From: Acidobacteriota bacterium | Lineage (GTDB): Bacteria > Acidobacteriota > Blastocatellia > UBA7656 | Length of the DNA stretch: 64,000 nt | Assembly: GCA_038040445.1 (NCBI GenBank) | Contig: JBBPIG010000004.1 | Span: 142,190 to 206,189 of the forward strand | Direction of reading: 5' to 3' | In this document: positions 1 through 64,000 of the stretch, piece after piece | Position numbering within the stretch: the stretch's first letter is position 1 | Layout of the letters: each line of letters starts with the position of its first letter | Made by a program: the position numbers and the translations under genes | Notes under the pieces: model-generated | The model's input: only the letters and a program-made list of their open reading frames with translations | Told to the model about the DNA's origin: nothing | The model's database searches: none

Positions 1-3000
1 GTGCGAGCGATCTTCTCCACGGCTTCGGGATCGTAAGACTCGCGCCCATTTCGAGTCTTCCGTTCGCGTGACAGCAGCGACCAGCGGCCGGCACTCGACA
101 TCGCGTAAACTGCTTCGCGGCGCTTTCGCCTGGTCGAAGCATTAGTCCGTTTGTTCGAAGGAGTGAGCAGCGCGCGCAAACCTGTAAAGCTGTCTGCCGT
201 CACAAGCCCGCACGCAACCAACTCCCCGAGCGCTTCTTCGATCTGTGTTTCGAGCAGCGAAACCCCTTCGAGCAGGTCGGTGAAGAACGACGCGCCGCCG
301 CTTACAAGGTATTCATAGATCGATTGCGCGGCCGATGAGAGATTGACGTCGCTTATTGAAGGCTGTGGGAACAGCGGCGCCCATAGCGATAGATTCTTTC
401 TGTTTAGCAAAGCTATCGGGGTCGTGCGCACCGGACCCGATGCTTTCAAGCGTTCCGGTCCCGGACGCGGCGTCGTCAATCGCGCCCACATCACTTGCCC
501 TGAAAGACAGAGCGAGTCGAGCCACGCCGGATCGTAGTCGACCATCCTTGCTGGAAAGATCTCGCCTTCCCAAGCAGCAGCGGGGGCTTCGAAACCCTCG
601 AGCTGCGAGATCAATGCGGCGAGGCTTTCGGGACTCTCAACCTGATGTTCCGGCGCGAGCTTCTGCCAGGTGAGAAGAAAGCGCACAAGGTCCGCACTCG
701 AGACGGGCTCAATCTCCTGGCGCAGACGATTCAGCGTGTAGCTATGAATTCGCGCGAGCAACCGCCGCGCGCACCACTCGGTCTCTTCAACACCTGGCGT
801 GAAGCGCCCGCGCATCACGAACCCTTCGCCCTCCAGTCTCGCAAGCGCGGCTTCAATCGAGAGAGCCGGCACGCCCATCGAGCTCGCCAGCGCGCCGATA
901 GTCGTCGGCCCAACTCCCTCGAGTCTTCCACGCACAATTTCAACAAGCGCATCGTCGCTCGTCCACGTAACAACAGCGAGAGCATCGGGCGCCGATATCG
1001 CCGGTTCAGTTTTGGATAGCGGGAAGATGGCCTGCAGTTGAGGCAGCCGTTCCGCGGCGACCCAAAGATCTCGACCGCCCGTGCGAAGAACCGCGGCTCG
1101 CCGATCCGCTTCAAGCTCGCTCAAGAAGGCGGGCCAATCTGGTTCACGGTTCCCTTCATCCGCTGTGATGAAGCCAAGCTCGACCAGTGCATCGTGCAAC
1201 TCGTCAGCTCGATCGACCTGCGGCCACACCTCGTCGCGCACTCGCTCGATCGCTCCAACATCGAGGGCGCCAAGATCGGAAGCCGTCTCAGGATCAAGCC
1301 ATCGCCTCTGAAAAACCGCGCGGGTTCTGCGCTCTTCAAGCGGCGCATCGTCCAGGTAGGCATACGGCCTCGCGTTCAAGATCTCCTGTGCGAGCGGCGA
1401 GGCTTCGACAACGTCGCGCGCGATCAAGGTCTTCTCGCCGCGCTCAATCGACGCGAGCAAAGCCTCGAGGCCTTCGATGTCCATCGCTTCTTCGAGGCAG
1501 TCCTGAACGGTCTGGTTCACAAGCGGGTGGTCGGGAATCTCGATGTCGCCTGCGGGCAGGTTCTCACCACACGCAACTTGATCCGGAAAAACGGCCGACA
1601 GCAGATCTTCGGCGAACATCCGTTGAAGCTGGGCCGGAATCTTTTTGCCCCCGCGACGCCGCGGGACGGCAAGCGCGCGAGTTATGTTCCATCGCCAGCG
1701 AATCTCAAACATCGGCGCGGCCAGCAGGGCTTGAGTCAGCAACGGTCGAACTGAAAACGAACGCAGATAATGAAAAACATCATCGAGCGCGAAGCTATGC
1801 GTCGCGCCCAGCGACAACACGATCGCGTCTTCGGTCGCGGCTGCCTGAAGCTCAAAGTTGAACTTGCGGCAGAATCGCTTGCGAAGCGCCAGCCCCCACG
1901 CGCGATTCAACCGGCTCCCGAAGGGCGAGTGAATCACCATCTGCTGTGACCCGCTCTCGTCGAAGAAGCGTTCGATCACCAGCGTCTCTTGCGAAGGCAT
2001 CACCCCAAGCGCGACCTTCGCTCCTATCAGGTACTCGACTATCTGTTCGGCGGCAGCAGTTGAAAGACCGATCTCATCAATCAGCCACGCAAGAGTTGAC
2101 CCCGCAGCATCGGGGTAAGCATCAGCGGCGAATCGGTCAGCGATCTCGGTGCGCAGCCGCGAGACCGCCGCGGAAAGCTCATGCGTTCGCGACGGCGCTT
2201 CGCCAAGCCAGAACGGAATCGAGGGCGGTTTGCCGTGAGCATCGGCGACTCGAACACGCCCGTTCTCGACCCTCACGATCTCCCACGACGTGTTCCCTAA
2301 CTGGAAGATGTCGCCTTGCATGCTCTCGACTGCCCAGTCTTCGTTGACCGTGCCGATTACCTGATCTGTGGGCTCGAGCACGACGGTATAGTCGGCGTTG
2401 TCGGGGATCGCGCCGCCCGAAGTGATCGCCGTCAACCGCGCGCCTTTTCGCCCGCGCAACCGGTGGTTGATCATGTCGTGATGCAAGTAAGCTCCGCGCT
2501 TTCCTCGGCGAGTTGTGAACCCATCGCGCAGCATCTTCACTATCTCGTCGAACTCGCTTCGATCGAGGCTGCGATACGGATATGCGCGGCGGATCGTCTC
2601 GAACAACTGGTCCTCCGTCCATTCATCGCTTGCGACCGCGGCAACGATCTGTTGCGCGAGTATGTCGAGCGGCTTCTCGGGAATGGACAACTGATCCAAC
2701 TCGCCTCGCCGAATCGAATCCAGCAGCGCCGCGCACTCAATCAATTCGTCGCGAGTAGTCGGAAAGATTCTTCCTTTCGGAAAGCCGGTCACGCTATGGC
2801 CCGACCTGCCGACGCGTTGAAGCAGGGTCGAAATCGCGCGAGTCGAACCGAGCTGGCACACCAGATCGATGTCGCCGATGTCGATTCCAAGCTCGAGCGA
2901 GGCCGTCGCAACCAGAGCTTTCAACTCGCCTGCTTTCAAGCGCTGTTCGGCGACAAGTCGTTGCTCACGAGCCAGGCTGCCATGATGTGAAGTCACGTTC

Positions 3001-3902
3001 TCGTCGCCGATGCGCTCGCCAAGATAACGCGCGACTCGCTCGGCCATCCTTCTGGTGTTGACGAACACGAGGGTCGTTCGATGAGTGACGATCAACTGAG
3101 CGAGACGATCGTAGACTTCATCAAAGACCTCGCCTGACATCACCGCGCCCAGCGGCGAGCCGGGGACCTCAATCGCGATATCGAGTTCGCGCTTGTGACC
3201 TGAGTCGATGATCGTGCAATTCGGCGTTCCGTCTTTGTCGATGTTCCGTGTTCCAACCAGGAATCGCGCGACTTCTTCGATGGGACGTTGCGTGGCCGAG
3301 AGACCTATGCGAACCAGATCGTCGCCGACAAGCGCTTGCAGTCGTTCGACGGAGAGCGCGAGATGCGAGCCTCTTTTGCTGCCCACCATCGCGTGGATTT
3401 CATCTACGATCAACGTGCGCGCGGTCTTAAGCATGCGCCGGCCGCCTTCGCTGGTGAGCAAGATGTAAAGCGACTCGGGCGTGGTGACGATGATGTGAGG
3501 CGGCCGCTTGATCATCGCTGTGCGTTCTGATGCAGGAGTGTCGCCGGTGCGAACCATCGTGCGAATGTTGATATCGTCCACCCCGAGCAACTTCAGTTCT
3601 TGCTGAATGCCTGCGAGCGGTTCCTGCAGGTTCTTCTGAATGTCGTTGCTCAGCGCTTTGAGCGGCGAGACATAGACGACGTGCGTGGTGTCTTCAAGCG
3701 AGCCGGCCAGCGCGAGCCTGACAAGATCGTCGATGGCCGCGAGAAAAGCCGATAGCGTCTTGCCGGATCCCGTAGGCGCCGAGATCAACGTATGCCGGCG
3801 TTCTTTGATCGAAGGCCACGCGCGTTCCTGCGACGGTGTCGGCGCGTCGAATTGCTTAGCGAACCAGTTGGCGACCGCGGGGTGAAAGAGGTTGAGGCTC
3901 AT
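1..3902 (-). CDS. lhr: Lhr-type large ATP-dependent helicase (3' end cut by window)
   Basis: Reading the minus strand from an ATG at 3902 gives at least 1300 uninterrupted codons running off the left edge, so the C-terminus is missing. Visible motifs in order are Walker A APTGSGKT (about residues 42-49), DEIH box (167-170), the SAT motif in GLSATQRP and motif [10 protein letters not shown], followed by a long Lhr-specific region. This order and the length over 1300 residues fit the Lhr family of superfamily 2 3'-to-5' DNA helicases, linked to DNA repair. The start follows [10 protein letters not shown], typical of the family. The gene is monocistronic as far as visible; the upstream neighbour is a toxin-antitoxin pair on the same strand. 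Confidence 0.93.
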
Positions 3903-4131
3903 AGCGCGGTATTATACCAGCGGCTCTTATCGGAAAGAACCGGCGCTGGAGACAATGCAACAACCCTGTCGGCCTGCGTGAAAGGTACCGCCGGCGATGA
4001 CCGTGTCAACGACTCTCGGCGCCAGATACCATCAACACAATGACGCCCTTCAGCGGGTGCCCGGGATGCCAATTCCCCTCATAGCTATGTTGAATGAGCG
4101 TCTCTTCCAACTACTTGTTAAGCCAACCCCG

Positions 4132-4401
4132 CTACAGTCGTTTAAGCAGTTGATCGTATTCAGCGTGAGAACCGATCCAAAACCAGTAAATCTGATCTGT
4201 CTCTAGCAATCCCACTGCCCGGTAGCCTATTCCCACACGCACTGCGTAGATTGCTTGCGGTTGGCTAACTCGCTTGAATTGGAGGCTAGGGTGATAAGGA
4301 TCGGTTCGCCACAGCTCATAGGCTCGATCAGCTTGTTCTTGAATTGCACGTGGGAGCTGTTCAAGTAGCTTCCGGAACTGCTTTGTAGCTCGTGATCTCA
4401 C
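4132..4401 (-). CDS. RelE/ParE-type toxin, type II toxin-antitoxin
   Basis: An 89-residue basic protein with the RelE/ParE fold signature: helical N-terminus (FRKLLEQLPRAIQEQA), then beta strands ending in YWFWIGSHAEYDQLL. The final IGSHAEYD block is typical of ParE/HigB-like toxins. Its ATG overlaps the stop of the upstream gene by 4 bp (4398-4401), which indicates translational coupling with the presumed antitoxin. Known members inhibit gyrase or cleave mRNA on ribosomes; the sequence does not decide which applies here. Confidence 0.8.
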   Translation of the reverse strand: MRSRATKQFRKLLEQLPRAIQEQADRAYELWRTDPYHPSLQFKRVSQPQAIYAVRVGIGYRAVGLLETDQIYWFWIGSHAEYDQLLKRL

Positions 4402-4637
4402 AGACTCCGGTCACCACCTGGGAAAACGTCATCCAGCGGGTTAGTATCCCCGGCGCGGATTTCTTGCCGCGCCAGTTCAGATAGCCGGTCCCATTGCTGG
4501 TCAGTGGTCGCATTGAAGCGGGTTGTCCATTCTTCTTCATCCGCTAGTTCGGCAAGGATACGTGCGGCAATAGCATCCTGCTCCTCGGCGGGTCGTTTGC
4601 CAATCTCGGTGATAGCTCGCTCGAGTAGTTCAGTCAT
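4398..4637 (-). CDS. Antitoxin partner of the RelE/ParE-type toxin
   Basis: A 79-residue acidic protein (MTELLERAITEIGKRPAEEQ...) placed directly upstream of the toxin with a 4-bp ATGA overlap. It is rich in Glu, Asp and Ala, with a predicted helical N-terminus built on the EEQDAIAARILAELADEEEW stretch, as in small antitoxins paired with ParE-like toxins. No classical HTH or RHH motif is obvious, so the assignment rests on size, charge and operon order. Confidence 0.72.
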   Translation of the reverse strand: MTELLERAITEIGKRPAEEQDAIAARILAELADEEEWTTRFNATTDQQWDRLSELARQEIRAGDTNPLDDVFPGGDRSL

Positions 4638-4850
4638 GCCTTCTGTCCTTCAGGCCATAGTAGTGATTGCAAATGGACCACGCAAGTTAAGGTAAGGGCC
4701 ATTGGTCTAACGCCAATGGATGAGGAGCGCCGCTTTTTGGAGTCGCCTCCATCCTCTTGTTCGTCGCGTGTTTGGTTTCAATTTCTTATCGTTCGTTGTT
4801 TCAAACTCTCCCATCATGTTAAAGTCGAAACAAGTAAGGAGGAGTCACTG

Positions 4851-5102
4851 ATGTCGAGTAGAACCTTAACCATAGATACACTGATACAGTCTGATTTATG
4901 GCGCGAGTTTGAGAAAACAGCCCGCGATAAACGTCGTCGCCCAGTTGAATTACTGGCGGATGTGATTGCTGATTTTCTCGAAACACAAGAAGGTGTGACT
5001 ATATTCGACGACATCGAGCGCGACATCCGCCACACGAACTACACTGAAGACGATGCTGTTGAACTTGTAAAAACTTATCGTGCTTCACGGAGACAATCAT
5101 AG
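4851..5102 (+). CDS. Small antitoxin-like protein, paralogue A
   Basis: An 83-residue protein starting at the ATG at 4851, preceded by a strong GGAGG at 4838-4844; the longer reading from 4716 lacks a ribosome site. It aligns over its whole length with the antitoxin at 5550-5786: both have LIQS/LLQS, WREFE/RREFE, a central PV-LA block and the C-terminal YTEDDAV-LV-TYR. It converges on the PIN toxin gene and overlaps its 3' end by 6 bp. It has no toxin of its own on its strand, so it is either a second antitoxin for the PIN protein or a relic of an inverted duplication. Confidence 0.75.
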   Translation: MSSRTLTIDTLIQSDLWREFEKTARDKRRRPVELLADVIADFLETQEGVTIFDDIERDIRHTNYTEDDAVELVKTYRASRRQS

Positions 5103-5549
5103 CTCTCCAAGTTCTTGCAATAGCTCTAACGGCGTGACAATCTCAAAACGTAACCCGCGCAACTCCGCCTTCGGAATATCGAGCAAGTCATGATCACGCG
5201 ACACGAGATACTTGGCTTTGCCAACGCGTGCCGTGGCGAGAAATTTATTGTCTGTGGCATCACGGCTCAAACGGACGCGGGTTCCGAGATTAACCTGTGT
5301 CACATAGGAAGCGGTGTCAAGACGAGCCTCAAGCAGTTTCAAAACATCGGGTGCGATGCCGGCATAAGCTTCCAAAACTCTTAGATATTCACGCTTAACG
5401 GGTGGGCTGATGATCAGTTGCAACTTACGCTGAGATTGCCACAAATCCATCACGCGACGATTGATGCCGTGGCGATCGTGTTTGATAAAGCGTGTGACAA
5501 ACAGGTTCGTATCGAACACCACAGGAATACGGGCTCTTTTGCGAGGCAC
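5097..5549 (-). CDS. PIN-domain toxin (VapC-like ribonuclease)
   Basis: A 150-residue PIN domain. The first catalytic acid is Asp13 in VVFDTNLFV, followed by the KREYLRVL acidic helix, SRDATDNKFLATA and the VSRDHDLLDI block, matching the PIN toxin family (putative toxin component of TA systems). Members are Mg-dependent RNases. The start lies one base after the stop of the antitoxin at 5550-5786, so the two are co-transcribed. Its 3' end overlaps the convergent paralogue of that antitoxin. Confidence 0.85.
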   Translation of the reverse strand: MPRKRARIPVVFDTNLFVTRFIKHDRHGINRRVMDLWQSQRKLQLIISPPVKREYLRVLEAYAGIAPDVLKLLEARLDTASYVTQVNLGTRVRLSRDATDNKFLATARVGKAKYLVSRDHDLLDIPKAELRGLRFEIVTPLELLQELGEL

Positions 5550-5786
5550 TTACTTTTCTCCATATTGTTGCCGGTAAGTGCGAACTAAATCCACTGCGTC
5601 ATCTTCGGTGTACCCACTCTTGCGTCCTTCGCGTTCGATTGCGTCAAAGAGTTTGGAATCTCTTTGCGATTCGATGAACTCAGCCATCAATTGAGCCAGC
5701 ACATCTACCGGTTTTTGCTTGGAAGAGCGGGCGGCGGCTTCAAACTCGCGGCGCAAATTCGATTGTAATAAAGCCTCAATGGTCAT
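5550..5786 (-). CDS. Antitoxin of the PIN toxin, paralogue B
   Basis: A 78-residue protein immediately upstream of the PIN toxin gene with no spacing. An AGGAGG-type site lies just upstream of the ATG at 5786 (5792-5798 on the minus strand). About half of its residues match the convergent protein at 4851-5102, including the C-terminal YTEDDAVDLVRTYR. Gene order antitoxin-toxin and tight coupling support the antitoxin role; the fold is not recognised by eye. Confidence 0.75.
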   Translation of the reverse strand: MTIEALLQSNLRREFEAAARSSKQKPVDVLAQLMAEFIESQRDSKLFDAIEREGRKSGYTEDDAVDLVRTYRQQYGEK

Positions 5787-5929
5787 GTTTTGAAACCTCC
5801 TTTTTCGCTAGCAATTGTACCACGAGACACCTGGCACCCTGCGCCCGCGAGCTCGTCGAATCGGGAGTTATGCTGTGGGTCGATTTCAAAGTGAGGAAAC
5901 CGCAAGATGATAGTCAGGCCGCGTTTCGA

Positions 5930-6439
5930 CTAATCACCCGAGCGATCCGCGACGCTGCGCGGCAAGCCCATCGCGTCCGCGCGCTCAGTATCCGTCAAGA
6001 AGCGTGACGAGGCCACAGCATTGTCGAGTGGGGCCTGAAGCACCTGGCCTTGCGCGGCAACGATGACACCGAAGACCCAGAATAGACCGCCCACTATCGC
6101 GGCGAGGACGATCCCCACCTCGGTCAGCGCGCTAATGCTCAACGAGCCGACGACGATGATGCCGGCAAGCACCAAGCCGACAACTTTGATGATAGTTCCG
6201 AGTCCCACCAACCCCGCCCCAACGCGATACGCATCCTGGTACCTATTTACGACGGGCGACCTCAATTCGTCGATCGGGCGCTTCGTCGCGGAAGGGTCAG
6301 CCACGCCCGGGAACCGGAGTTCCTCACGGTGGATTTCTTCCTCTTCTCGCTTTCGTTTCACATAATCGCGGTTGTAATGGTCGTTCACACAGTTCATGAC
6401 ATGATCATCATTCTCTGTGCCGCACAGACATTGCCACAT
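5930..6439 (-). CDS. Hypothetical membrane protein with N-terminal zinc-ribbon-like motif
   Basis: A 169-residue protein. The N-terminus WQCLCGTENDDHVMNC has Cys pairs resembling half of a zinc ribbon, followed by a charged stretch (KRKREEEEIHREE) and two hydrophobic segments around residues 75-98 and 103-130 that look like transmembrane helices. A GGAGG-like site (ggaggttctcc on the minus strand) precedes the ATG. No family is recognised. Confidence 0.65.
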   Translation of the reverse strand: MWQCLCGTENDDHVMNCVNDHYNRDYVKRKREEEEIHREELRFPGVADPSATKRPIDELRSPVVNRYQDAYRVGAGLVGLGTIIKVVGLVLAGIIVVGSLSISALTEVGIVLAAIVGGLFWVFGVIVAAQGQVLQAPLDNAVASSRFLTDTERADAMGLPRSVADRSGD

Positions 6440-6469
6440 TGGAGAACCTCCTCTTCGTCAACCTAACTC

Positions 6470-6895
6470 TCAGATGAACAGCTCCACGGAGACGTGAAAG
6501 AACTCCGCAAGCGCCTTCGCTTTGCTCTTGCTGATCGCGCGCTTGCCATTGAGCACCTCGGAGGTCAGACCCTTCGAGCCGAACACCTCCCAAAGGTCGC
6601 TTGGTTTCAAGTCGCGAGCGGCCATCAGTTCCCGCAGGATGCTGAGAGGCGTCGCCTTTGAGCTCCTTTCGAGACGATAGTGCTCGGTCTCAAACTTCTC
6701 GATCAACGCGACAAGCAAGTCGAGCAAAGCGCTCTCTTCTGGAGTCAGGTTCTCTTCGCCCTTCGACATCAGTTGATCGACCAGGGCGAGCATACGTTCA
6801 TTCTCTTCTTCGCTCGTGATTGCGCGAGGCTGGGCCTTGGCGAGCAAACGAGAATACTTCCTGGCATCGATCCGCACGCTAGGTACCGCAGTCAT
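6470..6895 (-). CDS. HigA-like HTH (XRE) antitoxin, apparently without a toxin
   Basis: A 141-residue protein from the ATG at 6895 (MTAVPSVRID). The N-terminal half is helical and acidic; the C-terminal half carries a helix-turn-helix (TPLSILRELMAARDLKPSDL, then SKGLTSEVLNGKRAISK) typical of HigA antitoxins of host-inhibition modules. A longer reading from 7024 exists but overlaps the start of the divergent radical SAM gene. No HigB-type toxin is found next to it: the segment between 6896 and 7018 codes for nothing convincing. It may be an orphan regulator or half of a decayed module. Confidence 0.75.
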   Translation of the reverse strand: MTAVPSVRIDARKYSRLLAKAQPRAITSEEENERMLALVDQLMSKGEENLTPEESALLDLLVALIEKFETEHYRLERSSKATPLSILRELMAARDLKPSDLWEVFGSKGLTSEVLNGKRAISKSKAKALAEFFHVSVELFI

Positions 6896-7018
6896 GTCTG
6901 TGATGTTCACGCGCTGTGAACCAAACGTCAAGCATTGGCGAGCTTCAGGGTTGAAGCGCAATCCGCGTAACTTCCAATCGTGGTTGACATCAGTCTCAGC
7001 TTGCAGTTTGCTTGATCC

Positions 7019-8098
7019 GTGCAATCAGAATCAAAGCCCAACTCATCGCGTGGCCGCGGGACGCCTGAGAATCCGCCCAATCGGTTCGAGCGGCTCGCGT
7101 ATCTTCCAATCATCGACTCGCCTGATGATGAAGAACGCGCGGTAAAGACTCAATACTTGAAAGATGCGTCGCGGTCGCTGATCACCTTCAACGACAGCCC
7201 GGATGTCGGCTTCGAAGCGAGCATCAACCCGTATCGTGGCTGCGAGCACGGCTGCATCTACTGCTATGCTCGCCCCTATCACGAGTACCTCGGCTTTTCC
7301 GCCGGGCTCGACTTCGAAACAAAGATACTCGTCAAAGAAGACGCGCCCGAGTTGCTTCGCGCGGAGCTTGCTTCGCCCAAGTGGCAGCCGAAAGTCGTCG
7401 CCATCAGCGGGGTGACCGATGCCTATCAACCGATCGAGCGGAAGCTACAGCTCACGCGGCGATGTCTGGAAGTGCTGGCCGAGTTTCGCAATCCGGTCGT
7501 CATCGTGACCAAGAACCAACTGGTCACCCGCGACATCGATCTTTTGAAAGAGCTCGCGAGTTTCAACGCGGCGGCCGTTTGCGTGTCTGTCACCACGCTC
7601 GACGCTGAGCTAGCGCGAGTGATGGAACCGCGAACGTCAACGCCAGCGAACAGGCTTGACGCAATTCAAACATTGGCGGAAGCTGGCGTCCCCGTTCGCG
7701 TGTTGGTGGCGCCGATCATTCCAGGCTTAACGGATCACGAAATTCCTTCGATCATTCAGGCCGCGGCGAAGGCCGGCGCCAGCCACGCGGGTTACGTGGT
7801 GGTGCGCTTGCCGCATGGTGTCGGCGAGCTGTTTGAGAAATGGTTAGAGGAACACTTTCCCGATCGGAAGAAGAAAGTGCTCAACCGGATTCGCGAGATG
7901 CGCGGCGGAAAGCTGAACGATCCGAGCTTCGGTTCACGGATGAGAGGCGAGGGCGTCTTCGCCGAACAGATCAGGTCGATGTTCAAGCTCGCGTGCCGCA
8001 AGGCCGGGATCGAGGGAGGCGGGCCGGAGCTTTCTACCGCGGCGTTCCGGCGGCCGAGCGGCCCACAGTTAAGTTTGTTTGAAACCCAAAGAGACTAA
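7019..8098 (+). CDS. PA0069-family radical SAM protein
   Basis: A 359-residue protein with a CX3CX2C iron-sulfur motif at Cys75, Cys79 and Cys82 (CEHGCIYCY), preceded by INPYRGCEHGC, the hallmark of the PA0069/SplB-like radical SAM subgroup. The region VVAISGVTDAYQPIE and VTKNQLVTRDIDLL continue the TIM barrel. The start is a GTG at 7019 without a clear ribosome site, so a downstream start is possible. The substrate of this family is not established; similarity to spore photoproduct lyase suggests a nucleic-acid link, which is only inference. Confidence 0.88.
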   Translation: MQSESKPNSSRGRGTPENPPNRFERLAYLPIIDSPDDEERAVKTQYLKDASRSLITFNDSPDVGFEASINPYRGCEHGCIYCYARPYHEYLGFSAGLDFETKILVKEDAPELLRAELASPKWQPKVVAISGVTDAYQPIERKLQLTRRCLEVLAEFRNPVVIVTKNQLVTRDIDLLKELASFNAAAVCVSVTTLDAELARVMEPRTSTPANRLDAIQTLAEAGVPVRVLVAPIIPGLTDHEIPSIIQAAAKAGASHAGYVVVRLPHGVGELFEKWLEEHFPDRKKKVLNRIREMRGGKLNDPSFGSRMRGEGVFAEQIRSMFKLACRKAGIEGGGPELSTAAFRRPSGPQLSLFETQRD

Positions 8099-8138
8099 AC
8101 CGCGGAGGACGCGGGGGAACGCGAAGCCCGTCAAAACT

Positions 8139-8870
8139 ATGGGAAGCGACAGATTTCCAGTCACGCGGTTGTCCGCAATCGTCGCCGCTTCAAGCTCAGA
8201 TCAGGAGGAACGAAACCGCGCGTTCGAAGTCCTCATCGCCGCCTACTGGATGCCGGTCTACAAGTACATCCGCATCAAATGGAACAAACCTACCGAAGAC
8301 GCTCGAGACCTCACTCAGGGTTTTTTTCTGGAGGCGATGGAAAAGAACTTCTTCGCCCGATACGACGCGTCGAAGGCAAAATTCCGAACCTTCCTTCGAA
8401 CCTGCTTGGATGGTTTCGTCGCGAATGAAAACAAGGCCGCTCACCGCATCAAACGCGGAGGCGACGCGACGATTCTCTCGCTTGATTTCGACGGCGCCGA
8501 AGAACAGTTGAAGATCGCGACGCCCCCCGCCGCAAACGCAATCGATGACTACTTTGAAAAGGAGTGGGCGCGAAGCGTGTTTAGCCTCGCCCTTGAAAGC
8601 TTTCGCCTTCGCCTGGCCGAGTCCGGGAAAGAGATTCACCTTCGGCTATTCGAGCGATACGTGCTTGACGACGACGATGATGGGCCGAAGACAAGCTACA
8701 AGGCTCTCGCGGCGGAGTTCAATCTCTCTACAAGCGACGTTACGAACTATCTTGCATACGCGCGGCGCGAGTTTCGCCGAATCATTTTGGAAAAGCTTCG
8801 CGAGATGACCGCAACCGACGAAGAATACCGGCGCGAAGCCCGCGCGCTTCTTGGAGCCGCCCCGTTATGA
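8139..8870 (+). CDS. ECF-type RNA polymerase sigma factor (kinase-linked group)
   Basis: A 243-residue protein from the ATG at 8139; an alternative TTG start at 8079 would overlap the preceding gene. Region 2 is visible as AYWMPVYKYIRIKWNKPTEDARDLTQGFFLEAMEKN split by the usual insert, and region 4 as TSYKALAAEFNLSTSDVTNYLAYARREFRRIILE. The composition matches ECF-like sigma factors that stand next to Ser/Thr kinases in Acidobacteriota and Planctomycetota. The kinase gene follows after 18 bp, which suggests that phosphorylation rather than an anti-sigma factor controls it (inference). Confidence 0.85.
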   Translation: MGSDRFPVTRLSAIVAASSSDQEERNRAFEVLIAAYWMPVYKYIRIKWNKPTEDARDLTQGFFLEAMEKNFFARYDASKAKFRTFLRTCLDGFVANENKAAHRIKRGGDATILSLDFDGAEEQLKIATPPAANAIDDYFEKEWARSVFSLALESFRLRLAESGKEIHLRLFERYVLDDDDDGPKTSYKALAAEFNLSTSDVTNYLAYARREFRRIILEKLREMTATDEEYRREARALLGAAPL

Positions 8871-8888
8871 AATGCCACATGAAATGCC

Positions 8889-9983
8889 ATGAGATGGCTC
8901 TCTGACAACGCCGTCCAGCGCCTGCGCGAAGAAGCAGACTTGCCCGATCTTGGCAGCTCGAAGTACCTGGTCGTTCACAAACTGGGCTCGGGCGGGATGG
9001 GGACGGTCTATCTCGCGCAGGACATCGACCTCGGCCGTAAGGTCGCTGTGAAGGTCATGAACGTGGCCGAGCAGACGGGCGCGCTTGCCGCGCGAATGAC
9101 GCGGGAAGCCAGGATAGTCGCGCTGCTCGAACACCCGAGCATCGTTCCAATACACGATGTTGGTGCGCTTGATGACGGCCGGGTCTTCTACGCGATGAAG
9201 CTTGTGCAGGGTGCGCGGCTCGATGAGTTCGCTACCGGCGCGACGTCCCTCTCCGATCTGCTGCGGATCTTTCAAAAGGTCTGCGAAGCCGTGGCATTCG
9301 CTCATACGCGGGGTGTGATTCATCGCGACCTGAAGCCCGAAAACATCATGGTTGGTCCGTTCGGCGAAGTGCTGGTCATGGACTGGGGCGTGGCGAAGGT
9401 GCTGAGCCACCCAAGAGCTGAAGTAGCTGCCGGCTCGCCAGAGAGGACCGAGCTCGGAGTCATCGAAGATGCCGACCTTGTGGCGACGCTTCCACTTATT
9501 GACGCCGGCTCGCCCTCCGACACGAGCAGTGGAACCGTGATCGGCACGCCGGCTTACATGGCGCCCGAGCAAGCGCTCGGCAAAACTGAACTCCTCGACC
9601 AACGCACTGACGTTTACGCGCTTGGCGCGGTTCTTTACTTTCTGCTCACAAGCCGCCCGCCGTCCGAGTTCGCCCGGCCAGCGGATGACCGGGAAACCCA
9701 TTCTCGCCCGCTTCATCCACGGGAGATCAACTCAAAGATTCCGCGCGCGGTCGAGGCCATCTGTTTGAAAGCGATGTCCGAGCAGCGTGACGCCCGGTAT
9801 GCGAGCGCCGAAGAAATCGCCGGTGAGGTGATAAGGTTTTTGGACGGCCAGCCCGTCTCAGCTTATCGGGAGAACATCTTCGAGAAGGCCGGTCGATGGC
9901 TGAGCAGGAATCGCTTCATCGTTCTGCTGATCGTCGCCTACCTGATAATGCGGCTGATTGTATTTTTCTGGGTGGGGCGTTAA
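8889..9983 (+). CDS. Membrane-anchored Ser/Thr protein kinase
   Basis: A 364-residue Hanks-type kinase. The glycine loop is GSGGMGTVY (residues 33-41), catalytic Lys55 in VAVKV, HRDLKPEN (145-152) and the metal-binding loop reads DWG at 165-167 instead of DFG, a common variant in bacterial kinases. The APE motif is MAPEQA. The C-terminus holds one hydrophobic helix (about 343-362) ending at the membrane, with no sensor domain beyond it. Co-transcribed with the sigma factor just upstream, which is the likely partner. Confidence 0.93.
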   Translation: MRWLSDNAVQRLREEADLPDLGSSKYLVVHKLGSGGMGTVYLAQDIDLGRKVAVKVMNVAEQTGALAARMTREARIVALLEHPSIVPIHDVGALDDGRVFYAMKLVQGARLDEFATGATSLSDLLRIFQKVCEAVAFAHTRGVIHRDLKPENIMVGPFGEVLVMDWGVAKVLSHPRAEVAAGSPERTELGVIEDADLVATLPLIDAGSPSDTSSGTVIGTPAYMAPEQALGKTELLDQRTDVYALGAVLYFLLTSRPPSEFARPADDRETHSRPLHPREINSKIPRAVEAICLKAMSEQRDARYASAEEIAGEVIRFLDGQPVSAYRENIFEKAGRWLSRNRFIVLLIVAYLIMRLIVFFWVGR

Positions 9984-10046
9984 AGACGCCGCCGAGAAAG
10001 TTTAATAGAATTGAGAAGCGTCAACAACAACTAAGGAGAACTGCAA

Positions 10047-10406
10047 ATGTCGAAGCCAGTGCTTGGTTTAGTGCTCGGTGGAGTGTTGGGAGTATTTGAC
10101 GGACTGACCGCGTGGTTCACGCCGGCGGTCAGAGATCAGTTGGCGGGAATTGTAGCCGGGTCCACGATCAAGGGCTTGATCGCCGGCATCGCGATCGGCT
10201 TCTTTGCCAAAAAGTTCAACTCGCTGCTGCTGGGAATTGTCTTCGGACTCGCCGTGGGGTTCTTGCTCGCATTCCTCGTAGCGTTCCTTCAGAAGGATCA
10301 TTACTTCGAGATAATCCTTCCGGGCTCCATCCTGGGTCTGGTCGTCGGCTTCGCGACGCAGAAGTACGGCCGGCCCAGCACGCAAACGGCAAACGCTAGC
10401 CGCTAG
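10047..10406 (+). CDS. Small glycine-rich integral membrane protein
   Basis: A 119-residue protein with four hydrophobic segments (about 4-24, 38-54, 58-82 and 88-105), rich in Gly, Leu and Val and with GxxxG-like spacing. An AAGGAG site at 10034-10039 fixes the start. It follows the kinase gene by 63 bp on the same strand. No known family is recognised. Confidence 0.7.
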   Translation: MSKPVLGLVLGGVLGVFDGLTAWFTPAVRDQLAGIVAGSTIKGLIAGIAIGFFAKKFNSLLLGIVFGLAVGFLLAFLVAFLQKDHYFEIILPGSILGLVVGFATQKYGRPSTQTANASR

Positions 10407-10426
10407 CCGGGAAGTTTTTCGATTGC

Positions 10427-10999
10427 GTGCCGGCGGCGATTATTCATCATCACGAACGGAGATTCACTGTGCTTATACCGCTTATGCTGGTTCTTTTGCT
10501 GTCGGTGATAAGCTCCACTCAGGGAGACAATTCGCCCGACGTCTGGAAGCCGCTCAACTTTTTTGCCGGTTCCTGGGAAGGAACCGGCAAGGGGCAGCCC
10601 GGCAACTCTAAGATCGAACGCGAGTATCAGTACGTGCTCAACAGAAAGTTTCTTCAGGCGCGGAACAAGTCGGTTTATCCGCCACAGAAGGCAAATCCAA
10701 AGGGCGAAGTGCACGAGGATTGGGGGCTGTTTAGCTACGATCGCAACAGAGGGCAGTTCGTGCTGCGGCAATTCCACGTCGAAGGGTTCGTTAGCCACTA
10801 TGCTTCTGAACGCGAGCCTTCGGACGGAAAGACGTTGAGGTTTGTTTCCGAGAGCATCGAGAACATCGGTGCAGGGTGGAGAGCGAGGGAGACTTATCGA
10901 ATCGTCGGCGAAAATGAATTCATCGAGACCTTTGAGCTGGCCGCGCCGGGGAAGGAGTTCGAGGTCTACACGGAGAGCCACTTCAAGAGAAAGAAGTAG
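10427..10999 (+). CDS. Secreted DUF1579-like lipocalin-type protein
   Basis: A 190-residue protein with a signal peptide (charged HHHERR followed by VLIPLMLVLLLSV), then WKPLNFFAGSWEGTGKGQPG, the characteristic start of small beta-barrel DUF1579/heme-binding-barrel proteins, and the later EDWGLFSYDR and FETYRIVGENEF-like strands. The GTG at 10427 is preferred to a GTG at 10469 because only the longer form has a positively charged n-region. The ligand is unknown. Confidence 0.72.
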   Translation: MPAAIIHHHERRFTVLIPLMLVLLLSVISSTQGDNSPDVWKPLNFFAGSWEGTGKGQPGNSKIEREYQYVLNRKFLQARNKSVYPPQKANPKGEVHEDWGLFSYDRNRGQFVLRQFHVEGFVSHYASEREPSDGKTLRFVSESIENIGAGWRARETYRIVGENEFIETFELAAPGKEFEVYTESHFKRKK

Positions 11000-11039
11000 C
11001 GGCACCGAGTCCAAGTTTTTGACGACCCACAGGAGACGC

Positions 11040-11654
11040 ATGCAAGTTAATCTCAAAGCAGAACACGCACTGACCGAAGTCAAGGCGGCTACCGGCAAGA
11101 GCTGGGAGGAATGGTTTTCAGCTCTCGACAAGCGCGGAGGCATCGCGCAGGGCCGGCGAGACATCGGCACCTTCCTCTACGCCGAGTGCAAGCTTGATCC
11201 ATGGTGGTGCGCGACCATCAACGTTCAATACGAAGCCGCGCGCGGCGTGGCCGAAAAGGACGGCCGGCCGAAGGGCTACATGATTTGCGTCACGAAGACG
11301 ATCGCCGCGGCGGTCGATAAGGCTTATGAGGCGTGGGCTACGTCTGAAGGTTTGAATCAATGGTTCTCGAAGAAGAACAAGGCTGAAGTCGCCGACGGCG
11401 GGCGCTACTCGAACGACGACGGCGAAACGGGCCTCTTCAAGCGAGTCCGCAAGAACAAGGGCCTCAGATTCACGTGGGAGAATCCCTCGCATACCTCGCC
11501 AACGATCGTGGACGTGGTCTTTCAAGACAAGGGAAAAGGGGAAACCGGGGTGATGATAACCCACGATCGAATCCAGAAGCGCGAAGAAGCCGACGGGCTG
11601 AGAGAAGGATGGGGGCAGGCGCTCGACCGCTTGAAGACGTGGCTGGAGGCGTGA
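11040..11654 (+). CDS. DUF4287-SRPBCC (AHSA1-like) fusion protein
   Basis: A 204-residue protein starting at the ATG at 11040, preceded by AGGAG; a longer reading from 10842 overlaps the previous gene. The first 75 residues (GKSWEEWFSALDKRGG ... WWCATINVQYE) resemble the DUF4287 domain. From about residue 80 an AHSA1/START-like barrel follows (TIAAAVDKAYEAWATSEGLNQWFS, ending in GWGQALDRLKTWLEA). Such proteins often bind hydrophobic ligands; no specific role can be read. Confidence 0.8.
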   Translation: MQVNLKAEHALTEVKAATGKSWEEWFSALDKRGGIAQGRRDIGTFLYAECKLDPWWCATINVQYEAARGVAEKDGRPKGYMICVTKTIAAAVDKAYEAWATSEGLNQWFSKKNKAEVADGGRYSNDDGETGLFKRVRKNKGLRFTWENPSHTSPTIVDVVFQDKGKGETGVMITHDRIQKREEADGLREGWGQALDRLKTWLEA

Positions 11655-11674
11655 GAGCTTGCGCCGCCTTTGTT

Positions 11675-11697
11675 CTTTGCGGCTTTGCGACTTTGCG
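11675..11697 (+). repeat. CTTTGCGN tandem repeat
   Basis: Three consecutive CTTTGCG octamer units (CTTTGCGG, CTTTGCGA, CTTTGCG) just after the SRPBCC gene. The same CTTTGCG word recurs in the hairpin between imuB and dnaE2. Confidence 0.6.
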
Positions 11698-11800
11698 CGA
11701 ACCCCCTTCTCCCGTGAGTGAGTTGCTGTTCATCTGCTTAAGAAGATCGCCTGGGCAAGTAGCGCTCGCTATTACAGCGTCGCTTTTCAGCTTTAAGGCC

Positions 11801-11882
11801 GTAGCGTAGACTGTCCAGTCTGCGTCTTGCGCCCGATTCCATTCGGTTGGATGTAAGGCGCAGACTGGACAGTCTACGCTAC
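11801..11882. repeat. Perfect 24-bp inverted repeat with nested mini-palindrome
   Basis: Arms 11801-11824 and 11859-11882 are exact reverse complements separated by 34 bp. Each arm contains its own AGACT-GTCC-AGTCT palindrome, so it can form a branched cruciform. It ends a few bases before the ribosome site of the peroxiredoxin gene. No transposase is near; it fits a REP/BIME-like element. Confidence 0.85.
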
Positions 11883-11898
11883 ATGGGAGGAATCGACG

Positions 11899-12363
11899 AT
11901 GCTTTCAGTTGGAGAAAAAGCTCCGCCCTTCACGGTGAATGACGCTGATGGAAACAAGGTCAAGCTCTCGGACTTCAAAGGCAAGAAGGTTGTTCTTTAC
12001 TTTTACCCGAAGGACCTGACGCCCGGTTGCACGATTGAAGCTTGCGCGTTTCGAGACGATATCGGCGCGTTGAAGAAACTCGGCGCAGTGGTGCTCGGCG
12101 TCTCCGCCGACGATGAAAAATTGCATCAGAAGTTTCGCGCGAAACACGACCTGAACTTCCCACTGCTCGCCGATGTGAACCACGAGCTGTCGGAAAAGTA
12201 CGGCGCGTGGCAAGAGAAAAGCATGTACGGCAGGAAGTATTGGGGGATCGCGCGGATCACTTACATCATCGACGAGAACGGGAAGATCGCTAAGGTGTGG
12301 CCCAAGGTCAAAGCCGACGGCCACAGCCAGGAAGTTATCGAGGCGATCAAATCACTCGGGTGA
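11899..12363 (+). CDS. bcp: Thioredoxin-dependent peroxiredoxin (Bcp/PrxQ)
   Basis: A 154-residue atypical 2-Cys peroxiredoxin that reduces H2O2 and organic peroxides with thioredoxin. The peroxidatic Cys lies in [18 protein letters not shown], with the resolving Cys five residues later (TPGC-TIEA-C), the PrxQ arrangement. Length and the terminal [18 protein letters not shown] block are typical. A GGGAGG at 11884-11889 gives a good start. The long inverted repeat immediately upstream would lie in its 5' region. Confidence 0.95.
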
Positions 12364-12709
12364 GGAACGGCTCTCGATCCCCGGAAGCAAATCCCGATCA
12401 CCTAACCAGAGGTGCGATCTTCTTCAGATCGTCGATGAAAGGGGCAAGGTCGGTCGGCCTCTCGGGAATAAGACTTCTGCTGAGCCTTGAGATTTTCGCC
12501 TGGCCACGACTCTGCAACCAATTGGCGTCCTTAATAATTGATATTATGCTTGACAGCAATACACGAACAAGCGCAGAGTTATTTTCGAAAATCTTCAGAG
12601 ATTTTCGATTCGAGGACATCCCTCGTGGGCGCCTCCGGCGATTCAAGAGCACGCTATTGAAAGAGGGACGCCGCCGAGGGACGACCTACATGCTTCTGAA
12701 GGAACCGCT
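12364..12709. other. Upstream region of imuA, 346 bp without a convincing gene
   Basis: It holds AT-rich promoter-like sequence (TATTAT, TTGACA at 12550) and ATTTTCG words at 12492-12498, 12581-12587 and 12601-12607. A short ORF ending at 12713 overlaps the imuA start by 4 bp but has no family resemblance. Confidence 0.5.
12581..12607 (+). promoter_or_regulatory. Candidate SOS operator of imuA (ATTTTCG pair, 20-bp period)
   Basis: Two identical ATTTTCG boxes start at 12581 and 12601, exactly two helical turns apart. The same box occurs with a 10-bp period in the promoters at 22398-22430 and 27418-27450, and the intervening CAGAGATTTTCG segment is also shared with the latter. The LexA role is inference. 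Confidence 0.4.
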
Positions 12710-13444
12710 TTGAAGCTCGCGTTTTCAAAAGCAGAAATCCAATCCGAGCTGGCGCAGCGTTTCGGCTCTGCGTTCAAGCTGCGGGAGAAACCGGCGGCAG
12801 AAGTGATGTCCACCGGCATCCCCGAAGTCGATCGCATTGCGGGCGGTCTCCCGCGGGGAGCCGTCACTGAAATTCTCGGTCCCGCATCATCGGGCCGCAC
12901 AAGCTTTCTTCATTCTGCGCTGGCCGCGTCCACTACTTGTCAGGAAGTATGCGCTCTGGTGGACGCCAGCGACTCGTTCGACGCCACATCGTCTGCCAAG
13001 GCCGGCGTAGACTTCCAGCAACTGCTCTGGATACGCTGCGCCTCGAACGTCGAGCACGCAATCAAAGCAACCGATCTTCTGTTGCAGAGCGGCGGCTTTG
13101 GGCTGGTAGCACTGGACCTTGGAGACATTTCTCCCCAGCAGTCTCGCCGCATTCAATTGAGCTGGTGGTTTCGTTTCCGCCGAGCGATCGAGAACACGCC
13201 GACGGCAATGCTTGTAATCAGCCGCGATCCAAACGCGCGGTCTTGCGCATCGCTTGTCTTGGAGCTGAACAGAGAAAGCGTGGAGTGGTTGCGGCCATCC
13301 GCATCGCCTGGCCTAAAAGAAGCCTTGCTTCCGACGTGTGCGAATCTCCTCGGCGGCTTTCAGCTTCACGTCCAGCGATGCAAACCGGTGTGTCTGGATG
13401 AACGAGAAGCTCGCTTTGAAGCGAAAGGTTGTTGGCTCGGTTGA
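12710..13444 (+). CDS. imuA: ImuA, RecA-like mutasome component
   Basis: A 244-residue RecA/SulA-like protein. The N-terminus has VMSTGIPEVDRIAGGLPRGAVTEILGPASSGRTS, a RecA-style P-loop in which the canonical GKT is replaced by GRT, then VDASDSFDA and LVALDLGDI strands. ImuA works with ImuB and DnaE2 in SOS translesion synthesis. The start is TTG at 12710 with GAAGGA six bases upstream; no ATG or GTG exists in the open frame before it. Unusually, it is separated from imuB-dnaE2 by several kilobases containing VapBC and LigA. Confidence 0.82.
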   Translation: MKLAFSKAEIQSELAQRFGSAFKLREKPAAEVMSTGIPEVDRIAGGLPRGAVTEILGPASSGRTSFLHSALAASTTCQEVCALVDASDSFDATSSAKAGVDFQQLLWIRCASNVEHAIKATDLLLQSGGFGLVALDLGDISPQQSRRIQLSWWFRFRRAIENTPTAMLVISRDPNARSCASLVLELNRESVEWLRPSASPGLKEALLPTCANLLGGFQLHVQRCKPVCLDEREARFEAKGCWLG

Positions 13445-13601
13445 TTCGCATATAAAAATCAACAGCTTCAGTCAAAGTCGCAAGTGCGCAATTCAATCCT
13501 GCGAGCCTCAGCATGGTTGCGCGCTCGTTCCCACTCAGCTCCTATTTGATTTCACTCGCTCAGGATCAAGATCTCAACAACTCCTTATTCTTTTCTTTCA
13601 T

Positions 13602-14012
13602 TCAAACCCACAAAACCTGCACTTCTTGCTCAACCTGTTTGAACTCGGGATCGCCGGTCACCACGTGAGCTTTTCGGTCCTTCGCCAGAGCAGCCGCGAA
13701 ACAGTCGGCATATGACATTTTGCATCTCGACTTGAAAGAAGCAGCTATTTGCGTGATGCCCCAGTCGGCGTCGATGATTTCGATCCCGAGCTCCTTTATC
13801 TCTCTCAAACAGCGTTCGGCATCAGGCTGAGAAACCTCGCGCGCGACGATATACCAAACTTCTCCGACGTTGATGACGGACATCAGCAGAGGGGTGCCTT
13901 CCTCGTGAGCATCGGCCAAGATGTCGGCTATCTTCTCGCCCGACGGTTCGTCTTCGAGGTATGCCATTACGGCCCACGAGTCCAGGACAATCGCCTTAGG
14001 CTTCTTAGGCAT
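13602..14012 (-). CDS. vapC: VapC-type PIN-domain toxin
   Basis: A 136-residue PIN domain: Asp11 in VLDSWAVMAYLEDE, Glu in INVGEVWYIVAR, then MSYADCFAAALAKDR and HVVTGDPEFKQVE, giving the acidic residues of the active site. It is an Mg-dependent RNase by family. The start overlaps by one base the stop of the AbrB-type antitoxin at 14012, so the pair is coupled. Confidence 0.9.
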   Translation of the reverse strand: MPKKPKAIVLDSWAVMAYLEDEPSGEKIADILADAHEEGTPLLMSVINVGEVWYIVAREVSQPDAERCLREIKELGIEIIDADWGITQIAASFKSRCKMSYADCFAAALAKDRKAHVVTGDPEFKQVEQEVQVLWV

Positions 14013-14242
14013 CAGAGATCCCTCTCGCGCTTCTTCTCAGCCATCAATGCTTTAAGTAGCCCTTTGCCACGATACCTCCCACGCAGCCCGTGAATGTATT
14101 CACGGGTTATTGGTTTAAGGATTATCTGTCTTGCCTCCTCGTCCACCTGTATGTGGATACGAGTTCCTTCTTTGATGCCTAGCTTTCGTCGTACTGACGA
14201 CGGGATAACAATCTGACCCTTGGAAGTCGCGGTGGTCTCCAT
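14012..14242 (-). CDS. vapB: AbrB/MazE-fold antitoxin of the VapBC pair
   Basis: A 76-residue SpoVT/AbrB swapped-hairpin protein (TSKGQIVIPSSVRRKLGIKEGTRI) followed by a basic C-terminal tail (LMAEKKRERDL) that would cap the toxin. It lies directly upstream of vapC. A GGAGA-like site precedes the ATG. It should also autoregulate the operon. Confidence 0.9.
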   Translation of the reverse strand: METTATSKGQIVIPSSVRRKLGIKEGTRIHIQVDEEARQIILKPITREYIHGLRGRYRGKGLLKALMAEKKRERDL

Positions 14243-14375
14243 GAACTTGTCTCCTCGTTTAGCCGGGTATGCTGGTTGGTTGAAATTCTAACAATGGCGA
14301 GAAAGTAAGTCAACACCATTGTGGCTTACTTAATTAGAAAAGTAGGCCGAACAATACCGCGCCCACTACACAGCG

Positions 14376-14570
14376 CTACGGGGTCCGGTTTCGGAGCTTC
14401 TCGACCGCCGCTTCGTTGATGTGCTTGTGAAGGATCGCCACCAGTTGGGAGGCTTCGACAACTGAGAGAGAAAATGCCACTGTGTTATCTCCGGCGTCGA
14501 TCGTCAGGTTTATAGCTCCGCTGCGATGGTCGATTTCAAAAGAACTCCCCTTAGCCTGAAAAGTATCCAT
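14376..14570 (-). CDS. Small hypothetical protein downstream of ligA
   Basis: A 64-residue protein (MDTFQAKGSSFEIDHRSG...) following ligA by 13 bp on the same strand. It has alternating beta-like strands followed by a helix (ASQLVAILHKHINEAAVEKL). No known family is recognised. Confidence 0.55.
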   Translation of the reverse strand: MDTFQAKGSSFEIDHRSGAINLTIDAGDNTVAFSLSVVEASQLVAILHKHINEAAVEKLRNRTP

Positions 14571-14583
14571 TTAAGTCTCCCGA

Positions 14584-16635
<2,052 letters not shown>

Positions 16636-16881
16636 CTAGTCTCGTCCGAAACCATCCATGTGTTTCTTGTTATACGAGAGATCGGGTGGTCCTCCAGAAA
16701 CACAGCCGATGAGAGTTTTGGCGAGCGCCGCGAAAGATTCGGGCGGAGGTTCCGCAGTTCGAGCGAGATAGTGCGTTAGTGCGGCACGGACTATTGCCGA
16801 TTTCGTAGTCCCCTGTTGCTTAGCTGCGGAGGTGAGCTTCGCATCGAGCGTCTTGGACAATGTCAGGGATATCGTTTTCAT
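16636..16881 (-). CDS. Ribbon-helix-helix (CopG-type) antitoxin-like protein, no toxin partner
   Basis: An 81-residue protein whose N-terminus MKTISLTLSKTLDAKLTSAAKQQGTTKSAIVRAAL is a classic RHH DNA-binding motif, followed by a tail like that of antitoxins paired with PIN toxins. The place where a toxin gene would be is taken by ligA, 33 bp downstream. It may be an orphan antitoxin or may regulate ligA transcription (inference). Confidence 0.8.
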   Translation of the reverse strand: MKTISLTLSKTLDAKLTSAAKQQGTTKSAIVRAALTHYLARTAEPPPESFAALAKTLIGCVSGGPPDLSYNKKHMDGFGRD

Positions 16882-17433
16882 GTTTGTCCTAGTAGAGCCA
16901 GAGGTTCATCGTATGACAGACTCTTAGCCTAATCAACCGGTCAATAAGAGTCCTGCGAAACTACGGCCGTTATCTCGTAGAAAGTCGGCTGGACGCGCGT
17001 CACTTGACGCGATATTTGCGATTCAAGAATTTCTCGCACCGGCGCCGGGGGGTCGTATCCTGTCGTTGTTCAGCGGATCCCTGGGCTTATCCCATAAAGC
17101 CAGTCCGTAGTACTCACCGATCATCCTGCGATAGCGAGAAAGCCATAGTCGATGTAATGCTGTGGGCCCGCCAATCGGATCTCTGAAGGGAAGAAACTAT
17201 GCACGAGGCTCATTGTGAACTGCGCTCCGCTCGGATTCACTTTCCGGCTGATCAAGAGCGAGGTTGGATATGAACGATCCACCAACTGCGTTGGTGGGAT
17301 TCGGAACCCGCGCCCAGCGCCAAGTGTCCCGTGTAGGCTGAGTATGAACGCACCACCAACTGCGTTGGTGGGATTTCACCTGAATACTCGTGTTGTCATC
17401 GACTTTTTCAACAGCCTGTTAGGGGTCTTTTGG
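16882..17433. other. 552-bp intergenic region with a pair of palindromes
   Basis: No coding signal is convincing. It holds two copies of an 8+3+8 palindrome (see 17279-17371) and an AT-rich stretch near the dnaE2 end. The left part (16890-17250) shows nothing recognisable. Confidence 0.5.
17279..17371. repeat. Twin REP-like palindromes CCACCAAC-TGC-GTTGGTGG
   Basis: Two identical 19-bp palindromes at 17279-17297 and 17353-17371, each preceded by TATGAACG and followed by GGATT. The period is 74 bp. Paired short palindromes in an intergenic gap fit REP doublets mobilised by RAYT transposases, though no such gene is present here. Confidence 0.8.
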
Positions 17434-20400
17434 TTAATGAAAATCGTGCGAAGCCGCGGCCGTCATCGCGTACGACAGCGGCTGAATGCGCCGAGCTTTG
17501 ACGTGAATCACCCCATCCTGATTCTGCAACACGCCGTCGATCAGAAGCAGCGGCTGATTCACCAACACTAAATGATTGCGGTCGAAGATATCCGGCGTAA
17601 CGATTATGTTCGAGATGCCGGTCTCGTCTTCCATGCTCAAGAACAAAAACCCTTTCGCCGTTCCGGGCCGTTGGCGAACGATGACCCACCCGGCAACCCT
17701 TACCCAAACGCCGTTGCGTATCTCGCGCAGATCAATCGCACGCTTGACACCGAGCTTGTTCAATTCGTCGCGGCGATAAGCGAGCGGATGCTTTCCTACC
17801 GTAAGCCCTGTTCCGCGAAAGTCCGCGTTCACCCGCTCTTCTATCGTCATAGGCGGAAGCGGCGATTCGGCATTCTGATCCTTCTGTTCTTTGAGCAGAG
17901 GCCCAACCGCCCGAGCCGCGCGTTCGACTTGCCAAAGCGCGCTGCGACGATGCAAGAATTGACCGTCGACCGTCGACCGCCGACCGTCTACTGCTGACCG
18001 ACCGTCGACCGTCGACCGCCGACCGTCTACTACTGACTGACCTCTGATGAAATTCAGCGCGCCAACCTCTGCGAGTTTTCTCATCTCATCCTTGCGAAGC
18101 TCGGGCACGCGGTTGTGCAGATCGTCGATGTCAACATACGAGCCCTTCGCACGTTCACGCACGAGCGCGCACGCGGCTTCTTCTCGAAGCCCTTTTACGT
18201 ATCGCATGCCAAGCCGAAGATCGGGGGCTGGGGGTCGGGGGTCGGGGGTCAGGGGTCGGGGATTGGGGGTTGGGGGTTGGGGATTGGTAGACGAATAAGA
18301 AGCTCGCTCTTCAGCAACCCAACCCCCATCCCCTGACCCCCATCCCCCATCTTCAATCGTGCATTCCCAGTCCGAACAAGTGATGTCGATGGGCTTGATC
18401 TTCAGCCCGTGCCGCTGCGCGTCCTTGATAATCGTAGCCGGGTGATAGAAACCCATCGGTTGATTGTTCAGGATCGCAGCAGTGAACGCGGCAAGATAGT
18501 GGCACTTCAAATAAGCGCTTGCGTATGCGATCAGCGCGAAGCTCGCAGCGTGCGATTCGGGGAAGCCATATAGCGCGAATGAAGTAATTGCTTGAACGAT
18601 TTTATCCTGAGTCTCGCCGGTGATTCCGTTGCGCTCCATGCCACGCCGCAGCTTGATATCGATTTCCTGCATGCGCGCTTCGGAACGCTTGAAGCCCATC
18701 GCGCGCCTGAGCTCTTCGGCTTCACCTCCGGTGAAGTTCGCGCAGATCATCGCGATGCGCAGCAACTGTTCTTGAAACAGCGGCACCCCGAGCGTGCGCT
18801 TCAACACCGGTTCAAGCGAAGGGTGCAAACACGCAGGCTCTTCCCTGCCAAGCCGCCGATTCAGATAAGGATGGACCATGTTGCCGACTATCGGGCCGGG
18901 TCGAATGATGGCCACCTGCACCACGATGTCGTAAAACTTTTGAGGCCGCAACCGCGGAAGACAAGACATCTGCGCGCGGCTTTCGACCTGGAACAAGCCA
19001 ATCGTGTCAGCCTTACACAGCGCGTCGTAGACAGCCGGGTCGTCTTGCGGAAGATGCGCCAGATCTACTTCCTCATCGTAATGATCGCGAATCAACGTCA
19101 GGCATTCTTCAATCGCAGCCATCATTCCGAGGCCCAGCAAATCGACTTTGATGATGCCCATATCGGCGCAGTCTTCTTTGTCCCACTGAACGACCACGCG
19201 GCCGGGCATTGCCGCGGGCTCGAGCGGAACAACCGAATCGAGTTGTCCCTGACAGATCACCATCCCGCCCGAGTGCTGACCCAGATGGCGCGGCAGGTCT
19301 TGCACGGCCACATAAAGCTCGAAGAATTTCTTGATGCGCGGGTCCAACAGATCGAGCCCGGCGTCGCGGAACTGACGCTCGGTTGTGTCCTTCGGATCGT
19401 GCCATTCAAAAGCGCGCACCAGACTTGAAAGCCGAGTGATCGTTTCTTCATCAAAGCCCATCGCCTTGCCAACTTCGCGCGCCGCCGAACGGCCGCGATA
19501 AGTGATGCAGTTTGCGGTCATCGCCGCGCCGTGTGTGCCGTAACGCTGATAGACGTGTTGAATCACGCGCTCACGCTGATCGCCGCTCGGCAAATCGAGG
19601 TCTATATCCGGCCATTCGCCTCGTTCTTCGGAGAGGAAGCGTTCGAACAACAGCTCCATGCCGACCGGATCGACGGCGGTTATTCCAAGCGAGTAACACA
19701 CCGCGCTGTTGGCCGCCGAGCCGCGGCCTTGAACCAGGATTCTTTGATCCCGGCAGAAGTTGATGATGTCCCAAACGATCAGAAAGTAACCCGCGAGATG
19801 AAGCTTCTCGATCAAGGCAAGCTCGCGATCGATCTGTTGAAGCGCACGCTGGTAAGTCGGCGTTCCGTTCGCGCCGGTGTAGCGCCCCCGCGCGCCTTCG
19901 CAGGTGCGCTTGCGAAGAAACGAATCCATCGTCTCGCCGGCGGGGACGGGATACTTCGGAAATTCATACCCGAGATCCTCGAGAGTGAACTCAAGCCGGG
20001 AAGAAAGCTCAACCGTATTTGCGATTGCCTGGGGCAGGTCGGCAAACAGCTTCGACATTGAAGAAGCCGTCTTTAAATAACGTTCGGAATTTCGACCGAG
20101 CAATCGCCCGGCAGCTTCAAGCTGCACATGGTTACGAACACAGGTCAACACGTCGGCAAGCTGACGGCGCGCGGCGCTGGCGTAGCACACGCCGTTGGTG
20201 GCAAGCAGCGGGAGCCTGAGCCTTCGCGCTATTTCTATCAGCGCCTGATTGCGCGATTCTTCTTCGCGATTGAAATGGCGTTGAAGCTCGGCCTGGACGT
20301 TGCCCCTCCCGAATATGTCAACAAGCCTTTCGGTTAACCTGGCCGCTTCATCAAGACCGCCGCTTCCGAGCGCGTGCGAGAGCGGCCCATCATCTCCGCC

Positions 20401-20829
20401 GGTCAAACAAGTCAATCCCCCGGCATGCTCAGCCAGTTCGTCCAAGGTGGCCGCGACTTCGCCGGGCTTTGCGTGCTTCGGAGCGCGAAGCTTAATTAGA
20501 GTGATCAAGCGGCAGAGGTTCTGATAGCCCGCGCGGTTCCGGACTAACAAAGGAAGAGTCGTGATGCGCGGGGACTCGTGATGCGTGATGCGTGATGCGT
20601 GACCGGTTGCGAGTACAACGCTTATCTCTGCGCCGATGTGAGCTTTGATCCCGGTCTTTTTCGCCGCCATATGAAACCGCGGCGCGCCGTAGACCCCGTC
20701 GCGGTCGAGCAGCGCCATCGCCGAGCCTCCGAGTTCCGCGCACACGGATGCCAGTTCTTCCGGAAGCGACGCGCCTTCCAGAAAGCTGAACGCGGATCGC
20801 GCGTGGAGTTCAACGTAGTCTTCGGTCAT
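17434..20829 (-). CDS. dnaE2: Error-prone DNA polymerase III alpha DnaE2 with low-complexity insertions
   Basis: A 1131-residue replacement for PolIII alpha in SOS mutagenesis. It has the N-terminal PHP domain (ELHARSAFSFLEGAS), the palm with WPDIDLDLPSGDQRERV, the VQGRGSAANSAVCYSLG block, the helix-hairpin-helix SRAQMSCLPRLRPQKFYD region and a C-terminal OB fold. The start at 20829 (MTEDYVELHA) is the family start. It is longer than usual because three repeat-derived insertions sit at about residues 75-86, 827-870 and 931-958, between conserved blocks. It follows imuB on the same strand, separated by 116 bp holding a hairpin. Confidence 0.95.
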   Translation of the reverse strand: MTEDYVELHARSAFSFLEGASLPEELASVCAELGGSAMALLDRDGVYGAPRFHMAAKKTGIKAHIGAEISVVLATGHASRITHHESPRITTLPLLVRNRAGYQNLCRLITLIKLRAPKHAKPGEVAATLDELAEHAGGLTCLTGGDDGPLSHALGSGGLDEAARLTERLVDIFGRGNVQAELQRHFNREEESRNQALIEIARRLRLPLLATNGVCYASAARRQLADVLTCVRNHVQLEAAGRLLGRNSERYLKTASSMSKLFADLPQAIANTVELSSRLEFTLEDLGYEFPKYPVPAGETMDSFLRKRTCEGARGRYTGANGTPTYQRALQQIDRELALIEKLHLAGYFLIVWDIINFCRDQRILVQGRGSAANSAVCYSLGITAVDPVGMELLFERFLSEERGEWPDIDLDLPSGDQRERVIQHVYQRYGTHGAAMTANCITYRGRSAAREVGKAMGFDEETITRLSSLVRAFEWHDPKDTTERQFRDAGLDLLDPRIKKFFELYVAVQDLPRHLGQHSGGMVICQGQLDSVVPLEPAAMPGRVVVQWDKEDCADMGIIKVDLLGLGMMAAIEECLTLIRDHYDEEVDLAHLPQDDPAVYDALCKADTIGLFQVESRAQMSCLPRLRPQKFYDIVVQVAIIRPGPIVGNMVHPYLNRRLGREEPACLHPSLEPVLKRTLGVPLFQEQLLRIAMICANFTGGEAEELRRAMGFKRSEARMQEIDIKLRRGMERNGITGETQDKIVQAITSFALYGFPESHAASFALIAYASAYLKCHYLAAFTAAILNNQPMGFYHPATIIKDAQRHGLKIKPIDITCSDWECTIEDGGWGSGDGGWVAEERASYSSTNPQPPTPNPRPLTPDPRPPAPDLRLGMRYVKGLREEAACALVRERAKGSYVDIDDLHNRVPELRKDEMRKLAEVGALNFIRGQSVVDGRRSTVDGRSAVDGRRSTVDGQFLHRRSALWQVERAARAVGPLLKEQKDQNAESPLPPMTIEERVNADFRGTGLTVGKHPLAYRRDELNKLGVKRAIDLREIRNGVWVRVAGWVIVRQRPGTAKGFLFLSMEDETGISNIIVTPDIFDRNHLVLVNQPLLLIDGVLQNQDGVIHVKARRIQPLSYAMTAAASHDFH
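17961..18038. repeat. 39-bp tandem duplication of heptad repeats inside dnaE2
   Basis: Two adjacent copies of a 39-bp unit (starts 17961 and 18000), itself made of degenerate CCGTCGA heptamers. The 39-bp period equals 13 codons, so the protein repeats VDGRRSTVDG twice and the reading frame is kept. Confidence 0.9.
18217..18352. repeat. G-rich/C-rich heptad hairpin inside dnaE2
   Basis: Left arm 18217-18287 is a run of GGGGGTC/GGGGATT/GGGGGTT heptamers; right arm 18316-18352 is the complementary CCCCCAT/CCCCTGA run. The outer ends GAAGATCGGGG and CCCCATCTTC pair. The insert stays in frame and codes for Gly/Trp-rich and Pro-rich stretches (GGWGSGDGGW and NPQPPTPNPRPLTPDPRPP). Several G-runs give G-quadruplex potential on the plus strand. 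Confidence 0.9.
20578..20605. repeat. GTGATGC heptad repeat inside dnaE2
   Basis: Three exact GTGATGC units and a partial fourth, in the region coding for HASRITHHESPRIT near residue 80 of DnaE2. The same heptamer forms the hairpin at 48165-48296. Confidence 0.85.
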
Positions 20830-20853
20830 AACCAACTCTGCGTCTTTGCGAAT

Positions 20854-20914
20854 CTTGGCGGTCTTTGCGCGAAACGTTTCTCTGCGAATCATGTTTCGCG
20901 CAAAGAGCGCCAAG
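20854..20914. repeat. 22-bp inverted repeat between imuB and dnaE2
   Basis: Arms 20854-20875 and 20893-20914 match with one mismatch and contain CTTTGCG words. It lies in the 116-bp gap of the imuB-dnaE2 transcript and could act as an attenuator or RNA-stability hairpin. Confidence 0.8.
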
Positions 20915-20945
20915 TTCCGCAAAGCTCGCTACGGCCATTTAGCAA

Positions 20946-22355
20946 TCAGTCATATACCCCTTCAACAAACCACGCATCACTCCGCAAATCGTGATAGATG
21001 CGATAGAGCGTTCCCTTCTCCGAAGAAGCATCAGAACCAGCAACAGCTACATCCCACTCGTCGCGAGACCAGCGGTCCTCGGTCCACCAATCACCCGAAG
21101 TGCGCCACGGACCCGCCAGATGCAAAATCTTGCCGCGTATGCTTCGACCGGCTGCGGCTTGCGCTTTGATCCGAGTCGGCCAGCCGCCTGGTGTTTCGAC
21201 TTCCGCGCGCAACGGAGGACGAAACACTCTGAAGCCAAGAACGGATCGAGAATGGAGGATTGAAGATCGAGGATTGGCTCGCCCCCTCGCCCCCTCGCCC
21301 CCTCGCCCTGTCAGGTTATTAGCTCCGCGCGCTCGGCGTCCTCTGCGGTTAACGTCTCTCTTCACGATGAAACGCTTGATGCGAAAAGCTCCCGGCCGAT
21401 GCGTGTTCACCAACTCAGGCGAGCCGACGTTGTTTGCACCGACCAGTCTGGCGAGCCGCGCTAACGTCAGCTCTAACTTTTCCGGTTCAGGCGCGAGCGG
21501 CTGAAACAGTCCGTTCTGTATCGATCGGGGCTTCGCCGGTTCGCAGGTGATCGACACCGCGACGATCGCACACTTTGGTGGATGCGATTCGATGTCCAGC
21601 AGCAGCAACTTCAAAAAGACTCTGCCGTCGCGCATCGGAAAAGGCAGGCGAATCGCTCGCTCGTGTTCGGTTTTATCTTCAAGCTTCAATCGAAGCCTCA
21701 GTTCATCCACCGCCAGCCCGTGTGCTTGCAGGTTTGCGCAGAGCTGATTCAACAGTCGGGCAAGAATGAAAGAGAGCGGTTCGAGAAGCTCGATAGGATC
21801 ATCAAGCTCGAGGGATTTCTCGAACCCCGGCGCCGGCTTCGAAAGCAACAACGGGCGATCGGTTTCACCGCAAGCGAGCTTTTGCAACCGCACACCCTCA
21901 GGCCCGAGCCGCTCGGAGACTCCCGCTTCGGGCAATGCCGCGAAATCGCGAAAGCTTCGGATGCCCCAAAGCTCGAGCGTCTCTAAAATCTCCGCCGCGC
22001 GATCAGCTTCGACGCGAGCCAGAGAAGCATCCAGCGACGCGAGCGGCAAATCACCGAGGCGTTTTGCTTCTTTGCCGGGATGGATGACGGTTATGCCACC
22101 GAAACTTCTTGCCGCATGAATGGCCGCATCAGGATCTCGAGCAATGGCTACATTGACTTTGAGACCGAGCTCCGCGGCGTGGCGCGCGATCTCTTTTGCA
22201 ATCTCGCGAGGCGAGCCGAACAACAACTCGCAGCCTTCGATGTCCAGCACGACCGTGTTCCCGGCGGTCTCTTCCACCAGCGGCGAGAACGCGTAAGCAC
22301 AGTCCACCAGCGTCGCATGATTCTTGAGATTGGGGCTATGAATACACGCGAACAT
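20946..22355 (-). CDS. imuB: ImuB, catalytically inactive Y-family polymerase homologue
   Basis: A 469-residue protein from the ATG at 22355; MFACIHSPNL is the usual ImuB start, and a near-consensus promoter at 22402-22430 lies just upstream of it, which rules out the longer reading from 22430. It has the Y-family layout (VLDIEGCELLFG, GLKVNVAIARDPDAA, LWGIRSFRDFAALPE, ERLGPEGVRLQKLACG) but lacks the acidic catalytic pair, as known for ImuB, which bridges DnaE2 to the beta clamp. A repeat-derived stretch of about 45 residues (RRGRRARGAN ... RSSILHSRS) interrupts the C-terminal part before GFRVFRPPLRAEVE. Confidence 0.92.
   Translation of the reverse strand: MFACIHSPNLKNHATLVDCAYAFSPLVEETAGNTVVLDIEGCELLFGSPREIAKEIARHAAELGLKVNVAIARDPDAAIHAARSFGGITVIHPGKEAKRLGDLPLASLDASLARVEADRAAEILETLELWGIRSFRDFAALPEAGVSERLGPEGVRLQKLACGETDRPLLLSKPAPGFEKSLELDDPIELLEPLSFILARLLNQLCANLQAHGLAVDELRLRLKLEDKTEHERAIRLPFPMRDGRVFLKLLLLDIESHPPKCAIVAVSITCEPAKPRSIQNGLFQPLAPEPEKLELTLARLARLVGANNVGSPELVNTHRPGAFRIKRFIVKRDVNRRGRRARGANNLTGRGGEGARGRANPRSSILHSRSVLGFRVFRPPLRAEVETPGGWPTRIKAQAAAGRSIRGKILHLAGPWRTSGDWWTEDRWSRDEWDVAVAGSDASSEKGTLYRIYHDLRSDAWFVEGVYD
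21243..21309. repeat. Two adjacent tandem repeats inside imuB
   Basis: Five degenerate GGATTGA-type heptamers (21243-21277) are followed by four CTCGCCCC octamers (21278-21309, last one CTCGCCCT). Both are in frame in the imuB coding sequence and correspond to the stretch missing from typical ImuB proteins. Confidence 0.85.
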
Positions 22356-22397
22356 TTCAAATCCGTTCCGAGCTTTCCCAGTTATCCGAAAATCCAT

Positions 22398-22430
22398 CGA
22401 ATATATACGAAAATAATCTAAAATCGTCAA
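22398..22430 (-). promoter_or_regulatory. imuB-dnaE2 promoter with candidate SOS operator
   Basis: On the minus strand -35 TTGACG (22430-22425), a 17-bp spacer and -10 TATATA (22407-22402). The -10 lies inside ATTTTCG-TAT-ATATTCG (22414-22398), a direct repeat with a 10-bp period. Twenty-six of 34 positions match the element at 27418-27450. The divergent HhH-GPD gene shares this gap. Confidence 0.7.
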
Positions 22431-22507
22431 GCTCTCGAATCTCCGTTGCTTTCAGGGGCGAAGCCTTGATCCATGTGCCTCTGTGTCGTGATAATCGAGT
22501 GTCGCGA

Positions 22508-23302
22508 ATGGCAGAAAAGAAAAACAAAAGATCGGAACACATGAGCGATGCGTTGTTTGGTGAGTTAAAGGAATCGCTAGGGCAAGCTTTGCAACATGCT
22601 CGCGGCAAGTCTTTCCAAAACATCATCGACGAGCTGCGGGAATTCTATGGCCCGCCCGAGCCACCCAAGGTCACCGATCCGCTGGGGATCATCTTGCTCG
22701 AGAACGTCGCTTACCTGGTGAGTGACGAGCGCCGCGAGCAAGCCTTCGACGCTCTTCGCGAGCGAGTCGGCCTAACGCCGCCTGAAATCCTCATGGCTCA
22801 CGAGGAGACCTTGCTCGAAGTGGCCCGCCTCGGGGGAATGCATCCTGCCGCGCGGGTGGAAAAACTCCGGCGCATCGCGCAGATTGCGCTGCAACAGTTC
22901 GATGGCGACCTCGACAAAGTCCTCAAGCTGCCCCTTGCTCAGGCAAAGAAATCATTGAAGAAGTTTTCGGGAATCGGTGACCCAGGCGCGGAAAAAATAT
23001 TGCTCGTCTCGAAGACCCATCCGATCCTCGCACTGGATTCGAACGGGCTGCGAGTGCTGCTGCGACTTGGCTATGGCGAAGAGCGAAAGAGCTACTCTTC
23101 GACCTATCGCTCGGCGCAAGAGGCGGTCAAGGACGAGTTGAAGAAAGACTACGATTGGTTGATTGCGGCTCATCAACTACTGCGCCGTCACGGGCAGGAG
23201 CTGTGCAAAAGGATCGAGCCGTTGTGCCCGTCCTGCCCGGTGAAATCGAGCTGCCGATACTATCAAGAGAATGCGCGGAAGAGCATGGAGTTCAGGCTTT
23301 AG
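22508..23302 (+). CDS. HhH-GPD base-excision DNA glycosylase with [4Fe-4S] cluster motif
   Basis: A 264-residue relative of endonuclease III. The helix-hairpin-helix reads FSGIGDPGAEKIL, followed by the catalytic Asp in LALDSNGLRVLLRLGY and a C-terminal CX6CX2CX5C iron-sulfur loop (CKRIEPLCPSCPVKSSC). The Lys of the canonical GVGRKTA loop is replaced by Pro, so beta-lyase activity is doubtful and it may be monofunctional. The ATG at 22508 is chosen over the reading at 22466. It is divergent from imuB and may share its control. The last residues MEFRL and the stop are supplied by a long inverted repeat. Confidence 0.85.
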   Translation: MAEKKNKRSEHMSDALFGELKESLGQALQHARGKSFQNIIDELREFYGPPEPPKVTDPLGIILLENVAYLVSDERREQAFDALRERVGLTPPEILMAHEETLLEVARLGGMHPAARVEKLRRIAQIALQQFDGDLDKVLKLPLAQAKKSLKKFSGIGDPGAEKILLVSKTHPILALDSNGLRVLLRLGYGEERKSYSSTYRSAQEAVKDELKKDYDWLIAAHQLLRRHGQELCKRIEPLCPSCPVKSSCRYYQENARKSMEFRL

Positions 23303-23358
23303 CCTGGGTTCTTCCCCGCTTCGCAAAACAAACCCAGGCTAAAGCCTGAACTCCATGC
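23283..23358. repeat. Perfect 28-bp inverted repeat spanning two convergent gene ends
   Basis: Arms 23283-23310 and 23331-23358 are exact reverse complements with a 20-bp loop. Each arm contains an AGGCT-TT-AGCCT mini-palindrome whose TAG is the stop codon of the gene entering from that side. Both proteins therefore end in MEFRL. It may also act as a bidirectional terminator. Confidence 0.92.
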
Positions 23359-23746
23359 CCTTTGAACGTCGCAGACCATAGGCTTTGTGACGGACCTTTC
23401 CTCTAGACGACACCAACCCCTGAGCTTCGAACTCGCGCAGTATTCGCCCCGCGCGGTGGTAATCAATTGAGAGCCACATCTGCAGAATCGCGTGCGATGC
23501 CTGGCCAAACTCGGTCACCACGACAAGCGCGTCGTCGTATAGTTCGTCGGGCACAGACGCGTCGGCATCGCAGGGTTTCGCCGGTTGACTGGTTTCATGC
23601 TCGGCATCGCCGAGATTGGACAGTGAAGCCTCGCGTTGTTGGTTAGCGCGCGCCGCGGCGCTCGGGGTCGCCTCGATCATCAAGAGAATCTCTTCCAGTT
23701 CGCGGCGCAACTCTGACAGGCGAAGCTCCAGATTGGACGAGTCCAT
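23339..23746 (-). CDS. Stand-alone FtsK-gamma-like winged-helix protein
   Basis: A 135-residue protein with a helical N-terminus (LRLSELRRELEEILLMIEA), an acidic linker, and a C-terminal winged helix (YDDALVVVTEFGQASHAILQMWLSIDYHRAGRILREFEAQGLV) matching the FtsK gamma domain that reads KOPS sequences. No FtsK motor domain is present. It could be a small DNA-binding regulator. Its final codons come from the inverted repeat shared with the convergent glycosylase gene. Confidence 0.75.
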   Translation of the reverse strand: MDSSNLELRLSELRRELEEILLMIEATPSAAARANQQREASLSNLGDAEHETSQPAKPCDADASVPDELYDDALVVVTEFGQASHAILQMWLSIDYHRAGRILREFEAQGLVSSRGKVRHKAYGLRRSKGMEFRL

Positions 23747-23852
23747 CGATACCTCAAATGCTGATCGCGAAGTGGGGGTTGCTGCGACAGAATATCACAG
23801 ATCGCGCGGGGGCTGCGCATCCAGTGAATGGCGCAGAAGTGTGCAACGGGAA

Positions 23853-24389
23853 CTAGCTCCTCATCCAAGGCGGGTTCCTTTTTGCGATTCGCTCGTACAC
23901 CGGGCATGTCACAGCGTGCGCGCCGGGAAGATAACCGGTGCTGAGCAGGAACTCGCCGGTGATCTCCCCGCCTGTAAACACAAAGGTCTTCTTGAATAGC
24001 TTTACCCAATCGTCTTTCGCCAGCGGATGGTTAGCATCCAGCCACTTCGCGAATGATCCGTCGCGATCCCGGATTCCGGCGATGCGGCGCGCGTTCTCGA
24101 TCGCCGCATTGATCTTAAGCTGGTTGCAAATAATACCGGCGTCGCCGAGCAGACGTGAGCGCTCTCTTCTTCCATAAGCCGCGACCCGATCGACGTCAAA
24201 CCCGTCGAACGCGGCACGGAAGTTCTCTCGCTTTTTTAGAATCGTCAACCACGACAAACCCGCCTGATTGATTTCGAGCACCAGCCGCTCGAATAGTTTC
24301 GATTCATCGCGAATAGGAAATCCGTACTCCTTTGCGTGGTACGGACCATGATAAGGATGCCCGGGTGCGATATCGCAGTAGCTGCCCAT
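23853..24389 (-). CDS. tag: DNA-3-methyladenine glycosylase I
   Basis: A 178-residue enzyme that removes 3-methyladenine from alkylated DNA. It shows YHAKEYGFPIRDESKLFERLVLEINQAGLSW, the KKRENFRAAF block and the C-terminal HAVTCPVY; Cys5, the early His and the late His/Cys provide the zinc site of the Tag family. The usual Trp-x-x-Y start is somewhat divergent (SYCDIAPGHPYHGPYH). Length is normal. It belongs to a run of alkylation-repair genes. Confidence 0.93.
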   Translation of the reverse strand: MGSYCDIAPGHPYHGPYHAKEYGFPIRDESKLFERLVLEINQAGLSWLTILKKRENFRAAFDGFDVDRVAAYGRRERSRLLGDAGIICNQLKINAAIENARRIAGIRDRDGSFAKWLDANHPLAKDDWVKLFKKTFVFTGGEITGEFLLSTGYLPGAHAVTCPVYERIAKRNPPWMRS

Positions 24390-24529
24390 TTCGACTCCTT
24401 CTCGTTAGTTGAAACAATGTATCGTGCAGCACGGCTCTCGATCAAATTCCTTCGAGCTTGCGTCTGGATATGCTCGCGCGGTAGAACTCATGCGCTGTGC
24501 CCGGCACTCTGAAAAAAGGACGAGTTGAG

Positions 24530-25006
24530 ATGAGTCCGGATCTCGAAAACCAAATCGTCGACACGTGGAACATAAACAACCGCATCAACCTCTACCTGCT
24601 CGAAGCGATCCCGGCAGACGCGCTCAGTGACATCTCGGCTTCGAAGGGGCGAACCGTTGCCGAGCAAGTAGCTCACCTTCACAACGTCAGGCTGATGTGG
24701 CTGAAGGTGTCCGGTCCCGACCTCATGGAAGGTCTCGAGAAGATCGAGAAGGAGGCGGCCGCCGACAAGAAGCTGCTGGCGCGGCGACTGAAGGAATCCG
24801 GGCAGGCCATGGAAGCGCTGCTCAAGAAAGCGATCGAGAACGGGGGCAAGGTGAAGGGGTTCAAACCGCATGTTACGGCTTTCCTGGGCTATGTCATCGC
24901 TCACGAATCGCATCACCGCGGCCAGATTGCTCTCTCGCTGAAGCAGTCCGGGCACCCGCTCGACAAGAAGGTTGGTTATGGAATCTGGGAATGGGGCGTG
25001 CGATAA
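24530..25006 (+). CDS. DinB-family four-helix protein
   Basis: A 158-residue protein from the ATG at 24530, preceded by AAGGA; a GTG at 24497 would add 11 residues. Metal ligands of the DinB/YfiT fold are in VAHLHNVRLMWLK and AHESHHRGQIALSLKQ. Members act as thiol-dependent metalloenzymes; the substrate is unknown. The AlkD-like gene begins 2 bp after its stop, so the two form an operon. Confidence 0.88.
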   Translation: MSPDLENQIVDTWNINNRINLYLLEAIPADALSDISASKGRTVAEQVAHLHNVRLMWLKVSGPDLMEGLEKIEKEAAADKKLLARRLKESGQAMEALLKKAIENGGKVKGFKPHVTAFLGYVIAHESHHRGQIALSLKQSGHPLDKKVGYGIWEWGVR

Positions 25007-25008
25007 CA

Positions 25009-25728
25009 ATGCCCCAGACCCGCTCTATCGACGGCCCGATCGAAAGCGCCGACGCGCTTGCGGCTGAGATCGCCCACCGGATTCGCGCGCTGCCAGGATT
25101 GAACACCGAACGTGTGAGAGCGGTTCGCCGCGAGTTCTCAAAGCGCCTTTCGAAAGCCTCGTCCGCCACCGTCCTGGAAATTGCGGGGCGACTGCTCGAC
25201 GATCCGTCAAGCGACTATCGCTTCGTTGCCTACGAGCTTATTCGGCATCATCGAGCGGCACTCGCAAGCTTGCGTGAAACGGAACTCGAACGATTTGGCC
25301 GCGGCATAAACAGTTGGGGCGCGGTCGATATGTTCGCCTGCTATTTAGCGGGACCCGCGTGGCGGGAGAATCAAGTTCCCGACAAGCTCATTCATCGCTG
25401 GGCGCATTCAAAGGACCGCTGGTGGCGCCGCGCTGCGCTGGTCAGCACTGTGCCGCTCAACAGCAAGGCTCAAGGAGGAAGCGGTGATACGGCGCGCACG
25501 CTTGCAGTCTGCCGCCTACTGGTAACGGATCGCGACGATATGGTCGTCAAGGCGATGTCGTGGGCGCTTCGCGAACTGTCGAAGCGCGACGCAAACGCGG
25601 TGAAACAGTTTCTCGACGAACGTCAGAACGTCATCGCGGCTCGAGTAGTCAGGGAAGTAGGAAATAAGCTCTCAACCGGACTGAAGAACCCGCGGGAAAG
25701 AAATGCCGGCAAGAGCAAAGTTCGCTGA
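25009..25728 (+). CDS. AlkD-like DNA alkylation repair protein (HEAT repeats)
   Basis: A 239-residue all-helical protein starting at the ATG at 25009. It contains the tandem helices of the DNA_alkylation (AlkC/AlkD) family, with YRFVAYELIRHHRAAL, WGAVDMFACYLAGPAW and RWWRRAALVSTVPLN, which hold the aromatic and Asp residues expected for lesion contact. It would excise bulky or cationic alkyl-purines. It is tightly coupled to the DinB gene and followed closely by a VOC gene. Confidence 0.88.
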   Translation: MPQTRSIDGPIESADALAAEIAHRIRALPGLNTERVRAVRREFSKRLSKASSATVLEIAGRLLDDPSSDYRFVAYELIRHHRAALASLRETELERFGRGINSWGAVDMFACYLAGPAWRENQVPDKLIHRWAHSKDRWWRRAALVSTVPLNSKAQGGSGDTARTLAVCRLLVTDRDDMVVKAMSWALRELSKRDANAVKQFLDERQNVIAARVVREVGNKLSTGLKNPRERNAGKSKVR

Positions 25729-25741
25729 ACAGGAGGCGGAA

Positions 25742-26116
25742 ATGTTTCGAGGACTCAGAACGGTTATCTATCATGTGAATGAGCTGGATCGAGCTAAGGC
25801 CTGGTACAGCTCGGTGCTTGGAATAGAGCCGTACTTCGATCAGCCGTTCTACGTCGGTTTCAACGTCGGCGGCTTTGAGCTGGGGCTCGATCCTGACATG
25901 ACCGGCATCACAACCGGCGCCGGCGGCGTGAGCGCCTATTGGGGTGTGAGCGATTGTGAGGCCGCCTTCAACCGGCTGCTGGAGCTCGGCGCTTCGGCGC
26001 ATAGTCCGGTGCAGAATGTCGGCGGCGGCATCCGGGTTGCGGCCGTCAACGACCCGTTTGGTAACGTACTGGGCGTGATTGAGAACCCAAATTTCTCGAT
26101 CGATGCGACGAAGTAG
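25742..26116 (+). CDS. VOC-superfamily (glyoxalase/dioxygenase-like) protein
   Basis: A 124-residue two-module beta-alpha-beta protein: LRTVIYHVNELDRAKAWYSSVLGIEP is the family start, ending in NDPFGNVLGVIENPNF. AGGAGG at 25730-25735 supports the ATG at 25742. It lies 13 bp after the AlkD-like gene. Its reaction cannot be read from sequence. Confidence 0.9.
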   Translation: MFRGLRTVIYHVNELDRAKAWYSSVLGIEPYFDQPFYVGFNVGGFELGLDPDMTGITTGAGGVSAYWGVSDCEAAFNRLLELGASAHSPVQNVGGGIRVAAVNDPFGNVLGVIENPNFSIDATK

Positions 26117-26264
26117 CAAGCTTGTATGGGCGTCCCACAGTGGGCGCCCCTTGGCCGTGAGAGGCTTCATCGTGTGAGGGGGGCGGCCACAGAGGGACGC
26201 CATACAGATCTCTTCACGATTTCCTCAAGCCCCGCCCAGCGGCTCATAGATGTCTGGAGAAACT

Positions 26265-26759
26265 ATGCCAAAGCGATACTGGTTGATGAAATCCGAACCA
26301 ACCTCATACTCGATCGATGATCTGAAAAGAGACAAGTCAACGCTTTGGGAAGGAGTGAGAAACTACCAGGCGCGAAACTTCATGACGAAAGAAATGAGCG
26401 TTGGCGACGAAGTACTGTTCTATCACTCGAGCACCGAGCCGCCCGCCGTCGTAGGTATCGCCGAAGTGAGCGCTCGCGCTGAACCGGACCCCACTCAGTT
26501 TGACCAGCGCGACTCGCACCACGATCCGAAGGCTACGCCCGCGAATCCGATCTGGTACTGCGTGCGAGTGAAGTTCAAACAAAGACTCAACCGCCCGGTT
26601 GCGCTTTCAGAATTGAGAGAGCAGAAGGAACTGCAGAACATGATGCTGCTGAGAAAAGGGAGCCGGCTTTCGATTCAATCGGTCACCGAAAAGGAGTTCA
26701 AGCTCGTCATCAAACTTGGATCGCGCAAAGCCACTGGCGCAAGAAAGGCCAAGGGATGA
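26265..26759 (+). CDS. EVE-domain protein (modified-base reader fold)
   Basis: A 164-residue EVE domain (MPKRYWLMKSEPTSYSIDDL, LWEGVRNYQARNFM, VGDEVLFYHSS, NPIWYCVRVKF). The PUA-like EVE fold binds modified bases in DNA or RNA. The ATG at 26265 with GGAG upstream is preferred to 26250. The C-terminal tail is basic. The location next to repair genes fits a nucleic-acid role. Confidence 0.92.
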   Translation: MPKRYWLMKSEPTSYSIDDLKRDKSTLWEGVRNYQARNFMTKEMSVGDEVLFYHSSTEPPAVVGIAEVSARAEPDPTQFDQRDSHHDPKATPANPIWYCVRVKFKQRLNRPVALSELREQKELQNMMLLRKGSRLSIQSVTEKEFKLVIKLGSRKATGARKAKG

Positions 26760-26877
26760 CGCGGGGGCTGCGTCACCCGCAGGCGTTGAGAAACGGGAAC
26801 CAATCCTTCGCTACTATTCGACGCGTTGCTGCATCGATGACTAACTTCGGGGGCACGAACGTGTGATATGCGAGCCC

Positions 26878-27087
26878 TCAAGTGCCTCTTCCAAGTTTGT
26901 AGACTTCCCGAAGCGCTTTGATCATCATTTGCTCGGTCACATATCTGGGATCCGCAAGCCAGCGCTCGACCGCTGTAGCCAAAGCTTCGAGCCTCGCAAT
27001 CCGCTCTTCTTTGTTCTGAGTGCTCGCCTTTGACACCCGTCTCTCGTGCTGCGATGCGTCACATTGCGCTTCGCCGCAAAACCGCAA
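26878..27087 (-). CDS. Small hypothetical protein
   Basis: A 69-residue reading frame with a helical, protein-like C-terminus (RIARLEALATAVERWLADPRYVTEQMMIKALREVYKLGRG). The start would be TTG at 27087 or a GTG further in. It overlaps the end of the ORF at 27059-27373 in another frame. It may be the second gene of the transcript from the promoter at 27418-27450, or the frame-broken tail of one gene. Confidence 0.4.
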   Translation of the reverse strand: MRFCGEAQCDASQHERRVSKASTQNKEERIARLEALATAVERWLADPRYVTEQMMIKALREVYKLGRGT

Positions 27088-27373
27088 CCTTGCGATCCAT
27101 CCTCGATCGAGACCTGTCTATCCTGAAAACCGCCGAGCCAGCGGGGATCTCGCCCGCCTGTGCCACCAGCCAATCAACATTGTGCCCCGGAACGAAACCA
27201 CCCGAGGCAATGGTCAGGATCTCCGTGCGGCTGCGCGCGCGCCTCGTCTGAATTTTTCCGATCTCGTATCCGTCCAACAGAACCCTGTCTCGCCTGCACC
27301 AGCCCCCAAACGTGTTTACCTTTCGGCCTGGTTCTATTCTCAATCTCGCTCTTATCGCTTGCTGTATAGTCAT
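27059..27373 (-). CDS. Hypothetical protein downstream of the candidate SOS promoter
   Basis: A 104-residue frame beginning with ATG at 27373, with AAGGTG about seven bases before it. It contains a protein-like stretch TIASGGFVPGHNVDWLVAQAG. It lies about 45 bp after the near-consensus promoter at 27418-27450. No family is recognised; a 77-residue frame starting at 27407 is an alternative, and a frameshift between them is possible. Confidence 0.4.
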   Translation of the reverse strand: MTIQQAIRARLRIEPGRKVNTFGGWCRRDRVLLDGYEIGKIQTRRARSRTEILTIASGGFVPGHNVDWLVAQAGEIPAGSAVFRIDRSRSRMDRKVAVLRRSAM

Positions 27374-27417
27374 CGCGAATCACCTTTGAGTTCGTTTTCC
27401 TGCTCATAGGGAGTGCC

Positions 27418-27450
27418 CGAAAATATACGAAAATCTCTGAACATTGTCAA
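27418..27450 (-). promoter_or_regulatory. Leftward promoter with candidate SOS operator
   Basis: On the minus strand -35 TTGACA (27450-27445), 17-bp spacer, -10 TATATT (27427-27422). ATTTTCG-TAT-ATTTTCG (27434-27418) is an exact direct repeat with a 10-bp period covering the -10 box. It corresponds base for base in position to the imuB promoter element at 22398-22430. Confidence 0.7.
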
Positions 27451-27519
27451 GAACTATTTTCGCTCGCCGTATGCACTTTTTTCTTGACATTACCGGGGCT
27501 GGTATTCGACAATGTTCAG
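27437..27519. repeat. 12-bp inverted repeat upstream of lexA
   Basis: CTGAACATTGTC at 27437-27448 and GACAATGTTCAG at 27508-27519 are exact reverse complements 59 bp apart. The left arm overlaps the -35 box of the leftward promoter; the right arm follows a TTGACA at 27484 that may be the -35 of a rightward lexA promoter. Confidence 0.6.
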
Positions 27520-27595
27520 TGAATTTTCAGGACGGTGCGAAAGTAGGAATTGGGCTTTAGTCTGTGAGCTTCAGAGTCATGCGGGCGGACGAGAT

Positions 27596-27803
27596 CAGAC
27601 TGAAGTCTGGGCAGCAACCACGTAGTGGTCAAATGTTTGTAGTAATCGGCGGCGACAAGTCCTCACCCCGGCCGGTTGAAATGTCGGCTGGTGTCGAAGT
27701 CGTCTAATCGTACATCCAACTCCTGACGGAGTTGGCCCGTGGCGGTAGACATCATCGTACAAACATTGAACTCCTCGGGGGTTGCTATACAGACTGAAGT
27801 CTG
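27596..27803. repeat. Cluster of small REP-like palindromes upstream of lexA
   Basis: Short palindromes CAGAC-TGAA-GTCTG (27596-27609 and again 27790-27803), ACCAC-GTA-GTGGT (27618-27630) and CCAACTCC-TGAC-GGAGTTGG (27716-27735). A larger imperfect inverted relation links GCAACC...TGTTTGTA near 27612-27641 with TACAAACA...GGTTGC near 27757-27785. The last palindrome ends 18 bp before the lexA start. Confidence 0.75.
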
Positions 27804-27820
27804 TGCTACCTGGAGGCGAT

Positions 27821-28429
27821 ATGGTCACACCAAGACAGCGACAGATCTATGACTACCTTTGCCGTTACGCCGATGCGCACAGCTATGCGCCAACGATGGC
27901 GGAGATCGGCAAACAATTCAAGCTCAGCTCGCCGGCAAGCGTTCACCACATTTTAGCGGGACTGGAACGTGAGGGGCTGATCCGCCGCATCCCGAACGTA
28001 AGCCGCGGCATCGAGGTCGTGAGAGAAGAAGCCTCGGAACAGGACTTCGAGATACCGTTGCTGGGTGTAGTCGCAGCCGGCCAACCGATAGAAGCAATCC
28101 TCAGCCACGAAACCATCTGCGTGCCGCGCGATTTCATGGGCCGCGAGCGCCTGTTCGCGCTTCGCGTGCGCGGCGATTCGATGATCGGCGAGCAAATACG
28201 CGAAGGCGACTGCATCATCGTCGAGTCGCGCCAGACGGCTAACAACGGCGAGATGGTCGTAGCGCTGGTGGATGGGAGCGACGCGACGGTGAAGACTTTT
28301 TTCAAGGAACGCAATCAGATAAGACTCGAGCCGGCTAACCCGCGATATAAACCGATCATCGTTAGCCCGCCCGATCGCGTGACGATTCAGGGCGTCGTAA
28401 AGGGGCTTATTCGTAAGTACAAACGGTGA
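27821..28429 (+). CDS. lexA: LexA SOS repressor
   Basis: A 202-residue repressor. The winged helix is at the N-terminus (TPRQRQIYDYLCRYADAHSYAPTMAEIGKQFKLSS), the self-cleavage site is Ala86-Gly87 in GVVAAGQP, and the Ser/Lys dyad is Ser120 (VRGDSM) and Lys158 (DATVKTFF). The ATG at 27821 with GGAGG at 27811-27815 is chosen over a reading from 27782. It should control imuA and imuB-dnaE2 and perhaps the divergent transcript upstream. Confidence 0.96.
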   Translation: MVTPRQRQIYDYLCRYADAHSYAPTMAEIGKQFKLSSPASVHHILAGLEREGLIRRIPNVSRGIEVVREEASEQDFEIPLLGVVAAGQPIEAILSHETICVPRDFMGRERLFALRVRGDSMIGEQIREGDCIIVESRQTANNGEMVVALVDGSDATVKTFFKERNQIRLEPANPRYKPIIVSPPDRVTIQGVVKGLIRKYKR

Positions 28430-28550
28430 GGAAAATCAAGCCGGATCCCCGACGCTTCCCGTCCGTTCTTCACTGCCCGACTGCGCTGTTTCAACACCGC
28501 GTCCTACTGTTTTATAATCCGGTTCCCCGAATGCAGCCGGAATAGACGAC

Positions 28551-29876
28551 ATGAAACAGCCGATCATTACTCCCCGAGCCATAGGCCGCGCACGAACCAC
28601 TCTCCTCTGCGTCGTTCTATTCTCATTCGCGGATACTTCCTTGCGCCGAGTCGTGGCTCAGCAGCCTGTCAACAAGCAACTAAACCGAGGCGGTGTGCCG
28701 TTGCGCTTGCGCGAGCCGAGAATCAAACCTATCGAGGAAAAAGATTGGACCGCGGTGGAGCGCGAACTTCTCGCCCCGATCAAGACGGAACGTGGGTCCG
28801 TGCCGAACATCTACGGGACCCTGGCGCGCCACCCAAAGCTGTTCGCACCTCGTCTTACCTTCGGCCGCTACATTCAACGCGGCTCGACGGTGCCGGCGCG
28901 AGACCGCGAGATTCTCATCCTCCGAATCGCCTGGCTCTCAAGCGGGGAGTACGAATGGTCGGCGCGCACGACTATCGGAATCCAAAACGGCCTGACAAAA
29001 GAAGACATCCAGCGCATAGCCAAAGGGCCGCAAGCACGTGGATGGAATGCGTTCGACGCTTCGCTGGTGCTTGCAGCAGACGAGCTGTATCGGAACATGT
29101 TCATTAGCGATCCGACTTGGAACAGTCTGGCAATGCGCTACGACACTCATCAGATGATGGATCTTGTGATGACCGTAGGCGGGTATCACATGCTGGCGAT
29201 GGCGCTCAACAGCTTCGGTGTTCGGCTTGAGCAGGACGCTGCCGGTTTTCCAACTCGAGCCGGCACGCTCCAACCCGGGCCGAACCGCAGAGGTGGCATT
29301 CCGATTCGGCTCTCGAGACCGAGGATCCCGCCAACTCCGGAGAGCGACTGGTCCAATGACGAACGCGAGCTTTTGTCCGGTTTCAAACAGCAGCGGGGCT
29401 ACGTTATGAACGTCTACGGCACGCTGACGCGTCATCCGCAGATGTACAGACCGTGGCTGGCCTTTGCGAGATACATCTTGCGAGAGTCATCGCTGCCGGC
29501 CAGAGAACGAGAAATGCTGATCTGCCGGATAGCCTGGCTTGCGAGCGGCGAGTATGAGTGGGCGGCGCATAAGAGCCTTGGCAAGGACGCGGGTTTGACT
29601 GACGCGGAGATCACTCGCCTGTCAGAAGGACCGGACGCTAAGGGCTGGAGACCGATTGATGGAGCAATCGTGAAAGCTGTCGATGAGCTGCACTACGATG
29701 CTCTGATCAGTGATGCTACCTGGACGGCGCTCGCGAGGCGTTTCGATACGAGGCAACTGATGGATTTGGTATTCACGGTCGGCGCGTACAAGATGCTGGC
29801 GATGGCGCTCAATAGCTTTGGTGCGCAGTTGGACAAAGGAATGATCGGCTTCGAAACCCCAGCGAATCGAAATTGA
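28551..29876 (+). CDS. Exported tandem AhpD/carboxymuconolactone-decarboxylase-like protein
   Basis: A 441-residue protein with an N-terminal signal segment (TTLLCVVLFSFADTSL) and two similar halves of about 190 residues, each containing YGTL-RHP, PAR-RE-LI-RIAWL-SGEYEW and the FDTRQLMDLVFTVGAYKMLAMALNSFG block or a close match. The second half keeps YEWAAH with the typical His; the first has YEWSAR, with His replaced by Arg, so only one site may be active. The conserved CXXC of AhpD is absent. The substrate is unknown. Confidence 0.85.
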   Translation: MKQPIITPRAIGRARTTLLCVVLFSFADTSLRRVVAQQPVNKQLNRGGVPLRLREPRIKPIEEKDWTAVERELLAPIKTERGSVPNIYGTLARHPKLFAPRLTFGRYIQRGSTVPARDREILILRIAWLSSGEYEWSARTTIGIQNGLTKEDIQRIAKGPQARGWNAFDASLVLAADELYRNMFISDPTWNSLAMRYDTHQMMDLVMTVGGYHMLAMALNSFGVRLEQDAAGFPTRAGTLQPGPNRRGGIPIRLSRPRIPPTPESDWSNDERELLSGFKQQRGYVMNVYGTLTRHPQMYRPWLAFARYILRESSLPAREREMLICRIAWLASGEYEWAAHKSLGKDAGLTDAEITRLSEGPDAKGWRPIDGAIVKAVDELHYDALISDATWTALARRFDTRQLMDLVFTVGAYKMLAMALNSFGAQLDKGMIGFETPANRN

Positions 29877-30092
29877 AGAGCGCTCCGATCCGCGTCAAAA
29901 CCTGAGCGACACCGACCCCAGTTTTTCCATTAGCCCAGTCGTTCAGAGACTGTGTCAACACCGCCAACTTCAGTTGGGGTTTTGTCTAATCGAATGCTGC
30001 TTCGGACATGCCTGTTTGGCTCGTCGTGATGTACCATAATCCTTTCGGGTCGAGCATAGACCCGCCTGATCTCTTTGAGGAGACGCACTAAG

Positions 30093-31877
30093 ATGGCCGA
30101 CGAGTTTCATAGCGATGAGGATTTCGCGCTCGGAGTCGAGGACTTCCCTTCCGAGCGCGACTACAAGCTGCACTGCCTGCGACATTCGACCTCGCACATA
30201 ATGGCTTCGGCTGTTCAGCAAATCTTCCCCGACGCCAAGTTCGCCATCGGTCCGCCGATCAAGAACGGTTTCTACTACGACATGATGCTGCCGCGGCCGC
30301 TCACGCCCGAGGACCTGGTGGAAATCGAGCAGCGCATGCGCGAGATCGTCAAACGAGGGATCGAGTTCAAACGCGAGAATTGGGATAAATCGAAGGCGCT
30401 CGACTTTTTCGGGTCACACAACCAGGAGTTCAAAACCGAATTGATCAATGGCATTCCCGGCGACACGGTATCGACTTACGCGATCGGCGAATTTACCGAT
30501 CTTTGCGCGGGTCCGCACGTTCGGCGCACAAGCGAGTGCAAACACTTCAAGCTCACTTCGATTGCCGGCGCTTACTGGCGCGGCAGCGAGAAGAACCCGA
30601 TGCTTCAACGCATCTACGGCACGGTGTGGCCAACCAGGGACGAGCTCGAGGAGTACCTGCACAACATCGAAGAGGCGAAACGGCGCGATCATCGAAGGGT
30701 CGGGCGCGAGCTTGAACTCTTCATGACTCACGAGTGGGCGCCGGGCGCGCCGTTCTGGCTGCCGAAGGGCACGGTCATCTATCACACGCTTCAGGAGACC
30801 ATAAGACGGCTGCTCGCGCACAACGGCTACGTCGAGGTCAAGGCGCCGCTGCTGTTCAGCGAGAACCTGTTCAAGACTTCCGGGCACTGGGCTCACTACA
30901 AAGAGAACATGTTCATCGTCCACGAAGATGAACACGAATACGCGTTGAAGCCGATGAATTGCCCGGGCCACATGCTGATCTTCGGGGCGAAGCGGCGCAG
31001 TTATCGCGAGCTTCCATTGAGACTCTCCGAGCATAGCGTGCTTCATCGCAACGAGCGCGCCGGCGTGCTGGCTGGCCTAACCCGCGTGCGCCAGTTCCAA
31101 CAGGACGACGCTCACCTGTTCATCACCGAAGACCAGATCGGCGAAGAAGTGAACCGGCTGCTCGCGCTGGTAGCCCGAGTCTACAAGGCGTTCGGTATGG
31201 GTTATCGCTTTACGCTGAGTGTTCGCGGCGATGATATGTCGAAACACATGGGCGATCCGGCGGTGTGGGACCGGGCCGAGAAGCTGCTCGCGGAGGCGCT
31301 CGAGGAAAACCATCTCGAATACACCGTCGAGAAAGGCGAGGCCAACTTCTACGGGCCGAAGATCGATCAGATGGTCCAGGACTCCTTAAAACGCGAGCAC
31401 CAGCTCGGCACGATCCAGTTGGATTTTCAGCTTCCGCGGAGCTTCGGGCTGAGCTACGTCAACGAGCACAACGCCGAATCGATTCCGGTTGTGATTCATC
31501 GCGCCATCTACGGCTCGTTGGAGCGGTTCGTAGGCATCCTGATCGAGCATTACGCCGGAGCGTTTCCGGTGTGGCTCGCGCCGGTGCAGGCGAAGGTGCT
31601 GTCGATATCGGAGAAGACCGCCGACTATGCGCGCGAGGTCTACGAGCGATTGCTCGCCGAAGAGATTCGCGTCGAGTTGGACGTGCGCGACGATAAGATC
31701 GGCGCCAAGATTCGCGACGCGCAGCTCGAGAAGGTTCCGTACATGCTGGTCACCGGCGCGAAGGAAGCCGAGTCGCGCGCGGTGGCTGTTCGCTCGCGCG
31801 AGAAGGGCGACGAGGGCGCCGTACCGCTTGAAGAGTTCGTCGCCCGGATAAAGGTCGAAGCGAGCTTTGACTATTAG
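30093..31877 (+). CDS. thrS: Threonyl-tRNA synthetase without a TGS domain
   Basis: A 594-residue class II synthetase. It starts directly before the editing domain (LRHSTSHIMASAVQQIFP), lacking the roughly 60-residue N-terminal TGS domain common in bacteria. The zinc and catalytic motifs follow: MNCPGHMLIF, the motif-2 region HRNERAGVLAGLTRVRQFQQDDAHLF, motif 3 HRAIYGSLERFVGILIEHY and the anticodon-binding C-terminus. The ATG at 30093 follows GGAG by nine bases; a reading from 30075 adds only six residues and no TGS. Confidence 0.96.
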   Translation: MADEFHSDEDFALGVEDFPSERDYKLHCLRHSTSHIMASAVQQIFPDAKFAIGPPIKNGFYYDMMLPRPLTPEDLVEIEQRMREIVKRGIEFKRENWDKSKALDFFGSHNQEFKTELINGIPGDTVSTYAIGEFTDLCAGPHVRRTSECKHFKLTSIAGAYWRGSEKNPMLQRIYGTVWPTRDELEEYLHNIEEAKRRDHRRVGRELELFMTHEWAPGAPFWLPKGTVIYHTLQETIRRLLAHNGYVEVKAPLLFSENLFKTSGHWAHYKENMFIVHEDEHEYALKPMNCPGHMLIFGAKRRSYRELPLRLSEHSVLHRNERAGVLAGLTRVRQFQQDDAHLFITEDQIGEEVNRLLALVARVYKAFGMGYRFTLSVRGDDMSKHMGDPAVWDRAEKLLAEALEENHLEYTVEKGEANFYGPKIDQMVQDSLKREHQLGTIQLDFQLPRSFGLSYVNEHNAESIPVVIHRAIYGSLERFVGILIEHYAGAFPVWLAPVQAKVLSISEKTADYAREVYERLLAEEIRVELDVRDDKIGAKIRDAQLEKVPYMLVTGAKEAESRAVAVRSREKGDEGAVPLEEFVARIKVEASFDY

Positions 31878-31880
31878 TCT

Positions 31881-31950
31881 GGAGTTCAGAGTACAAGCTT
31901 TAGCTTGCTGTTGTAGTGGCTAGCAAGCTAAAGCTTGTACTCTGAACTCC
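31881..31950. repeat. Perfect 29-bp inverted repeat between thrS and the Sua5 gene
   Basis: Arms 31881-31909 and 31922-31950 are exact reverse complements with a 12-bp loop. Each arm starts or ends with GGAGTTCA, as at 23283, and carries an AAGCT-TT-AGCTT mini-palindrome. It begins 3 bp after the thrS stop and may work as a terminator. Confidence 0.9.
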
Positions 31951-31966
31951 GGCGGACCTTCACGCA

Positions 31967-32977
31967 ATGACCCAGGCCATCCATCTAGACCCTGAGCACC
32001 CTCAACAGGAAGCAATCGAACGGGCGGCGTCGATCATTCGAAACGGGGGTCTGGTCGCCTTCCCAACCGAAACCGTGTACGGACTGGGCGCCGATGCGAT
32101 GAACCAGAGCGCGGTCGAGAAGATCTTCGAAGCAAAGGGCAGACCCGCCGACAATCCGCTGATAGTTCACGTCAGTAGCCGCGATATGGTTGACCTCGCA
32201 GCAAGCGGTGTAAGCAAAAACGCCGAGCGGCTGATGGATAAATTCTGGCCAGGCCCGCTGACTTTGGTGCTCGAGCGAAAGCCGGAAGTCGCGCCCTCGG
32301 CATCGGCGGGCTTATCGACGGTTGCCGTGCGAATGCCCAGGAACACAATCGCCCTCGCCCTGATTCGCTCCTCGCGCACTCCCATTGCCGCGCCGAGCGC
32401 TAACGCATCTGGAAGACCGAGCCCAACGACCGCAGCGCACGTGCTCGAAGATCTGGGCGGGCGAATCGATATGATTCTCGACGGCGGAACTACGAACATC
32501 GGGATCGAATCGACGGTGCTTGATATGACTTCCGATCCACCAATGATCCTGCGGCCGGGCTGGATAACCCGCGAGATGTTGATGGCGGTCATTGGACCGG
32601 TGGAGCAAGCGACGTCCGGAGAAGAACTGCGGCGCTCGCCGGGCACCCGGCATCGACACTACAGCCCTCGCGCCCAGGTGATCCTAGTCGAGCACGGCTC
32701 GGCAGGCTTGATTGAAGGCATTTGCAAAGAGCATCTGAAAGAAGGCAGCGTGGGGCTCGTAGGTCACTCGGCAGTCGCGATCGATGACCCGAACCTCTCA
32801 AAGATTCGCCTGGAAAACAGTGCGAAAGACTATGCTCATTCCATCTACGCCGCGTTACGCGAGCTTGATGATAAGAACACCCGCGTGGTTGTGGTCGAAG
32901 GCATCAGTGAGGCTGGTGAAGGGGCGGCCGTTATGGATCGGCTTCGCAGGGCCGCGTGGCAAGATGATGGCCGATGA
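31967..32977 (+). CDS. L-threonylcarbamoyladenylate synthase (Sua5 type)
   Basis: A 336-residue YrdC/Sua5 protein that makes threonylcarbamoyl-AMP for the t6A modification of ANN-decoding tRNAs. Typical blocks are GGLVAFPTETVYGLGADA, KGRPADNPLIVH, FWPGPLTLVLE and PIAAPSANASGRPSPT, with a C-terminal Sua5 domain (SPGTRHRHYSPRA onward). It follows thrS, so two threonine-using tRNA functions stand side by side. Confidence 0.95.
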   Translation: MTQAIHLDPEHPQQEAIERAASIIRNGGLVAFPTETVYGLGADAMNQSAVEKIFEAKGRPADNPLIVHVSSRDMVDLAASGVSKNAERLMDKFWPGPLTLVLERKPEVAPSASAGLSTVAVRMPRNTIALALIRSSRTPIAAPSANASGRPSPTTAAHVLEDLGGRIDMILDGGTTNIGIESTVLDMTSDPPMILRPGWITREMLMAVIGPVEQATSGEELRRSPGTRHRHYSPRAQVILVEHGSAGLIEGICKEHLKEGSVGLVGHSAVAIDDPNLSKIRLENSAKDYAHSIYAALRELDDKNTRVVVVEGISEAGEGAAVMDRLRRAAWQDDGR

Positions 32978-33069
32978 CTAATGATTCCGTAGGCTGCGGC
33001 TCGGCTTACGGTTTTGTGATAATATGACCACGGCTCGCTTGCGGAAGAATCGCAAGCACGGAGGCGTGC

Positions 33070-33630
33070 ATGACCACACAGATACAACCTGTTCTGACTA
33101 TCGAAGATCTCGATCTCATGCCAGAGGATGGAAACCGATATGAACTCATCGAGGGGGAGATTTACATGTCTCGTGCGCCCAGCATCACTCACCAACTCGT
33201 GTTTCGGAATCTGCTGACCGGGATCGATGTCTTTCTGATGCGCAACCCGATTGGTTTGATTGTGCCCGGGCCGGGCGTGACCTTTGATGATTTCAACGGC
33301 GTTATTCCAGACATTGTATTCGTCAGCAATGAGCGTCGCGCACAAATTATTTCCGGCGAGCGATTCACGGACGCGCCTGATCTCGTGATTGAGATCATTT
33401 CTCCGGGCGCTGAGAATGAGCGTCGAGACCGAACGATCAAACGACGCCTTTACGGCCGATTTGGCGTTAAAGAGTATTGGCTCATTGACTTGGTAAATAG
33501 AGCAGTGGAGATTTACGAACTTGGTAAATCAGGACTGGAATTGGCTGCTACCTTCAGCGGCGATGATGAATTGACCTCGTCGGTACTCCCCGGATTCCGT
33601 TTGAAGCTGACTGACTTGTTCAGAATTTGA
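33070..33630 (+). CDS. Uma2-family (DUF820) putative endonuclease
   Basis: A 186-residue protein of the PD-(D/E)XK fold: YELIEGEIYMSRAPS, PDIVFVSNER, APDLVIEIISPGAENERRDRTIKRRLYGRFGVKEYWLIDL. This set of acidic residues is typical of Uma2. GGAGG precedes the ATG. The biological role of the family is unsettled. Confidence 0.92.
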   Translation: MTTQIQPVLTIEDLDLMPEDGNRYELIEGEIYMSRAPSITHQLVFRNLLTGIDVFLMRNPIGLIVPGPGVTFDDFNGVIPDIVFVSNERRAQIISGERFTDAPDLVIEIISPGAENERRDRTIKRRLYGRFGVKEYWLIDLVNRAVEIYELGKSGLELAATFSGDDELTSSVLPGFRLKLTDLFRI

Positions 33631-33653
33631 GAACCGCCCGCGTGCATCCTCTG

Positions 33654-34040
33654 ATGGACATCGACTCGATCCGAAACTACTGCCTCTCTCTTCCGCACGC
33701 AACAGAGGACATTCAGTGGGGCAACGATCTGCTGTTTCGAATCTCGGGAAAAATATTCGCCGGGATAAGCCTCGATCCACCACATTCTTTCTCGTTCAAG
33801 TGCACCCCTGAGAAGTTTGACGAGTTGATCGAACTCGAGGGCATCATACCCGCGCCCTATACGGCGCGGAACAAATGGGTGATGCTTGAAAGCCTGGACG
33901 CGCTTGGCGATTCTGAAATCAAACCGCTGATCAAGAATTCATATGAGATGATCTTTGCGAAGCTAACCAGGAAGGCGCACGCAGAACTTGGCGCGAGCAA
34001 TAAAGCAGCCGCCAAGCCGAAGCCGCCGCGAAAGAAGTAG
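33654..34040 (+). CDS. MmcQ/YjbR-family DNA-binding-like protein
   Basis: A 128-residue protein from the ATG at 33654 (MDIDSIRNYCLSLPHATEDIQWG), the normal MmcQ/YjbR start; a TTG at 33627 overlapping the previous stop is less likely. FRISGKIFAGISLD, SFKCTPEKFDELIELEGIIPAPY and a C-terminal KLTRKAHAEL with a basic Lys/Pro tail complete the fold. Function is unknown. Confidence 0.88.
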   Translation: MDIDSIRNYCLSLPHATEDIQWGNDLLFRISGKIFAGISLDPPHSFSFKCTPEKFDELIELEGIIPAPYTARNKWVMLESLDALGDSEIKPLIKNSYEMIFAKLTRKAHAELGASNKAAAKPKPPRKK

Positions 34041-34082
34041 GCTGCCGGCAACTTCGGGTTGGCATCAACAACGGGAGCACGA

Positions 34083-35258
34083 ATGCAAGCACTCAAGAAA
34101 CAGAGCCTCACTGAAGACGGGCTCGAGTTCGTCACTGACCAACCCGAGCCGCGGGTGGGACATTCGGAAGTGAAGATTCGCGTCGAAGCAGCGTCAATCT
34201 GCGGCACCGACCAGAGCATTTATCAGATCACATCGAAGCCGGGGATGCGCGATGAGATGCTGACCTACAACGGCGGCGACGTGTCGCGTTATCAGCCAAT
34301 CGTAGTCGGTCACGAGTTCTGCGGCGAAGTAGTTGAAGTCGGCGAAGACGTTCCGGCCGGAATCGCCAGGCAGGGTGATTATGTCACCAGTGAGATGCAC
34401 ATTTTCTGCGGCCATTGCCAGCAGTGCCGAACTGGCCGCCAGCACATCTGCAAGAACATCCGCGTCAAAGGGCTGCATCTCGACGGCGCGTTCGCCGAGT
34501 ACGTAGTCGTGCCCGCAAGCAACGTCGTAAACCTCGAACGCTTCGGGGGACGAGAAGTCATCCCGCCGCGCTTTGGAGCTTTTCTTGACGCGCTGGGAAA
34601 TGCTGTGCACACGGTGATGGAAGGCGACGTCGAAGGGAAGACTGTAGCGATCCTGGGATGCGGCGCTCAGGGACTGATGGCCACCGCAGTCGCGCGAACG
34701 CTTGGCGCTACCAGAATATACGTCACCGACTTTTCCGATCCTCGCGGACGCTTCGATGCGAGCCGGCTGGCGGCGCGATTCAAGACCGCGCGCGAGCTTG
34801 GCGCTGATTTCTGCTTCGACACCAACGAAGAGGCGATGCCAGGCCAGAAACAAAAGTTGATGGAGCGCGCCCGCAACGAGCACGGTGGCGGCATCGACGT
34901 CGTGCTCGAGATGAGCGGAGCCGAATCAGCCTACAACGACGCAGGGGCGATGGTTAAAAACGGCGGACAGATTCTGCTTCTTGGAATTCCCGCGCGCCCG
35001 TTGAGGTCTTTTGATTTTGGGAAGTACGCGGTGTGGAAAGGCGTTACGATTCGAGGCATCTTCGGCAGACGGCTGTTCGAGACCTGGTACGCAATGCTGG
35101 ACTTGTTGGCGACGGAGAAGTCGGGATTGAAGGCAAGACTCGAACAGATCATCTCGCGTGAGGCAGTGCCGCTTTCAGATTTCGAGCGAGGCTTCGAGCT
35201 GGTGCGGAACCACGAGGCGGTCAAGCTTCTGCTTACGCCAGACCGGACGAGCAAGTGA
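34083..35258 (+). CDS. tdh: Zinc-dependent L-threonine 3-dehydrogenase-like enzyme
   Basis: A 391-residue medium-chain dehydrogenase. Structural zinc ligands are in [15 protein letters not shown], catalytic zinc in [11 protein letters not shown] and [12 protein letters not shown], and the Rossmann fold has [12 protein letters not shown]. It is longer than typical Tdh (about 340). The following gene encodes the Kbl-type lyase that uses its product, which supports threonine to 2-amino-3-ketobutyrate oxidation. GGGAG supports the ATG at 34083. Confidence 0.85.
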
Positions 35259-35264
35259 GAGCGA

Positions 35265-35320
35265 ATGACCGCCGACGGTGGACGAGCGACGGAGGCCGTC
35301 GGTCTTCCGTCGTCGGTCAT
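35265..35320. repeat. Heptad hairpin between tdh and kbl
   Basis: Outer arms 35265-35278 and 35307-35320 pair with one mismatch; an inner CGACGG-AGG-CCGTCG (35287-35301) pairs perfectly. The right side reads as degenerate TCGGTCT heptamers continuing to about 35328. It lies in the 89-bp gap of the operon. Confidence 0.75.
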
Positions 35321-35347
35321 CGGTCGTCTTGATCAAAGGAGACCTGA

Positions 35348-36577
35348 ATGAATCCCACTGAGCTTTACTCAACACTCAATCGCGAACTTGAAAACATCAA
35401 AGAGGCAAAGACCTTCAAGTACGAAGTCCCGCTCGAGAGCGAGCAGGGTGGCGAGGTCATCGTTGAAGGCCACCGGGTGGTGATGCTCGCGTCCAACAAC
35501 TACCTCGGGCTTGCGAATCATCCTCGCATCAAAGCAGCCGCACACCGCGGAATCGACGAGTGGGGCTACGGACTTTCGTCAGTGCGATTCCTTTGCGGGA
35601 CCGAGCCCATTCATATCGAGCTCGAACGCCGCATAGCGCAGTTTGTCGGTTGCGAAGCGGCGATTCTTCACTCGTCGTGCTTCGCCGCGAACGAAGCCTT
35701 CTTCACCGCGCTGCTCGCGAACGATTTCGGGCAGAGCGACTACCAGGACGTCATCTACAGCGATCAGCTCAATCACGCGAGCATCATCGACGGCGTTCGT
35801 CTCTGCAGGGCCGTGGCCAAGCAGACGGTGTCGCGCCTTTATCGAAACGGCGATGTGAATCATCTGCGCGAGATGCTCGAAGAGGACCGCGGCAAGAATT
35901 ATCGCATCAAGATCATCGCGTCCGACGGGGTGTTCTCGATGGAAGGCTTGCTCGCGCCGTTGCCTGAACTTGTTGCACTCGCAAATGAGCATAACGCGCT
36001 GCTGTTTGTGGACGAATCTCACGCGACCGGCGCGTTGGGAAAGACCGGTCGCGGCACCATCGAAGAACTTGGCGTGTACGGCAAGGTCGACGTCATCACC
36101 GGAACTTTTGGGAAAGCGCTGGGCGGGGCGTGTGGTGGGTTCATCGCGGGACGAACTCCGTTGATCGAATTCCTCCGCCAGAAATCGCGGCCTTACACAT
36201 TCTCGAACACGATGCCGCCTTCGGTCGTTGTAGCGTCAATTGAAGCGATCGACTTGATCGAGAAGAATCCTTCAATCGTCGAGCAACTCCGCGAGAACAC
36301 CGACTACTTCCGTCGCGAGATCGTGCGGCTGGGCTTCAAGATCATTGAGGGCCGGCACCCGATTGTACCGGTGATGCTAGGCGAAGCCGCGCTTGCGCAG
36401 GACATGAGCCAGGAGTTGTTGAAGGAAGGTGTATACATCAAAGGCCTCTGGTACCCGGTCGTACCCAAAGGCGAAGCTCGCTTGAGGGCACAGATCTCAG
36501 CGGCCCACACACGCGAAGATCTCGACCGTGCGCTTGATGCATTTGATAAGGTTGGCAAGGCTCTTGGTGTGCTCTAG
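35348..36577 (+). CDS. kbl: 2-amino-3-ketobutyrate CoA ligase-like aminotransferase
   Basis: A 409-residue alpha-oxoamine synthase with PLP. The Schiff-base Lys is in [14 protein letters not shown], with [26 protein letters not shown] and [12 protein letters not shown] upstream. It converts 2-amino-3-ketobutyrate and CoA to glycine and acetyl-CoA. BioF is the closest alternative, but the adjacent tdh favours Kbl. GGAGA precedes the ATG. Confidence 0.9.
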
Positions 36578-36621
36578 CTGGGAATACGTTTCGAGGACGC
36601 TTCATTGAATAGAGGTTAGAG

Positions 36622-38049
36622 ATGGATCCGCTAAATGAAGTCCGAGAAGAAGCAACGCGGACGTTTGATCCTCGTGAAGCTGATGCGCGTTACAAGCCGT
36701 TTCCGTCGTTCGCGGAATGGTTGGCCAAGTCCACTGTCGACTCGCAGAGGTGGGAGCGCTACGCCGAGGCTATTCGTAAGCTGCGAGCCACCTCACCTGA
36801 TCTTCTCCCGCGCGCGCTTGAGGTGGTTAAGAGGGCTGCCGCTTGGGACACAGGGGCCATCGAAGGGCTTTACCCAACTGATCGGGGATTCACGTTGACT
36901 GTGGCAATGGAAGTAACTGCCTGGGAGAGCCTGGTCGAGCAGAGAGGAGCCAACGCGCGCGCGTTGTTTGAATCGCAACTGAAGGCGTATGACTACGTTT
37001 TGGATTTCGCAACGCAAGAGATCCCCATCGCGGAGGCCTGGATTCGTAAACTTCACGAAGTGGTATGCGAGTCGCAGGATACGTATGAAGTCCAAACATC
37101 AATCGGTAAACAGCACCAGCCGTTGCCTAAGGGGGAATACAAACAGAATCCAAACCATGTCGTGCAGCGTGACGGCTCGATCCACTCATGGTCACCGGTC
37201 GACCTCACGCCAGCGGAGATGCACAGGCTCTGCGAAGAGCTTCGCAGTGAGGCGTTCAATGCGGCGCACCCAATCATCCAGGCGGCTTACGCACACTATG
37301 CGTTCGTTTCAGTGCACCCGTTTGCCGATGGCAATGGAAGAGTCGCGAGGGCGCTAGCGTCAGTGTTCACGTACCGAGCAGAGTCAATCCCATTGTTGAT
37401 TCTAAAGGGTGATGCCGAGTACCTGCCTGCCTTGGAGGCTGCTGACAGCGGTGACGTCCAAAGATTCGTGGACTTCATTCTTGAAAAGGCGATAGACACC
37501 ATTCGGCTCACCGAGGATAGCTTCAAAGCTGCCAAGGCGCCGAATTTGGAAGCAGCGCTGAATGAGCTCACCGGCCTGTATTTGAGAGAGAAAGCGCAAA
37601 CCGACGCTCGAGACTTTTCCGATGGTATTGCAACCAGCCTGTTCAACGCCTTCAGGGACAGGATAAATGAGAGATTGGACTCGGTTGATCAGCCAAACGT
37701 GGTCTCGATCGGAAGCGTGCTGTCCGACTACCGCGCGCCACTTCGAATAGGCTATCGCGTGCGGGAAAACAGAGCAGGGGGGTTCGCACTCTCGTCTGCG
37801 GATCCATTCCGCGCGTCGGTTCAACGCAGATTCCAGGTCGAGGTGCCGAACGACGCTAAAGGCGCAGATAACGTATTGATCCGAAGCCTTGATTCCGACG
37901 ACGTTTTTGAAGCCGCGGTCTCAGAGTTGTCACCTGAGCCAACCGTCTCAGTTCGCATGCGACTCTCGGTTTGGAGCGAAAAGCTGATCGCGGAAGCGCT
38001 GAATGAGTTATCCACTCGCGCCGCAGCCTTACGCAATCCACAAGAGTAA
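36622..38049 (+). CDS. Fic-domain AMP-transferase, class II with N-terminal inhibitory motif
   Basis: A 475-residue protein. The Fic core HPFADGNGRVAR begins at His232, with the ATP-binding Asn and Arg intact. The inhibitory (S/T)xxxE(G/N) motif is TGAIEG at residues 77-82, which places it in class II, where the N-terminal helix blocks ATP binding until displaced. The C-terminal 180 residues (after about 290) resemble no domain I recognise. The ATG at 36622 has AGAG upstream. Target is unknown. Confidence 0.92.
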   Translation: MDPLNEVREEATRTFDPREADARYKPFPSFAEWLAKSTVDSQRWERYAEAIRKLRATSPDLLPRALEVVKRAAAWDTGAIEGLYPTDRGFTLTVAMEVTAWESLVEQRGANARALFESQLKAYDYVLDFATQEIPIAEAWIRKLHEVVCESQDTYEVQTSIGKQHQPLPKGEYKQNPNHVVQRDGSIHSWSPVDLTPAEMHRLCEELRSEAFNAAHPIIQAAYAHYAFVSVHPFADGNGRVARALASVFTYRAESIPLLILKGDAEYLPALEAADSGDVQRFVDFILEKAIDTIRLTEDSFKAAKAPNLEAALNELTGLYLREKAQTDARDFSDGIATSLFNAFRDRINERLDSVDQPNVVSIGSVLSDYRAPLRIGYRVRENRAGGFALSSADPFRASVQRRFQVEVPNDAKGADNVLIRSLDSDDVFEAAVSELSPEPTVSVRMRLSVWSEKLIAEALNELSTRAAALRNPQE

Positions 38050-38296
38050 GAGTCTGCTATTCAAGCACGGTTAGCAGAAATCACGCGGCTCCCGAGTTCA
38101 AAGAATTGAATCGTCGCAGCGGCTATGTCGATCGCCCTTGATGCAGCATTTCGGCGGCTTCACGACGATCTCTCAAGAAACTTCGTCCCTTTTCTTGTCG
38201 TTTAATCAAAGTCTATCCGTTCAATATCAACAAACCGACTTCGATGTCGGATTCGAAGTGTGCCTTAACAATAGTTTTCTCAATAAGGAGTAAAGG

Positions 38297-39576
38297 ATGA
38301 AACCCAACTACTCGCGCGGCATCTTTGCCGTTCTGATTCTCACTATGCTCGCCGCCTCGAATGCTCTCGCGTCGAGAGTATCTGAAGGCAACAAGAGGAT
38401 CGAGTTCACAACCAGTTCAAGAGAAGCGAAAGACTACGTTACGCAGATCGTCAACCGGATCGAGACGTTTCAATTCGGGCCTGACGTGAACACGCTTGCA
38501 AAGAAATCGGTCGAGGCCGATCCCAAATTCGCGTTTGGCTACTATCTGCTTGCCACGACCAGTGCTACGCCCGACGAGGTGAAGCAAAACAGCGAAAAGG
38601 CGGTCGAGCTTGCAAAGAACGCTTCGGACGGCGAGCGCCGGTACATCGAGGCCGTGCTGCTCACTCGCGCTCAGAAGCTGAGTGAAGCGCTTACGATCTT
38701 CCTCGACCTCGCGAAGCAATACCCCGACGAGCGAATGGTCCAGATGCTGCTCGGTCAGGTGTACACCAATCTTGGAAGGCTCGACGAAGCGAAGGCGGCT
38801 TTCGAGAGAGCGCTCAGAATCGATGGCAGCACGCCGCGCGTTTACACGTTCCTCGGCAACATTGAACTGCTGAAGGGCAACTCCGCCAAGGCCCGCGAGA
38901 TGTTCAACGCCTCGCTGGCCAAGCAGGTGAAAGGCAGCGCGCCGTTCGGTCCCAACTACGGGCTCGCGCTCGCGTACATCTATCAGGGCGACATCAAGTC
39001 AGCGGTTAAGACGCTCGAAGGTTACGTCGCGGATTACCAGGCCTCGACGCAACAGCAAAACTTCCCCGCGGTGCTCATCTGGAATTCAATCGCGCGATTG
39101 CATTTGGAGTTCGGCAAGGCCGAGGATGCGATCAAGGCTTACGCGAAAGGCTACGACACGATACCGGGCAGCACACTTGACGAGACGCAGAAGAAGATCT
39201 GGCTGGGCCGGCTTCATCACGGCAAGGCTCGCGCACTGGCGAAGATGGGCAAGCGCGAAGAAGCCTGGAAAGAAGCCGAGCTGATAAAGAAGATGATCGA
39301 AGACGGCGGCAAAGAGGGCGAGCAGTTCTGGCCGTCGTACCATTATCTGGCCGGTTACTTGAGGCTCGAAGCAGGAGACTATGCTAAAGCGGTCGAAGAG
39401 CTCAAGCAGACCGACCTTACTGATCCGTTCCACAAGCTCTTGCTGGGCGCGCTTATGAGAAGACCGGCGACGCCGCCAATGCTCAGAAGCTCTACAAAGA
39501 GATTACCGAATACAATCAGCTCACGTTAGAAAGGGCGCTTGCGTATCCGGAAGCTAAGAAGAAGCTCAAAGCCTAA
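38297..39576 (+). pseudogene. Exported TPR protein with a C-terminal frameshift
   Basis: The frame from 38297 has a signal peptide (FAVLILTMLAASNALA) and about nine TPR helices, notably LGRLDEAKAAFERALRIDGSTPRVY and LRLEAGDYAKAVEELKQTD. The ORF as written ends at 39529 with a Pro/Arg-rich tail (MRRPATPPMLRSSTK) unlike the rest. Shifting by one base near 39455-39460 restores a normal TPR helix (RAYEKTGDAANAQKLYKEI) that runs to a TAA at 39574-39576. One base is therefore missing in the GGGCGCGC stretch, by mutation or sequencing error. No neighbour explains its function. Confidence 0.8.
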
Positions 39577-39720
39577 AGCCTAAGACCGAACGGGGTGAGA
39601 TGAGATTCTTGAAGGCGGCGCGAGCCGCCCTTCGCTTTTAGCGCGATGTTTGAAGACCGGCAGTTTGGCTCCTGTGGATAGGCGGCGGCGGCGGCGATCG
39701 CTTGAACGGTTGATGTGAAG

Positions 39721-39805
39721 TGGCGGAGGGGACAGGACTCGAACCTGCAAGGGCTTTCGCCCGGCGGTTTTCAAGACCGCTTCCTTACCATTAGGATACC
39801 CCTCC
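39721..39805 (-). tRNA. tRNA-Ser (anticodon UGA)
   Basis: Cloverleaf on the minus strand: acceptor GGAGGGG/CCCCTCC, D arm TCCT...AGGA, anticodon stem GCGGT/ACCGC with loop CTTGAAA (anticodon TGA), long variable arm GGGC-GAAA-GCCC typical of serine tRNA, T arm GCAGG-TTCGAGT-CCTGT, discriminator G and an encoded CCA (39721-39723). Confidence 0.95.
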
Positions 39806-40338
39806 TCGATAACCGAAGAGAGTATAGGTGAGCCCTCGCGCTCATTTCAAGATTCGCTGCTGCCAAGTGATGTCTTAGTTTGAATCATTCTCTGCGCAAC
39901 CTCTGCGTTCTCAGGTCGTGAACAAAAAAATAACGGGAAGGGAGACTCGGGCGAGTGTCCCTTCCCGTTTTCTGCGTCCCTTCAACTGGTTGTGTCCCTC
40001 AACCAGAGAAGAAGAGGAGGTTATTTGACAGCCACAATCCAAATTCCCTCATGGTTGCCGAGTTGCTCGCGACTATATCAAAGCCGTCTATGGCTGAGAA
40101 TCAGGCCAACCGGAAAAGCAAAGAGAAGTACCCAGTTTGCAAGCAACTGAACTTCGGTTTCTACTGTCACGTAAATATTCAAACTAATACCGCTTAGTTA
40201 GACAATCCGGCTCGAAGGCCGCTAACCGCCTGGCGCGTTTCAAGCGCATGGATGAACAATCGAATCTCAGCACGTTGTTCAATGCCTTGTTAACGGTCGT
40301 CCGCCATTTCGCGTCTTAATGGCCGGACAAGATAAAGG
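39806..40338. other. 533-bp intergenic region before the ECF operon
   Basis: It contains the terminator-like hairpin at 39932-39969 and AT-rich sequence from 40130 to 40200 that could hold the operon promoter. An 80-codon frame at 39955-40197 starts inside the hairpin and has no protein-like composition. Confidence 0.5.
39932..39969. terminator. Strong hairpin, probably a bidirectional terminator
   Basis: AACGGGAAGGGA (39932-39943) pairs perfectly with TCCCTTCCCGTT (39958-39969) over a 14-bp loop. A TTTT run follows on the plus strand, and seven As precede it, giving a T-tract for the minus strand. Confidence 0.7.
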
Positions 40339-40932
40339 ATGTACAAGATTGATAGTAACGGCCTACTCCTCGTGGCTCAACAAACTCAGCCAGCGGCCCG
40401 GGCTCCCGTGACGGAAATCTCGGAAGAAGCCTTGTTGCTGAAGGCTGTGCGTCACGGTGAGCATGAGGCGTTCGCCAAACTGTACAGCCTCTACGCGCCG
40501 ATGGTGCACGGGATACTGCTGGCTCGCGTGCCGTGGAGCGAGGTCGATGATCTTGTGCAAGACGTCTTCCTCATCACTCTCAAGAAGCTCGATACGCTAC
40601 GCGACGACCGAGCCTTCGGAGGCTGGCTGGCGATGATTGCGCGCAACCGCGCTATGGATTTCCACCGGCGAAAACGTGAGACCGAAGAGTTGAACGAAGA
40701 CCTCGCAACGCAAAACCGCTCCGAATCGGACCGCGAAGCCGCTAACGTGCTCGGACAGATCTGCGGGCTACCGGAAGCTTACCGCGAGACACTGGTCTTG
40801 AGACTGGTTGAAGGAATGACCGGACCTGAAATCGCGGACCGCACCGGTCTTACTCCGGCCTCAGTCCGAGTGAATCTACACCGCGGCATGAAGCTGCTCC
40901 GTGAAAAGTTGGGAATGGAGAAGCAACTATGA
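40339..40932 (+). CDS. ECF RNA polymerase sigma factor
   Basis: A 197-residue sigma-70 family protein with region 2 (FAKLYSLYAPMVHGILLARV, VDDLVQDVFLITLKKL) and region 4 (LPEAYRETLVLRLVEGMTGPEIADRTGLTPASVRVNLHRGMKLLREKL). AAAGG precedes the ATG. Its last four bases overlap the start of the next gene, which encodes a membrane protein likely to be its anti-sigma factor. Confidence 0.94.
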   Translation: MYKIDSNGLLLVAQQTQPAARAPVTEISEEALLLKAVRHGEHEAFAKLYSLYAPMVHGILLARVPWSEVDDLVQDVFLITLKKLDTLRDDRAFGGWLAMIARNRAMDFHRRKRETEELNEDLATQNRSESDREAANVLGQICGLPEAYRETLVLRLVEGMTGPEIADRTGLTPASVRVNLHRGMKLLREKLGMEKQL

Positions 40933-41750
40933 ACGACGATTATCTGTGGGACCGATCCGGCGAGCCCGATCTGGAAGTTGAACGCCTCGAAAGAGTGCTC
41001 GGCAAGTATCGCTATCAACCTCAGCAGCTAAGCCCGGTCCTCGATTCGCGCTTGTTTAACAGGCGAACTGGATGGATTCGGTTAGCCGCGGCAGCGGCAG
41101 CGATTCTGATGGTGTTGGCGGGACTATGGATTTTCAAAGTTCAGAACAGGGGCATCATCGATCCGCCCGGGTTGTCCTCCAACGACGATCGCCCGGCAGA
41201 GAGGCGGGACAAGCCTCAAGACCTGTTGGCGACTGTGAAGGAACCGGAGCACCTGCCAAGCGCGGCAACGACTGTCAGGGCCCCGCGAAAGTCTCATCGC
41301 AGACCTTCTGAGGAACGGTTTGTGGAAAGTTTGCCGGTCGTCGATTCGAGCTCGATCGCCGAACGCCGGCCACTCATCAATCCGTTCATTGACGTGGAGA
41401 CGGCTCGTCACATCGAGCGGGCCCAGTTGTTGCTACGATCCTTCAGAAACACTCGCGACAACACTCGCAACTCCGGTTCGCGGCCTGGCGCTGATCTTTC
41501 CTACGAGAGGCAGGGGTCGAGAGAGTTGCTTTACAAAAACGTTCTTCTGCGCCGCGACGCGGAAGCGAAAGGCAATATGCCAGTTGAAGATTTGCTGGGC
41601 GGCCTGGAGCCGTTCCTGCTCGACATAGCAAATTTGTCCGACAGACCTTCCGGCGACGACGTGCGCTCAATCAAAGAGCGGATGCAAAAGAAAGAGATTA
41701 TCTCCGCGCTGCAGATTTATTCGGCGCCGACTCTGAGCCAGGTTTTCTAA
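40929..41750 (+). CDS. Putative anti-sigma factor, single-pass membrane protein
   Basis: A 273-residue protein with a cytoplasmic N-terminus (about 45 residues), one transmembrane helix (about 50-69, WIRLAAAAAAILMVLAGLWIF) and a periplasmic part of about 200 residues. The 4-bp ATGA overlap with the ECF gene supports the anti-sigma role. No zinc-binding HxxxCxxC is present, so it is not a ZAS-type anti-sigma; the periplasmic part is not recognised. Confidence 0.75.
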   Translation: MNDDYLWDRSGEPDLEVERLERVLGKYRYQPQQLSPVLDSRLFNRRTGWIRLAAAAAAILMVLAGLWIFKVQNRGIIDPPGLSSNDDRPAERRDKPQDLLATVKEPEHLPSAATTVRAPRKSHRRPSEERFVESLPVVDSSSIAERRPLINPFIDVETARHIERAQLLLRSFRNTRDNTRNSGSRPGADLSYERQGSRELLYKNVLLRRDAEAKGNMPVEDLLGGLEPFLLDIANLSDRPSGDDVRSIKERMQKKEIISALQIYSAPTLSQVF

Positions 41751-41773
41751 AACGGGAATTTCAAGGAGAGAAA

Positions 41774-43315
41774 ATGATTCGCATTATTACCGTTCCAAAT
41801 CTAGCCGGGCTGAGACCATCTCGTTTGATCCCGCTTCTTATCATCGCGCTCAGCTTGAGCAGTCTGCTCGTGCTGCCCCGCAACAGCAGCGCCGCTCGCT
41901 ACACACAGGAGCTGGAGAAGCTCAACAGGCTGGTTCAAACGTCCAACGCCTCGGACGCCGAGATGAAGATCTTCCGCGAAGGGCGAGACCTCATTGGCGA
42001 TGAATCCTGGGAGAAGGCCGCGACGAAGTTCCGCGAATACATCAGCAGATATCCGAAGGGCAAGGATACCGACGCCGCGCTCTACTGGCTCGCTTTCGCC
42101 TTGAAGAAGCAAGAGAAGTATCAGGAAGCGGATCGCTCTCTTGAGAGGCTGATCAACGAGTACCCAAGATCGAAATGGAAAGACGACGCAAGCTCGATGC
42201 GAATCGAGCTCGCTTCGGCGCTACCCAATAGGCAGACTCCGGGCAGTCTGGACAACTACGACGAGGAGACCAAGATCGTAGCGCTGCAAAGTATTTTCCA
42301 GGGTAATCCCGAGCGAGGCGCTGCCATCGCCGCCGATCTCTTGAAGCGCGACTCCAGAGCCAGCAAGCGCGTGAAGGAGGCGGCAGTCAGCCTGCTGGGC
42401 CAGCATCACACCAAGGCCGGTTCAGACTTGCTGCTCGGGATCGTCCGTAATGAAACAGACGCGCATCTCCGCAAGTCTGCGATCTTCTGGCTGGGACAGA
42501 CTAACGACGAAGGCGTGCTCGACCTGCTCAAGGAGCTGGCGACAAGTTCTACAGACACTGAAGTGAACAAAGCGGCGGTGTTCGCGATATCCCAGCACGG
42601 AAGCGCGCGAGCCGGCGCGCTTCTGAGCGAGCTTGCTCGTAGCGCAACGTCACGCAGAGTGCGCGAGGAAGCGATCTTCTGGCTGGGCCAACGCGGAGGC
42701 GAAGCGGTTGACGGCGAGCTGATCAAGATTTTCGAGTCCGATCCCGACGCGCAGATTCGAAAGAAGGTTGTGTTCGCGCTCTCGCAACGCGGCACAGCGC
42801 AAGCCCGAACCAAGCTCAGCGAGATCGCTCGCTCCGGCGCCGATCCCGAAATCCGCAAGGAAGCGATCTTCTGGCTCGGGCAGCGAGGCGACGAACAAAA
42901 CGCCGACGAGTTGATCAAGATCTATGACGCCGACACCGACGTCGAGATTCGCAAGAAGGTCATCTTCTCAATGTCACAGATGAACAACGCGCGCGCCAAG
43001 TCGAAGCTCATGGACATCGCGCGCAGCGGAGACAGTTCCGCGCTACGAGGCGAGGCGGTGTTCTGGATCGGGCAGACCGGCGGCGATCAGGGCGCTGATC
43101 TACTGATCCAGTTGTATGACACCGAAAAGAACGACGAAGTCAAAAAGAAACTCATCTTCTCGCTCGGGCAAACCGGCAAGAAGCGCGCATTGCAGAAGCT
43201 GATGACCATCGCCAAGGGCGATTCTTCGGTTCAGGCGCGCAAGGAAGCGATTTTCTGGCTGGGTCAGAGCCGCGACCCTGATGCGTTGAAGTTTCTTGAA
43301 GATGTTCTGAAGTAG
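41774..43315 (+). CDS. Exported TPR-HEAT protein with alternating 32-residue repeats
   Basis: A 513-residue protein: signal segment (LIPLLIIALSLSSLLVLP), a TPR/YbgF-like region (WEKAATKFREYISRYPKGK, ALYWLAFALKKQEKYQEADRSLERL), then about ten HEAT repeats of 32 residues from residue 170 to the end. Repeats alternate between an AIFWLGQ type and a V-FA-SQ type, so the real period is 64. No catalytic motif is visible; it looks like an envelope scaffold. GGAG precedes the ATG, and the gene lies 23 bp after the anti-sigma gene. Confidence 0.88.
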   Translation: MIRIITVPNLAGLRPSRLIPLLIIALSLSSLLVLPRNSSAARYTQELEKLNRLVQTSNASDAEMKIFREGRDLIGDESWEKAATKFREYISRYPKGKDTDAALYWLAFALKKQEKYQEADRSLERLINEYPRSKWKDDASSMRIELASALPNRQTPGSLDNYDEETKIVALQSIFQGNPERGAAIAADLLKRDSRASKRVKEAAVSLLGQHHTKAGSDLLLGIVRNETDAHLRKSAIFWLGQTNDEGVLDLLKELATSSTDTEVNKAAVFAISQHGSARAGALLSELARSATSRRVREEAIFWLGQRGGEAVDGELIKIFESDPDAQIRKKVVFALSQRGTAQARTKLSEIARSGADPEIRKEAIFWLGQRGDEQNADELIKIYDADTDVEIRKKVIFSMSQMNNARAKSKLMDIARSGDSSALRGEAVFWIGQTGGDQGADLLIQLYDTEKNDEVKKKLIFSLGQTGKKRALQKLMTIAKGDSSVQARKEAIFWLGQSRDPDALKFLEDVLK

Positions 43316-43327
43316 ACTGTGGTTTGT

Positions 43328-43437
43328 GGTTCCGGGTTCAGGATTTCGCGTCCAAACGCCCAACAACATTGGTGAAGCCTAAACCCGGAACTCTGAACTC
43401 TGAACCCGGAACCAGAAACTAGAAACCAGAGACTAGG
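43328..43437. repeat. Heptad repeat and 14-bp inverted repeat between the two HEAT genes
   Basis: GGTTCCGGGTTCAG (43328-43341) pairs exactly with CTGAACCCGGAACC (43400-43413). The right side (43387-43435) is seven successive degenerate heptamers of GGAACTC type. The second HEAT gene starts 33 bp later. Confidence 0.85.
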
Positions 43438-43469
43438 TTTGTCGGATTTTTTTCTAAGGAGTCACCAAA

Positions 43470-44633
43470 ATGCTCAAGACAATTTGCATGCTCACTTTGT
43501 TGATTGGAACGGTGCTGATGAGCACTGGCAGCTCGCGGGCTCAACGCGAAGGCTTTATACCCGTAGAAGGAACGAACCTGAGATCAAAGATAGACCTTGC
43601 CCTAAGACAGGGCCGCGCCAAGCAAACGCGCTTCTGGACAGCTTATTCGTTTGACGTGAGGCCCGGAGTTGCGGTCGACGTTGAAATTCGCGACGGCCAC
43701 GGAAGCACTACCATATTCAGCGGCACGAGCGTTTCGGTGGGCTCGAACATTGAAACACGCAACCTGGGTGTCTTCGCGCTTCACGAATCGAGCGACGGTT
43801 CGATCGCGAGGGTCGAGGTCTACAATCTGGACCGCAGTCGCGAGTACAGCGGCTACCCCGTTTACTGGCTCGGCCGCGCCGCAAATGAAGAGAGCTTGAG
43901 TTTGCTCAGAGGCCTTGTCGAATCAAATCAAATCGGCGATGCCCCCAGGAATTCGATCGTAGCCATCGCGCTACACGACGATCCGCGGGTCGGCGGCATG
44001 CTTGAAGATTTCGTTCGCCAGTCCAAGGTAGAGAAGGTCCGCACGAGCGCGGTTTTCTGGCTCGGTCAAATCCCGGGTCACAATCCCTTTCTGGTTGACC
44101 TGGTCCGCAACCAACAAGAGAGCACCAAGCTTCGCAAAGAGGCGGCCTTCGCCATCGGCGTCAGCAAAGAGCCAGGCGCGATTGCGGCTCTAGAAGCGCT
44201 TTATCCAACGGTCGGCGACCGCGAGGTCAAGAGGCAAATCATCTTTGCCGCTTCGATAAACAACAGCGACACAAAATCCACTTCAGCAAACAGGAACAAT
44301 GATGAAGGAATCAACTTCCTGATCAAGGTTGCAGAAAGCGACCCCGACCGCGAACTGAGAAAGCAAGCTCTCTTCTGGCTCGGTCAAACAGCGGGCAAGC
44401 GCGGACTCGAGGTGTTGGGGAACGTGGTCGAGAAATCCGACGACGACACAGAAGTGCAAAAGCAAGCCGTGTTCGCCATAAGCCAGAGGCCGAAGGACGA
44501 AGCGATACCTCTTCTAATCAAGATCGCAAAGACCCATCCCAAACCCGCCGTGCGCAAGCAAGCGATGTTCTGGCTCGGGCAGACCGGCGATGAGCGCGCG
44601 CTGGAGTTTTTCAAAGAGATATTGGCGAAGTGA
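43470..44633 (+). CDS. Exported HEAT-repeat protein, paralogue of the upstream gene
   Basis: A 387-residue protein with signal peptide (ICMLTLLIGTVLMSTGSSRA), a beta-rich N-terminal domain (about 30-135) not seen in the upstream gene, and C-terminal HEAT repeats with the same alternation (AVFWLGQ, AAFAIGV, ALFWLGQ, AVFAISQ, AMFWLGQ). A run of NNSDTKSTSANRNND breaks the repeat array near residue 270. It is probably co-transcribed with the sigma factor and works in the same envelope complex (inference). Confidence 0.86.
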   Translation: MLKTICMLTLLIGTVLMSTGSSRAQREGFIPVEGTNLRSKIDLALRQGRAKQTRFWTAYSFDVRPGVAVDVEIRDGHGSTTIFSGTSVSVGSNIETRNLGVFALHESSDGSIARVEVYNLDRSREYSGYPVYWLGRAANEESLSLLRGLVESNQIGDAPRNSIVAIALHDDPRVGGMLEDFVRQSKVEKVRTSAVFWLGQIPGHNPFLVDLVRNQQESTKLRKEAAFAIGVSKEPGAIAALEALYPTVGDREVKRQIIFAASINNSDTKSTSANRNNDEGINFLIKVAESDPDRELRKQALFWLGQTAGKRGLEVLGNVVEKSDDDTEVQKQAVFAISQRPKDEAIPLLIKIAKTHPKPAVRKQAMFWLGQTGDERALEFFKEILAK

Positions 44634-44641
44634 GTAGGAGC

Positions 44642-44790
44642 TTCAGGTGGCGCGGGTTCGGTCTGGGACCAAGCAGCCTCAGCGAGAATCGGAAATTGAA
44701 AATTGAAAATTGAAAATTGCAAACTTGCCAAAGCGCGCGGGTTCCACTCAATTTTCAATTTTCAATTTTCAGTTTCCCAAGCCACCTGAA
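44642..44790. repeat. AAAATTG heptad hairpin, nested in an outer inverted repeat
   Basis: Arms 44691-44719 and 44749-44777 (29 bp, one mismatch) are tandem AAAATTG heptamers and their complement. An outer pair TTCAGGTGGC (44642-44651) and GCCACCTGAA (44781-44790) encloses them. It fills the gap between the second HEAT gene and the ABC ATPase gene. Confidence 0.93.
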
Positions 44791-44890
44791 ACCTTTTGGC
44801 TTTGCGTCTCACTAACTAGCGTCTTCGATTCAGCCGAGCCATCCGTTTCATTTGACAGCCATTCGTGAGGCCATTCCGAAGGATAAGGTT

Positions 44891-45592
44891 ATGAAACATT
44901 TCGACCAGCCCCTGCTTCGATTGCAAAGCGTCACCAAGGTCTTTTTCACCGACGAGGTGGAAACGCACGCGCTTTCGGGCATTCATCTCGAGATCGACAA
45001 AGGCGAGTTCGTTTCGATCGGGGGCCCATCAGGCTGTGGAAAGTCCACTCTTCTCTCGATTCTCGGATTGCTGGATTCGCCGACCGACGGAACCTACCTT
45101 CTCGCCGGCAAATCGGTTGCCGATTTGCCACGCTCCGAACGCGCGGTAATCCGCAATCGAGAAATAGGATTCGTGTTTCAGAGCTTTAATCTCATCGGCG
45201 ACCTCACCGTGTTTGAGAATGTCGAGCTTCCGCTGACCTATCGCGGGGTTAAAGCATCCGAACGCCGCGAGCGAGTAAGGGACGCGCTCGAGCGAGTTGG
45301 CATGGCGCATCGTGAGCGACATCTGCCGAGTCAACTATCAGGCGGCCAGCAGCAGAGAATCGCGGTGGCGCGCGCGGTCGCGGGCGATCCGCTGATCGTG
45401 CTGGCCGATGAGCCTACCGGCAATCTCGATTCAGCGCACGGCGAATCGATGATGGAGCTGCTGGGCGAACTTCACAGTGCGGGCGCGACCATTTGCATGG
45501 TGACTCACGACCCGCGGTACGCGGCTCATGCAGATCGGACTGTTCACCTGTTCGACGGCCAGGTGGTGGAAGAACAATCAAAGGCGGCGTGA
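44891..45592 (+). CDS. ABC transporter ATP-binding protein (MacB/LolD type)
   Basis: A 233-residue ATPase with Walker A GGPSGCGKSTLL, signature LSGGQQQRIAVARA, Walker B LIVLADEPTGNLD and the H-loop TICMVTHDPRY. It resembles LolD/MacB-type exporters. ATG at 44891 is chosen over a TTG at 44852. No permease gene follows: the next gene is a DUF4097 protein, so the membrane partner must lie elsewhere or is lost. Confidence 0.92.
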   Translation: MKHFDQPLLRLQSVTKVFFTDEVETHALSGIHLEIDKGEFVSIGGPSGCGKSTLLSILGLLDSPTDGTYLLAGKSVADLPRSERAVIRNREIGFVFQSFNLIGDLTVFENVELPLTYRGVKASERRERVRDALERVGMAHRERHLPSQLSGGQQQRIAVARAVAGDPLIVLADEPTGNLDSAHGESMMELLGELHSAGATICMVTHDPRYAAHADRTVHLFDGQVVEEQSKAA

Positions 45593-45651
45593 TGGCGACA
45601 TATCAAAGGCCGCGTGAGCTAAGACAGAAAAACCCTAAGGAGGTATTAACA

Positions 45652-46437
45652 ATGCGACAGAAATCTATCGCTCTTTTCGGCATCGCGGTGCTGGCTTTGA
45701 TGCTTGCGCCGCTAACCGGCGCGCAATCGCAGCGCAAGCACGTTGACGATCGCGACTATTCTGAACGCGAAGAAATAAACCAGACCTACGAGCTTGCTCC
45801 GGGTGCGCGCGTCGAGCTGTCGGTCATATCGGGCTCCGTCGACGTCGAAACAACCACCAGCACGACTGCAGAAGTTCGCATTGTGCGAATGGGGGAGACT
45901 CGCAAGGATCTCGATTGCTATACCGTTGGCATCGAGCATACTCCCACCAGCCTGGTGATGCGTCATCGACAAGAGCGGACCGACGACTGCCAAAACATAA
46001 GGGCCCGCCAGCAAGTGACCCTCCGATTGCCACGCAATGTCGATTTGAAGCTCAACGCGATTAGCGGACCGGTCACTATTGGAGAGATCGATGGTTCGTT
46101 GCGCCTCAGCGGAATAAGCGGCAAAGTCGAGGTCGCGCAGGCGCTCGGGTATTCGGACATCTCGGGCATCAGCGGCGTGCTTTTGATAACGATCCCTCGC
46201 CTGAGCGTGCGCGGCATTCGCGTTAGCGGCATCAGCGGGAGAGTCGAGCTCCGGCTGGCGAGCAATTTGAACGCAGATCTGAACGTCAGCGGCATCAACG
46301 GCGACGTGAACGCTGCAGCGCCACATGTGACGCTCAGCAAGGTCGGACATTCAGACTTCCGCGGACGAGCCGGTTCCGGCGGGTCGGTCATCTCGGTCTC
46401 CGGCATTAGCGGCAGCGTGACGTTTCGCGGCGAGTGA
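45652..46437 (+). CDS. Exported DUF4097 beta-strand-repeat protein
   Basis: A 261-residue protein from the ATG at 45652, preceded by a strong AAGGAGG at 45637-45643. It has a signal peptide (ALFGIAVLALMLAPLTGA) and then short beta repeats with the recurrent core SGISG (LRLSGISGKV, ISGISGVL, IRVSGISGRV, VSVSGISGSV), typical of DUF4097 beta-helix proteins. It ends the ECF operon. The role is unknown. Confidence 0.88.
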   Translation: MRQKSIALFGIAVLALMLAPLTGAQSQRKHVDDRDYSEREEINQTYELAPGARVELSVISGSVDVETTTSTTAEVRIVRMGETRKDLDCYTVGIEHTPTSLVMRHRQERTDDCQNIRARQQVTLRLPRNVDLKLNAISGPVTIGEIDGSLRLSGISGKVEVAQALGYSDISGISGVLLITIPRLSVRGIRVSGISGRVELRLASNLNADLNVSGINGDVNAAAPHVTLSKVGHSDFRGRAGSGGSVISVSGISGSVTFRGE

Positions 46438-46783
46438 TTTGATTTCCAATTCTCAAACAAGTTCGAATCTCGGCTTTGAGCTTGAGCTTTGAGCTTGAGC
46501 TTTGAGATCTGAAATTGGAAATCTGAGACATTTGAGATTTCTCTCGGACGGTTTCGCAAGCCGACCTCAGCAATCCGCAGTCAAGAGGCGAGCCTACGGG
46601 AGTGGCTCTAGCAGCCTGTTTTGTGCCAGCTCGCCGCGCCACAAAGGTCGATCCAATGGTTGCTCTGAGGTGTGAGTGAGCCTAATGAACACAAAGACGC
46701 GAAGACCGAATGCCTCCTCCTGGTCTTCGCGTCTTTGTGATTTGTCTCGATGACAGCGTTTCGGAAATGGAAACCCTCGACCG
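46438..46783. other. 346-bp gap between convergent genes, rich in hairpins
   Basis: It contains CTTTGAG/CTTGAG tandem units at 46473-46508 flanked by an 11-bp inverted repeat (GATTTCCAATT 46441-46451 and AATTGGAAATC 46513-46523), and the 18-bp perfect hairpin at 46690-46739. No gene is seen. Confidence 0.65.
46690..46739. terminator. Perfect 18-bp hairpin between convergent genes
   Basis: Arms 46690-46707 and 46722-46739 are exact reverse complements with a 14-bp loop, midway between the DUF4097 gene and the convergent NtrC-type gene. Position suggests a bidirectional terminator, though no T-tract follows; its arms contain the CTTTG-CGC words seen in other repeats here. Confidence 0.6.
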
Positions 46784-48157
46784 TTAGTTTTGATTGCCGC
46801 CTGTTCGCTTCTCGCTAATGCCCAGCGCTTTCATTCGACGATACAAGTGTGAGCGGTCGATGCCCAGCGCTTCGGCGGTGTGGGTGACGTTGCCGTCGCA
46901 CTCGCCCAGCTTCCGAAGAATGTAGTTGCGCTCGTAGGCTTCGCGGCCTTCGCGATACGAAGTGAAGTTGTACCGCGGCGGCATCTTCACACCCTCGGGA
47001 GTTCCAAACGGCGGCAAGTCATCGGCGGTGATTCGCTCCTTGGCCGCCATTATGACCACGCGCTCGATCGTGTTTCGCAGTTCGCGCACATTGCCCGGCC
47101 AATCGCAATCGGCCAACCGCTTGTGCGCGTCTTCGGTGAAAGCCTTCGGCGCTCGGTTGTACGCAGTCGAGTATTTGAGATTGAAGTAGTTCGCAAGCAG
47201 CGGGATATCCTCGCGGCGGTCGCGAAGCGGAGGCACTTCGAATGGAATCACGTTTAGGCGATAAAAAAGATCCGCTCGAAACGCGCCGCGCTCGATCTCT
47301 TCGTCCAATCTCTTGTTCGTCGCTGCGATTATGCGCACGTCGACCTGCAGCGGGGTGTTCGAACCCAGAGCCTCGAATCGCTGCTCCTCGAGAACTCGCA
47401 GCACCTTAGACTGGACTTTCAAGCTCATATCGCCGACTTCGTCGAGCAGCAGCGTGCCGCCGTCGGCTTGTTCGAACTTGCCTCGCTTCGCTTGAGTAGC
47501 GCCGGTGAATGCGCCTTTCGTATGTCCGAAAAGTTCGGACTCGATCAGCTCTTCGGGAATGGCGGCGCAGTTGAGCTCCACGAAGGGCATTACCACTCGC
47601 GAAGATTGATGATGAATCGCTCGCGCGGCCAGCTCCTTCCCGGTGCCCGACTCGCCGTATATCAGAATGCGTCCGTTGGTCGGCGCGGCAACGGCGATCT
47701 GCTGGCGAAGCGCGCGGATGGGAACGCTCTCGCCGATCATTGCGTTCTCATCGTCGAGTTGCTCGCGGAGCCTTCGGTTGTCGGCTTCGAGTTGGCGCTG
47801 GCGAAGCGCGTTGCGAACGGCAAGCACGGTGCGATCTATCTGAAGCGGCTTTTCGATGAAGTCCACGGCGCCAAGCCGAGTCGCCCGCAAGGCTGTTTCG
47901 ATGTTCCCGTGTCCGCTGATCATTATCACCGCCGTGTCCGGATAGGCGGCTTTCAATCGCTCGAGGGTTTCGATGCCGTCGATGCCCGGGAGCCAGACGT
48001 CCAGAAGCACGCAACTAAACAGATTCCGCTCAAAGAAGGCAATGCACTCCTCGCCCGACGCTGCAGTCTCGACCGACAAACCTTCGTCCGCGAGCACTCC
48101 TGCCAGCGAGCGGCGGATTCCTTCTTCATCATCGACTATTAGAACTGAGTTGGGCAT
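46784..48157 (-). CDS. NtrC-family sigma-54-dependent response regulator
   Basis: A 457-residue regulator: receiver domain (VLIVDDEEGIRRSLAGVL, phospho-Asp in CVLLDVWLPGIDG, Lys in DFIEKPL), AAA+ domain with Walker A GESGTGKE, the sigma-54 contact loop GAFTGA and Walker B GGTLLLDEVGD, and a Fis-type HTH at the C-terminus (VTHTAEALGIDRSHLYRRMKAL). The start MPNSVLIVDDEE at 48157 is chosen; the longer frame would translate the heptad repeat as SRITHHVSRIT. No histidine kinase is next to it. Confidence 0.93.
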   Translation of the reverse strand: MPNSVLIVDDEEGIRRSLAGVLADEGLSVETAASGEECIAFFERNLFSCVLLDVWLPGIDGIETLERLKAAYPDTAVIMISGHGNIETALRATRLGAVDFIEKPLQIDRTVLAVRNALRQRQLEADNRRLREQLDDENAMIGESVPIRALRQQIAVAAPTNGRILIYGESGTGKELAARAIHHQSSRVVMPFVELNCAAIPEELIESELFGHTKGAFTGATQAKRGKFEQADGGTLLLDEVGDMSLKVQSKVLRVLEEQRFEALGSNTPLQVDVRIIAATNKRLDEEIERGAFRADLFYRLNVIPFEVPPLRDRREDIPLLANYFNLKYSTAYNRAPKAFTEDAHKRLADCDWPGNVRELRNTIERVVIMAAKERITADDLPPFGTPEGVKMPPRYNFTSYREGREAYERNYILRKLGECDGNVTHTAEALGIDRSHLYRRMKALGISEKRTGGNQN

Positions 48158-48164
48158 GCGGAAA

Positions 48165-48296
48165 GTGATGCGTGAAACGTGATGCGTGATGCGTGAGACG
48201 TGAGACGTGATGCGTGACAAGATTTCTACGCAGGGGTCCGGTTACGAATCACGAATCACGCATCACGCATCACGCATCACGTTTCACGCATCACTC
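48165..48296. repeat. GTGATGC heptad hairpin upstream of the NtrC-type gene
   Basis: Left arm 48165-48218 is tandem GTGATGC and GTGAGAC units; right arm 48244-48296 is the complementary GCATCAC run. At least 27 bp pair without mismatch and the loop is about 25 bp. The right arm ends within the stop region of the DUF6599 gene at 48291, and the left arm is 8 bp upstream of the regulator ATG. Confidence 0.93.
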
Positions 48297-49601
48297 TTCA
48301 CTCCTCTTCGGTGGTAGTCTTAGCATCACGGACTCGAACGGCTCGATATCAAGGCGCAGCATGCCACCGGCGTCGGAGAACACTTCTCGCTGCTGTTTTC
48401 GCCGCTTCAAAAAGATTGTCGTGCCGAATACCGAGCCCCCTACCAGCACCGTGGCCAGGATCAAGCCAAGCAGACCAAAGGTCGATAGCAACATATCCGC
48501 CGTTTTCTCCATGCGGAACGGATCGTTGACCGGCCATAGCGGATTGCGTAGCCACTTCACTGTGTAGGGATATTGCACCGAGTTGACCAGGCTTTCGGCA
48601 AACTCGCGGTCCCGGACGTTCACTGCCTCGACCAGGTAGTTCCCCGTCCGCTTGAAGATTATGTGCTGCTGATCGGTTTCGGGGAGCGATGAGACGTAGC
48701 TTGTGACGCGCGCCATAGCGTCGGTAGCAAACTGCGGAGTGTGGAACTCGACGATCAGAAGCTTCAGCGGCGAATCGGGTGCTCCCGGCGCCGATCGGGC
48801 AACGCTTTCCATCTTAGCCTGTGTTTGACCCGTCGCCTGCGTCTGCGGCGCGCCACTGTTCGGGCCTTCGCCTTGCGCGTACTGAGCCATCACCGCTTCG
48901 GTGTCTCCGGCGAATTCAAACATCGCCCGGCCATGTTCAAGGAAGGCGTCCAGCGATTCCGGACCCAGGAAATAGCGTTGGCTTTGCGGAACCAGGGACG
49001 CGGCCGGCAAGCTGTCGAGCAGAGGCGGACGGGTGACGACCGCGCTCATCGGAACAATCGCATCCGCAACCGCGCGGGCCAAAGCTTCTCGAACAGTCGA
49101 GCTTACCCGGGAAGGCTTCTGACTTGGGTCACCAACGCGAACAAAGAAGGTCCCTTTCCAGAAGACCAGCTCGCCATCGAGCCGAGCGCCGCCCGAGCCT
49201 ATATCTTCCTCGATGGGTTTGACCCTGCTCGCTCCGCAATTGAACATAAACAGCCCAAGTGCCGCGAACTGGTTTTCTGTTTCGAACACATCGACGCGAA
49301 CTCCCGCGTACTCACGCGAAGCGGCCGACGTGACCCGGTATTCCTCGTAGATTGCCGCTTTGTCTCCGACAAGCTCGACGAGGTTGTCTCCACCTATTGG
49401 CTTTATGTCGCTGGTTGCCCTTAAGCGAGCGAGGCTGCCGGGTAGCAATCGCGCGAGCGGGCTCGACGATGCGAGGGGCGTCACTGCCGCGCTGGCCGGT
49501 TGATCCTCCCCCGCCGGCGCCTGCCGAGCTCCGATGGCAAGGGGCGATATTAGTACTAGTATGAGTGCCAGCACTGCCGGCCGTTGCTTCTCCAAATGCA
49601 T
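48291..49601 (-). CDS. Exported DUF6599-like membrane-anchored protein
   Basis: A 436-residue protein with a signal peptide (VLALILVLISPLAIGA), a large periplasmic region and one C-terminal transmembrane helix (about 390-415, LLSTFGLLGLILATVLVGGSVFG) followed by a basic tail. Blocks YAGVRVDVFETENQFAALGLF and GELVFWKGTFFVRV fit the DUF6599 family. Its stop lies inside the right arm of the heptad hairpin. Function is unknown. Confidence 0.8.
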   Translation of the reverse strand: MHLEKQRPAVLALILVLISPLAIGARQAPAGEDQPASAAVTPLASSSPLARLLPGSLARLRATSDIKPIGGDNLVELVGDKAAIYEEYRVTSAASREYAGVRVDVFETENQFAALGLFMFNCGASRVKPIEEDIGSGGARLDGELVFWKGTFFVRVGDPSQKPSRVSSTVREALARAVADAIVPMSAVVTRPPLLDSLPAASLVPQSQRYFLGPESLDAFLEHGRAMFEFAGDTEAVMAQYAQGEGPNSGAPQTQATGQTQAKMESVARSAPGAPDSPLKLLIVEFHTPQFATDAMARVTSYVSSLPETDQQHIIFKRTGNYLVEAVNVRDREFAESLVNSVQYPYTVKWLRNPLWPVNDPFRMEKTADMLLSTFGLLGLILATVLVGGSVFGTTIFLKRRKQQREVFSDAGGMLRLDIEPFESVMLRLPPKRSEE

Positions 49602-49654
49602 TTGTTCGGTTCCAAGATCAGGCGTCAGCCAGATTAGACCCCACGCCGAGCGCT

Positions 49655-50263
49655 TTAGTTCCGGCGCCGCAACTCGGCGAGTATCATGTTCGCGTAGCGT
49701 TCAGGATGATGTATGTCGTCCAGGATTATCTTGCCCGACTCCGAGGCGCTGTCGATTCCAATATCGCCGAGGTTCAACAATCGCTGCCAGACCGATGCCG
49801 TAACGGTCACATCTTGAATGTTGCGCAGCGGTATGTTGCGCACGATCTTCGCGATTATTCCGTATCGCATTTCGAGCTTGTAGTTGGTAAGCGTGTACAC
49901 CTCGCGCTTCCTTAAAATGTGATGGTAGATTGGATTTGAAAACGCGATGAGCGCCACGGCGAGTATCACGAAGAAGGCGACCGTTCCTGTAACCCACTGC
50001 ACCTTCATGTTGCTCAGAACTCCCATCAACGCCGCCGTGGCGATTGTGATCAACGCGCCGACTATGTAACGGATCAGCACGAAAATCAGAGTCGGTCTTA
50101 CCGTAAATATTTCGTGCTCGTCGGCGTAAGACCCAACCGCCCCGGCCGGCCCAACCGCAACGGGCCCATTCGATGCGCCGGTTGCCGTAAGCATCTCCGA
50201 GCCGCAACTATTGCAGAAGCGGCTTCCATCCGGGAGCGTCTCACCGCACTTGTTACAGCGCAT
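49655..50263 (-). CDS. Zinc-ribbon PH-domain (YdbS-like, bPH2) membrane protein
   Basis: A 202-residue protein: an N-terminal zinc ribbon (CNKCGETLPDGSRFCNSCG), two transmembrane helices (about 58-82 and 92-112), then a bacterial PH domain (REVYTLTNYKLEMRYGIIAKIVRNIPLRNIQDVTVTASVWQRL). This layout fits DUF304/YdbS proteins. A function in membrane or envelope stress is possible but not shown. Confidence 0.85.
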   Translation of the reverse strand: MRCNKCGETLPDGSRFCNSCGSEMLTATGASNGPVAVGPAGAVGSYADEHEIFTVRPTLIFVLIRYIVGALITIATAALMGVLSNMKVQWVTGTVAFFVILAVALIAFSNPIYHHILRKREVYTLTNYKLEMRYGIIAKIVRNIPLRNIQDVTVTASVWQRLLNLGDIGIDSASESGKIILDDIHHPERYANMILAELRRRN

Positions 50264-50522
50264 ATTTTCCTCACGCCATTGTTATCTTACCCGAGCCAAC
50301 TCGAATTCTAGCATACGAGCGCGCGGCGATATAAGAAGGTTGAGAGCCGTGCGAACGCTCTGACCTCCGGCCAGGCCTGTGACGCTGCATCATTTCTGGC
50401 GTCTCGTTCTGTGCGCGGCCGCGCCTTTGCAGTTCTACGGATTCGCGCTTGACGCCCGCGCCGCGAGCTATAGAATTGAACCACCCCCTCCAGATACTCC
50501 GCAGGATTCTCAAAGTTAAGTC

Positions 50523-51440
50523 ATGCAAGAGTACATCGACCGTTTCTCCGACTATCTGAAGTATCAACGCAACGCGTCCGCGCATACTCTGCGAAACTAC
50601 ATCAGCGATCTCGCACAGTTTTACGATCACCTCTGCCCCAGACACTCTGACGGAACGCGCGACGACATAGACATAAGACAGATCGATCACATTACGATTC
50701 GCGAGTACATGGCGCAGCTTTATCAGGCCAAGCGAAAGAAGGCGTCAATAGCGCGGAAGCTGGCTACGCTGCGGACATTCTTCAAGTTCCTATGCCGCGA
50801 GCAACTGCTCGAAGTGAACCCCGCCAAATTGGTCTCGAGCCCGCGTCTTGAGAAGAGGCTTCCAAAAGTGATGTCGATCGACGAAATCATTCAATTCATA
50901 GAGACGCCGGACACCGAGACCGTGCTGGGTAAGCGCGATCGCGCGATAATCGAGATGTTATATGCCACGGGCTGCCGCGTATCGGAAATCGCCGGGATGA
51001 ATTTCGACGACATCGACTTCAAGCACGAAACAATCCGCGTGCGAGGCAAAGGCCGCAAGGAACGCTTCGTGCCATTCGGCTCCAAGGCGAAGGAAGCTCT
51101 CGGAGCTTACTCTGAAGTGCGAGGTGCTTTGCTTGCGGAAGCGCCCGAACATAAGCGTCAGGCGAACGCTGTGTTTCTTAACTATCAAGGGACGCGAATC
51201 ACGACCCGCTCGATAGGCAGGTTGATCGAGAAGTACGTAAAGGAGTGCGCGCTTGCTCAGGCCATAAGCCCCCACTCGCTTCGTCATTCAGTCGCGACTC
51301 ATCTGTTATCCGCCGGGGCGGATCTGCGCGCGATTCAAGAGTTGCTTGGCCATGCGCGGCTCTCTACTACGCAGATCTATACTCATGTTTCCATTGAACA
51401 GTTGTTGCGCGTATACGACAAAGCCCATCCAAGGGCCTGA
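50523..51440 (+). CDS. Xer-type tyrosine recombinase
   Basis: A 305-residue recombinase with a SAM-like N-terminal core-binding domain and a catalytic domain holding Arg in ATGCRVSEI, Lys in [21 protein letters not shown], the LGHARLS His and Tyr in TQIYTHV. Length and motifs match XerC/XerD, which resolve chromosome dimers at dif; which one cannot be decided. No att-like sites or phage genes lie near, so a housekeeping role is likely. Confidence 0.93.
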
Positions 51441-51628
51441 CCGACAAAGAAAGCGCTCTTTTGCTCTCTTCATCCGCGATCTTCCCCGGTCCTCAAACAA
51501 AACAGCAGAAGCTTTAGCAGAATTCCGACGCTGAAATACGTCTTCAAATTGTGTAGGGGCATGTGGAGAACGAATCGAGCGGGTCCTCGATTCATGATGA
51601 GATAAAATACCTTCTACGGAGGAACGCA

Positions 51629-53341
51629 ATGGCTGCTACCCGTGAAATCGTCGCGTGCAAGATTCATCCGGCAATCGGGATCGCCCGCGTCGGCAATAGC
51701 CCGGACAAGTACTTTATCGGCCCGGAAGTGCCGGGCCTGTGCGAAACGCCGCGCGGAGGCTACAAAGACGCCGGGGAGCCCCGCAAAGGTGTTCCGCCTC
51801 GCGTCAAACGTCAAGCGGCCCGATTCCGCATCTTCGGCTACGATCGCGATGGCAACGCCATCCGAGAGATTACCGCCGGCGAAGCCATCATCACCTGGTC
51901 CGTTCACCTCGCGAACAAAAAGGCGGAGTGGTTTGAGTTTCGGGGACGTGATGGAGAGCACGGGACGCCAAAAGCGCCGCGGCGAAATCCCAAAGTCACG
52001 GATCGCCAGTCGTTGATCATTGATCCGGGCAAGAGGACGATCGGAGGCCCCGGTCAGTTGGCCCACTTCGCGGGCGGCCAATTCATGGGCATCCCGGTTC
52101 CGCTGGGCGAAATCCGCACAGAAAAGAATGGCCGGCTCCTTGTGATCGGCGGCTTCGGCAAATCGGGGACCTCGGACCCGACGCGGCCCATCACGCACTA
52201 CGCCAACAACGACGGCTGGTACGATGACGTTTCCGATGGCCCGGTGACCGCCCAGGTCACCCTCACGGACGGGCGACAGTTGACCGCGATGCCTGCTTGG
52301 GTGATTGTCGGCCCGCCGGATTTCTCGCCCCCGACCAGGCATTTCGTCACCTTCCACGACATCGCGATGGAGGCGGCAATCAGCCGGGGACGGATGCAAG
52401 CGCCATCCCGCCCTTCTTTCACTCAGGACATCTATCCAATCTTCGCGCGCACTCTGGACTTGCAGTGGGTACAGCAGGTCGCCTTGATGGGTCACGGACC
52501 GGGGGCCGGGGGCGGGAATTTCTCGACGACTCTGGCGGAGCTGGCTAGCAACGGGCCAGACCACAAAGAGTTTCGCCAGAGCATTTTCGGCAGGCTCCGA
52601 AATCCCAACGCCACGGGCGCAGCAGCCAAGCAGCAGGCGAACCGGGGCTTCATGCCTCTGCTCTCGGGGGATGAGGGAGACAAGGTTTCGGGCAAGCCGG
52701 GGACGTGGCTCTCACTCACTAAGACTCGGTACGAGTTGATGCGACGATGGGCCGAGGGGGAATTCGAGGCGGACTGGAAGGGTGAACCCATCCCGTCGCG
52801 CAAAGTGACGCCCGAGGGTCTGGATAGGGCGCCGCTCGAGAACTGCTCGGGCGGCCCGTTCTACCCGGGCATCGAAGCCGGCTGGCTTATGCGCAACCCC
52901 GAAGTCTATGCCGAGCCATTCCGGTTTGATCACCGGCAGCTTGCACCAGGCGACGTGACCAAACGCAGCGCGTTGCCCTGGCAGGCGGACTTCTTCGAAT
53001 GCCGCGAGCACTGGTGGCCCGCGCAACGGCCCGACGAGATCTTGACGCTCGCGAGCTACAATAGTCTCAAGGAACTCGAGCAGCAGATGGCGAAGCTCAA
53101 CCCTAAGAGCAAAGCTTTCCAGAACCTTCAAGCGCAACGCGACGGGCTATGGCGCGAGCGAGAGCCGTGGGCGAGAGGGCTGCCCGGCGAATCGCCCGCC
53201 GGTGACAACGCGATGGTGAACGACTGGCACCGACTGGGGTTCCTCGTCAATCAAACGAAAGACGGCGCCCCGCTGACGCTGAACGGTTTGACCCAGGTCG
53301 TCGAGACTGAGCGAGACGAATCTCTGAGTACAGAGGCGTAG
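51629..53341 (+). CDS. LodA/GoxA-family CTQ-dependent oxidase
   Basis: A 570-residue protein resembling LodA (L-lysine epsilon-oxidase) and GoxA (glycine oxidase), quinoproteins with a cysteine tryptophylquinone made from their own residues. The start IHPAIGIARVGNSPDKYFIGPE, the middle PGTWLSLTKTRYELMRRWAEGEF and ENCSGGPFYPGIEAGW, PWQADFFEC and WWPAQRPDE are family blocks. Cys406 and Trp462/463 are the likely cross-linked pair (inference by position). GGAGG supports the ATG at 51629. The LodB-like flavoprotein needed for cofactor maturation follows 46 bp after its stop. Confidence 0.85.
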   Translation: MAATREIVACKIHPAIGIARVGNSPDKYFIGPEVPGLCETPRGGYKDAGEPRKGVPPRVKRQAARFRIFGYDRDGNAIREITAGEAIITWSVHLANKKAEWFEFRGRDGEHGTPKAPRRNPKVTDRQSLIIDPGKRTIGGPGQLAHFAGGQFMGIPVPLGEIRTEKNGRLLVIGGFGKSGTSDPTRPITHYANNDGWYDDVSDGPVTAQVTLTDGRQLTAMPAWVIVGPPDFSPPTRHFVTFHDIAMEAAISRGRMQAPSRPSFTQDIYPIFARTLDLQWVQQVALMGHGPGAGGGNFSTTLAELASNGPDHKEFRQSIFGRLRNPNATGAAAKQQANRGFMPLLSGDEGDKVSGKPGTWLSLTKTRYELMRRWAEGEFEADWKGEPIPSRKVTPEGLDRAPLENCSGGPFYPGIEAGWLMRNPEVYAEPFRFDHRQLAPGDVTKRSALPWQADFFECREHWWPAQRPDEILTLASYNSLKELEQQMAKLNPKSKAFQNLQAQRDGLWREREPWARGLPGESPAGDNAMVNDWHRLGFLVNQTKDGAPLTLNGLTQVVETERDESLSTEA

Positions 53342-53387
53342 TGAAACCCTTGTCCGATAGAAACTGTGAAGTGCCGGTTGTGGAAAG

Positions 53388-54569
53388 ATGAAGATGAAAC
53401 GAATCGATGCGCTGGTGCTTGGAGGCGGACCCACAGGCAGTACGATCGCGTTGACGCTCGCACGCGCCGGGCGCGCGGTAGTGCTCATCGAACGCTCGCG
53501 TTATGAACAGCCGCGCGTCGGCGAGACGCTTGCGCCCGCCGCCCGGCTTAGCCTGGCCAGCCTGGGTTTGTGGGAGCGATTCGAGCGGCAAGGCCACGCG
53601 CAGTCTTACGCGATCCGCTCAGCCTGGGGCGAGCCGAAACTCTACGAACAAGATTTCACGTTTCACCCCTACGGCTCGGGCTGGCATCTCAATCGGCAGT
53701 CGTTCGATACAATGCTCGCCGAAGCCGCCGCGGAGGCTGGCGCAACGGTTTACCTTGGAGGCCGTCTGGAGGAAACTGTGCAAGAGGCGGGCGACGCTTG
53801 GTGCGCCAGCCTGAGGCATGAGGGCGAGCGTCACCGATTCCAGGCTTCGTTCGTGGTGGATGCCACCGGGCGAGCAGCTTCATTTGCGCGGCGCAACGAG
53901 GCGGTCAGGAAAGCGCACGACGCCTTGGTCGGAGTCGTCGGGTTCTTATCGCCGCGTGCAGGTCGAGTCACTCCCGAATTCTACACGCTGGTGGAAGCTA
54001 AAGAGTCCGGGTGGTGGTATTCGGCTCTGCTGCCCGACCTGCGAATGATCGGCATTTTTATGACCGATGCCGATTTGCTACCCCGCGGACGCGGCCCGCT
54101 ACTCGCGTTTTGGCAGGCGCGGCTGCAGCAGACCGATTACACGCGGGCGCGTCTTCGCTCGTTCAAGATCACTCATCCCCCGCGAGTGGTTGTAGCTAAC
54201 AGCTCAACCCTCGACCGCATTACGGGCAGCGGTTGGCTGGCAGCCGGTGATGCCGCGATGGCTTTTGACCCGCTTTCATCCCAAGGTATTTCACAAGCGC
54301 TGGAATCAGGCGCACGCGCGGGCCAGGCACTGGAACGCCATCTCGCCGGAGATGCTGAAGCGCTGCATCAGTATGACACCCAAACAAAGACGGTTTTCAG
54401 GCGCTACGCGCAACTCTATGAAGGCTACTACGGTCGCGAGCAACGCTGGCCGCAGTCCACCTTCTGGCAACGAAGGCACGCTTCGTCTAAGCGAATGGCG
54501 CTCGATCATATTCCTACTTCAGCGACAGAACAACTCACGAAAGGAGACGACAATCATGAGCAACGCTAA
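53388..54569 (+). CDS. LodB/GoxB-like FAD-dependent maturase
   Basis: A 393-residue flavoprotein with an N-terminal dinucleotide fold (LVLGGGPTGSTIALTLARAGRAVVLIER) and the second FAD motif in WLAAGDAAMAFDPLSSQGISQALESG, close to the tryptophan-halogenase-like group that includes LodB. LodB is required to form the quinone in LodA. The order LodA then LodB supports this. Its last codons overlap the start of the Tat-exported protein by 14 bp. Confidence 0.85.
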   Translation: MKMKRIDALVLGGGPTGSTIALTLARAGRAVVLIERSRYEQPRVGETLAPAARLSLASLGLWERFERQGHAQSYAIRSAWGEPKLYEQDFTFHPYGSGWHLNRQSFDTMLAEAAAEAGATVYLGGRLEETVQEAGDAWCASLRHEGERHRFQASFVVDATGRAASFARRNEAVRKAHDALVGVVGFLSPRAGRVTPEFYTLVEAKESGWWYSALLPDLRMIGIFMTDADLLPRGRGPLLAFWQARLQQTDYTRARLRSFKITHPPRVVVANSSTLDRITGSGWLAAGDAAMAFDPLSSQGISQALESGARAGQALERHLAGDAEALHQYDTQTKTVFRRYAQLYEGYYGREQRWPQSTFWQRRHASSKRMALDHIPTSATEQLTKGDDNHEQR

Positions 54570-55386
54570 CGACAATCGCACGGGACGGAGAGAATTTCTG
54601 CTGGCTGGCGCGGCAGCTACCCTCGGACTCGCATACCGCGGAATTCCTGAGATCACCGCCGCCAGCCCGACTATCATTGTTCGCGGGCATCGCGCGGGTT
54701 TGCCAGATCCACCTGCTACTCACGGGATGCTGCTTTTCGGAGAAAAGAGCGTCTACCTTTCTCACCTGCCAATGTTCAGTATGCCGGTCCATCGTTATCA
54801 GGTGATTCTGGAGGTGACCCTCACAAAGGCCGGCAGCGACCCGCAAGCCGCTTATGTGCAGGACCGCCGGCAGCACCCCTCGACGAGAATCTATACCTTC
54901 GAACCGGAGCCCTTCGTCCTGCCGGAACTCGACCCGAAGAATCCGCAGCGCAGCTCGTTTAAGGGCACCATCTTTCGCGGCCATTTCGAGCGCGGCGGGA
55001 ATCCCATCAATGAGAAAGTGGTCGCGACTGTTACCAGAGTCGTCCATTTTCGCAAGTTCGACTCTGAGGCGGCCGGCTTACCCCAACTCGAGTACTTCCT
55101 CTTTGGCAAAGGTCAGGACCTTTTCCTGGCCCACTTGATCACCAGCCCACCGGACTTCGATCAAGTGCTGTCTGTGAAACAGGTCGACAGGAAGTTCACG
55201 GACGAAGAGCTAAGCAAGGGCGCGCCGATCATTTTCCCGGGTAAGAAGAATACGCCGGGCCAGAGGATCAAGGCGGCACAGCAAGTGAGCGGGCAGGTGA
55301 AAGAGGCCGCTGGAGCCGCGACTAAGACGGTGAAGCTCCGTCCAGGTGTTCAGTTTTACTTCGAGTCAGGGGAGCTGGCCTCGTAG
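54556..55386 (+). CDS. Tat-exported protein of the LodAB-like operon
   Basis: A 276-residue protein starting at the ATG at 54556 with AAGGAG at 54541-54545; the longer frame from 54247 is antisense-like filler. The N-terminus GRREFLLAGAAATLGLA is a twin-arginine signal. The mature part is beta-rich with HGMLLFGEKSVYLSHLPMFSMPVHRYQ, as in several small Tat substrates of unknown function. Operon position suggests that it exports with, or acts beside, the oxidase. Confidence 0.78.
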   Translation: MSNANDNRTGRREFLLAGAAATLGLAYRGIPEITAASPTIIVRGHRAGLPDPPATHGMLLFGEKSVYLSHLPMFSMPVHRYQVILEVTLTKAGSDPQAAYVQDRRQHPSTRIYTFEPEPFVLPELDPKNPQRSSFKGTIFRGHFERGGNPINEKVVATVTRVVHFRKFDSEAAGLPQLEYFLFGKGQDLFLAHLITSPPDFDQVLSVKQVDRKFTDEELSKGAPIIFPGKKNTPGQRIKAAQQVSGQVKEAAGAATKTVKLRPGVQFYFESGELAS

Positions 55387-55461
55387 CAAGCTGCTCCTGG
55401 GGAAAGCTCACAGTAGCATCCGTGAAACCGAAGCATCACTCGCGGGTTGTCATTCCTGGGG

Positions 55462-55574
55462 GCGCGTCAGCTTTTCGCGCATACCCACGCCTGCCAGAGA
55501 CTGTCGTGGGTGGGATTCCAGGAGTTTTCACACGGTCTCTGGCAGGCGTGGGTATGCGCGAAAATCTGACGCGC
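55462..55574. repeat. 40-bp inverted repeat in a 315-bp gap
   Basis: Arms 55462-55501 and 55535-55574 pair over 40 bp with one mismatch and a 33-bp loop. The rest of the gap (55387-55701) holds no gene. No transposase or terminal target duplication is visible. Confidence 0.9.
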
Positions 55575-55701
55575 ACCAAAGTAACGATCGAAACAAGCAC
55601 GTCATTCGAGTTCTCAGCGGTCTTGACTGGCACGGTTTGACCTAGTAGAAGATCCGTTGTCGATGGAGTCGGCATGAGCCCGCGATGCGCACTTCAGCAT
55701 C

Positions 55702-56880
55702 ATGGGCCATCGTAATATGACAGGCCCGCCACAAAAGTTTCCGCTACATGATATCGCACTCGATGACTATCGGATTGATGGCGTCGAGGGAGTCTTGACG
55801 CCCGCGCTTGCGATCTATCCCGAGATAGTCGACGCCAACATCCGAACGACTTTGCGGTTATTAGGCGGCGATGCTAATCGCTGGCGGCCTCATGTGAAAA
55901 CGGCGAAGCTTGCGTACATCATGCGACGGCTGGTTTCCCACCACGGCATCGCGAACTTCAAGTGCGCAACCGCGCTCGAGCTGTCGACGGTGTGCGAGGC
56001 CGGCGCTGCGGACGTCGTTGTTGCCTATCCAATGGTTGGCGCTAACGCTCGCCGGGTGAGAAATATAGCAGAGCAGTTCTCTAAAACTTCCGTGTCGGCC
56101 CTGGTTGAATCTCGCGAGCACATCAAGCCCTGGCAAGGAAGCCGCGTCGGACTGTTCATTGACCTGAACCCCGGAATGAATCGATCCGGCATCGAGCAAG
56201 ATCGAGTAGATGAAATAGTCCAACTCGCGCGAGCTATAAAGAATACCGGTCAGGCCTTTCGTGGGCTGCACTATTATGACGGCCATCTCTCCTCTCTCGC
56301 TCTCCCGGAACGCGAGAATGTCGCGCATCGAGGTTACGATCGCCTGATGGAAGTCACCGCCGCCTTCGAGCGCGCGGAAATTGAGATTGCAGAGATCATA
56401 ACCGCGGGGACGCCGGCCTTTCCATGCACGCTCTCCTATGCGGCTTTCGCAACATCTTCGTTCACTCATCGCGCATCGCCGGGAACGGTTGTGTACAACG
56501 ACTGCTCCAGTATGGGCCAACTGCCGGCGGAGTACGGCTATCGTCCGGCTGCGGTCGTTGTTTCAGCGGTTGTCTCTCACCCATCGCCCGGCCGCTTCAC
56601 TTGCGACGCGGGACACAAAACGGTTTCGGCTGACTCGGGCATTCCAACATGCGCCGTGATCGGCCGGCCGGAGTACCTGCCGTCCAAACCGAGCGAGGAA
56701 CATCTTCCAATTGACTTCTTCGAGGGCTCACCGCCAGCCATAGGCGATGCGCTTTATCTTGTCCCCAGGCACATCTGTCCAACGGTTAACAACTTTGATC
56801 ACGCGCTGCTGGTTGAGAGCGGCCGCATTGTTGGAGTGGAGCGGGTAACTTCTCGCGGCCGCGAAGCGCCGGTCACATGA
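55702..56880 (+). CDS. D-threonine aldolase/D-serine dehydratase-like PLP enzyme
   Basis: A 392-residue fold-type III protein. The PLP Lys is in WRPHVKTAKLAYIM, with FKCATALELSTVCEAGAADVVVAYP and a C-terminal metal site in LVPRHICPTVNNFDHALLV (His and Cys as in the DSD1 group). It probably acts on D-threonine or D-serine type amino acids. The ATG at 55702 could be replaced by one at 55717. Confidence 0.87.
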   Translation: MGHRNMTGPPQKFPLHDIALDDYRIDGVEGVLTPALAIYPEIVDANIRTTLRLLGGDANRWRPHVKTAKLAYIMRRLVSHHGIANFKCATALELSTVCEAGAADVVVAYPMVGANARRVRNIAEQFSKTSVSALVESREHIKPWQGSRVGLFIDLNPGMNRSGIEQDRVDEIVQLARAIKNTGQAFRGLHYYDGHLSSLALPERENVAHRGYDRLMEVTAAFERAEIEIAEIITAGTPAFPCTLSYAAFATSSFTHRASPGTVVYNDCSSMGQLPAEYGYRPAAVVVSAVVSHPSPGRFTCDAGHKTVSADSGIPTCAVIGRPEYLPSKPSEEHLPIDFFEGSPPAIGDALYLVPRHICPTVNNFDHALLVESGRIVGVERVTSRGREAPVT

Positions 56881-56907
56881 CTCTGAATCTGTTATTGCGA
56901 TAGTCGC

Positions 56908-57480
56908 TCAATGGCTTGTTGTAGCGGCGGGTTGATTCTGACTGCGAACCTGTTGTTTGTAGTAGTCCGCGATGTATCTTCTCATTCCAAACTCTGCCCA
57001 ACTCATGCCGTAGCGCCTGGCCTCCGCAATAGCGCGCTGCCCGGTCCAGCCATCGTGCCAGATGCGATAGATAGCGGTGATAGTTCCCGTTCGATCGGAG
57101 CCGTGCTTGCAGTGAATGAAAACCGGCTGGTTCTCGGGATTATCGATTATCGCCAATACGCTGGAGACCTGTTCGTTTGACGGCGCGCTCAGGCCCGGCA
57201 TCGGGATGTTGAAGTAGCGCAGCCCTGCGGACTTTGTTTCGCTTTGCTCTGCGCTGATGCGCTCGTCTTCGCCCCGCAGGTTTATTATCGTCTTTATGCC
57301 AAGCTCCGCCAGTTTTCTTATACCCCCGTCGCGAGGTTGCGCGCCGCGGTACAGTCGTTCGCTTACTTTGTGAAAATTGGGAAGCTCCTTGTAGCTGGGT
57401 TCCTGCTGAGCCTGGCTTGCCGCCGCGAGCAGCATCAGGGCGCACACCACGGCGCTCAACCTGCCAGTTCGATTTTTCAT
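56908..57480 (-). CDS. Exported dual-specificity-like protein phosphatase
   Basis: A 190-residue protein with a signal peptide (LSAVVCALMLLAAASQA) and a tyrosine/dual-specificity phosphatase core: LYRGAQPRDGGIRKLAELGIKTIINLRG, the catalytic HCKHGSDRTG (CX5R) and FGMRRYIADYY. The product is periplasmic, so it may act on phospholipids, inositol phosphates or proteins. The paralogue at 57526 lies 45 bp upstream on the same strand. Confidence 0.88.
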   Translation of the reverse strand: MKNRTGRLSAVVCALMLLAAASQAQQEPSYKELPNFHKVSERLYRGAQPRDGGIRKLAELGIKTIINLRGEDERISAEQSETKSAGLRYFNIPMPGLSAPSNEQVSSVLAIIDNPENQPVFIHCKHGSDRTGTITAIYRIWHDGWTGQRAIAEARRYGMSWAEFGMRRYIADYYKQQVRSQNQPAATTSH

Positions 57481-57525
57481 TTTGATTTGAAGCTTACTCG
57501 AGTCTTCGCGCGCCGAATGCGATTC

Positions 57526-58119
57526 CTACTTGTTTCGGCTCGTAGTGACTACGACGCCCTTTGTGTCGATGCGCGAGTAGTAGTCGTAAACGTAGCGCTT
57601 CAACGAACCGTGACCCATGCCGTAGTCAAAGTCGTATTGCTTCATCTCCTGGAAAGCCTGTTCTGCCGTCCATCCATCGTGGGTGATCCTGTAAATCGCG
57701 CTCATAGCTCCAGTGCGATGGCGGCCGCCGGCACAGTGCACGAATACGGGTTGGTTTGCCGGGTCATTCACTATCTTCAGGAAGAGCTCGGCCTGCTCGG
57801 GGGAAGGCTGGTTTTTGTCGCTCATTCCTATGCGATGGAACTTCATGCCTTGCGCCTCGACCAGGGCCTGCTCTCGATCTACGCCGCCCATTTGGAGGTC
57901 TATGACTGTCTTCACTCCCATCGCAGCCAGGCCCGCATAGTCTTGCTCTTTCGGCTGAGCTCCTCGGTAAAACGTCTCATTGACGCAACCGAAATTCTTG
58001 ACCTGGCACTTCGGTGTTTTGTTGCCCTGTGCGGCTTGCGCGACTGAAAGGATTGCTAATGAGATAAAAACGGATGTGACGAATACGAATACAGGTGAGA
58101 GTTTTCGAAACGCGCGCAT
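57526..58119 (-). CDS. Exported dual-specificity-like protein phosphatase, paralogue
   Basis: A 197-residue protein with a signal peptide (VFVFVTSVFISLAILSVAQA) and the same layout as its downstream neighbour: FYRGAQPKEQDYAGLAAMGVKTVIDL, catalytic HCAGGRHRTG (CX5R) and GHGSLKRYVYDYY. The pair comes from a tandem duplication. AAGGAGA precedes the ATG at 58119. Confidence 0.88.
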   Translation of the reverse strand: MRAFRKLSPVFVFVTSVFISLAILSVAQAAQGNKTPKCQVKNFGCVNETFYRGAQPKEQDYAGLAAMGVKTVIDLQMGGVDREQALVEAQGMKFHRIGMSDKNQPSPEQAELFLKIVNDPANQPVFVHCAGGRHRTGAMSAIYRITHDGWTAEQAFQEMKQYDFDYGMGHGSLKRYVYDYYSRIDTKGVVVTTSRNK

Positions 58120-58307
58120 CAGATCTCCTTCCTAAAACCCACAAAACCAATTGCTCGATTTTCCAGTGAGCAGGATTATGGTACCTTGAGTTCCGTGAGC
58201 CTGCAACGAAAAACTTCGCCGCAACAACTTCGTATGATTTGCTCGCTAAAAGGCCCCAAAATACGCATTGAACCCGTACGCAATTCACCGCCGGGAGGCG
58301 CAAGAAA

Positions 58308-59264
58308 GTGACCGACCAGCCTATTCTTAAGGAGCGAGCCAGAACGTTTTTCGCCGAGCTTCAAGACCACATATGCTCGGCGCTCGAACTGCTTGACGGC
58401 GAAGGCCGGTTTCGCGAGGACCTCTGGACGCGCGACGAAGGGGGCGGCGGTCGCACGCGGGTGATGGAAGACGGCGCGATGTTCGAAAAAGCCGGTGTGA
58501 ATTTCTCGGAAGTCTTCGGACACTTCGACGAGGCGTTTGCCGAGAGGCTTCCGATTGGCGACGGCACCGAATTCTTCGCAACCGGAGTCTCGCTGGTACT
58601 CCACCCTTCCAACCCTTTCGTACCGACGGTCCACGCAAACTTTCGCTATCTTGAACGAGGCTCTGGAAGTTGGTTTGGCGGCGGCACCGATCTCACACCG
58701 TACTATCCATACCTTGAAGACGCGATTCACTTTCACCGAACGTTGAAGGATGCTTGTGACGAGTTCGACCCGGAGTTTTACCCGCGCTTCAAGAAATGGT
58801 GCGACGAGTATTTTTTTATTAAGCATCGTAATGAAACGCGCGGAGTGGGCGGTGTCTTCTTCGACTACCTGACCGGCGATTCAGGGCACGAACAGCCTTC
58901 CGCGAGCGACGAACGGTCCACAGATCACCGCAGCATCGAATCCATCTTTGAGTTTGTTCAGCGGATTGGGCGTTCTTTTCTTCCCGCCTATCTTCCGATA
59001 GCGGAGCGCCGGAAGGGTGAGCCCTACACCGACCGCGAGCGACAATTTCAGTTGCTCCGGCGTGGACGCTACGTTGAATTCAACCTGGTCTATGATCGCG
59101 GCACGCACTTTGGCTTGCAGACACAGGGACGCACCGAGTCTATCCTGATGTCACTGCCTCCGCTTGTGCGCTGGCAGTACGAGTATCATCCCGAACCCGG
59201 CACGCGAGAAGCCGAAGCGTGGGAGTTCTTCCATCCACGTGATTGGTTGAAACTGGGTGAATGA
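58308..59264 (+). CDS. hemF: Oxygen-dependent coproporphyrinogen III oxidase
   Basis: A 318-residue enzyme that converts coproporphyrinogen III to protoporphyrinogen IX with O2 in heme synthesis. Family blocks are GSWFGGGTDLTPYYPYLEDAIHFH, YFFIKHRNETRGVGGVFFDYL, YVEFNLVYDRGTHFGLQTQGRTESILMSLPP. The start is GTG at 58308 with GGGAGG twelve bases upstream. Length is normal. Confidence 0.96.
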   Translation: MTDQPILKERARTFFAELQDHICSALELLDGEGRFREDLWTRDEGGGGRTRVMEDGAMFEKAGVNFSEVFGHFDEAFAERLPIGDGTEFFATGVSLVLHPSNPFVPTVHANFRYLERGSGSWFGGGTDLTPYYPYLEDAIHFHRTLKDACDEFDPEFYPRFKKWCDEYFFIKHRNETRGVGGVFFDYLTGDSGHEQPSASDERSTDHRSIESIFEFVQRIGRSFLPAYLPIAERRKGEPYTDRERQFQLLRRGRYVEFNLVYDRGTHFGLQTQGRTESILMSLPPLVRWQYEYHPEPGTREAEAWEFFHPRDWLKLGE

Positions 59265-59338
59265 ACGGAAGGTTCCGTTGTTCGGCTGGCTGCTGAGTGC
59301 TAAATTATTCAGCGCGATCATCGAATGAGGAGCAAGCT

Positions 59339-59839
59339 ATGGCGGCGCGCAAACGAAAAGAGTACGGCGAGTACATCGTCTCAGACTCGAAGATCTGCGG
59401 CGGGGACTTAACCTTCAAGGGCACGCGTGTGCTGGTGAAGGATGTTCTTTACTATGTCGCAAAGGGCAAGGATTGGGATTGGATTCCCAAAGCTTACGAT
59501 GGAAGGCTCAGTCACGAGGCTATCGCTGAAGCGGTTGAGCTGGCGCGCGAGGCGTTGGCCGCAAGCACCGAGAACGAGGAGCAAGTTATGGCGGCACGCA
59601 AACGAAAAGAGTACGGCGAGTACATCGTCTCAGACTCGAAGATCTGCGGCGGGGACTTAACCTTCAAGGGTACGCGTGTGCTGGTGAATGATGTTCTTTA
59701 CTATGTCGCGCAGGGCAAGGATTGGGATTGGATCGTCAGCGGTTATCACGGCATTAGTCGGGAAGCAATTGCAAAGGCAATCTCGCTCGCGAGTGAGTCT
59801 TTGATCGCGAAGGTCGAGACTCGTCGCCGCGCGGCATGA
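59339..59839 (+). CDS. Two DUF433 antitoxin-like domains fused in tandem
   Basis: One frame of 166 residues in which a 83-codon unit occurs twice. The DNA of the first 110 bp or so is almost identical in both copies (starts 59339 and 59588, period 249 bp). Each copy has its own GAGGAGCAAG site and ATG, so two separate proteins may also be made from one mRNA. Unit: RKRKEYGEYIVSDSKICGGDLTFKGTRVLV-DVLYYVA-GKDWDWI, typical DUF433. DUF433 proteins are antitoxin-like partners of PIN toxins; no PIN gene is adjacent. Confidence 0.87.
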   Translation: MAARKRKEYGEYIVSDSKICGGDLTFKGTRVLVKDVLYYVAKGKDWDWIPKAYDGRLSHEAIAEAVELAREALAASTENEEQVMAARKRKEYGEYIVSDSKICGGDLTFKGTRVLVNDVLYYVAQGKDWDWIVSGYHGISREAIAKAISLASESLIAKVETRRRAA

Positions 59840-59920
59840 ACGCTCGGAATGGAAAAGAGATCGCCTGGTAACCGAAACGAAGAAATGAGATAGGCGGAGG
59901 AAGGCTGTCACAATCTCACG

Positions 59921-60154
59921 ATGTCAACGGTCCTCAGGCAAGAAGGATATGAAATCGTGATTCGCTCCAACGATCACGAGCCTGCTCACGTCCATGCCTT
60001 TAAGGGAGACGGTGAAGCGAAGATCAATCTCGATCCGGTTGAGGTGAAGCAAGTCTGGAATATGAAGAGACAGGTTGCGCGAAAGGCGAAACGAATTGTC
60101 TCCGAGAACCAGGAGTATTTGTTGCAGAAATGGGAAGAGATCCATGGAAGATAG
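59921..60154 (+). CDS. DUF4160 protein, probable toxin-antitoxin component
   Basis: A 77-residue protein: MSTVLRQEGYEIVIRSNDHEPAHVHAFKGDGEAKINLDPVEV, the DUF4160 signature with EPAHVHA. It overlaps the DUF2442 gene by 11 bp. DUF4160-DUF2442 pairs are common and TA-like by arrangement, though activity is not established. Confidence 0.9.
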   Translation: MSTVLRQEGYEIVIRSNDHEPAHVHAFKGDGEAKINLDPVEVKQVWNMKRQVARKAKRIVSENQEYLLQKWEEIHGR

Positions 60155-60539
60155 AGCGTTCGATCAAGAGTATGAGAGAGCGAAACGGGCAGCCGCACGA
60201 GCCGATCGAATTGAGCCGCGTGCCAAGTCCGCGCGCTATGATCGCCGAACGAATCGCATAGTCGTGGAACTGCGCAACGGGGCAACCTTCATGTTTCCGG
60301 CCGAGCTGGCGCAGGGGTTGGCGGGAGCATCGCCGAAGGATCTGGCTGAGGTGCAGGTAACGCCATCTGGCGCCGGGCTTCGCTGGCCCAGTCTCGATGT
60401 CGACTTCAGCTTGCCGAATCTTTTGGCCGGGGAGTTCGGATCGAAGAGTTGGATGGCAAAGCTGGGCCGCAATGGCAGAGGTGATGTTCGAAGGGAACAA
60501 CCTTTGAAAGCAAGAAGCAGTCGGCGATCGAAGGCGTAG
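60144..60539 (+). CDS. DUF2442 protein, partner of DUF4160
   Basis: A 131-residue protein starting at the ATG at 60144 inside the end of the DUF4160 gene. The centre (ARYDRRTNRIVVELRNGATFMFP, LRWPSLDVDFSLPNLLAGEFG) is the DUF2442 domain. The N-terminal 30 residues are charged and helical, the C-terminus basic. Confidence 0.88.
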   Translation: MEDRAFDQEYERAKRAAARADRIEPRAKSARYDRRTNRIVVELRNGATFMFPAELAQGLAGASPKDLAEVQVTPSGAGLRWPSLDVDFSLPNLLAGEFGSKSWMAKLGRNGRGDVRREQPLKARSSRRSKA

Positions 60540-60640
60540 TAACCAAGCTCAAGCTTCCGTCGATGCTACATGCACGCAACCAGGTGTCCGGGCGATCGCG
60601 GGCCATCACTACCGCTCGGAGCCGTCATTGTCGACCTATA

Positions 60641-62005
60641 CTATTCGCGTTCCCGGCGTCCTTTGCCGCGGCCACCCGCCGTCGCGGAAACCCGCTCGAC
60701 TTCCGACATGACCCTCAGCAGATTCTCACCCAGAATCTTCTTGATATCCCCGTCCGAGTAGCCGCGCTTCATGAGCTCATATGTGATTGTCGGCAGCTTG
60801 GAAATGTCTTCCATTCCCACCGGCAGTCCTGTCAGCGGAACGCCGTCGAAGTCTGAACCGATGCCAACGTGATCCACCCCGGCCACCTTGGCTATGTGAT
60901 CTATGTGATCCATCAGAACCGAGAGCGGCGTTTTCCCCGGGTCGTTCGCAACTCGCCACTTCTCGACCTCGTCTTGCACCCGCTTCGGTTCGTTCGGATA
61001 CGTGACCTTCAGTTCGTCTTCCATGCTCCGCGAGCGCAGCGCGAGTTCCGCTTTGCGAGGATCCAGGAAGCCATCATAGAAATTCACCATCACCACACCG
61101 CCGTTCTTGGCTAAAGCTTTCAGCATGTCGTCGCTCATGTTTCGAGGATGGCCGGCAATGGCTCGCGCCGAAGAATGCGAAGCAATGACCGGCGCGCGAG
61201 TCGTCGCGATAACGTCGTAGAAGGTCTTATCCGCGACGTGCGAAATGTCCGCCATCATTCCTATGCGGTTCATCTCTCGGATAACTTCGCGTCCGAAATC
61301 CGTCAGGCCGTTGTGATGCTTCACGCTCGGGTTGTTTATGTCGCCTTCAGAATCCGCCCAGTCGTTGGTGTTCGTATGAGTGAGCGTCATATAGCGAACG
61401 CCCAGTTCGTAAAACATCCGCAGGGCGTGAAGGCTGTCTTCGATTGCGTGGCCGCCTTCGATCCCCATCAACGCGGCGATCTTTCCGCTCTTCACGATGC
61501 GGCGAATGTCGGCTGCGGTCGAAGCCGCCGCGAGGGACTCGGGGTGACGACGGATTTGTTCGTGGACGACCGCAATCACGTCGAGCGCACGGCGGGCCGC
61601 GCCTCCCCCTTCAGCGGGCTTCTTATTGACGAACTCTTTTCCAACGTACACGGCGAAGAACTCCGCCCCGAGGCCGCCGGCTTTCATTCGCCTGAGATCG
61701 GTGTGGGTCTTGACCTTCGCGTTTGGATCATCGCCACGCATTCCCAAATCGAATCCGTCGTCGACAAGCGGAGACGTGATGTCGTTGTGGGTGTCGATGA
61801 CGATCGACTGGCGATGGAGCTTCTCAGCTCGCGCGCGTAGAGCGTCTTCAGTCGATTGCGATGGAGCAGCCGGGCGGCGCCGCGGCTTCTGCTTTTGCGA
61901 TGTGGCCGCAGTGGAGCCGGAAACAGCCGCCGCCGCGAAACCTCCAGCCGCAAGCGCTGCGGCCAGGCAGAATGCCAGCGAGAGTCTTAGAAGCGATGTG
62001 CGCAT
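60641..62005 (-). CDS. Exported membrane dipeptidase (peptidase M19)
   Basis: A 454-residue zinc dipeptidase. The signal peptide starts at the ATG at 62005 (SLLRLSLAFCLAAALAAGGFA), followed by a basic linker. Metal ligands are in IDTHNDI, GIEGGHAIED, SHSSARAIAGHPRNMSDD; GIGSDFDGVP completes the barrel. It would cleave dipeptides with D- or dehydro-residues in the periplasm. A Lys/Arg-rich tail ends it (GRGKGRRERE). The reading from 62071 adds residues overlapping the upstream gene. Confidence 0.93.
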   Translation of the reverse strand: MRTSLLRLSLAFCLAAALAAGGFAAAAVSGSTAATSQKQKPRRRPAAPSQSTEDALRARAEKLHRQSIVIDTHNDITSPLVDDGFDLGMRGDDPNAKVKTHTDLRRMKAGGLGAEFFAVYVGKEFVNKKPAEGGGAARRALDVIAVVHEQIRRHPESLAAASTAADIRRIVKSGKIAALMGIEGGHAIEDSLHALRMFYELGVRYMTLTHTNTNDWADSEGDINNPSVKHHNGLTDFGREVIREMNRIGMMADISHVADKTFYDVIATTRAPVIASHSSARAIAGHPRNMSDDMLKALAKNGGVVMVNFYDGFLDPRKAELALRSRSMEDELKVTYPNEPKRVQDEVEKWRVANDPGKTPLSVLMDHIDHIAKVAGVDHVGIGSDFDGVPLTGLPVGMEDISKLPTITYELMKRGYSDGDIKKILGENLLRVMSEVERVSATAGGRGKGRRERE

Positions 62006-62048
62006 AGGTGTGAGAGTCCTTTTCGTTGGAAGTGGGGGTCTGGCCCGC

Positions 62049-63140
62049 CTATCTTGCAGTGTAGTATCCACGCCGCGCGCGTACTTGAAGGCCCGGCCGC
62101 TTGACCTCTACGCGAATCGCTCTGAACGTGCCGGGGCGCGGCTCGACCTTGCTGTAGTAAGTCAGCACATACTGCGCTCGAACCTCCGCAGCCAGCCGCT
62201 TGTATATTTCGTCCAGGTCGCGTGTTTCCTTTTTCTGGTCTTCGTAGATGGGTGGAAAGAATGCGCGGCCGCCGGTGTCTTCGCACATCGCCTTCAACAC
62301 GAACTCACCTGCCAGGTCCTGAACGTTAGGCGAAGGCGCAACACCCGTCGAGTGCACGCCGTAGATAACCGCGTCCGATTTCTGCGCTTCGTTGAGCGCT
62401 TGCGCCAGCGTTGAAGTCGAGACCGTATCGGTGCCGTCTGACAGGACCACCATCACGTGCCGCCCCTCCGCGGGGCGCAGATATCTGGCGGCCGATATCA
62501 TTGCGTCATACAGCGCGGTCGCGCCTTGCGCCTTTAGCTGTCCAAGCGCGTTGACAAGCTGATCGACGTCAGAAGTGAACTGCAACTCGATCCTTGCTTC
62601 GCTCGATACGCTCATCAGCGCGGCCTGATCGCCCCGGCGCATCACGTTTCGAAAGAACTGGGCCGCCGCCCGTTGCTCGAAGTCAAAGCGGTGCCGTATC
62701 GAGCCTGAGGTATCGAATAAGAAGATCAGCCGCAACGGGATCTGCCCTTCGCGATAGAAGCCGGCGATGTCTTGAAGTGAGTTGTCCTCGTACAACTCGA
62801 AATCTTTTTCGGTTAGATCGTTGACCTGATTGCCGGCCGAATCGGTGACCGAGGTAATCACCGTGACCAGATCGGCTTTCAGCTTTATGGGTTTGTCTTC
62901 CTGCGAGTCTTCGGTGGCGCGGCGCGGACGGGTTTCTTCGGCGGGAGGCGAAACGGGCCGGCGTCCTTGCGATTGCGAAGGCGGTTGAGGTTTCGGAGGC
63001 GGAGGCGTTGGTCTGCCCGACTGGGCAAACGCGAAGGCAAAAGGTAAAAGGAGAAAGGCAAAAGGAAAAAACATCAGCAGCGCTTGAACGTCGCGTCCGA
63101 GGTTTTTCCTTTTTACTTTTGCCTTTTGCCTTCGAATCAT
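62049..63140 (-). CDS. VWFA-related exported protein (acidobacterial type)
   Basis: A 363-residue protein of the VWFA-related domain family known mainly from Acidobacteria. A signal peptide is followed by a Pro/Gln-rich linker (RPTPPPPKPQPPSQSQ), then ADLVTVITSVTDSAGNQVNDLTEKDFELYEDN and a VWA domain with MIDAS start FLFDTSGSIRHR. Its ATG at 63140 overlaps the trmFO stop (ATGA). The n-region (QKAKVKRKN) and hydrophobic core (FFPFAFLLLPFAFAFAQ) are written by the two arms of a heptad hairpin. Confidence 0.92.
   Translation of the reverse strand: MIRRQKAKVKRKNLGRDVQALLMFFPFAFLLLPFAFAFAQSGRPTPPPPKPQPPSQSQGRRPVSPPAEETRPRRATEDSQEDKPIKLKADLVTVITSVTDSAGNQVNDLTEKDFELYEDNSLQDIAGFYREGQIPLRLIFLFDTSGSIRHRFDFEQRAAAQFFRNVMRRGDQAALMSVSSEARIELQFTSDVDQLVNALGQLKAQGATALYDAMISAARYLRPAEGRHVMVVLSDGTDTVSTSTLAQALNEAQKSDAVIYGVHSTGVAPSPNVQDLAGEFVLKAMCEDTGGRAFFPPIYEDQKKETRDLDEIYKRLAAEVRAQYVLTYYSKVEPRPGTFRAIRVEVKRPGLQVRARRGYYTAR
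63032..63134. repeat. AAAAGGC heptad hairpin inside a signal peptide
   Basis: Left arm 63032-63072 and right arm 63101-63134 contain degenerate GGCAAAA heptamers; CGAAGGCAAAAGG of the left outer end pairs exactly with the right outer end. Both arms are coding: on the minus strand the right arm gives the basic n-region and the left arm the Phe/Ala/Pro hydrophobic core. Confidence 0.9.
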
Positions 63141-64000
63141 ATCCTCGCTTCCGACGCTGCTGCCTTCGAGAGATACGCCGCGCGCCATTCTTCAAAGTCC
63201 TTCAACGCAAGCTCGACCTGGAGATGGCGCCGGTCGACTTTGCGCCTGAGCCGCCGCCGGTCTGCTTCGTCCAACGGCAGCAAAAGCGCGAAGGTTATGT
63301 TCATCGGCTGAAAGTTCCTGACGTCTGCGTTCGCGATGTAATTCGTAAGGCTCCCCATCGCGCTCCGGCGGGGCGGGGCCTGCGGCTTGCGCCCGCGCGC
63401 AAGTTCAGCCGCGTGCACGCCCGCCATGAATCCTGTCGCCATCGCTTCGATGTATCCCTCGACGCCGGAAATCTGTCCCGCGAAGAGAACGCGCGGCTGA
63501 GCGCGCATTTGCAACGTCTCGGTGAGCACAGCCGGCGCGCAGATGAACGTGTTGCGATGAATCTGACCGTAGCGAATCATCTCAGCTTGTTCGAGTCCGG
63601 GGATTAAACGAAGCACGCGCTTTTGCTCGCCGAACTTCAGATGGTTTTGAAACCCGACCAGGTTGTAGCTGTCGGCCATCAGAGTTTCCTGCCGTAGCTG
63701 TACAACCGCGAAGGGCTGCCGATCGGTGCGCGGATCGCGAAGGCCAACCGGTTTCATCGGTCCGTAACGCAACGTGTCGCGGCCGCGACGCGCGATTTCC
63801 TCGATTGGCAAGCAGCCTTCGAAATACATCGTCTTCTCGAACTCGTGCAGCGCAACTGACTCTGCCGCGAGCAGCGCGTCGTAGAAGCGATCGTACTCCT
63901 CTTCATTGAACGGGCAGTTGAGGTAGTCGTCCCCGCCCTTTCCGTAGCGCGCCGCGCGAAACGCAATTTCGCAATTGACCGACTCCGCATCGACTACCGG
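63137..64000 (-). CDS. trmFO: TrmFO, tRNA (uracil-54) methyltransferase (N-terminus outside window)
   Basis: The C-terminal 287 residues of the folate/FAD-dependent enzyme that makes 5-methyluridine at position 54 of tRNA. Diagnostic blocks are TMYFEGCLPIEEIARRGRDTLRYGPMKPVGL, DRQPFAVVQLRQETLMADSYNLVGFQN, the FICAPAVL and LFAGQISGVEGYIEAMATG region. The frame stays open to the window edge at 64000, with no start inside. The stop overlaps the start of the VWFA gene. Confidence 0.96.
   Translation of the reverse strand, partial: PVVDAESVNCEIAFRAARYGKGGDDYLNCPFNEEEYDRFYDALLAAESVALHEFEKTMYFEGCLPIEEIARRGRDTLRYGPMKPVGLRDPRTDRQPFAVVQLRQETLMADSYNLVGFQNHLKFGEQKRVLRLIPGLEQAEMIRYGQIHRNTFICAPAVLTETLQMRAQPRVLFAGQISGVEGYIEAMATGFMAGVHAAELARGRKPQAPPRRSAMGSLTNYIANADVRNFQPMNITFALLLPLDEADRRRLRRKVDRRHLQVELALKDFEEWRAAYLSKAAASEARI

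Follow-up and report, generated by a model that had tools for sequence, protein, structure and literature searches.

The window, by which we mean the whole stretch of 64,000 nucleotides analysed here, carries a gene for a PIN-domain toxin (T2) flanked by two antitoxin genes (A1 and A2) that are paralogous to each other, A2 directly ahead of it and A1 convergent to it. The reading that we prefer, and to which we assign a probability of about three in four, is that A2 and T2 make up an ordinary type II toxin-antitoxin module and that A1 survives from another module, likewise of this family, that lost its toxin by deletion, the short overlap between A1 and T2 being the joint left behind. Four observations carry this reading: the paralogy of A1 and A2, a relative of A1 with a truncated toxin behind it, the fact that homology to that relative breaks off at the 3' end of A1, and the frequent loss of toxins in the family. 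So read, the locus would be a clear small case of toxin-antitoxin decay in which the toxin is the first to go and the antitoxin stays, several times within one family, and would illustrate that an overlap suggestive of regulation can be the scar of a deletion.

Gene layout and the A2-T2 module

The genome that contains the window comprises 6.75 Mb in 72 contigs; the features discussed here are collected in Table 1. The A1 frame is open back to an ATG at 4716, and the start at 4851 is favoured because of the Shine-Dalgarno-like AAGGAGGAG at 4836-4844. The stop codon of A2 (5550-5552) is followed without any gap by the T2 start at 5549, so that A2 and T2 very likely constitute one operon, in agreement with the preliminary description of this DNA, in which the PIN gene had been taken as co-transcribed with the second antitoxin gene. 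The overlap of the 3' end of the PIN gene with the outer antitoxin gene, also noted there, is evident in the ORF coordinates: the T2 stop occupies 5097-5099 and the A1 stop 5100-5102, giving 6 bp in common. The ORF list holds no plus-strand toxin ORF 3' of A1, and the sequence past 5102 is the 3' end of T2, on the other strand.

Table 1. Positions of the genes and elements discussed (window coordinates unless another sequence is named)
Feature	Sequence	Positions	Strand	Remarks
A1	window	4851-5102	+	83 aa; outer antitoxin gene, read as an orphan (ORF list)
T2	window	5097-5549	-	150 aa, GTG start; PIN_3-family toxin gene
A2	window	5550-5786	-	78 aa; antitoxin gene paired with T2
A1 upstream (promoter/leader) region	window	4757-4850	+	homology to the sequence ahead of the related gene in G006:C80
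A1/T2 tail-to-tail overlap	window	5097-5102		6 bp; interpreted as a deletion/rearrangement joint
Lone family gene	L003 (same locus as L011)	1477-1722	-	tRNA-Leu(CAG) and sensor kinase gene as neighbours
Lone family gene	L013	1390-1746	+	sensor kinase HAMP/HisKA/HATPase by Pfam
Integron integrase	L075 (G000:C28:1-20000)	3329-4351		attC-like sites from 5087 on

That T2 is a PIN toxin, as originally proposed, is upheld by its scores against PF13470 PIN_3 (54.7 bits, cut-off 27) and TIGR00305, 'putative toxin-antitoxin system toxin component, PIN family' (47.3 bits, cut-off 29.15). Its acidic residues D13, E54, D97, D100 and D119, which we take to be the catalytic ones, are invariant in an alignment of three rows; the AlphaFold model of T2 is poor (pLDDT 47) and was left out of the analysis. 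T2 scores 253 bits against itself and the next best protein of its own genome only 48, so that this genome has no second close copy. A search for the toxin in 162 genomes of the class, with a threshold of E 1e-15 that leaves more distant PIN genes outside the count, gave eight loci (nine places, two of them pieces of one toxin, that of L046), all eight of which adjoin an antitoxin of the same family; the order antitoxin then toxin also recurs at the other paired loci of the family. The PIN domain, its conserved acidic residues and this consistent pairing suggest that A2-T2 is most likely an ordinary type II PIN toxin-antitoxin pair standing beside an orphan antitoxin. It is established that in such families the antitoxin binds and silences the PIN ribonuclease. 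By analogy, the small antitoxin A2, translated just before T2, would bind this predicted PIN-domain ribonuclease and silence it, as in the usual type II pair.

The module thus resembles the PIN_3/TIGR00305 PIN-RHH modules, which a passage of PMC2701414 places among the commonest pairs, both in that T2 passes the two curated cut-offs and in that a small antitoxin gene lies immediately upstream of the toxin; it differs from them in that Pfam offers no convincing match to the A1/A2 antitoxin family. Plasmid matches of T2 (n=3) are 30-31% identical to it, with a CopG-type RHH gene annotated under the match.

The A1/A2 antitoxin family

The paralogy of the two antitoxins, proposed in the preliminary description, is borne out by 38 identical residues of 72 (53%; 79% positives; E 5e-29), with the likeness greatest towards the C-terminus (YTEDDAVELVKTYR versus YTEDDAVDLVRTYR). 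A homologue of the paired antitoxin A2 with no toxin in its own operon, A1 has the features of an orphan antitoxin. In the tree, A1 clusters with its closest relative, L012 (support 95/94), and A2 is sister to them (91/92); the named relatives of A2 come from metagenome-assembled genomes labelled Pyrinomonadaceae and uncultured Acidobacteria, which by kinship makes the source of the window an acidobacterium.

Neither A1 nor A2 has a match above cut-off in Pfam or NCBIfam, and Pfam searches with 14 members of the family gave at best E 1e-4, to unrelated families each matched by one or two members. A profile search of solved structures with A1 found no antitoxin. An assignment of A1 to the ribbon-helix-helix (RHH) fold by sequence was dropped, since family and profile searches gave nothing. 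The AlphaFold model of A1 is helical (pLDDT 70), and Foldseek pairs it mostly with RHH chains (ParD, PutA, CopASO, CopG, MatP), every match having an E-value above 1; judged from this model, A1 and A2 are probably antitoxins of the RHH kind.

A truncated toxin beside the closest relative of A1

Among the 162 genomes of the class, the best match of A1 beyond its own genome (88% amino acid identity) is found in G006, which belongs to the same family and another genus; the locus, at G006:C80, is here called L012. At the DNA level the two are 85.7% identical over 349 columns (window 4757-5100) that take in the gene and its upstream region. Homology stops at 5100, within the last codons of A1, the proteins ending in ...RRQS (A1) and ...RRK (L012), and beyond these columns the surroundings are unmatched save for one 32-base match far off in the window. 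What comes next is, in L012, the 5' stub of a toxin belonging to that locus and, in the window, the 3' end of T2. The stub consists of 14 codons reading VARKARIPVVFDTN, then a stop, and resembles the beginning of T2, VPRKRARIPVVFDTN; no convergent toxin lies beside the L012 antitoxin gene. Given this stub 3' of the gene, the A1-type antitoxin of the G006 lineage once had a toxin of its own. The window shows no trace of a toxin belonging to A1, and none of the genomes searched yielded an intact partner for A1, the lost toxin being represented solely by the 14-codon stub in another genome.

Since the homology to L012 ends at the last codons of A1, the 6-bp overlap is best interpreted as the joint of a deletion or rearrangement and not as a new control device, the position of the joint being taken from two sequences only. 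A1 would then be the antitoxin remaining from a second module of the A1/A2 family; a deletion or rearrangement would have removed its toxin, brought its last codon up against the 3' end of T2 and left the two genes convergent with 6 bp in common. We infer that two homologous modules, inverted with respect to each other, once stood convergent and that one of their toxins was deleted. The joining event in the window is not retraceable, because the contexts of A1 and L012 differ outside the 349 columns.

As in the solo or orphan antitoxins left over from degraded type II modules and treated in passages of PMC7192599 (Klebsiella) and PMC2701414 (prokaryotes), A1 is intact and has no toxin 3' of it, a toxin remnant persists in a relative (L012), and paired relatives occur elsewhere; it differs from them in lying tail to tail with the toxin of an intact paralogous module. 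The same passages put solo genes at >50% in the largest families (PMC2701414), count 2253 orphan antitoxins in Klebsiella and propose that orphans are explained by degradation, anti-addiction or regulation (PMC7192599). Among the papers listed by literature searches for orphan or solitary antitoxins, for two antitoxins around a toxin and for modules of this kind in Acidobacteria, none describes the A1/T2/A2 layout in its title or in the opening of its abstract.

Toxin loss across the family

The antitoxin search returned 17 places in 11 of the 162 genomes, and the survey counts the 14 loci with >54 bits. The three weakest (two in G006:C147 and one in G000:C29, 53.3 bits or less) were left out; the toxin search found none of the T2 family next to any of them, and including them would add more lone antitoxins. 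A whole toxin is present at six of the 14 loci (window A2, L009/L042, L010/L043, L045, L047 and L049) and is absent or reduced to a stub at six (window A1, L012, L044, L016, L013 and L011); at one, L046, its reading frame is disrupted, and one, L048, is cut by the contig end. The loss is plain in the comparison of L044 with L010, which match over 1306 columns as far as the end of the antitoxin, past which L010 keeps the toxin and L044 has none. Toxin loci without an antitoxin numbered none of eight in the same genomes. In this family toxins have been lost and antitoxins left, the reverse never being seen in the genomes searched, and orphaning is common in what is a small family.

Neither phages nor plasmids gave a match to A1, and viral contigs gave none to the antitoxin or the toxin. 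A search of the wider phylum, with genomes drawn evenly and 14 candidates scored per genome, met the antitoxin family in 2 of 396 genomes, both in this class, a weak negative; in the searches made here the family was met in this class only.

Some loci have further neighbours. A BrnT/BrnA pair directly precedes the antitoxin at two related loci (L010 424-1755 and L079 2417-3347; Pfam on L010), and the PIN toxin is kept at one of these and lost at the other, where a GmrSD_N gene comes next. At L016 (1477-1985, +) the lone antitoxin-family gene shares 4 bp with an ORF of 85 aa that lacks a Pfam match and resembles the beginning of a type I restriction specificity protein. Distant lone relatives scoring 36-39 bits occur in two genomes (L004/L020 1468-1698 and L019 1465-1725) and encode mutually alike proteins of 76 and 86 aa; the ORF directly before the L004/L020 gene we take to be that of ribosome recycling factor.

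Selection on A1 and on lone members

Between A1 and L012, dS is 0.57 and dN 0.064 (dN/dS 0.11). Of the 94 upstream bases that align between them, 9 are mismatched, with 5 further columns holding gaps; the mismatches are proportionally fewer than at the fourfold sites (9 of 32 differ; Fisher p 0.017) or the third positions (22 of 82; p 0.003) of the gene. The low dN/dS and the upstream conservation therefore indicate that selection has acted on the A1 gene and on its promoter region; this selection may, in part or whole, date from the time when both A1 and L012 had toxins.

For the lone members in general the signs point in two directions. L011 and L013, which lack a toxin in either genome and have matching surroundings, are saturated at synonymous sites and have a dN of 0.25, suggesting that a function maintains some of the lone members. 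A contrary sign is the branch of the lone L044, which measures 0.27 versus 0.06 for its paired sister L010, as relaxed selection would give.

Alternative readings of A1

The preliminary description had also suggested a combined type I/II control, with the A1 transcript as an antisense RNA on the toxin mRNA. On this reading the transcript would run into T2 and lower the toxin mRNA, beside neutralisation by the A1 or A2 protein. The convergent layout is real, and a simple scan finds no terminator-like site just after A1 (+) or just after T2 (-). Antisense control of a type II toxin also has a precedent: PMC9325379 reports a convergent antisense RNA at the relBE2-asRelE2 locus of Mycobacterium tuberculosis as 'type IIb', so that the addition of antisense to type II control is an idea already known. 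That locus is like ours in its convergent transcription against a type II toxin gene; the antisense RNA there was shown by experiment, however, whereas the convergent unit here is a protein-coding antitoxin gene known from its sequence. Conservation of the convergent layout in relatives would favour type I or type IIb control, yet when the three-gene arrangement was looked for in other genomes, two antitoxins around one toxin were found at one of the 14 family loci, the window itself. L012, moreover, keeps the conserved promoter region beside a stub of its own toxin and faces no convergent one, so A1 and its promoter region were not shaped to silence T2. The ORFs overlap by a mere 6 bp, and the terminator and promoter counts are indistinguishable from those in shuffled sequences. 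With no terminator-like site after either gene, read-through could proceed both ways, each transcript being antisense to the other, and such reciprocal read-through would silence A1 too. We regard the antisense reading as unsupported and very improbable, and think just as little of its fuller form, in which a single toxin deletion between inverted modules would have made A1 a separately promoted second antitoxin and at the same time an antisense brake on the T2 mRNA.

The orphan reading of A1 concerns its origin and is compatible with a present role as a working second antitoxin for T2, retained because it buffers the toxin or because it makes the loss of A2-T2 harmless (anti-addiction); we hold such a role to be a serious possibility, at somewhat less than even odds. 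The C-terminal part of such antitoxins usually binds the toxin; as this is where A1 most closely resembles A2, A1 may still bind T2, and its protein would then be a second source of antitoxin, given expression of A1. The A1 ORF is intact, its dN/dS low and its upstream region conserved, and because A1 is intact and has experienced purifying selection it may still neutralise T2. On the other side, A1 and A2 share only about half of their residues and antitoxins of one family are often specific, and the selection on A1 may be older than its orphaning. Cross-interaction and anti-addiction roles of orphan antitoxins are discussed, and the latter proposed, in part of PMC7354431. If A1 does still neutralise T2, the locus would be a natural experiment on whether a cell is released from a neighbouring addiction module by an orphan antitoxin.

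It is also conceivable, though unlikely, that A1 is an antitoxin no more and regulates the transcription of other genes. Other lone members sit in settled places, e.g. L011/L003 and L013, and these may have turned regulator; the A1 model, too, matches mostly DNA-binding RHH chains, at the insignificant E-values given above. Against a regulatory role, no likely partner gene follows A1 on its strand, and no significant operator word is shared by the regions before A1 and A2. A candidate operator ahead of both, GTTTCAAA, was rejected, its 8-base word being no better than chance: a shared word at least as long turned up in 682 of 2000 pairs of windows drawn at random (pairs drawn <200 bases apart being counted as not reaching 8 bases) and in 427 of 2000 shuffles.

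Other origins and neighbouring elements

Two genomes of this genus carry a lone family gene flanked by tRNA-Leu(CAG) on one side and by a sensor kinase gene on the other (Table 1). An origin of A1/T2/A2 as an integron cassette was dropped, since no attC-like site was found in the window or in the nine relative loci scanned. The same genome does contain an integron integrase, on C28 (459 bits, well over the curated cut-off), with several attC-like inverted repeats starting GCCTAAC near it, and that region looks like a chromosomal integron. PADLOC and PHROGs gave weak matches only. Close to A1 in the window lies a second toxin-antitoxin-like pair (4132-4401 and 4398-4637, both on the minus strand), comprising a ParE_like protein (PF24732, 36.2 bits, cut-off 24.4) and a small upstream ORF that overlaps its gene by 4 bp.

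Follow-up and report, generated by a model that had tools for sequence, protein, structure and literature searches.

Which protein, if any, reads the repeated ATTTTCG that lies across the -10 box of the imuB-dnaE2 promoter, and why does a similar promoter stand beside lexA? We have explored this question in a window of 64,000 nucleotides, the whole stretch analysed here, from an Acidobacteriota bacterium of the class Blastocatellia. A first-pass annotation of this DNA had described both promoters, had noted a repeat with a 10-bp period over each -10 box and had named LexA as the natural candidate for the repressor. The two promoters read on the minus strand as it had reported (TTGACG-17-TATATA at imuB, 22430-22402; TTGACA-17-TATATT beside lexA, 27450-27422), and their agreement at 26 of 34 positions holds when counted by hand from the C before TTGAC. 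The repeat is also real, except that it consists of three copies (27418-27444) or four (22387-22424) rather than two. Our main reading, to which we give a probability of roughly 85%, is that these sites are predicted operators of the window genome's LexA, made of tandem arrays of three to four direct half-sites spaced one helical turn apart. The half-sites follow the consensus ATNTTCG with a step of 10 bp, the last step often being 11 bp, and the arrays are positioned over the core promoter, be it the spacer, the -10 box or the start. The window carries them at four places (Table 1): at imuB-dnaE2, at the divergent promoter beside lexA, at lexA's own promoter (a weaker copy) and at an imuA-like gene. 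Neither the imuA array (12581-12607) nor the degenerate lexA array (27502-27529) had been noticed in the first pass.

Table 1. Arrays, promoters and genes of the predicted LexA-controlled loci, in window coordinates
Feature	Position	Strand	Sequence or product	Evidence
imuA array, three units	12581..12607	+	ATTTTCG-ATCTTCA-ATTTTCG, steps 10, 10	pattern match; G004 copy
imuA-like gene	12710..13444	+	RecA fold	Pfam RecA 59 bits; NCBIfam ImuA 54.7 bits, below cut-off 150
dnaE2, downstream of imuB	17434..20922	-	error-prone DNA polymerase	NCBIfam PRK05672 1225 bits, cut-off 939
imuB	20946..22355	-	Y-family polymerase-like	weak Pfam IMS/IMS_C matches; homologues start MFACI
imuB-dnaE2 array, four units	22387..22424	-	ATTTTAG-10-ATTTTCG-10-ATATTCG-11-ATTTTCG	sequence; genome-wide pattern matches; conservation
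imuB promoter	22402..22430	-	TTGACG-17-TATATA	sequence; TTGAC-to-TTCG offsets same in related imuB promoters
ORF behind divergent promoter	27059..27373	-	104 aa	found only in G000 and G004, 81% identity
Array beside lexA, three units	27418..27444	-	ATGTTCA-ATTTTCG-ATTTTCG, steps 10, 10	pattern match; conserved in G004
Divergent promoter beside lexA	27422..27450	-	TTGACA-17-TATATT	sequence
lexA's own array	27502..27529	+	GTATTCG-ATGTTCA-ATTTTCA, steps 10, 11	sequence; synteny in G004; strong arrays in relatives
lexA, presumed ligand	27821..28429	+	winged HTH + S24 autoprotease	TIGR00498 181.8 bits, cut-off 110.95

At imuB, the array spans the promoter spacer, the -10 box and the start region. 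The ORF-caller had set the imuB start at 22430, which would place the array inside the gene; because homologues begin at MFACI, ATG 22355 is the likely start, and the array therefore lies upstream. All three genes of an ImuA-ImuB-DnaE2 cassette are present: dnaE2 is above its cut-off, and imuB and imuA, which stay below the curated ones, are assigned from homology and gene neighbourhood. The imuA orthologues of relatives sit between lexA and imuB; in the window, imuA is found 4 kb beyond dnaE2 with an array of its own, about 100 bp before the ORF and behind a TTGACA with a weak -10. A palindromic (inverted-repeat) reading of the imuA site was rejected, as it is not kept at L068 of G004, a genome of the same genus. 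The intergenic region of the imuB array is shared with a divergent gene on the plus strand (22466-23302), HhH-GPD DNA glycosylase-like with weak MutY/Nth similarity, which is possibly co-regulated with imuB.

The product of lexA matches Pfam LexA_DNA_bind and Peptidase_S24 and, when aligned with E. coli LexA, has the Ala-Gly self-cleavage site and the Ser/Lys dyad (VVAAG, GDSMI, ATVKT); judged by these motifs, it is a canonical cleavable LexA. The array of the gene itself lies over the -10 box, behind a TTGACA at 27484, and is degenerate, with two TTCA units. Downstream of it, in the interval 27530-27815, about 200 bp between the lexA promoter and lexA are missing from G004 and contain inverted-repeat sequence that includes two copies of CAGACTGAAGTCTG (27596, 27790); the lexA leader may here contain a small element of mobile or REP-like type. 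On the other side, the 104-aa ORF behind the divergent promoter has no Pfam or NCBIfam match. With 43 of its 66 base changes between G000 and G004 at third codon positions, this ORF looks to be under purifying selection, and it is possibly a member of the regulon, as a candidate genus-specific SOS gene.

Could such repeats arise by chance in an AT-rich promoter? The pair pattern that we searched (ATTTTCG-N3-ATTTTCG) is matched perfectly at 27418-27434 and with one mismatch at 22398-22414, but when up to three mismatches are allowed it occurs 12 times in the 64-kb window against 9.2 expected, which is the background level. The loose pair pattern is by itself no proof of anything, and this count is what speaks for chance. 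In the 6.75-Mb genome, however, pair matches with 0-1 mismatch are confined to the imuB region and the lexA-adjacent region, and the triple pattern (ATNTTCR-N3-ATNTTCR-N3-ATNTTCR) has exactly three matches with 0-1 mismatch, at imuA, at imuB and beside lexA, with no others below three mismatches. Weaker genome-wide matches (2-3 mismatches) lie mostly within ORFs or by unrelated genes, and none adjoins a recognised SOS gene. This specificity of the triple form, along with a conservation over genera and families that far exceeds shuffles, leaves chance hardly credible.

For the conservation, we located LexA homologues in 162 genomes of the class Blastocatellia, oriented the promoters by gene (with imuB starts set at the conserved MFACI) and scored the presence of at least three TTC[AG] at 10/11-bp steps, with dinucleotide shuffles as the null. 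Arrays were found in 24 of 30 orthologous lexA promoters (shuffle mean 0.07) and in 14 of 16 imuB promoters (shuffle mean 0.04), and strict TTCG gave 23 of 30 (0.01) and 11 of 16 (0.00), respectively; both the lexA and the imuB set draw heavily on two genera, so that their sequences are not independent. The array-bearing lexA promoters come from several families, including families without imuB (f3, f9). Exact matches to the strict array pattern numbered 44 in the 162 class genomes, 29 of them at lexA or imuB, versus 4 for the reversed control; outside the class (about 350 genomes, from a phylum sample of 396), there were 3 matches versus 1 in the control, which is background. Based on these genomes, the strict array form appears confined to Blastocatellia. 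A contig search with the window LexA led to one close relative only. In G004, the triple pattern fits best in the imuA region (0 mismatches), followed by imuB with 1 mismatch and the lexA-adjacent site with 2, a score shared by one match elsewhere, and the perfect imuA-region array adjoins the same peroxiredoxin gene as in the window.

The composition of the units indicates what is being conserved. Distances from one TTCG to another peak only at 10, 11, 20, 21, 30 and 31 and are flat otherwise, and the profile of 95 units, which had been selected on TTC, reads A (77%), T (87%), any base, TTC and G (91%), with inter-unit positions nearly free. Relative to the first T of TTGAC, the units stand at +9, +19 and +29 in imuB promoters and at +18, +28 and +39 in the lexA promoters of the commonest genus (offsets taken by hand), over the -10 box in both cases. 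CGAAAAT-type units at a 10-bp phase would be expected to curve DNA, and the repeats could be phased A/T tracts that bend the promoter, with no protein site at all. Against this, the best-conserved part of the unit is TTCG, the position preceding it varies almost freely, and numerous units read ATATTCG or ATCTTCG, without an A-tract; moreover, the arrays are largely restricted to the promoters of lexA and the imu genes, with a single case at recA. We have rejected A-tract curvature on the unit profile, and consider it very improbable.

If a protein reads the arrays, LexA is its likely identity. We favour it because lexA has arrays in its own promoter both in families that possess imuB and in those that do not, because recA carries one in G017, because imuB has none in G005, a genome where the window-type LexA was not found, and because the protein has the marks of a canonical cleavable LexA. 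The lexA of the window type is near imuA/imuB in most genomes having both. As a LexA operator should, the site occupies the promoter of lexA itself and is conserved among orthologues (24/30, the window copy being degenerate), and other SOS genes have it across their core promoters, namely imuB (over the -10 box), imuA and, in G017, recA, but not the recA of the window genome. Other observations count against this reading: besides the array-less recA and the degenerate lexA array of the window, window-type lexA has no array in G006, which belongs to the same family, nor in G151 or G152, and in G125 the array is kept at lexA with none at imuB.

A second LexA serves as a control. Many f8 genomes have one, about 38-47% identical to the LexA of the window, with SKATIAKHI as recognition helix versus S[SP]ASVHxI[LV] in the first type. 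Among 20 control lexA promoters, mostly paralogous and 11 of them from f8 genomes with both LexA types, none carries an array of at least three units and not even a strict pair is present; this set includes two LexAs from f4 that the tree places with the first type (L145, L146) and a divergent outlier (L139), so that the clean paralogue control is 17. When the array label is placed on a quick LexA tree, it requires 5 changes versus 18.6 with shuffled labels. The paralogue promoters (L127-L144) have in common roughly CTTGACGC...TAGAATNC.

A different arrangement would be that the array binds another mutasome regulator, such as a further protein of the winged-HTH or the XRE type, and that lexA is merely one of its targets. 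The binding of LexA to the array is after all a prediction, the regulon of the window genome is narrow and without recA, and co-regulators of DNA-damage genes do exist, such as DdiA in Myxococcus (PMC12288472). On the other hand, the presence of arrays at lexA clusters on the LexA tree, as the label changes indicate, and the array over recA in G017 occurs in a genome where imuB was not found; another regulator is therefore improbable in our view. The earlier proposal of LexA had been staked on copies near other SOS genes, and such copies exist at lexA in most relatives, at imuB (14/16), at imuA in this genus and at recA in G017, with none at the paralogue; they support LexA as the predicted regulator, while the recA of the window genome falls short of that expectation.

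Indeed, among the recA promoters of the window genome and 22 relatives, the strict array is present in none except that of G017, where the promoter TTGAAA-17-GAAAAT is accompanied by three perfect units; the f8 relatives covered all lack it at recA. A second perfect triple array of G017 (L209, G017:C30:36011) precedes a 332-aa coiled-coil-like protein without Pfam match. Because the window recA has no array, the predicted regulon of the window looks small, with lexA, imuA, imuB-dnaE2 and perhaps the 104-aa ORF as members and without recA as a target.

How do these arrays compare with known LexA sites? The Gram-positive LexA box, of the GAAC-N4-GTTC type, is an inverted repeat. Its half-site letters are related to ours (GTTC/TTCG), but the half-sites of the arrays are in direct order and multiple. 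The recognition helix of the window LexA (SPASVHHIL) resembles what we take to be the Gram-positive one (STVHGHL), a likeness that serves as a lead and not as a test. By 2021, 17 LexA motifs had been reported, with the GTTC-N7-GTTC of Alphaproteobacteria named as direct-repeat example (PMC8565304). The first-pass annotation had tentatively held the direct-repeat form to be non-standard; direct-repeat LexA boxes were thus already known, and what differs is the array of three to four units. The alphaproteobacterial box is the nearest among the known LexA forms, being likewise a direct repeat with a TTC-containing half-site and a LexA operator (predicted in our case). Yet it comprises two half-sites at 11 bp, whereas the Blastocatellia arrays have three to four ATNTTCG half-sites, mainly at 10 bp; they differ in half-site (G precedes TTC in 13% of the 95 units), in period (the main one being 10) and in unit number (at least three copies). 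Regarding the targets, Pseudomonas putida has a lexA2-imuA-imuB-imuC cassette, which encodes a dedicated LexA together with the mutagenesis genes under its control (PMC3901139). Here too a LexA is predicted to govern mutagenesis genes, and many relatives of the window genome likewise have a second LexA; the P. putida cassette is one operon, however, whereas in the window lexA, imuB-dnaE2 and imuA carry an array apiece, and the type of operator differs as well. Our literature search, which was incomplete and left most subscription journals outside, returned no published LexA site for Acidobacteriota or Blastocatellia. As far as we could find, a multi-half-site, helically phased direct-repeat operator has not been previously described for LexA.

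One LexA dimer normally recognises a pair of half-sites, and the arrays offer more than that. In our predicted mechanism, the DNA-binding domains of LexA would line up head to tail along one side of the helix, each on a half-site, and every operator would hold more than one dimer. The simplest reading would be two adjacent dimers, whose registers perhaps overlap where a site has three units, and which would cover the spacer, the -10 box and the start site. LexA so bound would exclude RNA polymerase. Upon DNA damage, RecA-stimulated self-cleavage of LexA would release lexA, imuA and imuB-dnaE2, and the ImuA-ImuB-DnaE2 mutasome would be made. We tentatively go one step further, at slightly less than even odds, and propose that the LexA of this clade binds three to four half-sites cooperatively, with two dimers or more assembled head to tail, that the number and phase of the units (10-10, 10-11, 10-10-11) set the tightness of each promoter, and that, with a second LexA present, it became a mutasome-dedicated repressor. 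It could also be that LexA is the ligand and that the functional unit is a half-site pair with one dimer, as in Alphaproteobacteria, the extra copies being overlapping registers or remnants. Two half-sites are enough there (PMC8565304), and some lexA genes of our set have arrays of two units (L058, L064). We find this rather unlikely, given that at least three units are kept in 24/30 lexA and 14/16 imuB promoters despite diverged spacers, and that four-unit 10-10-11 arrays are found in separate families (L051, L061, L107, L115).

The boxes of LexA are well known for evolving fast (17 motifs by 2021), yet the direct-repeat example of PMC8565304 consists of just a pair of half-sites; an operator with more units, in helical phase, puts to the test how direct repeats are read by a LexA dimer, which is symmetric. 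The Acidobacteriota, abundant soil bacteria, gain a testable SOS operator, and the arrays point to a LexA with mainly the error-prone mutasome as targets. Since the class also holds an array-less paralogue with a different recognition helix, it lends itself to following how the motif changes once the gene has been duplicated.

Some variation around the arrays deserves mention. In f8 lexA leaders (L042, L045-L047, L049, L050, L053, L056), an inverted copy follows the last unit (ATTTTCG-N8-CGAAAAT or similar) and is kept across species. The lexA and recA promoters of family f4 (L146, L206, L230, L235) have TTGACA followed by another shared element, roughly TTTGCCTATMTTTCRCT, which perhaps derives from the array.

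Follow-up and report, generated by a model that had tools for sequence, protein, structure and literature searches.

A REPIN-type palindromic repeat that very probably capped two convergent genes with the same C-terminal residues in an Acidobacteriota genome

Within the window (the whole 64,000-nucleotide stretch of DNA that was analysed), two convergent genes end inside one palindrome and finish in the same residues, and we consider it very likely that a REPIN inserted at their junction and capped both with the same residues and stop codon. This explanation draws on three observations: the palindrome belongs to a dispersed family, orthologues carry other tails, and a sister copy of the element has inserted cleanly elsewhere in the genome. 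The element would be a mobile but non-autonomous repeat, one of those that RAYT (Y1/HUH) transposases copy in trans, and would have inserted at the 3' junction of the two genes. Each of its arms, read inwards, offers a TAG in one frame, and both genes would have chanced on the K-x-M-E-F-R-L-stop phase and so gained identical tails, which were probably dispensable and presumably neutral. The features concerned are as follows.

22541 to 23302, plus strand: HhH-GPD base-excision glycosylase-like gene with a Cys-rich C-terminus (ORF; Pfam HhH-GPD; nine orthologues 51–64% identical over the core)
23339 to 23746, minus strand: gene for a small FtsK_gamma-domain protein of 135 aa (ORF; Pfam FtsK_gamma)
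23279 to 23362, no strand: REPIN-type palindromic element of 84 bp (inverted repeat; member of covariance model family R1)
23279 to 23302, plus strand: glycosylase tail KSMEFRL and TAG attributed to the element (ORF; orthologue comparison; joining of flanks)
23339 to 23362, minus strand: FtsK_gamma tail KGMEFRL and TAG attributed to the element (ORF; joining of flanks)

The last seven codons and the stop of each gene lie in the element. The glycosylase reads ...QENAR-KSMEFRL-TAG, with its stop at 23300-23302 (plus strand), and the FtsK_gamma gene reads ...GLRRS-KGMEFRL-TAG, with its stop at 23339-23341 (minus strand); for both, the stop is the TAG of AGGCTTTAG. Codon-usage scores are positive for both ORFs, and the Pfam matches have E values of 2.9e-5 for HhH-GPD, slightly under the gathering cut-off, and 2.7e-11 for FtsK_gamma. 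Read inwards in phase 0, either arm gives K-x-M-E-F-R-L-stop, and the other two phases run on for 20 and 22 codons until the far arm stops them. Stops are present in all six frames, so any frame entering the window element reaches one within 8–23 codons, and because the arms are mirror images a common tail requires no more than entry of the two frames in one phase.

The arms pair perfectly over 28 bp (23283-23310 with 23331-23358); the initial annotation, made from this DNA alone, had described such a palindrome with both genes ending in MEFRL and TAG inside its arms, and both the pairing and the ORF ends bear it out. If one mismatch is allowed, each arm lengthens to 32 bp (23279-23310 and 23331-23362), with a loop of 20 nt between them; the outer edge of the element is uncertain by about 3 bp. 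Compared with 200 shuffles, the fold has a z-score of -11.5 as DNA and -11.6 as RNA, and none of the 200 was as good. The single long hairpin is made of two inverted REPs.

23287 to 23306, plus strand: REP hairpin 1, with a GGAG foot, TT and a CAGGC-TTTA-GCCTG stem-loop (exact GGAGTTCAGGCTTTAGCCTG)
23335 to 23354, minus strand: REP hairpin 2, an inverted copy of hairpin 1 (exact GGAGTTCAGGCTTTAGCCTG on the minus strand)

The foot of the window element is thus GGAG (AGAG in the sister type), 2 nt from the stem. The canonical REP foot is defined as GT[AG]G, i.e. GTAG or GTGG (PMC6006769), and the arrangement typical of the GTAG superfamily, with that foot 0–2 nt 5' of the hairpin, is absent from the window element. 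We therefore do not regard it as a canonical GTAG REP and claim it as REPIN-type with a variant foot; a search of the region against Rfam gave no family match. The identification as a REPIN, that is, an inverted pair of REP hairpins that each bear a foot of four bases, in a dispersed family, shares the high probability that we give to the explanation as a whole.

The exact 20-mer GGAGTTCAGGCTTTAGCCTG occurs at 17 places in the 6.75 Mb genome (72 contigs) and its reversed control at none, so the repeat is not due to chance. Copies were located by pattern and covariance model, the window element itself (C4:165468-165551) being matched with 92 bits (E 2e-21). Distinct sites number at least 71, a lower bound since scoring covered 150 of the 3094 first-look candidates, and comprise 13 strong matches of the GGAG subfamily and 58 weaker ones of a sister type with AGAGTTCAAGCTTTAGCTTG; the repeat is thus a short hairpin, dispersed and in high copy number. 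Aligned copies have the arms AAGNGCATGGAGTTCAGGCTTTAGCCTGG and CCAGGCTAAAGCCTGAACTCCATGCNCTT in common around a variable loop, and arm pairing is kept across copies, an outer variable pair changing on both sides (A-U, C-G or G-C). A second copy lies in the window.

31880 to 31951, no strand: second palindrome of the same model, AGAG/CAAGCTTTAGCTTG subfamily (C4:174069-174140; 55.6 bits; inverted repeat I12)

Near-identical arms might also have arisen locally, had one gene end been duplicated and inverted into the other, but the same paired arms stand at 12 other unrelated loci, which contradicts a local origin and makes it next to impossible. The exact 20-mer was absent from the searched genomes of the same genus (including G001) and of the same family, and was found in four genomes that belong to a different family in the class (G019, G027, G031 and G042). 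This patchy distribution suggests either horizontal spread or patchy or deep retention.

Capping of a gene by a REPIN can be seen before and after the event at a sister copy, with the filled site in this genome (C10:137405-137488) and the empty site in the same genus. Here a pseudouridine synthase ends ...PEDIAATI-KRMEFRL-stop, and its orthologue in G001 (72% identity) ends ...PEDIAATLERYALTGS-stop, also given as IAATLERYALTGS-stop. Past the REPIN, the genome under study reads CGG TAT GCG CTC ACG GGC TTC TAA, and with the element removed the flanks rejoin as ...PEDIAATI-RYALTGF-stop, the net insertion relative to G001 being 81 bp, without loss. The filled and empty sites together indicate movement, and since the whole native tail still follows the element, it was displaced, not overwritten. 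Judged from these alignments, the C10 locus is a clean insertion that capped the pseudouridine synthase and overwrote nothing. At another copy, C11:108144, a gene of the AP_endonuc_2 family ends in the arm in another phase, as EEHGVQL-stop, and its relatives end in REIANS-stop or RELSN-stop; a one-base deletion in the C11 arm makes this other-phase ending possible.

When positions 23279-23362 are removed from the window, ...TAT CAA GAG AAT GCG CGG meets TGA, and the glycosylase would end RYYQENAR-stop; this TGA is in frame directly after the last native glycosylase codon, at the insertion point. If the element is taken as 81 bp, as at C10, one extra glycosylase residue precedes the TGA. The FtsK_gamma frame continues across the joined flanks for 33 more codons to a stop, antisense to the glycosylase, and we infer for the state before insertion either that the two genes overlapped or that the FtsK_gamma end changed later. 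The lack of a native FtsK_gamma end in the joined flanks would also fit an element that overwrote both gene ends, by insertion with deletion of the junction. Against this stand the survival of the native tail and the net gain without loss at C10, and, for the glycosylase, the TGA right at the join of the flanks, and we hold overwriting to be unlikely. The initial annotation had proposed insertion of a mobile palindrome that overwrote both ends; its first half is upheld by the dispersed REPIN-type repeat, the orthologues without it and the empty site for the sister copy, and its second half is not supported by the findings just given.

The nine glycosylase orthologues align as far as the conserved CxYYQ region. 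Eight of their tails were read to the stop, and these all differ from one another and none ends in MEFRL; the match to the ninth (L102, genome G156) stops before the tail. In two genomes of another genus, G157 (L103) and G159 (L104), the glycosylase tail is formed by a different and very abundant palindromic repeat, CCGCGAGCGGTAGCGACCGG (315 matches in G157 and 42 in G159), copies of which span the gene end in G157 (C103:6700-6719 and 6784-6803), so that at least two repeat families, unrelated to each other, have capped this one glycosylase gene. For the FtsK_gamma gene no close orthologue was found, the search giving FtsK-type gamma domains only (34–45% identity). Orthologues with the same end residues and no repeat, which would have told against the earlier reading of the palindrome, were looked for and none appeared.

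A survey of the genome for further copies and for gene ends within them had also been proposed, and it covered the sites described above; genes around the copies were called by a home-made codon-usage caller with rough starts, and conclusions are drawn from 3' ends only. Of the neighbours facing a copy with their 3' ends, 5 of 14 end inside the element in the GGAG subfamily and 6 of 57 in the other. The five genes of the GGAG subfamily include a glycosylase, an AP-endonuclease family gene, a PolX/PHP-like gene and a pseudouridine synthase (one each). Four of the five are DNA-repair or pseudouridine-synthase genes (C10:137405, C11:108144, C21:75066 and window 23279-23362), a number too small to claim enrichment of repair genes; such genes have been noted among REP-tagged genes elsewhere (PMC3733652). 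Neighbour orientation is close to random in the GGAG subfamily (4 convergent, 6 tandem and 3 divergent; n=13), and the other subfamily has 8 convergent, 41 tandem and 8 divergent. All six frames are closed in 53 of 71 copies, compared with about 12–15% of shuffles; the element therefore acts as a general stop, and the double cap, genes ending inside the element on both sides being found at the window copy only (1/71), is a coincidence of place and phase.

The initial annotation had alternatively suggested that selection maintains the palindrome as a stop codon and transcription terminator acting in both directions, for both genes. The hairpin is strong, the copies are nearer to the 3' ends of genes than to the 5' ends, and REPs are known to occur where genes end and in the gaps of convergent pairs (PMC3733652), all of which would suit such a role. 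However, an intrinsic terminator (a GC-rich hairpin followed by a U-tract) was looked for at the element and none was found, and neither the convergent placement of just 4 of 13 copies nor the single two-sided cap speaks for selection, which we regard as quite improbable.

Insertion of a mobile repeat, the reading that we prefer, is in keeping with what is seen around RAYT genes. One intact RAYT in the genome exceeds the curated cut-off (NF047646; 83 bits; C2:30091-30477, C2:30160), and it is bracketed on both sides by GTAG-type REPINs that read either GTAGTACCGCCTTCAGGCGG or (G)TAGTCCCGCCTTCAGGCGG. RAYT-like genes of the same class are likewise bracketed on both sides, by TTCAGAGTTC-ACGCTTCAGCGT in G031, TTCAGAGTTC-CGCCTTTAGGCGG in G019 and TTCAGAGTAC-CGCCTTTAGGCGG in G042. 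The layout of these last REPINs, TTCAGAGTTC or TTCAGAGTAC followed by stem-TTYA-stem and inverted, is that of both subfamilies of the window family, and the stem sequence differs. By this resemblance, the window subfamily may also be mobilized by a RAYT. Like the REPINs or BIMEs mobilized by RAYT (TnpA_REP), the window family has an inverted pair of REP hairpins, a four-base foot and many dispersed, mostly gene-adjacent copies, and REPINs with this layout stand on both sides of RAYT genes in the class; unlike in the known REPINs or BIMEs, its foot is GGAG or AGAG, not GTAG or GTGG, and no RAYT flanked by the exact window REP was found in the genome.

Neighbouring ORFs receive TAG stop codons from GTAG REPs (Di Nocera et al. 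2013, PMC3733652). As in that report, the repeat supplies gene ends and the site lies between convergent genes, but the TAG sits at the GTAG terminus of those REPs, whereas the window element carries it within the hairpin (CTTTAG) and uses both arms at a single site. Since stop donation by REPs and their location between convergent genes have already been published (PMC3733652), the novelty of the double cap is one of detail only; it is a well-explained instance of a known effect, provided by a REPIN family whose foot is non-canonical, and not a new kind of element. Rickettsia palindromic elements (RPE) similarly add residues to unrelated proteins, but these lie in frame within ORFs, whereas the window element ends ORFs and contributes just 7 residues. 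Non-coding repeats thus feed new sequence into protein tails, one symmetric element can rewrite two proteins together, and identical C-termini of unrelated proteins should be read with the warning that they can be repeat-derived. It is possible, although we hold it as no better than a tentative idea, that REPIN-type repeats are recurrent donors of C-termini in the class, with the glycosylase capped independently by unrelated families across genera, enzyme tails turning over and DNA-repair genes over-represented.

Other repeats were noted in the window. Two more long palindromes, at 11801-11882 and 55459-55577, are of GTAGCGTAGACTGTCCAGTCTGCG and GGGGCGCGTCAGCTTTTCGCGCAT types and probably represent other REPIN families. 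Short repeats of GTGATGCGTGA type are arrayed in both orientations at 48164-48306, where they form long imperfect hairpins. Lastly, G-rich tandem-like repeats at 18237-18348, inside the ORF at 17434-20922, which we take to be a predicted DnaE2-like polymerase, are translated in frame into a stretch rich in proline.

What the first reader, a model, noticed from the sequence alone, without database searches (positions are those of the whole stretch)
41774..44633. Two exported HEAT proteins with alternating repeat types
Repeats alternate strictly between FWLGQ and FA-SQ types (32+32 residues), so the structural unit is 64 residues. Both proteins of the operon show it. An alternating array would have two distinct faces, suitable for a filament or envelope scaffold. 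With an ECF sigma, an unusual anti-sigma lacking zinc ligands, an ABC ATPase and a beta-helix protein, this may be an undescribed envelope-stress system.
Basis: partly seen in the sequence, partly recalled or inferred. Interest (0 to 1): 0.7.

Follow-up and report, generated by a model that had tools for sequence, protein, structure and literature searches.

The report
Sigma/anti-sigma operon with alternating HEAT proteins
Many soil bacteria (Acidobacteriota and Gemmatimonadota) carry a tightly linked set of four genes, an on-switch, its membrane-bound off-switch and two exported repeat proteins built from alternating units, which looks like an undescribed sensor circuit for the cell envelope.

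Summary
H1 (41774-43315) strictly alternates FWLGQ and FA/S-SQ HEAT units with a 64-residue superperiod. H2 (43470-44633) alternates too, with one break. Across 105 homologues two adjacent W units occur 2 times against 60 expected, so alternation is a family rule, not a local accident.

The operon is narrower than proposed. The conserved unit is ECF sigma (40339-40932), anti-sigma (40929-41750), H1, H2. The ABC ATPase and DUF4097 genes are not conserved. In 40 of 40 loci found only by the anti-sigma's periplasmic domain (no Pfam match), sigma lies just upstream and a TPR+HEAT protein just downstream. A fixed promoter (TAACCG-N15/16-GTCTAA; window 40291-40318) precedes sigma, implying autoregulation. 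Lack of zinc ligands is a local oddity: most orthologous anti-sigmas have HxxxCxxC.

In each unit the conserved F and Q fall on concave-surface positions, four residues apart like importin-alpha's W/N peptide-binding ladder, while the alternating W sits at a framework position. I propose an envelope-sensing sigma circuit whose periplasmic arm binds extended polypeptide. Shown: cassette, promoter, alternation, ladder. Inferred: regulation, ligand. A scaffold is unsupported. New variant of a known kind.

The parts
40291..40318 (+). Predicted autoregulatory ECF promoter TAACGG-N16-GTCTTA, 20 nt before the sigma start codon
   Evidence: Family consensus TAACCG-N15/16-GTCTAA upstream of sigma: strict pattern in 24 of 63 cassettes within 150 nt, shuffles mean 0.01; found in the window genome at G000:C4:182480-182507
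40339..40932 (+). ECF sigma factor gene (197 aa; sigma-70 regions 2 and 4)
   Evidence: Pfam PF04542 5.9e-14 and PF08281 8.9e-13
40929..41750 (+). Membrane anti-sigma gene (273 aa), overlaps the sigma gene by 4 nt; cytoplasmic N-terminus without zinc ligands
   Evidence: Position, one hydrophobic segment near residues 47-70, homologous C-terminus; 0 Cys
41406..41726 (+). Conserved periplasmic domain of the anti-sigma (named ASFC here), about 100 aa, no Pfam match
   Evidence: Profile A4 match 2.9e-29; present in 86 of 297 genomes of the phylum sample; no Pfam hit in 20 members
41774..43315 (+). H1 gene: exported TPR + HEAT solenoid protein, 513 aa
   Evidence: Pfam HEAT_2 2.5e-48, YfiO 1.5e-9, TPR_6 1.6e-9; AlphaFold2 model ma23db0ef6a52, mean pLDDT 84
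41948..42223 (+). N-terminal TPR/YfiO-like part of H1, shared with the short H1 forms
   Evidence: Alignment with long and short H1 forms; helices 58-149 in the model
42362..43312 (+). Ten HEAT units of H1, alternating W-type (FWLGQ) and small-type (FA/S-SQ), 64-residue superperiod
43470..44633 (+). H2 gene: exported protein, low-confidence N-terminal beta domain + 8 HEAT units, 387 aa
   Evidence: Pfam HEAT_2 7.6e-25; model mbd48f7f856bf, HEAT part mostly pLDDT about 90, N-terminal 137 residues mostly below 50
44346..44630 (+). C-terminal W-small-W cap of H2 (FWLGQ / FAISQ / FWLGQTGDERA), the most conserved part of the protein
   Evidence: Alignment A3 across Acidobacteriota and Gemmatimonadota and unit typing

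Best explanation
The four genes form an autoregulated ECF sigma / anti-sigma circuit with its own periplasmic arm. The sigma factor transcribes the cassette from the promoter in front of it. The anti-sigma, a single-pass membrane protein, holds the sigma factor and presents a conserved periplasmic domain (ASFC). The exported H1, probably through the TPR part common to all its forms, and usually H2, report envelope state to that domain. Their concave groove, lined in H2 and in the W-type H1 by a Phe and a Gln from each HEAT unit, is proposed to bind extended, unfolded or C-terminal polypeptide in the way importin-alpha's W/N ladder does. Ligand binding would change their contact with ASFC and so set sigma activity, and the induced H1 and H2 would then act as negative feedback and as peptide-binding effectors. 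The alternation of Trp with a small residue sits at a framework position and is read as knob-and-hole packing between neighbouring units. Shown by sequence: gene linkage, promoter, conserved ASFC domain, alternation, F/Q ladder. Inferred: export, contact of ASFC with H1/H2, the ligand, the direction of signalling.
For: Linkage: in 40 of 40 loci found with the ASFC profile alone (L110-L149), sigma is directly upstream and a TPR+HEAT gene directly downstream; with the loci found through H1 it is 65 of 65, and 43 of 65 also carry H2. A divergent branch keeps ASFC next to a short TPR + HEAT protein without the long array, so the TPR part is the common denominator. Autoregulation: fixed bipartite promoter, 24 of 63 against 0.01 by shuffling, at a near-constant distance from sigma; in 18 genomes the strict pattern shows no excess away from the cassettes (15 of 23 matches at cassettes; 13 matches to the reversed control pattern), so the cassette looks like its own main target. 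Ladder: aligned to alphaRep sequences, F and Q of FWLGQ/FALSQ fall on columns that vary among alphaReps, whose variable residues lie on the concave face (PMC3754942). F is in 63% of H2 units and 73% of W-type H1 units against 5% in other HEAT arrays of the genome; Q in 42% and 83% against 7% or less. The spacing of four equals importin-alpha W146/N150, W188/N192, W231/N235, where W forms side-chain pockets and N binds the peptide backbone (PMC4474859; PMC4756613); hhalign pairs F with W and Q with N of the designed ARM module. Glutamine can make bidentate backbone bonds as asparagine does (PMC10115654). Importin-alpha chains are among the best non-designed fold matches of H2.
Against: No direct evidence for contact between ASFC and H1 or H2, for a ligand, or for periplasmic location beyond signal sequences. 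H1 of one large branch (types s-o-s-o) lacks the F/Q ladder, so peptide binding cannot be general for H1. 22 of 65 cassettes show no recognised H2. Sequence similarity of the units to ARM modules is weak (hhalign E 0.0008 for a single comparison, probability 25%), and alphaRep and importin fold matches are expected for any such solenoid. H1 and H2 could be plain target genes without a regulatory role.
Confidence: 0.5

Rival explanations
1. H1 and H2 are output genes only: sigma controls them together with itself, and they work as periplasmic peptide binders, chaperones or assembly factors without touching the anti-sigma.
For: They lie last in an apparently autoregulated operon; no interaction evidence exists; TPR and HEAT proteins are common adaptors in the envelope (general knowledge).
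Against: The absolute linkage of ASFC to a TPR+HEAT protein in two divergent branches that differ in the rest of that protein suggests a functional partner of the anti-sigma, not just one target among many.
Confidence: 0.3
2. H1 and H2 form a filament or envelope scaffold with two faces.
For: Long regular arrays with a two-unit period.
Against: The W alternation is at a framework position of the B helix, not on an outer face; the array length is small and variable, from 10 units down to 1-2; no assembly signature was seen.
Confidence: 0.05
3. The alternation has no function and records growth of the array by two-unit duplications.
For: In H1 units 64 apart are as alike (45%) as the protein is to its nearest orthologue (46%), as if pairs were copied or homogenised together.
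Against: Pairs are old at DNA level (51% identity, third codon positions 42%); avoidance of adjacent W-W holds in 105 proteins (2 against 60); H1 branches without W still alternate. Copying and packing constraint can both be true; relatedness of the sequences inflates the shuffle test.
Confidence: 0.15

Closest known systems
RpoE-RseA-RseB system of Gammaproteobacteria (from general knowledge; operon named in PMC4336711)
   Same: ECF sigma, membrane anti-sigma and exported periplasmic protein in one operon; autoregulated sigma; envelope signal likely
   Different: RseB is not a HEAT or TPR solenoid; the anti-sigma periplasmic domain here has no Pfam relative; no DegS- or RseP-like gene noticed beside the cassette
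Zinc-binding (zf-HC2, PF13490) anti-sigma factors of ECF sigmas
   Same: Most cassette anti-sigmas have HxxxCxxC; PF13490 matches L056 at 1.2e-5
   Different: The window's own protein and four Gemmatimonadota ones lack the ligands; all share a C-terminal domain absent from Pfam
PBS-lyase-type HEAT repeats (PF03130, PF13646) and alphaRep scaffolds
   Same: Unit fold, length 31-32, register of the B helix
   Different: W/small alternation at the framework Ala and a constant F/Q pair on the variable concave positions
Importin-alpha and designed armadillo repeat proteins
   Same: Aromatic and amide residue four apart on the concave helix of every unit
   Different: Bacterial, exported, HEAT not ARM (two helices per unit), F/Q in place of W/N; no peptide binding tested

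Membership tests
ECF sigma factor | Sigma-70 regions 2 and 4 only | tested here: met
   PF04542 and PF08281 over cut-off, 197 aa
ECF sigma factor | Cognate anti-sigma in the same operon and autoregulated promoter with AAC-type -35 and GTC-type -10 | tested here: met
   Adjacent anti-sigma in 65 of 65; motif TAACCG-N15/16-GTCTAA; sigma dependence itself untested
Zinc anti-sigma (zf-HC2/ZAS) | HxxxCxxC zinc ligands | tested here: not met
   Absent in the window protein (0 Cys); present in most of the 22 anti-sigmas compared
RpoE-RseA-RseB | RseB-fold periplasmic protein and an RseA periplasmic domain | tested here: not met
   H1 and H2 are TPR/HEAT; the anti-sigma has no Pfam match
HEAT repeat proteins (HEAT_2/HEAT_PBS) | Tandem helical pairs matching PF13646 over cut-off and a solenoid model | tested here: met
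   H1 162.7 bits, H2 87.5 bits against a cut-off of 27.7; H1 model pLDDT 84
Armadillo peptide-binding ladder (importin-alpha type) | Conserved aromatic and amide residue four apart on the concave helix of successive units | tested here: met
   F and Q in most H2 and W-type H1 units; positions by alphaRep alignment, not by coordinates; analogy, not homology
Armadillo peptide-binding ladder (importin-alpha type) | Binds extended peptide antiparallel in the groove | not testable with these tools
   Needs a binding assay or co-structure

The most novel reading that the evidence does not exclude
A widespread, undescribed class of ECF signalling in Acidobacteriota and Gemmatimonadota in which a new anti-sigma sensor domain is coupled to periplasmic importin-alpha-like HEAT solenoids that read unfolded or extended polypeptides through a Phe/Gln ladder, with Trp/small alternation setting the pitch of the groove.
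Probability: 0.3. Interest if true: 0.8.

Novelty: new variant of a known kind. Interest (0 to 1): 0.58.

Why it matters
About 29% of sampled genomes of a major soil phylum encode the anti-sigma domain (86 of 297), yet I found no account of the system in the open-access library and no Pfam model for the domain. How these bacteria sense envelope damage is little studied. The cassette gives a defined promoter for a reporter, a defined receptor domain and two candidate ligand binders, so the question becomes testable. The alternating array is also a natural example of two-unit solenoid design with a possible peptide-binding ladder, of interest to repeat-protein engineering.

Tried and rejected
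ABC ATPase and DUF4097 as operon members: not found beside the cassette in relatives. Regulon search with the promoter in the window genome (pattern TAACSG-N15/16-GTCTWA): 4 matches against 7 for the reversed control, no enrichment. Strict search in 18 genomes: extra sites (for example upstream of a conserved exported protein of 383-394 aa in G241 and G281) are no more than control. Fixed-32 autocorrelation misread the H1 branches with 29-31-residue units as non-alternating; fitting the period corrected this. The genome-contig search returned only 7 relatives; the genome search was the better tool. Literature searches for HEAT proteins beside ECF sigma factors gave nothing relevant; the 2021 ECF re-classification paper did not appear in the library searches, so a group with HEAT context may already be listed there. 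Packing of W against small residues could not be measured because model coordinates are not released. The complex could not be predicted with the tool offered.

Full report
WHAT IS THERE. The finding's coordinates hold two genes on the + strand, H1 (41774-43315, 513 aa) and H2 (43470-44633, 387 aa). Upstream and nearly overlapping are an ECF sigma gene (40339-40932) and a gene for a single-pass membrane protein (40929-41750). Pfam sees HEAT_2 in H1 (2.5e-48) and H2 (7.6e-25) and a YfiO/TPR part at the N-terminus of H1; nothing in the anti-sigma. Both H proteins start with Sec-type signal sequences by inspection.

ALTERNATION. In H1 the B-helix motif alternates W-type and small-type at exact 32-residue spacing from residue 238 to 494, and identity peaks at offset 64 (0.45) over 32 (0.28). 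Shuffling the order of ten units reaches the observed excess in 151 of 20000 trials, about the lowest value ten units allow. H2 alternates with one break. In 105 H1 and H2 homologues (815 full units in the profile), adjacent W-W occurs twice against 60 (minimum 45 in 1000 shuffles). H1 homologues without W keep a two-unit period: 26 of 28 have positive even-minus-odd similarity against 1 of 9 other HEAT arrays in the same genome. These homologues are related, so counts are not independent events. DNA identity of same-parity units is 51%, so this is not a recent duplication.

THE OPERON. Searching 149 genomes of the phylum with H1 gave 22 positives at E 1e-20, and a scan of named genomes gave Gemmatimonadota MAGs and Terracidiphilus gabretensis (listed by NCBI as Occallatibacter, Acidobacteriota). 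A relative in the window's phylum sample (L060) has a sigma 67% identical (127 of 190) to that of Terracidiphilus, so the window is probably Acidobacteriota (inference). Almost all loci show sigma, anti-sigma, H1, H2 in this order, while genes further down differ: MerR-B12 regulators, FtsX-like permeases, TPR proteins. The ABC ATPase and DUF4097 gene of the window are not conserved there.

THE ANTI-SIGMA. Aligning 22 anti-sigmas shows that most carry the zinc motif HxxxCxxC; the window protein, four Gemmatimonadota proteins and one close relative (L050) do not have it in full. All share a C-terminal periplasmic domain of about 100 residues (ASFC; consensus) with no Pfam match. A profile of it hits 86 of 297 genomes. 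I fetched 40 of these places, most in genomes or contigs not used before: in 40 of 40 a sigma is directly upstream and a TPR+HEAT protein directly downstream. Nine belong to a divergent branch where the TPR+HEAT protein is short (277-301 residues in those with a clean start), with a different C-terminal domain and no H2. This search did not use HEAT sequence, so the linkage is independent evidence that ASFC and the TPR+HEAT protein work together. The TPR part is what the two branches share.

THE PROMOTER. Upstream of sigma in 63 cassettes a bipartite motif CTAACCG-N15/16-GTCTAA is enriched; a strict form is found in 24 of 63 within 150 nt against a shuffle mean of 0.01, and most sites end 7-15 nt before the homologous start of sigma. 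The window copy is TAACGG-N16-GTCTTA at 40291-40318. In 18 genomes the strict pattern matches mostly at the cassettes (15 of 23), with no excess elsewhere over the reversed control (13). Autoregulation is therefore likely, and a large regulon with this exact site is not.

STRUCTURE AND MECHANISM. The H1 model (pLDDT 84) is a continuous helical solenoid; the H2 model is confident in the HEAT part only. Best fold matches are alphaRep designs; importin-alpha chains follow for H2. Sequence alignment to alphaReps puts F of FWLGQ on a column that varies among alphaReps, W on the framework Ala, and Q on a second variable column; the variable residues of alphaRep line its concave face (PMC3754942). 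F and Q are far commoner here than in other HEAT arrays of the genome. A constant aromatic and amide pair four apart on the concave helix is the arrangement that importin-alpha uses to hold extended peptide (PMC4474859; PMC4756613), and hhalign pairs F with W and Q with N of the designed ARM module. I therefore propose that H2, and H1 of the W type, bind extended polypeptide in the envelope. The position of the alternating W and the complementary tendency of the residue three before it (Ala in 157 of 190 W units; Ile, Val or Leu in 131 of 423 small-type units) suggest knob-and-hole packing; I could not check this in coordinates.

VERDICT. The system works like RpoE-RseA-RseB in layout but is not a member: its periplasmic parts belong to other folds. 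I rate it a new variant of a known kind, ECF sigma / anti-sigma signalling with a dedicated solenoid arm. Limits: only open-access literature was searched, and no function has been tested.

Noticed in passing
L139-L143, L145, L147-L149: A divergent branch of the cassette has a short TPR+HEAT protein with a C-terminal domain ending in (V/I)(K/E)(I/L)W(I/V)E, not recognised by Pfam, and often a second small exported gene carrying the same domain.
   Followed up: partly
L053:9052-11724: A W-type alternating HEAT protein directly follows a membrane Hanks-type Ser/Thr kinase gene instead of a sigma/anti-sigma pair, so the HEAT partner may have been recruited to another signalling system.
   Followed up: no
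window 43470-43880 and H2 of L060, L043, L066, L067, L055: The N-terminal domain of H2 has 4-7 cysteines in several relatives but none in the window protein; possible disulfide or metal site lost here.
   Followed up: partly
L063, L066, L067, L069: A MerR-type regulator with a B12-binding-like domain lies downstream of the cassette in four relatives.
   Followed up: no
window 38297-39529: Exported TPR protein whose last residues look out of frame (ends ...RRPATPPMLRSSTKRLPNTISSR); possible frameshift.
   Followed up: no
L177:2217-5465: The window genome has many other HEAT arrays (69 PF13646 matches), including an exported-looking 1082-aa one near recA; of nine tested, only one weakly shows a two-unit period.
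   Followed up: partly
window 40929-41100 against L050: The anti-sigma N-terminus (MNDDYLWDRSGEPD...) seems to replace the zinc domain: the same-family relative keeps C..C without the His. Possibly a domain swap under a conserved sensor domain.
   Followed up: partly
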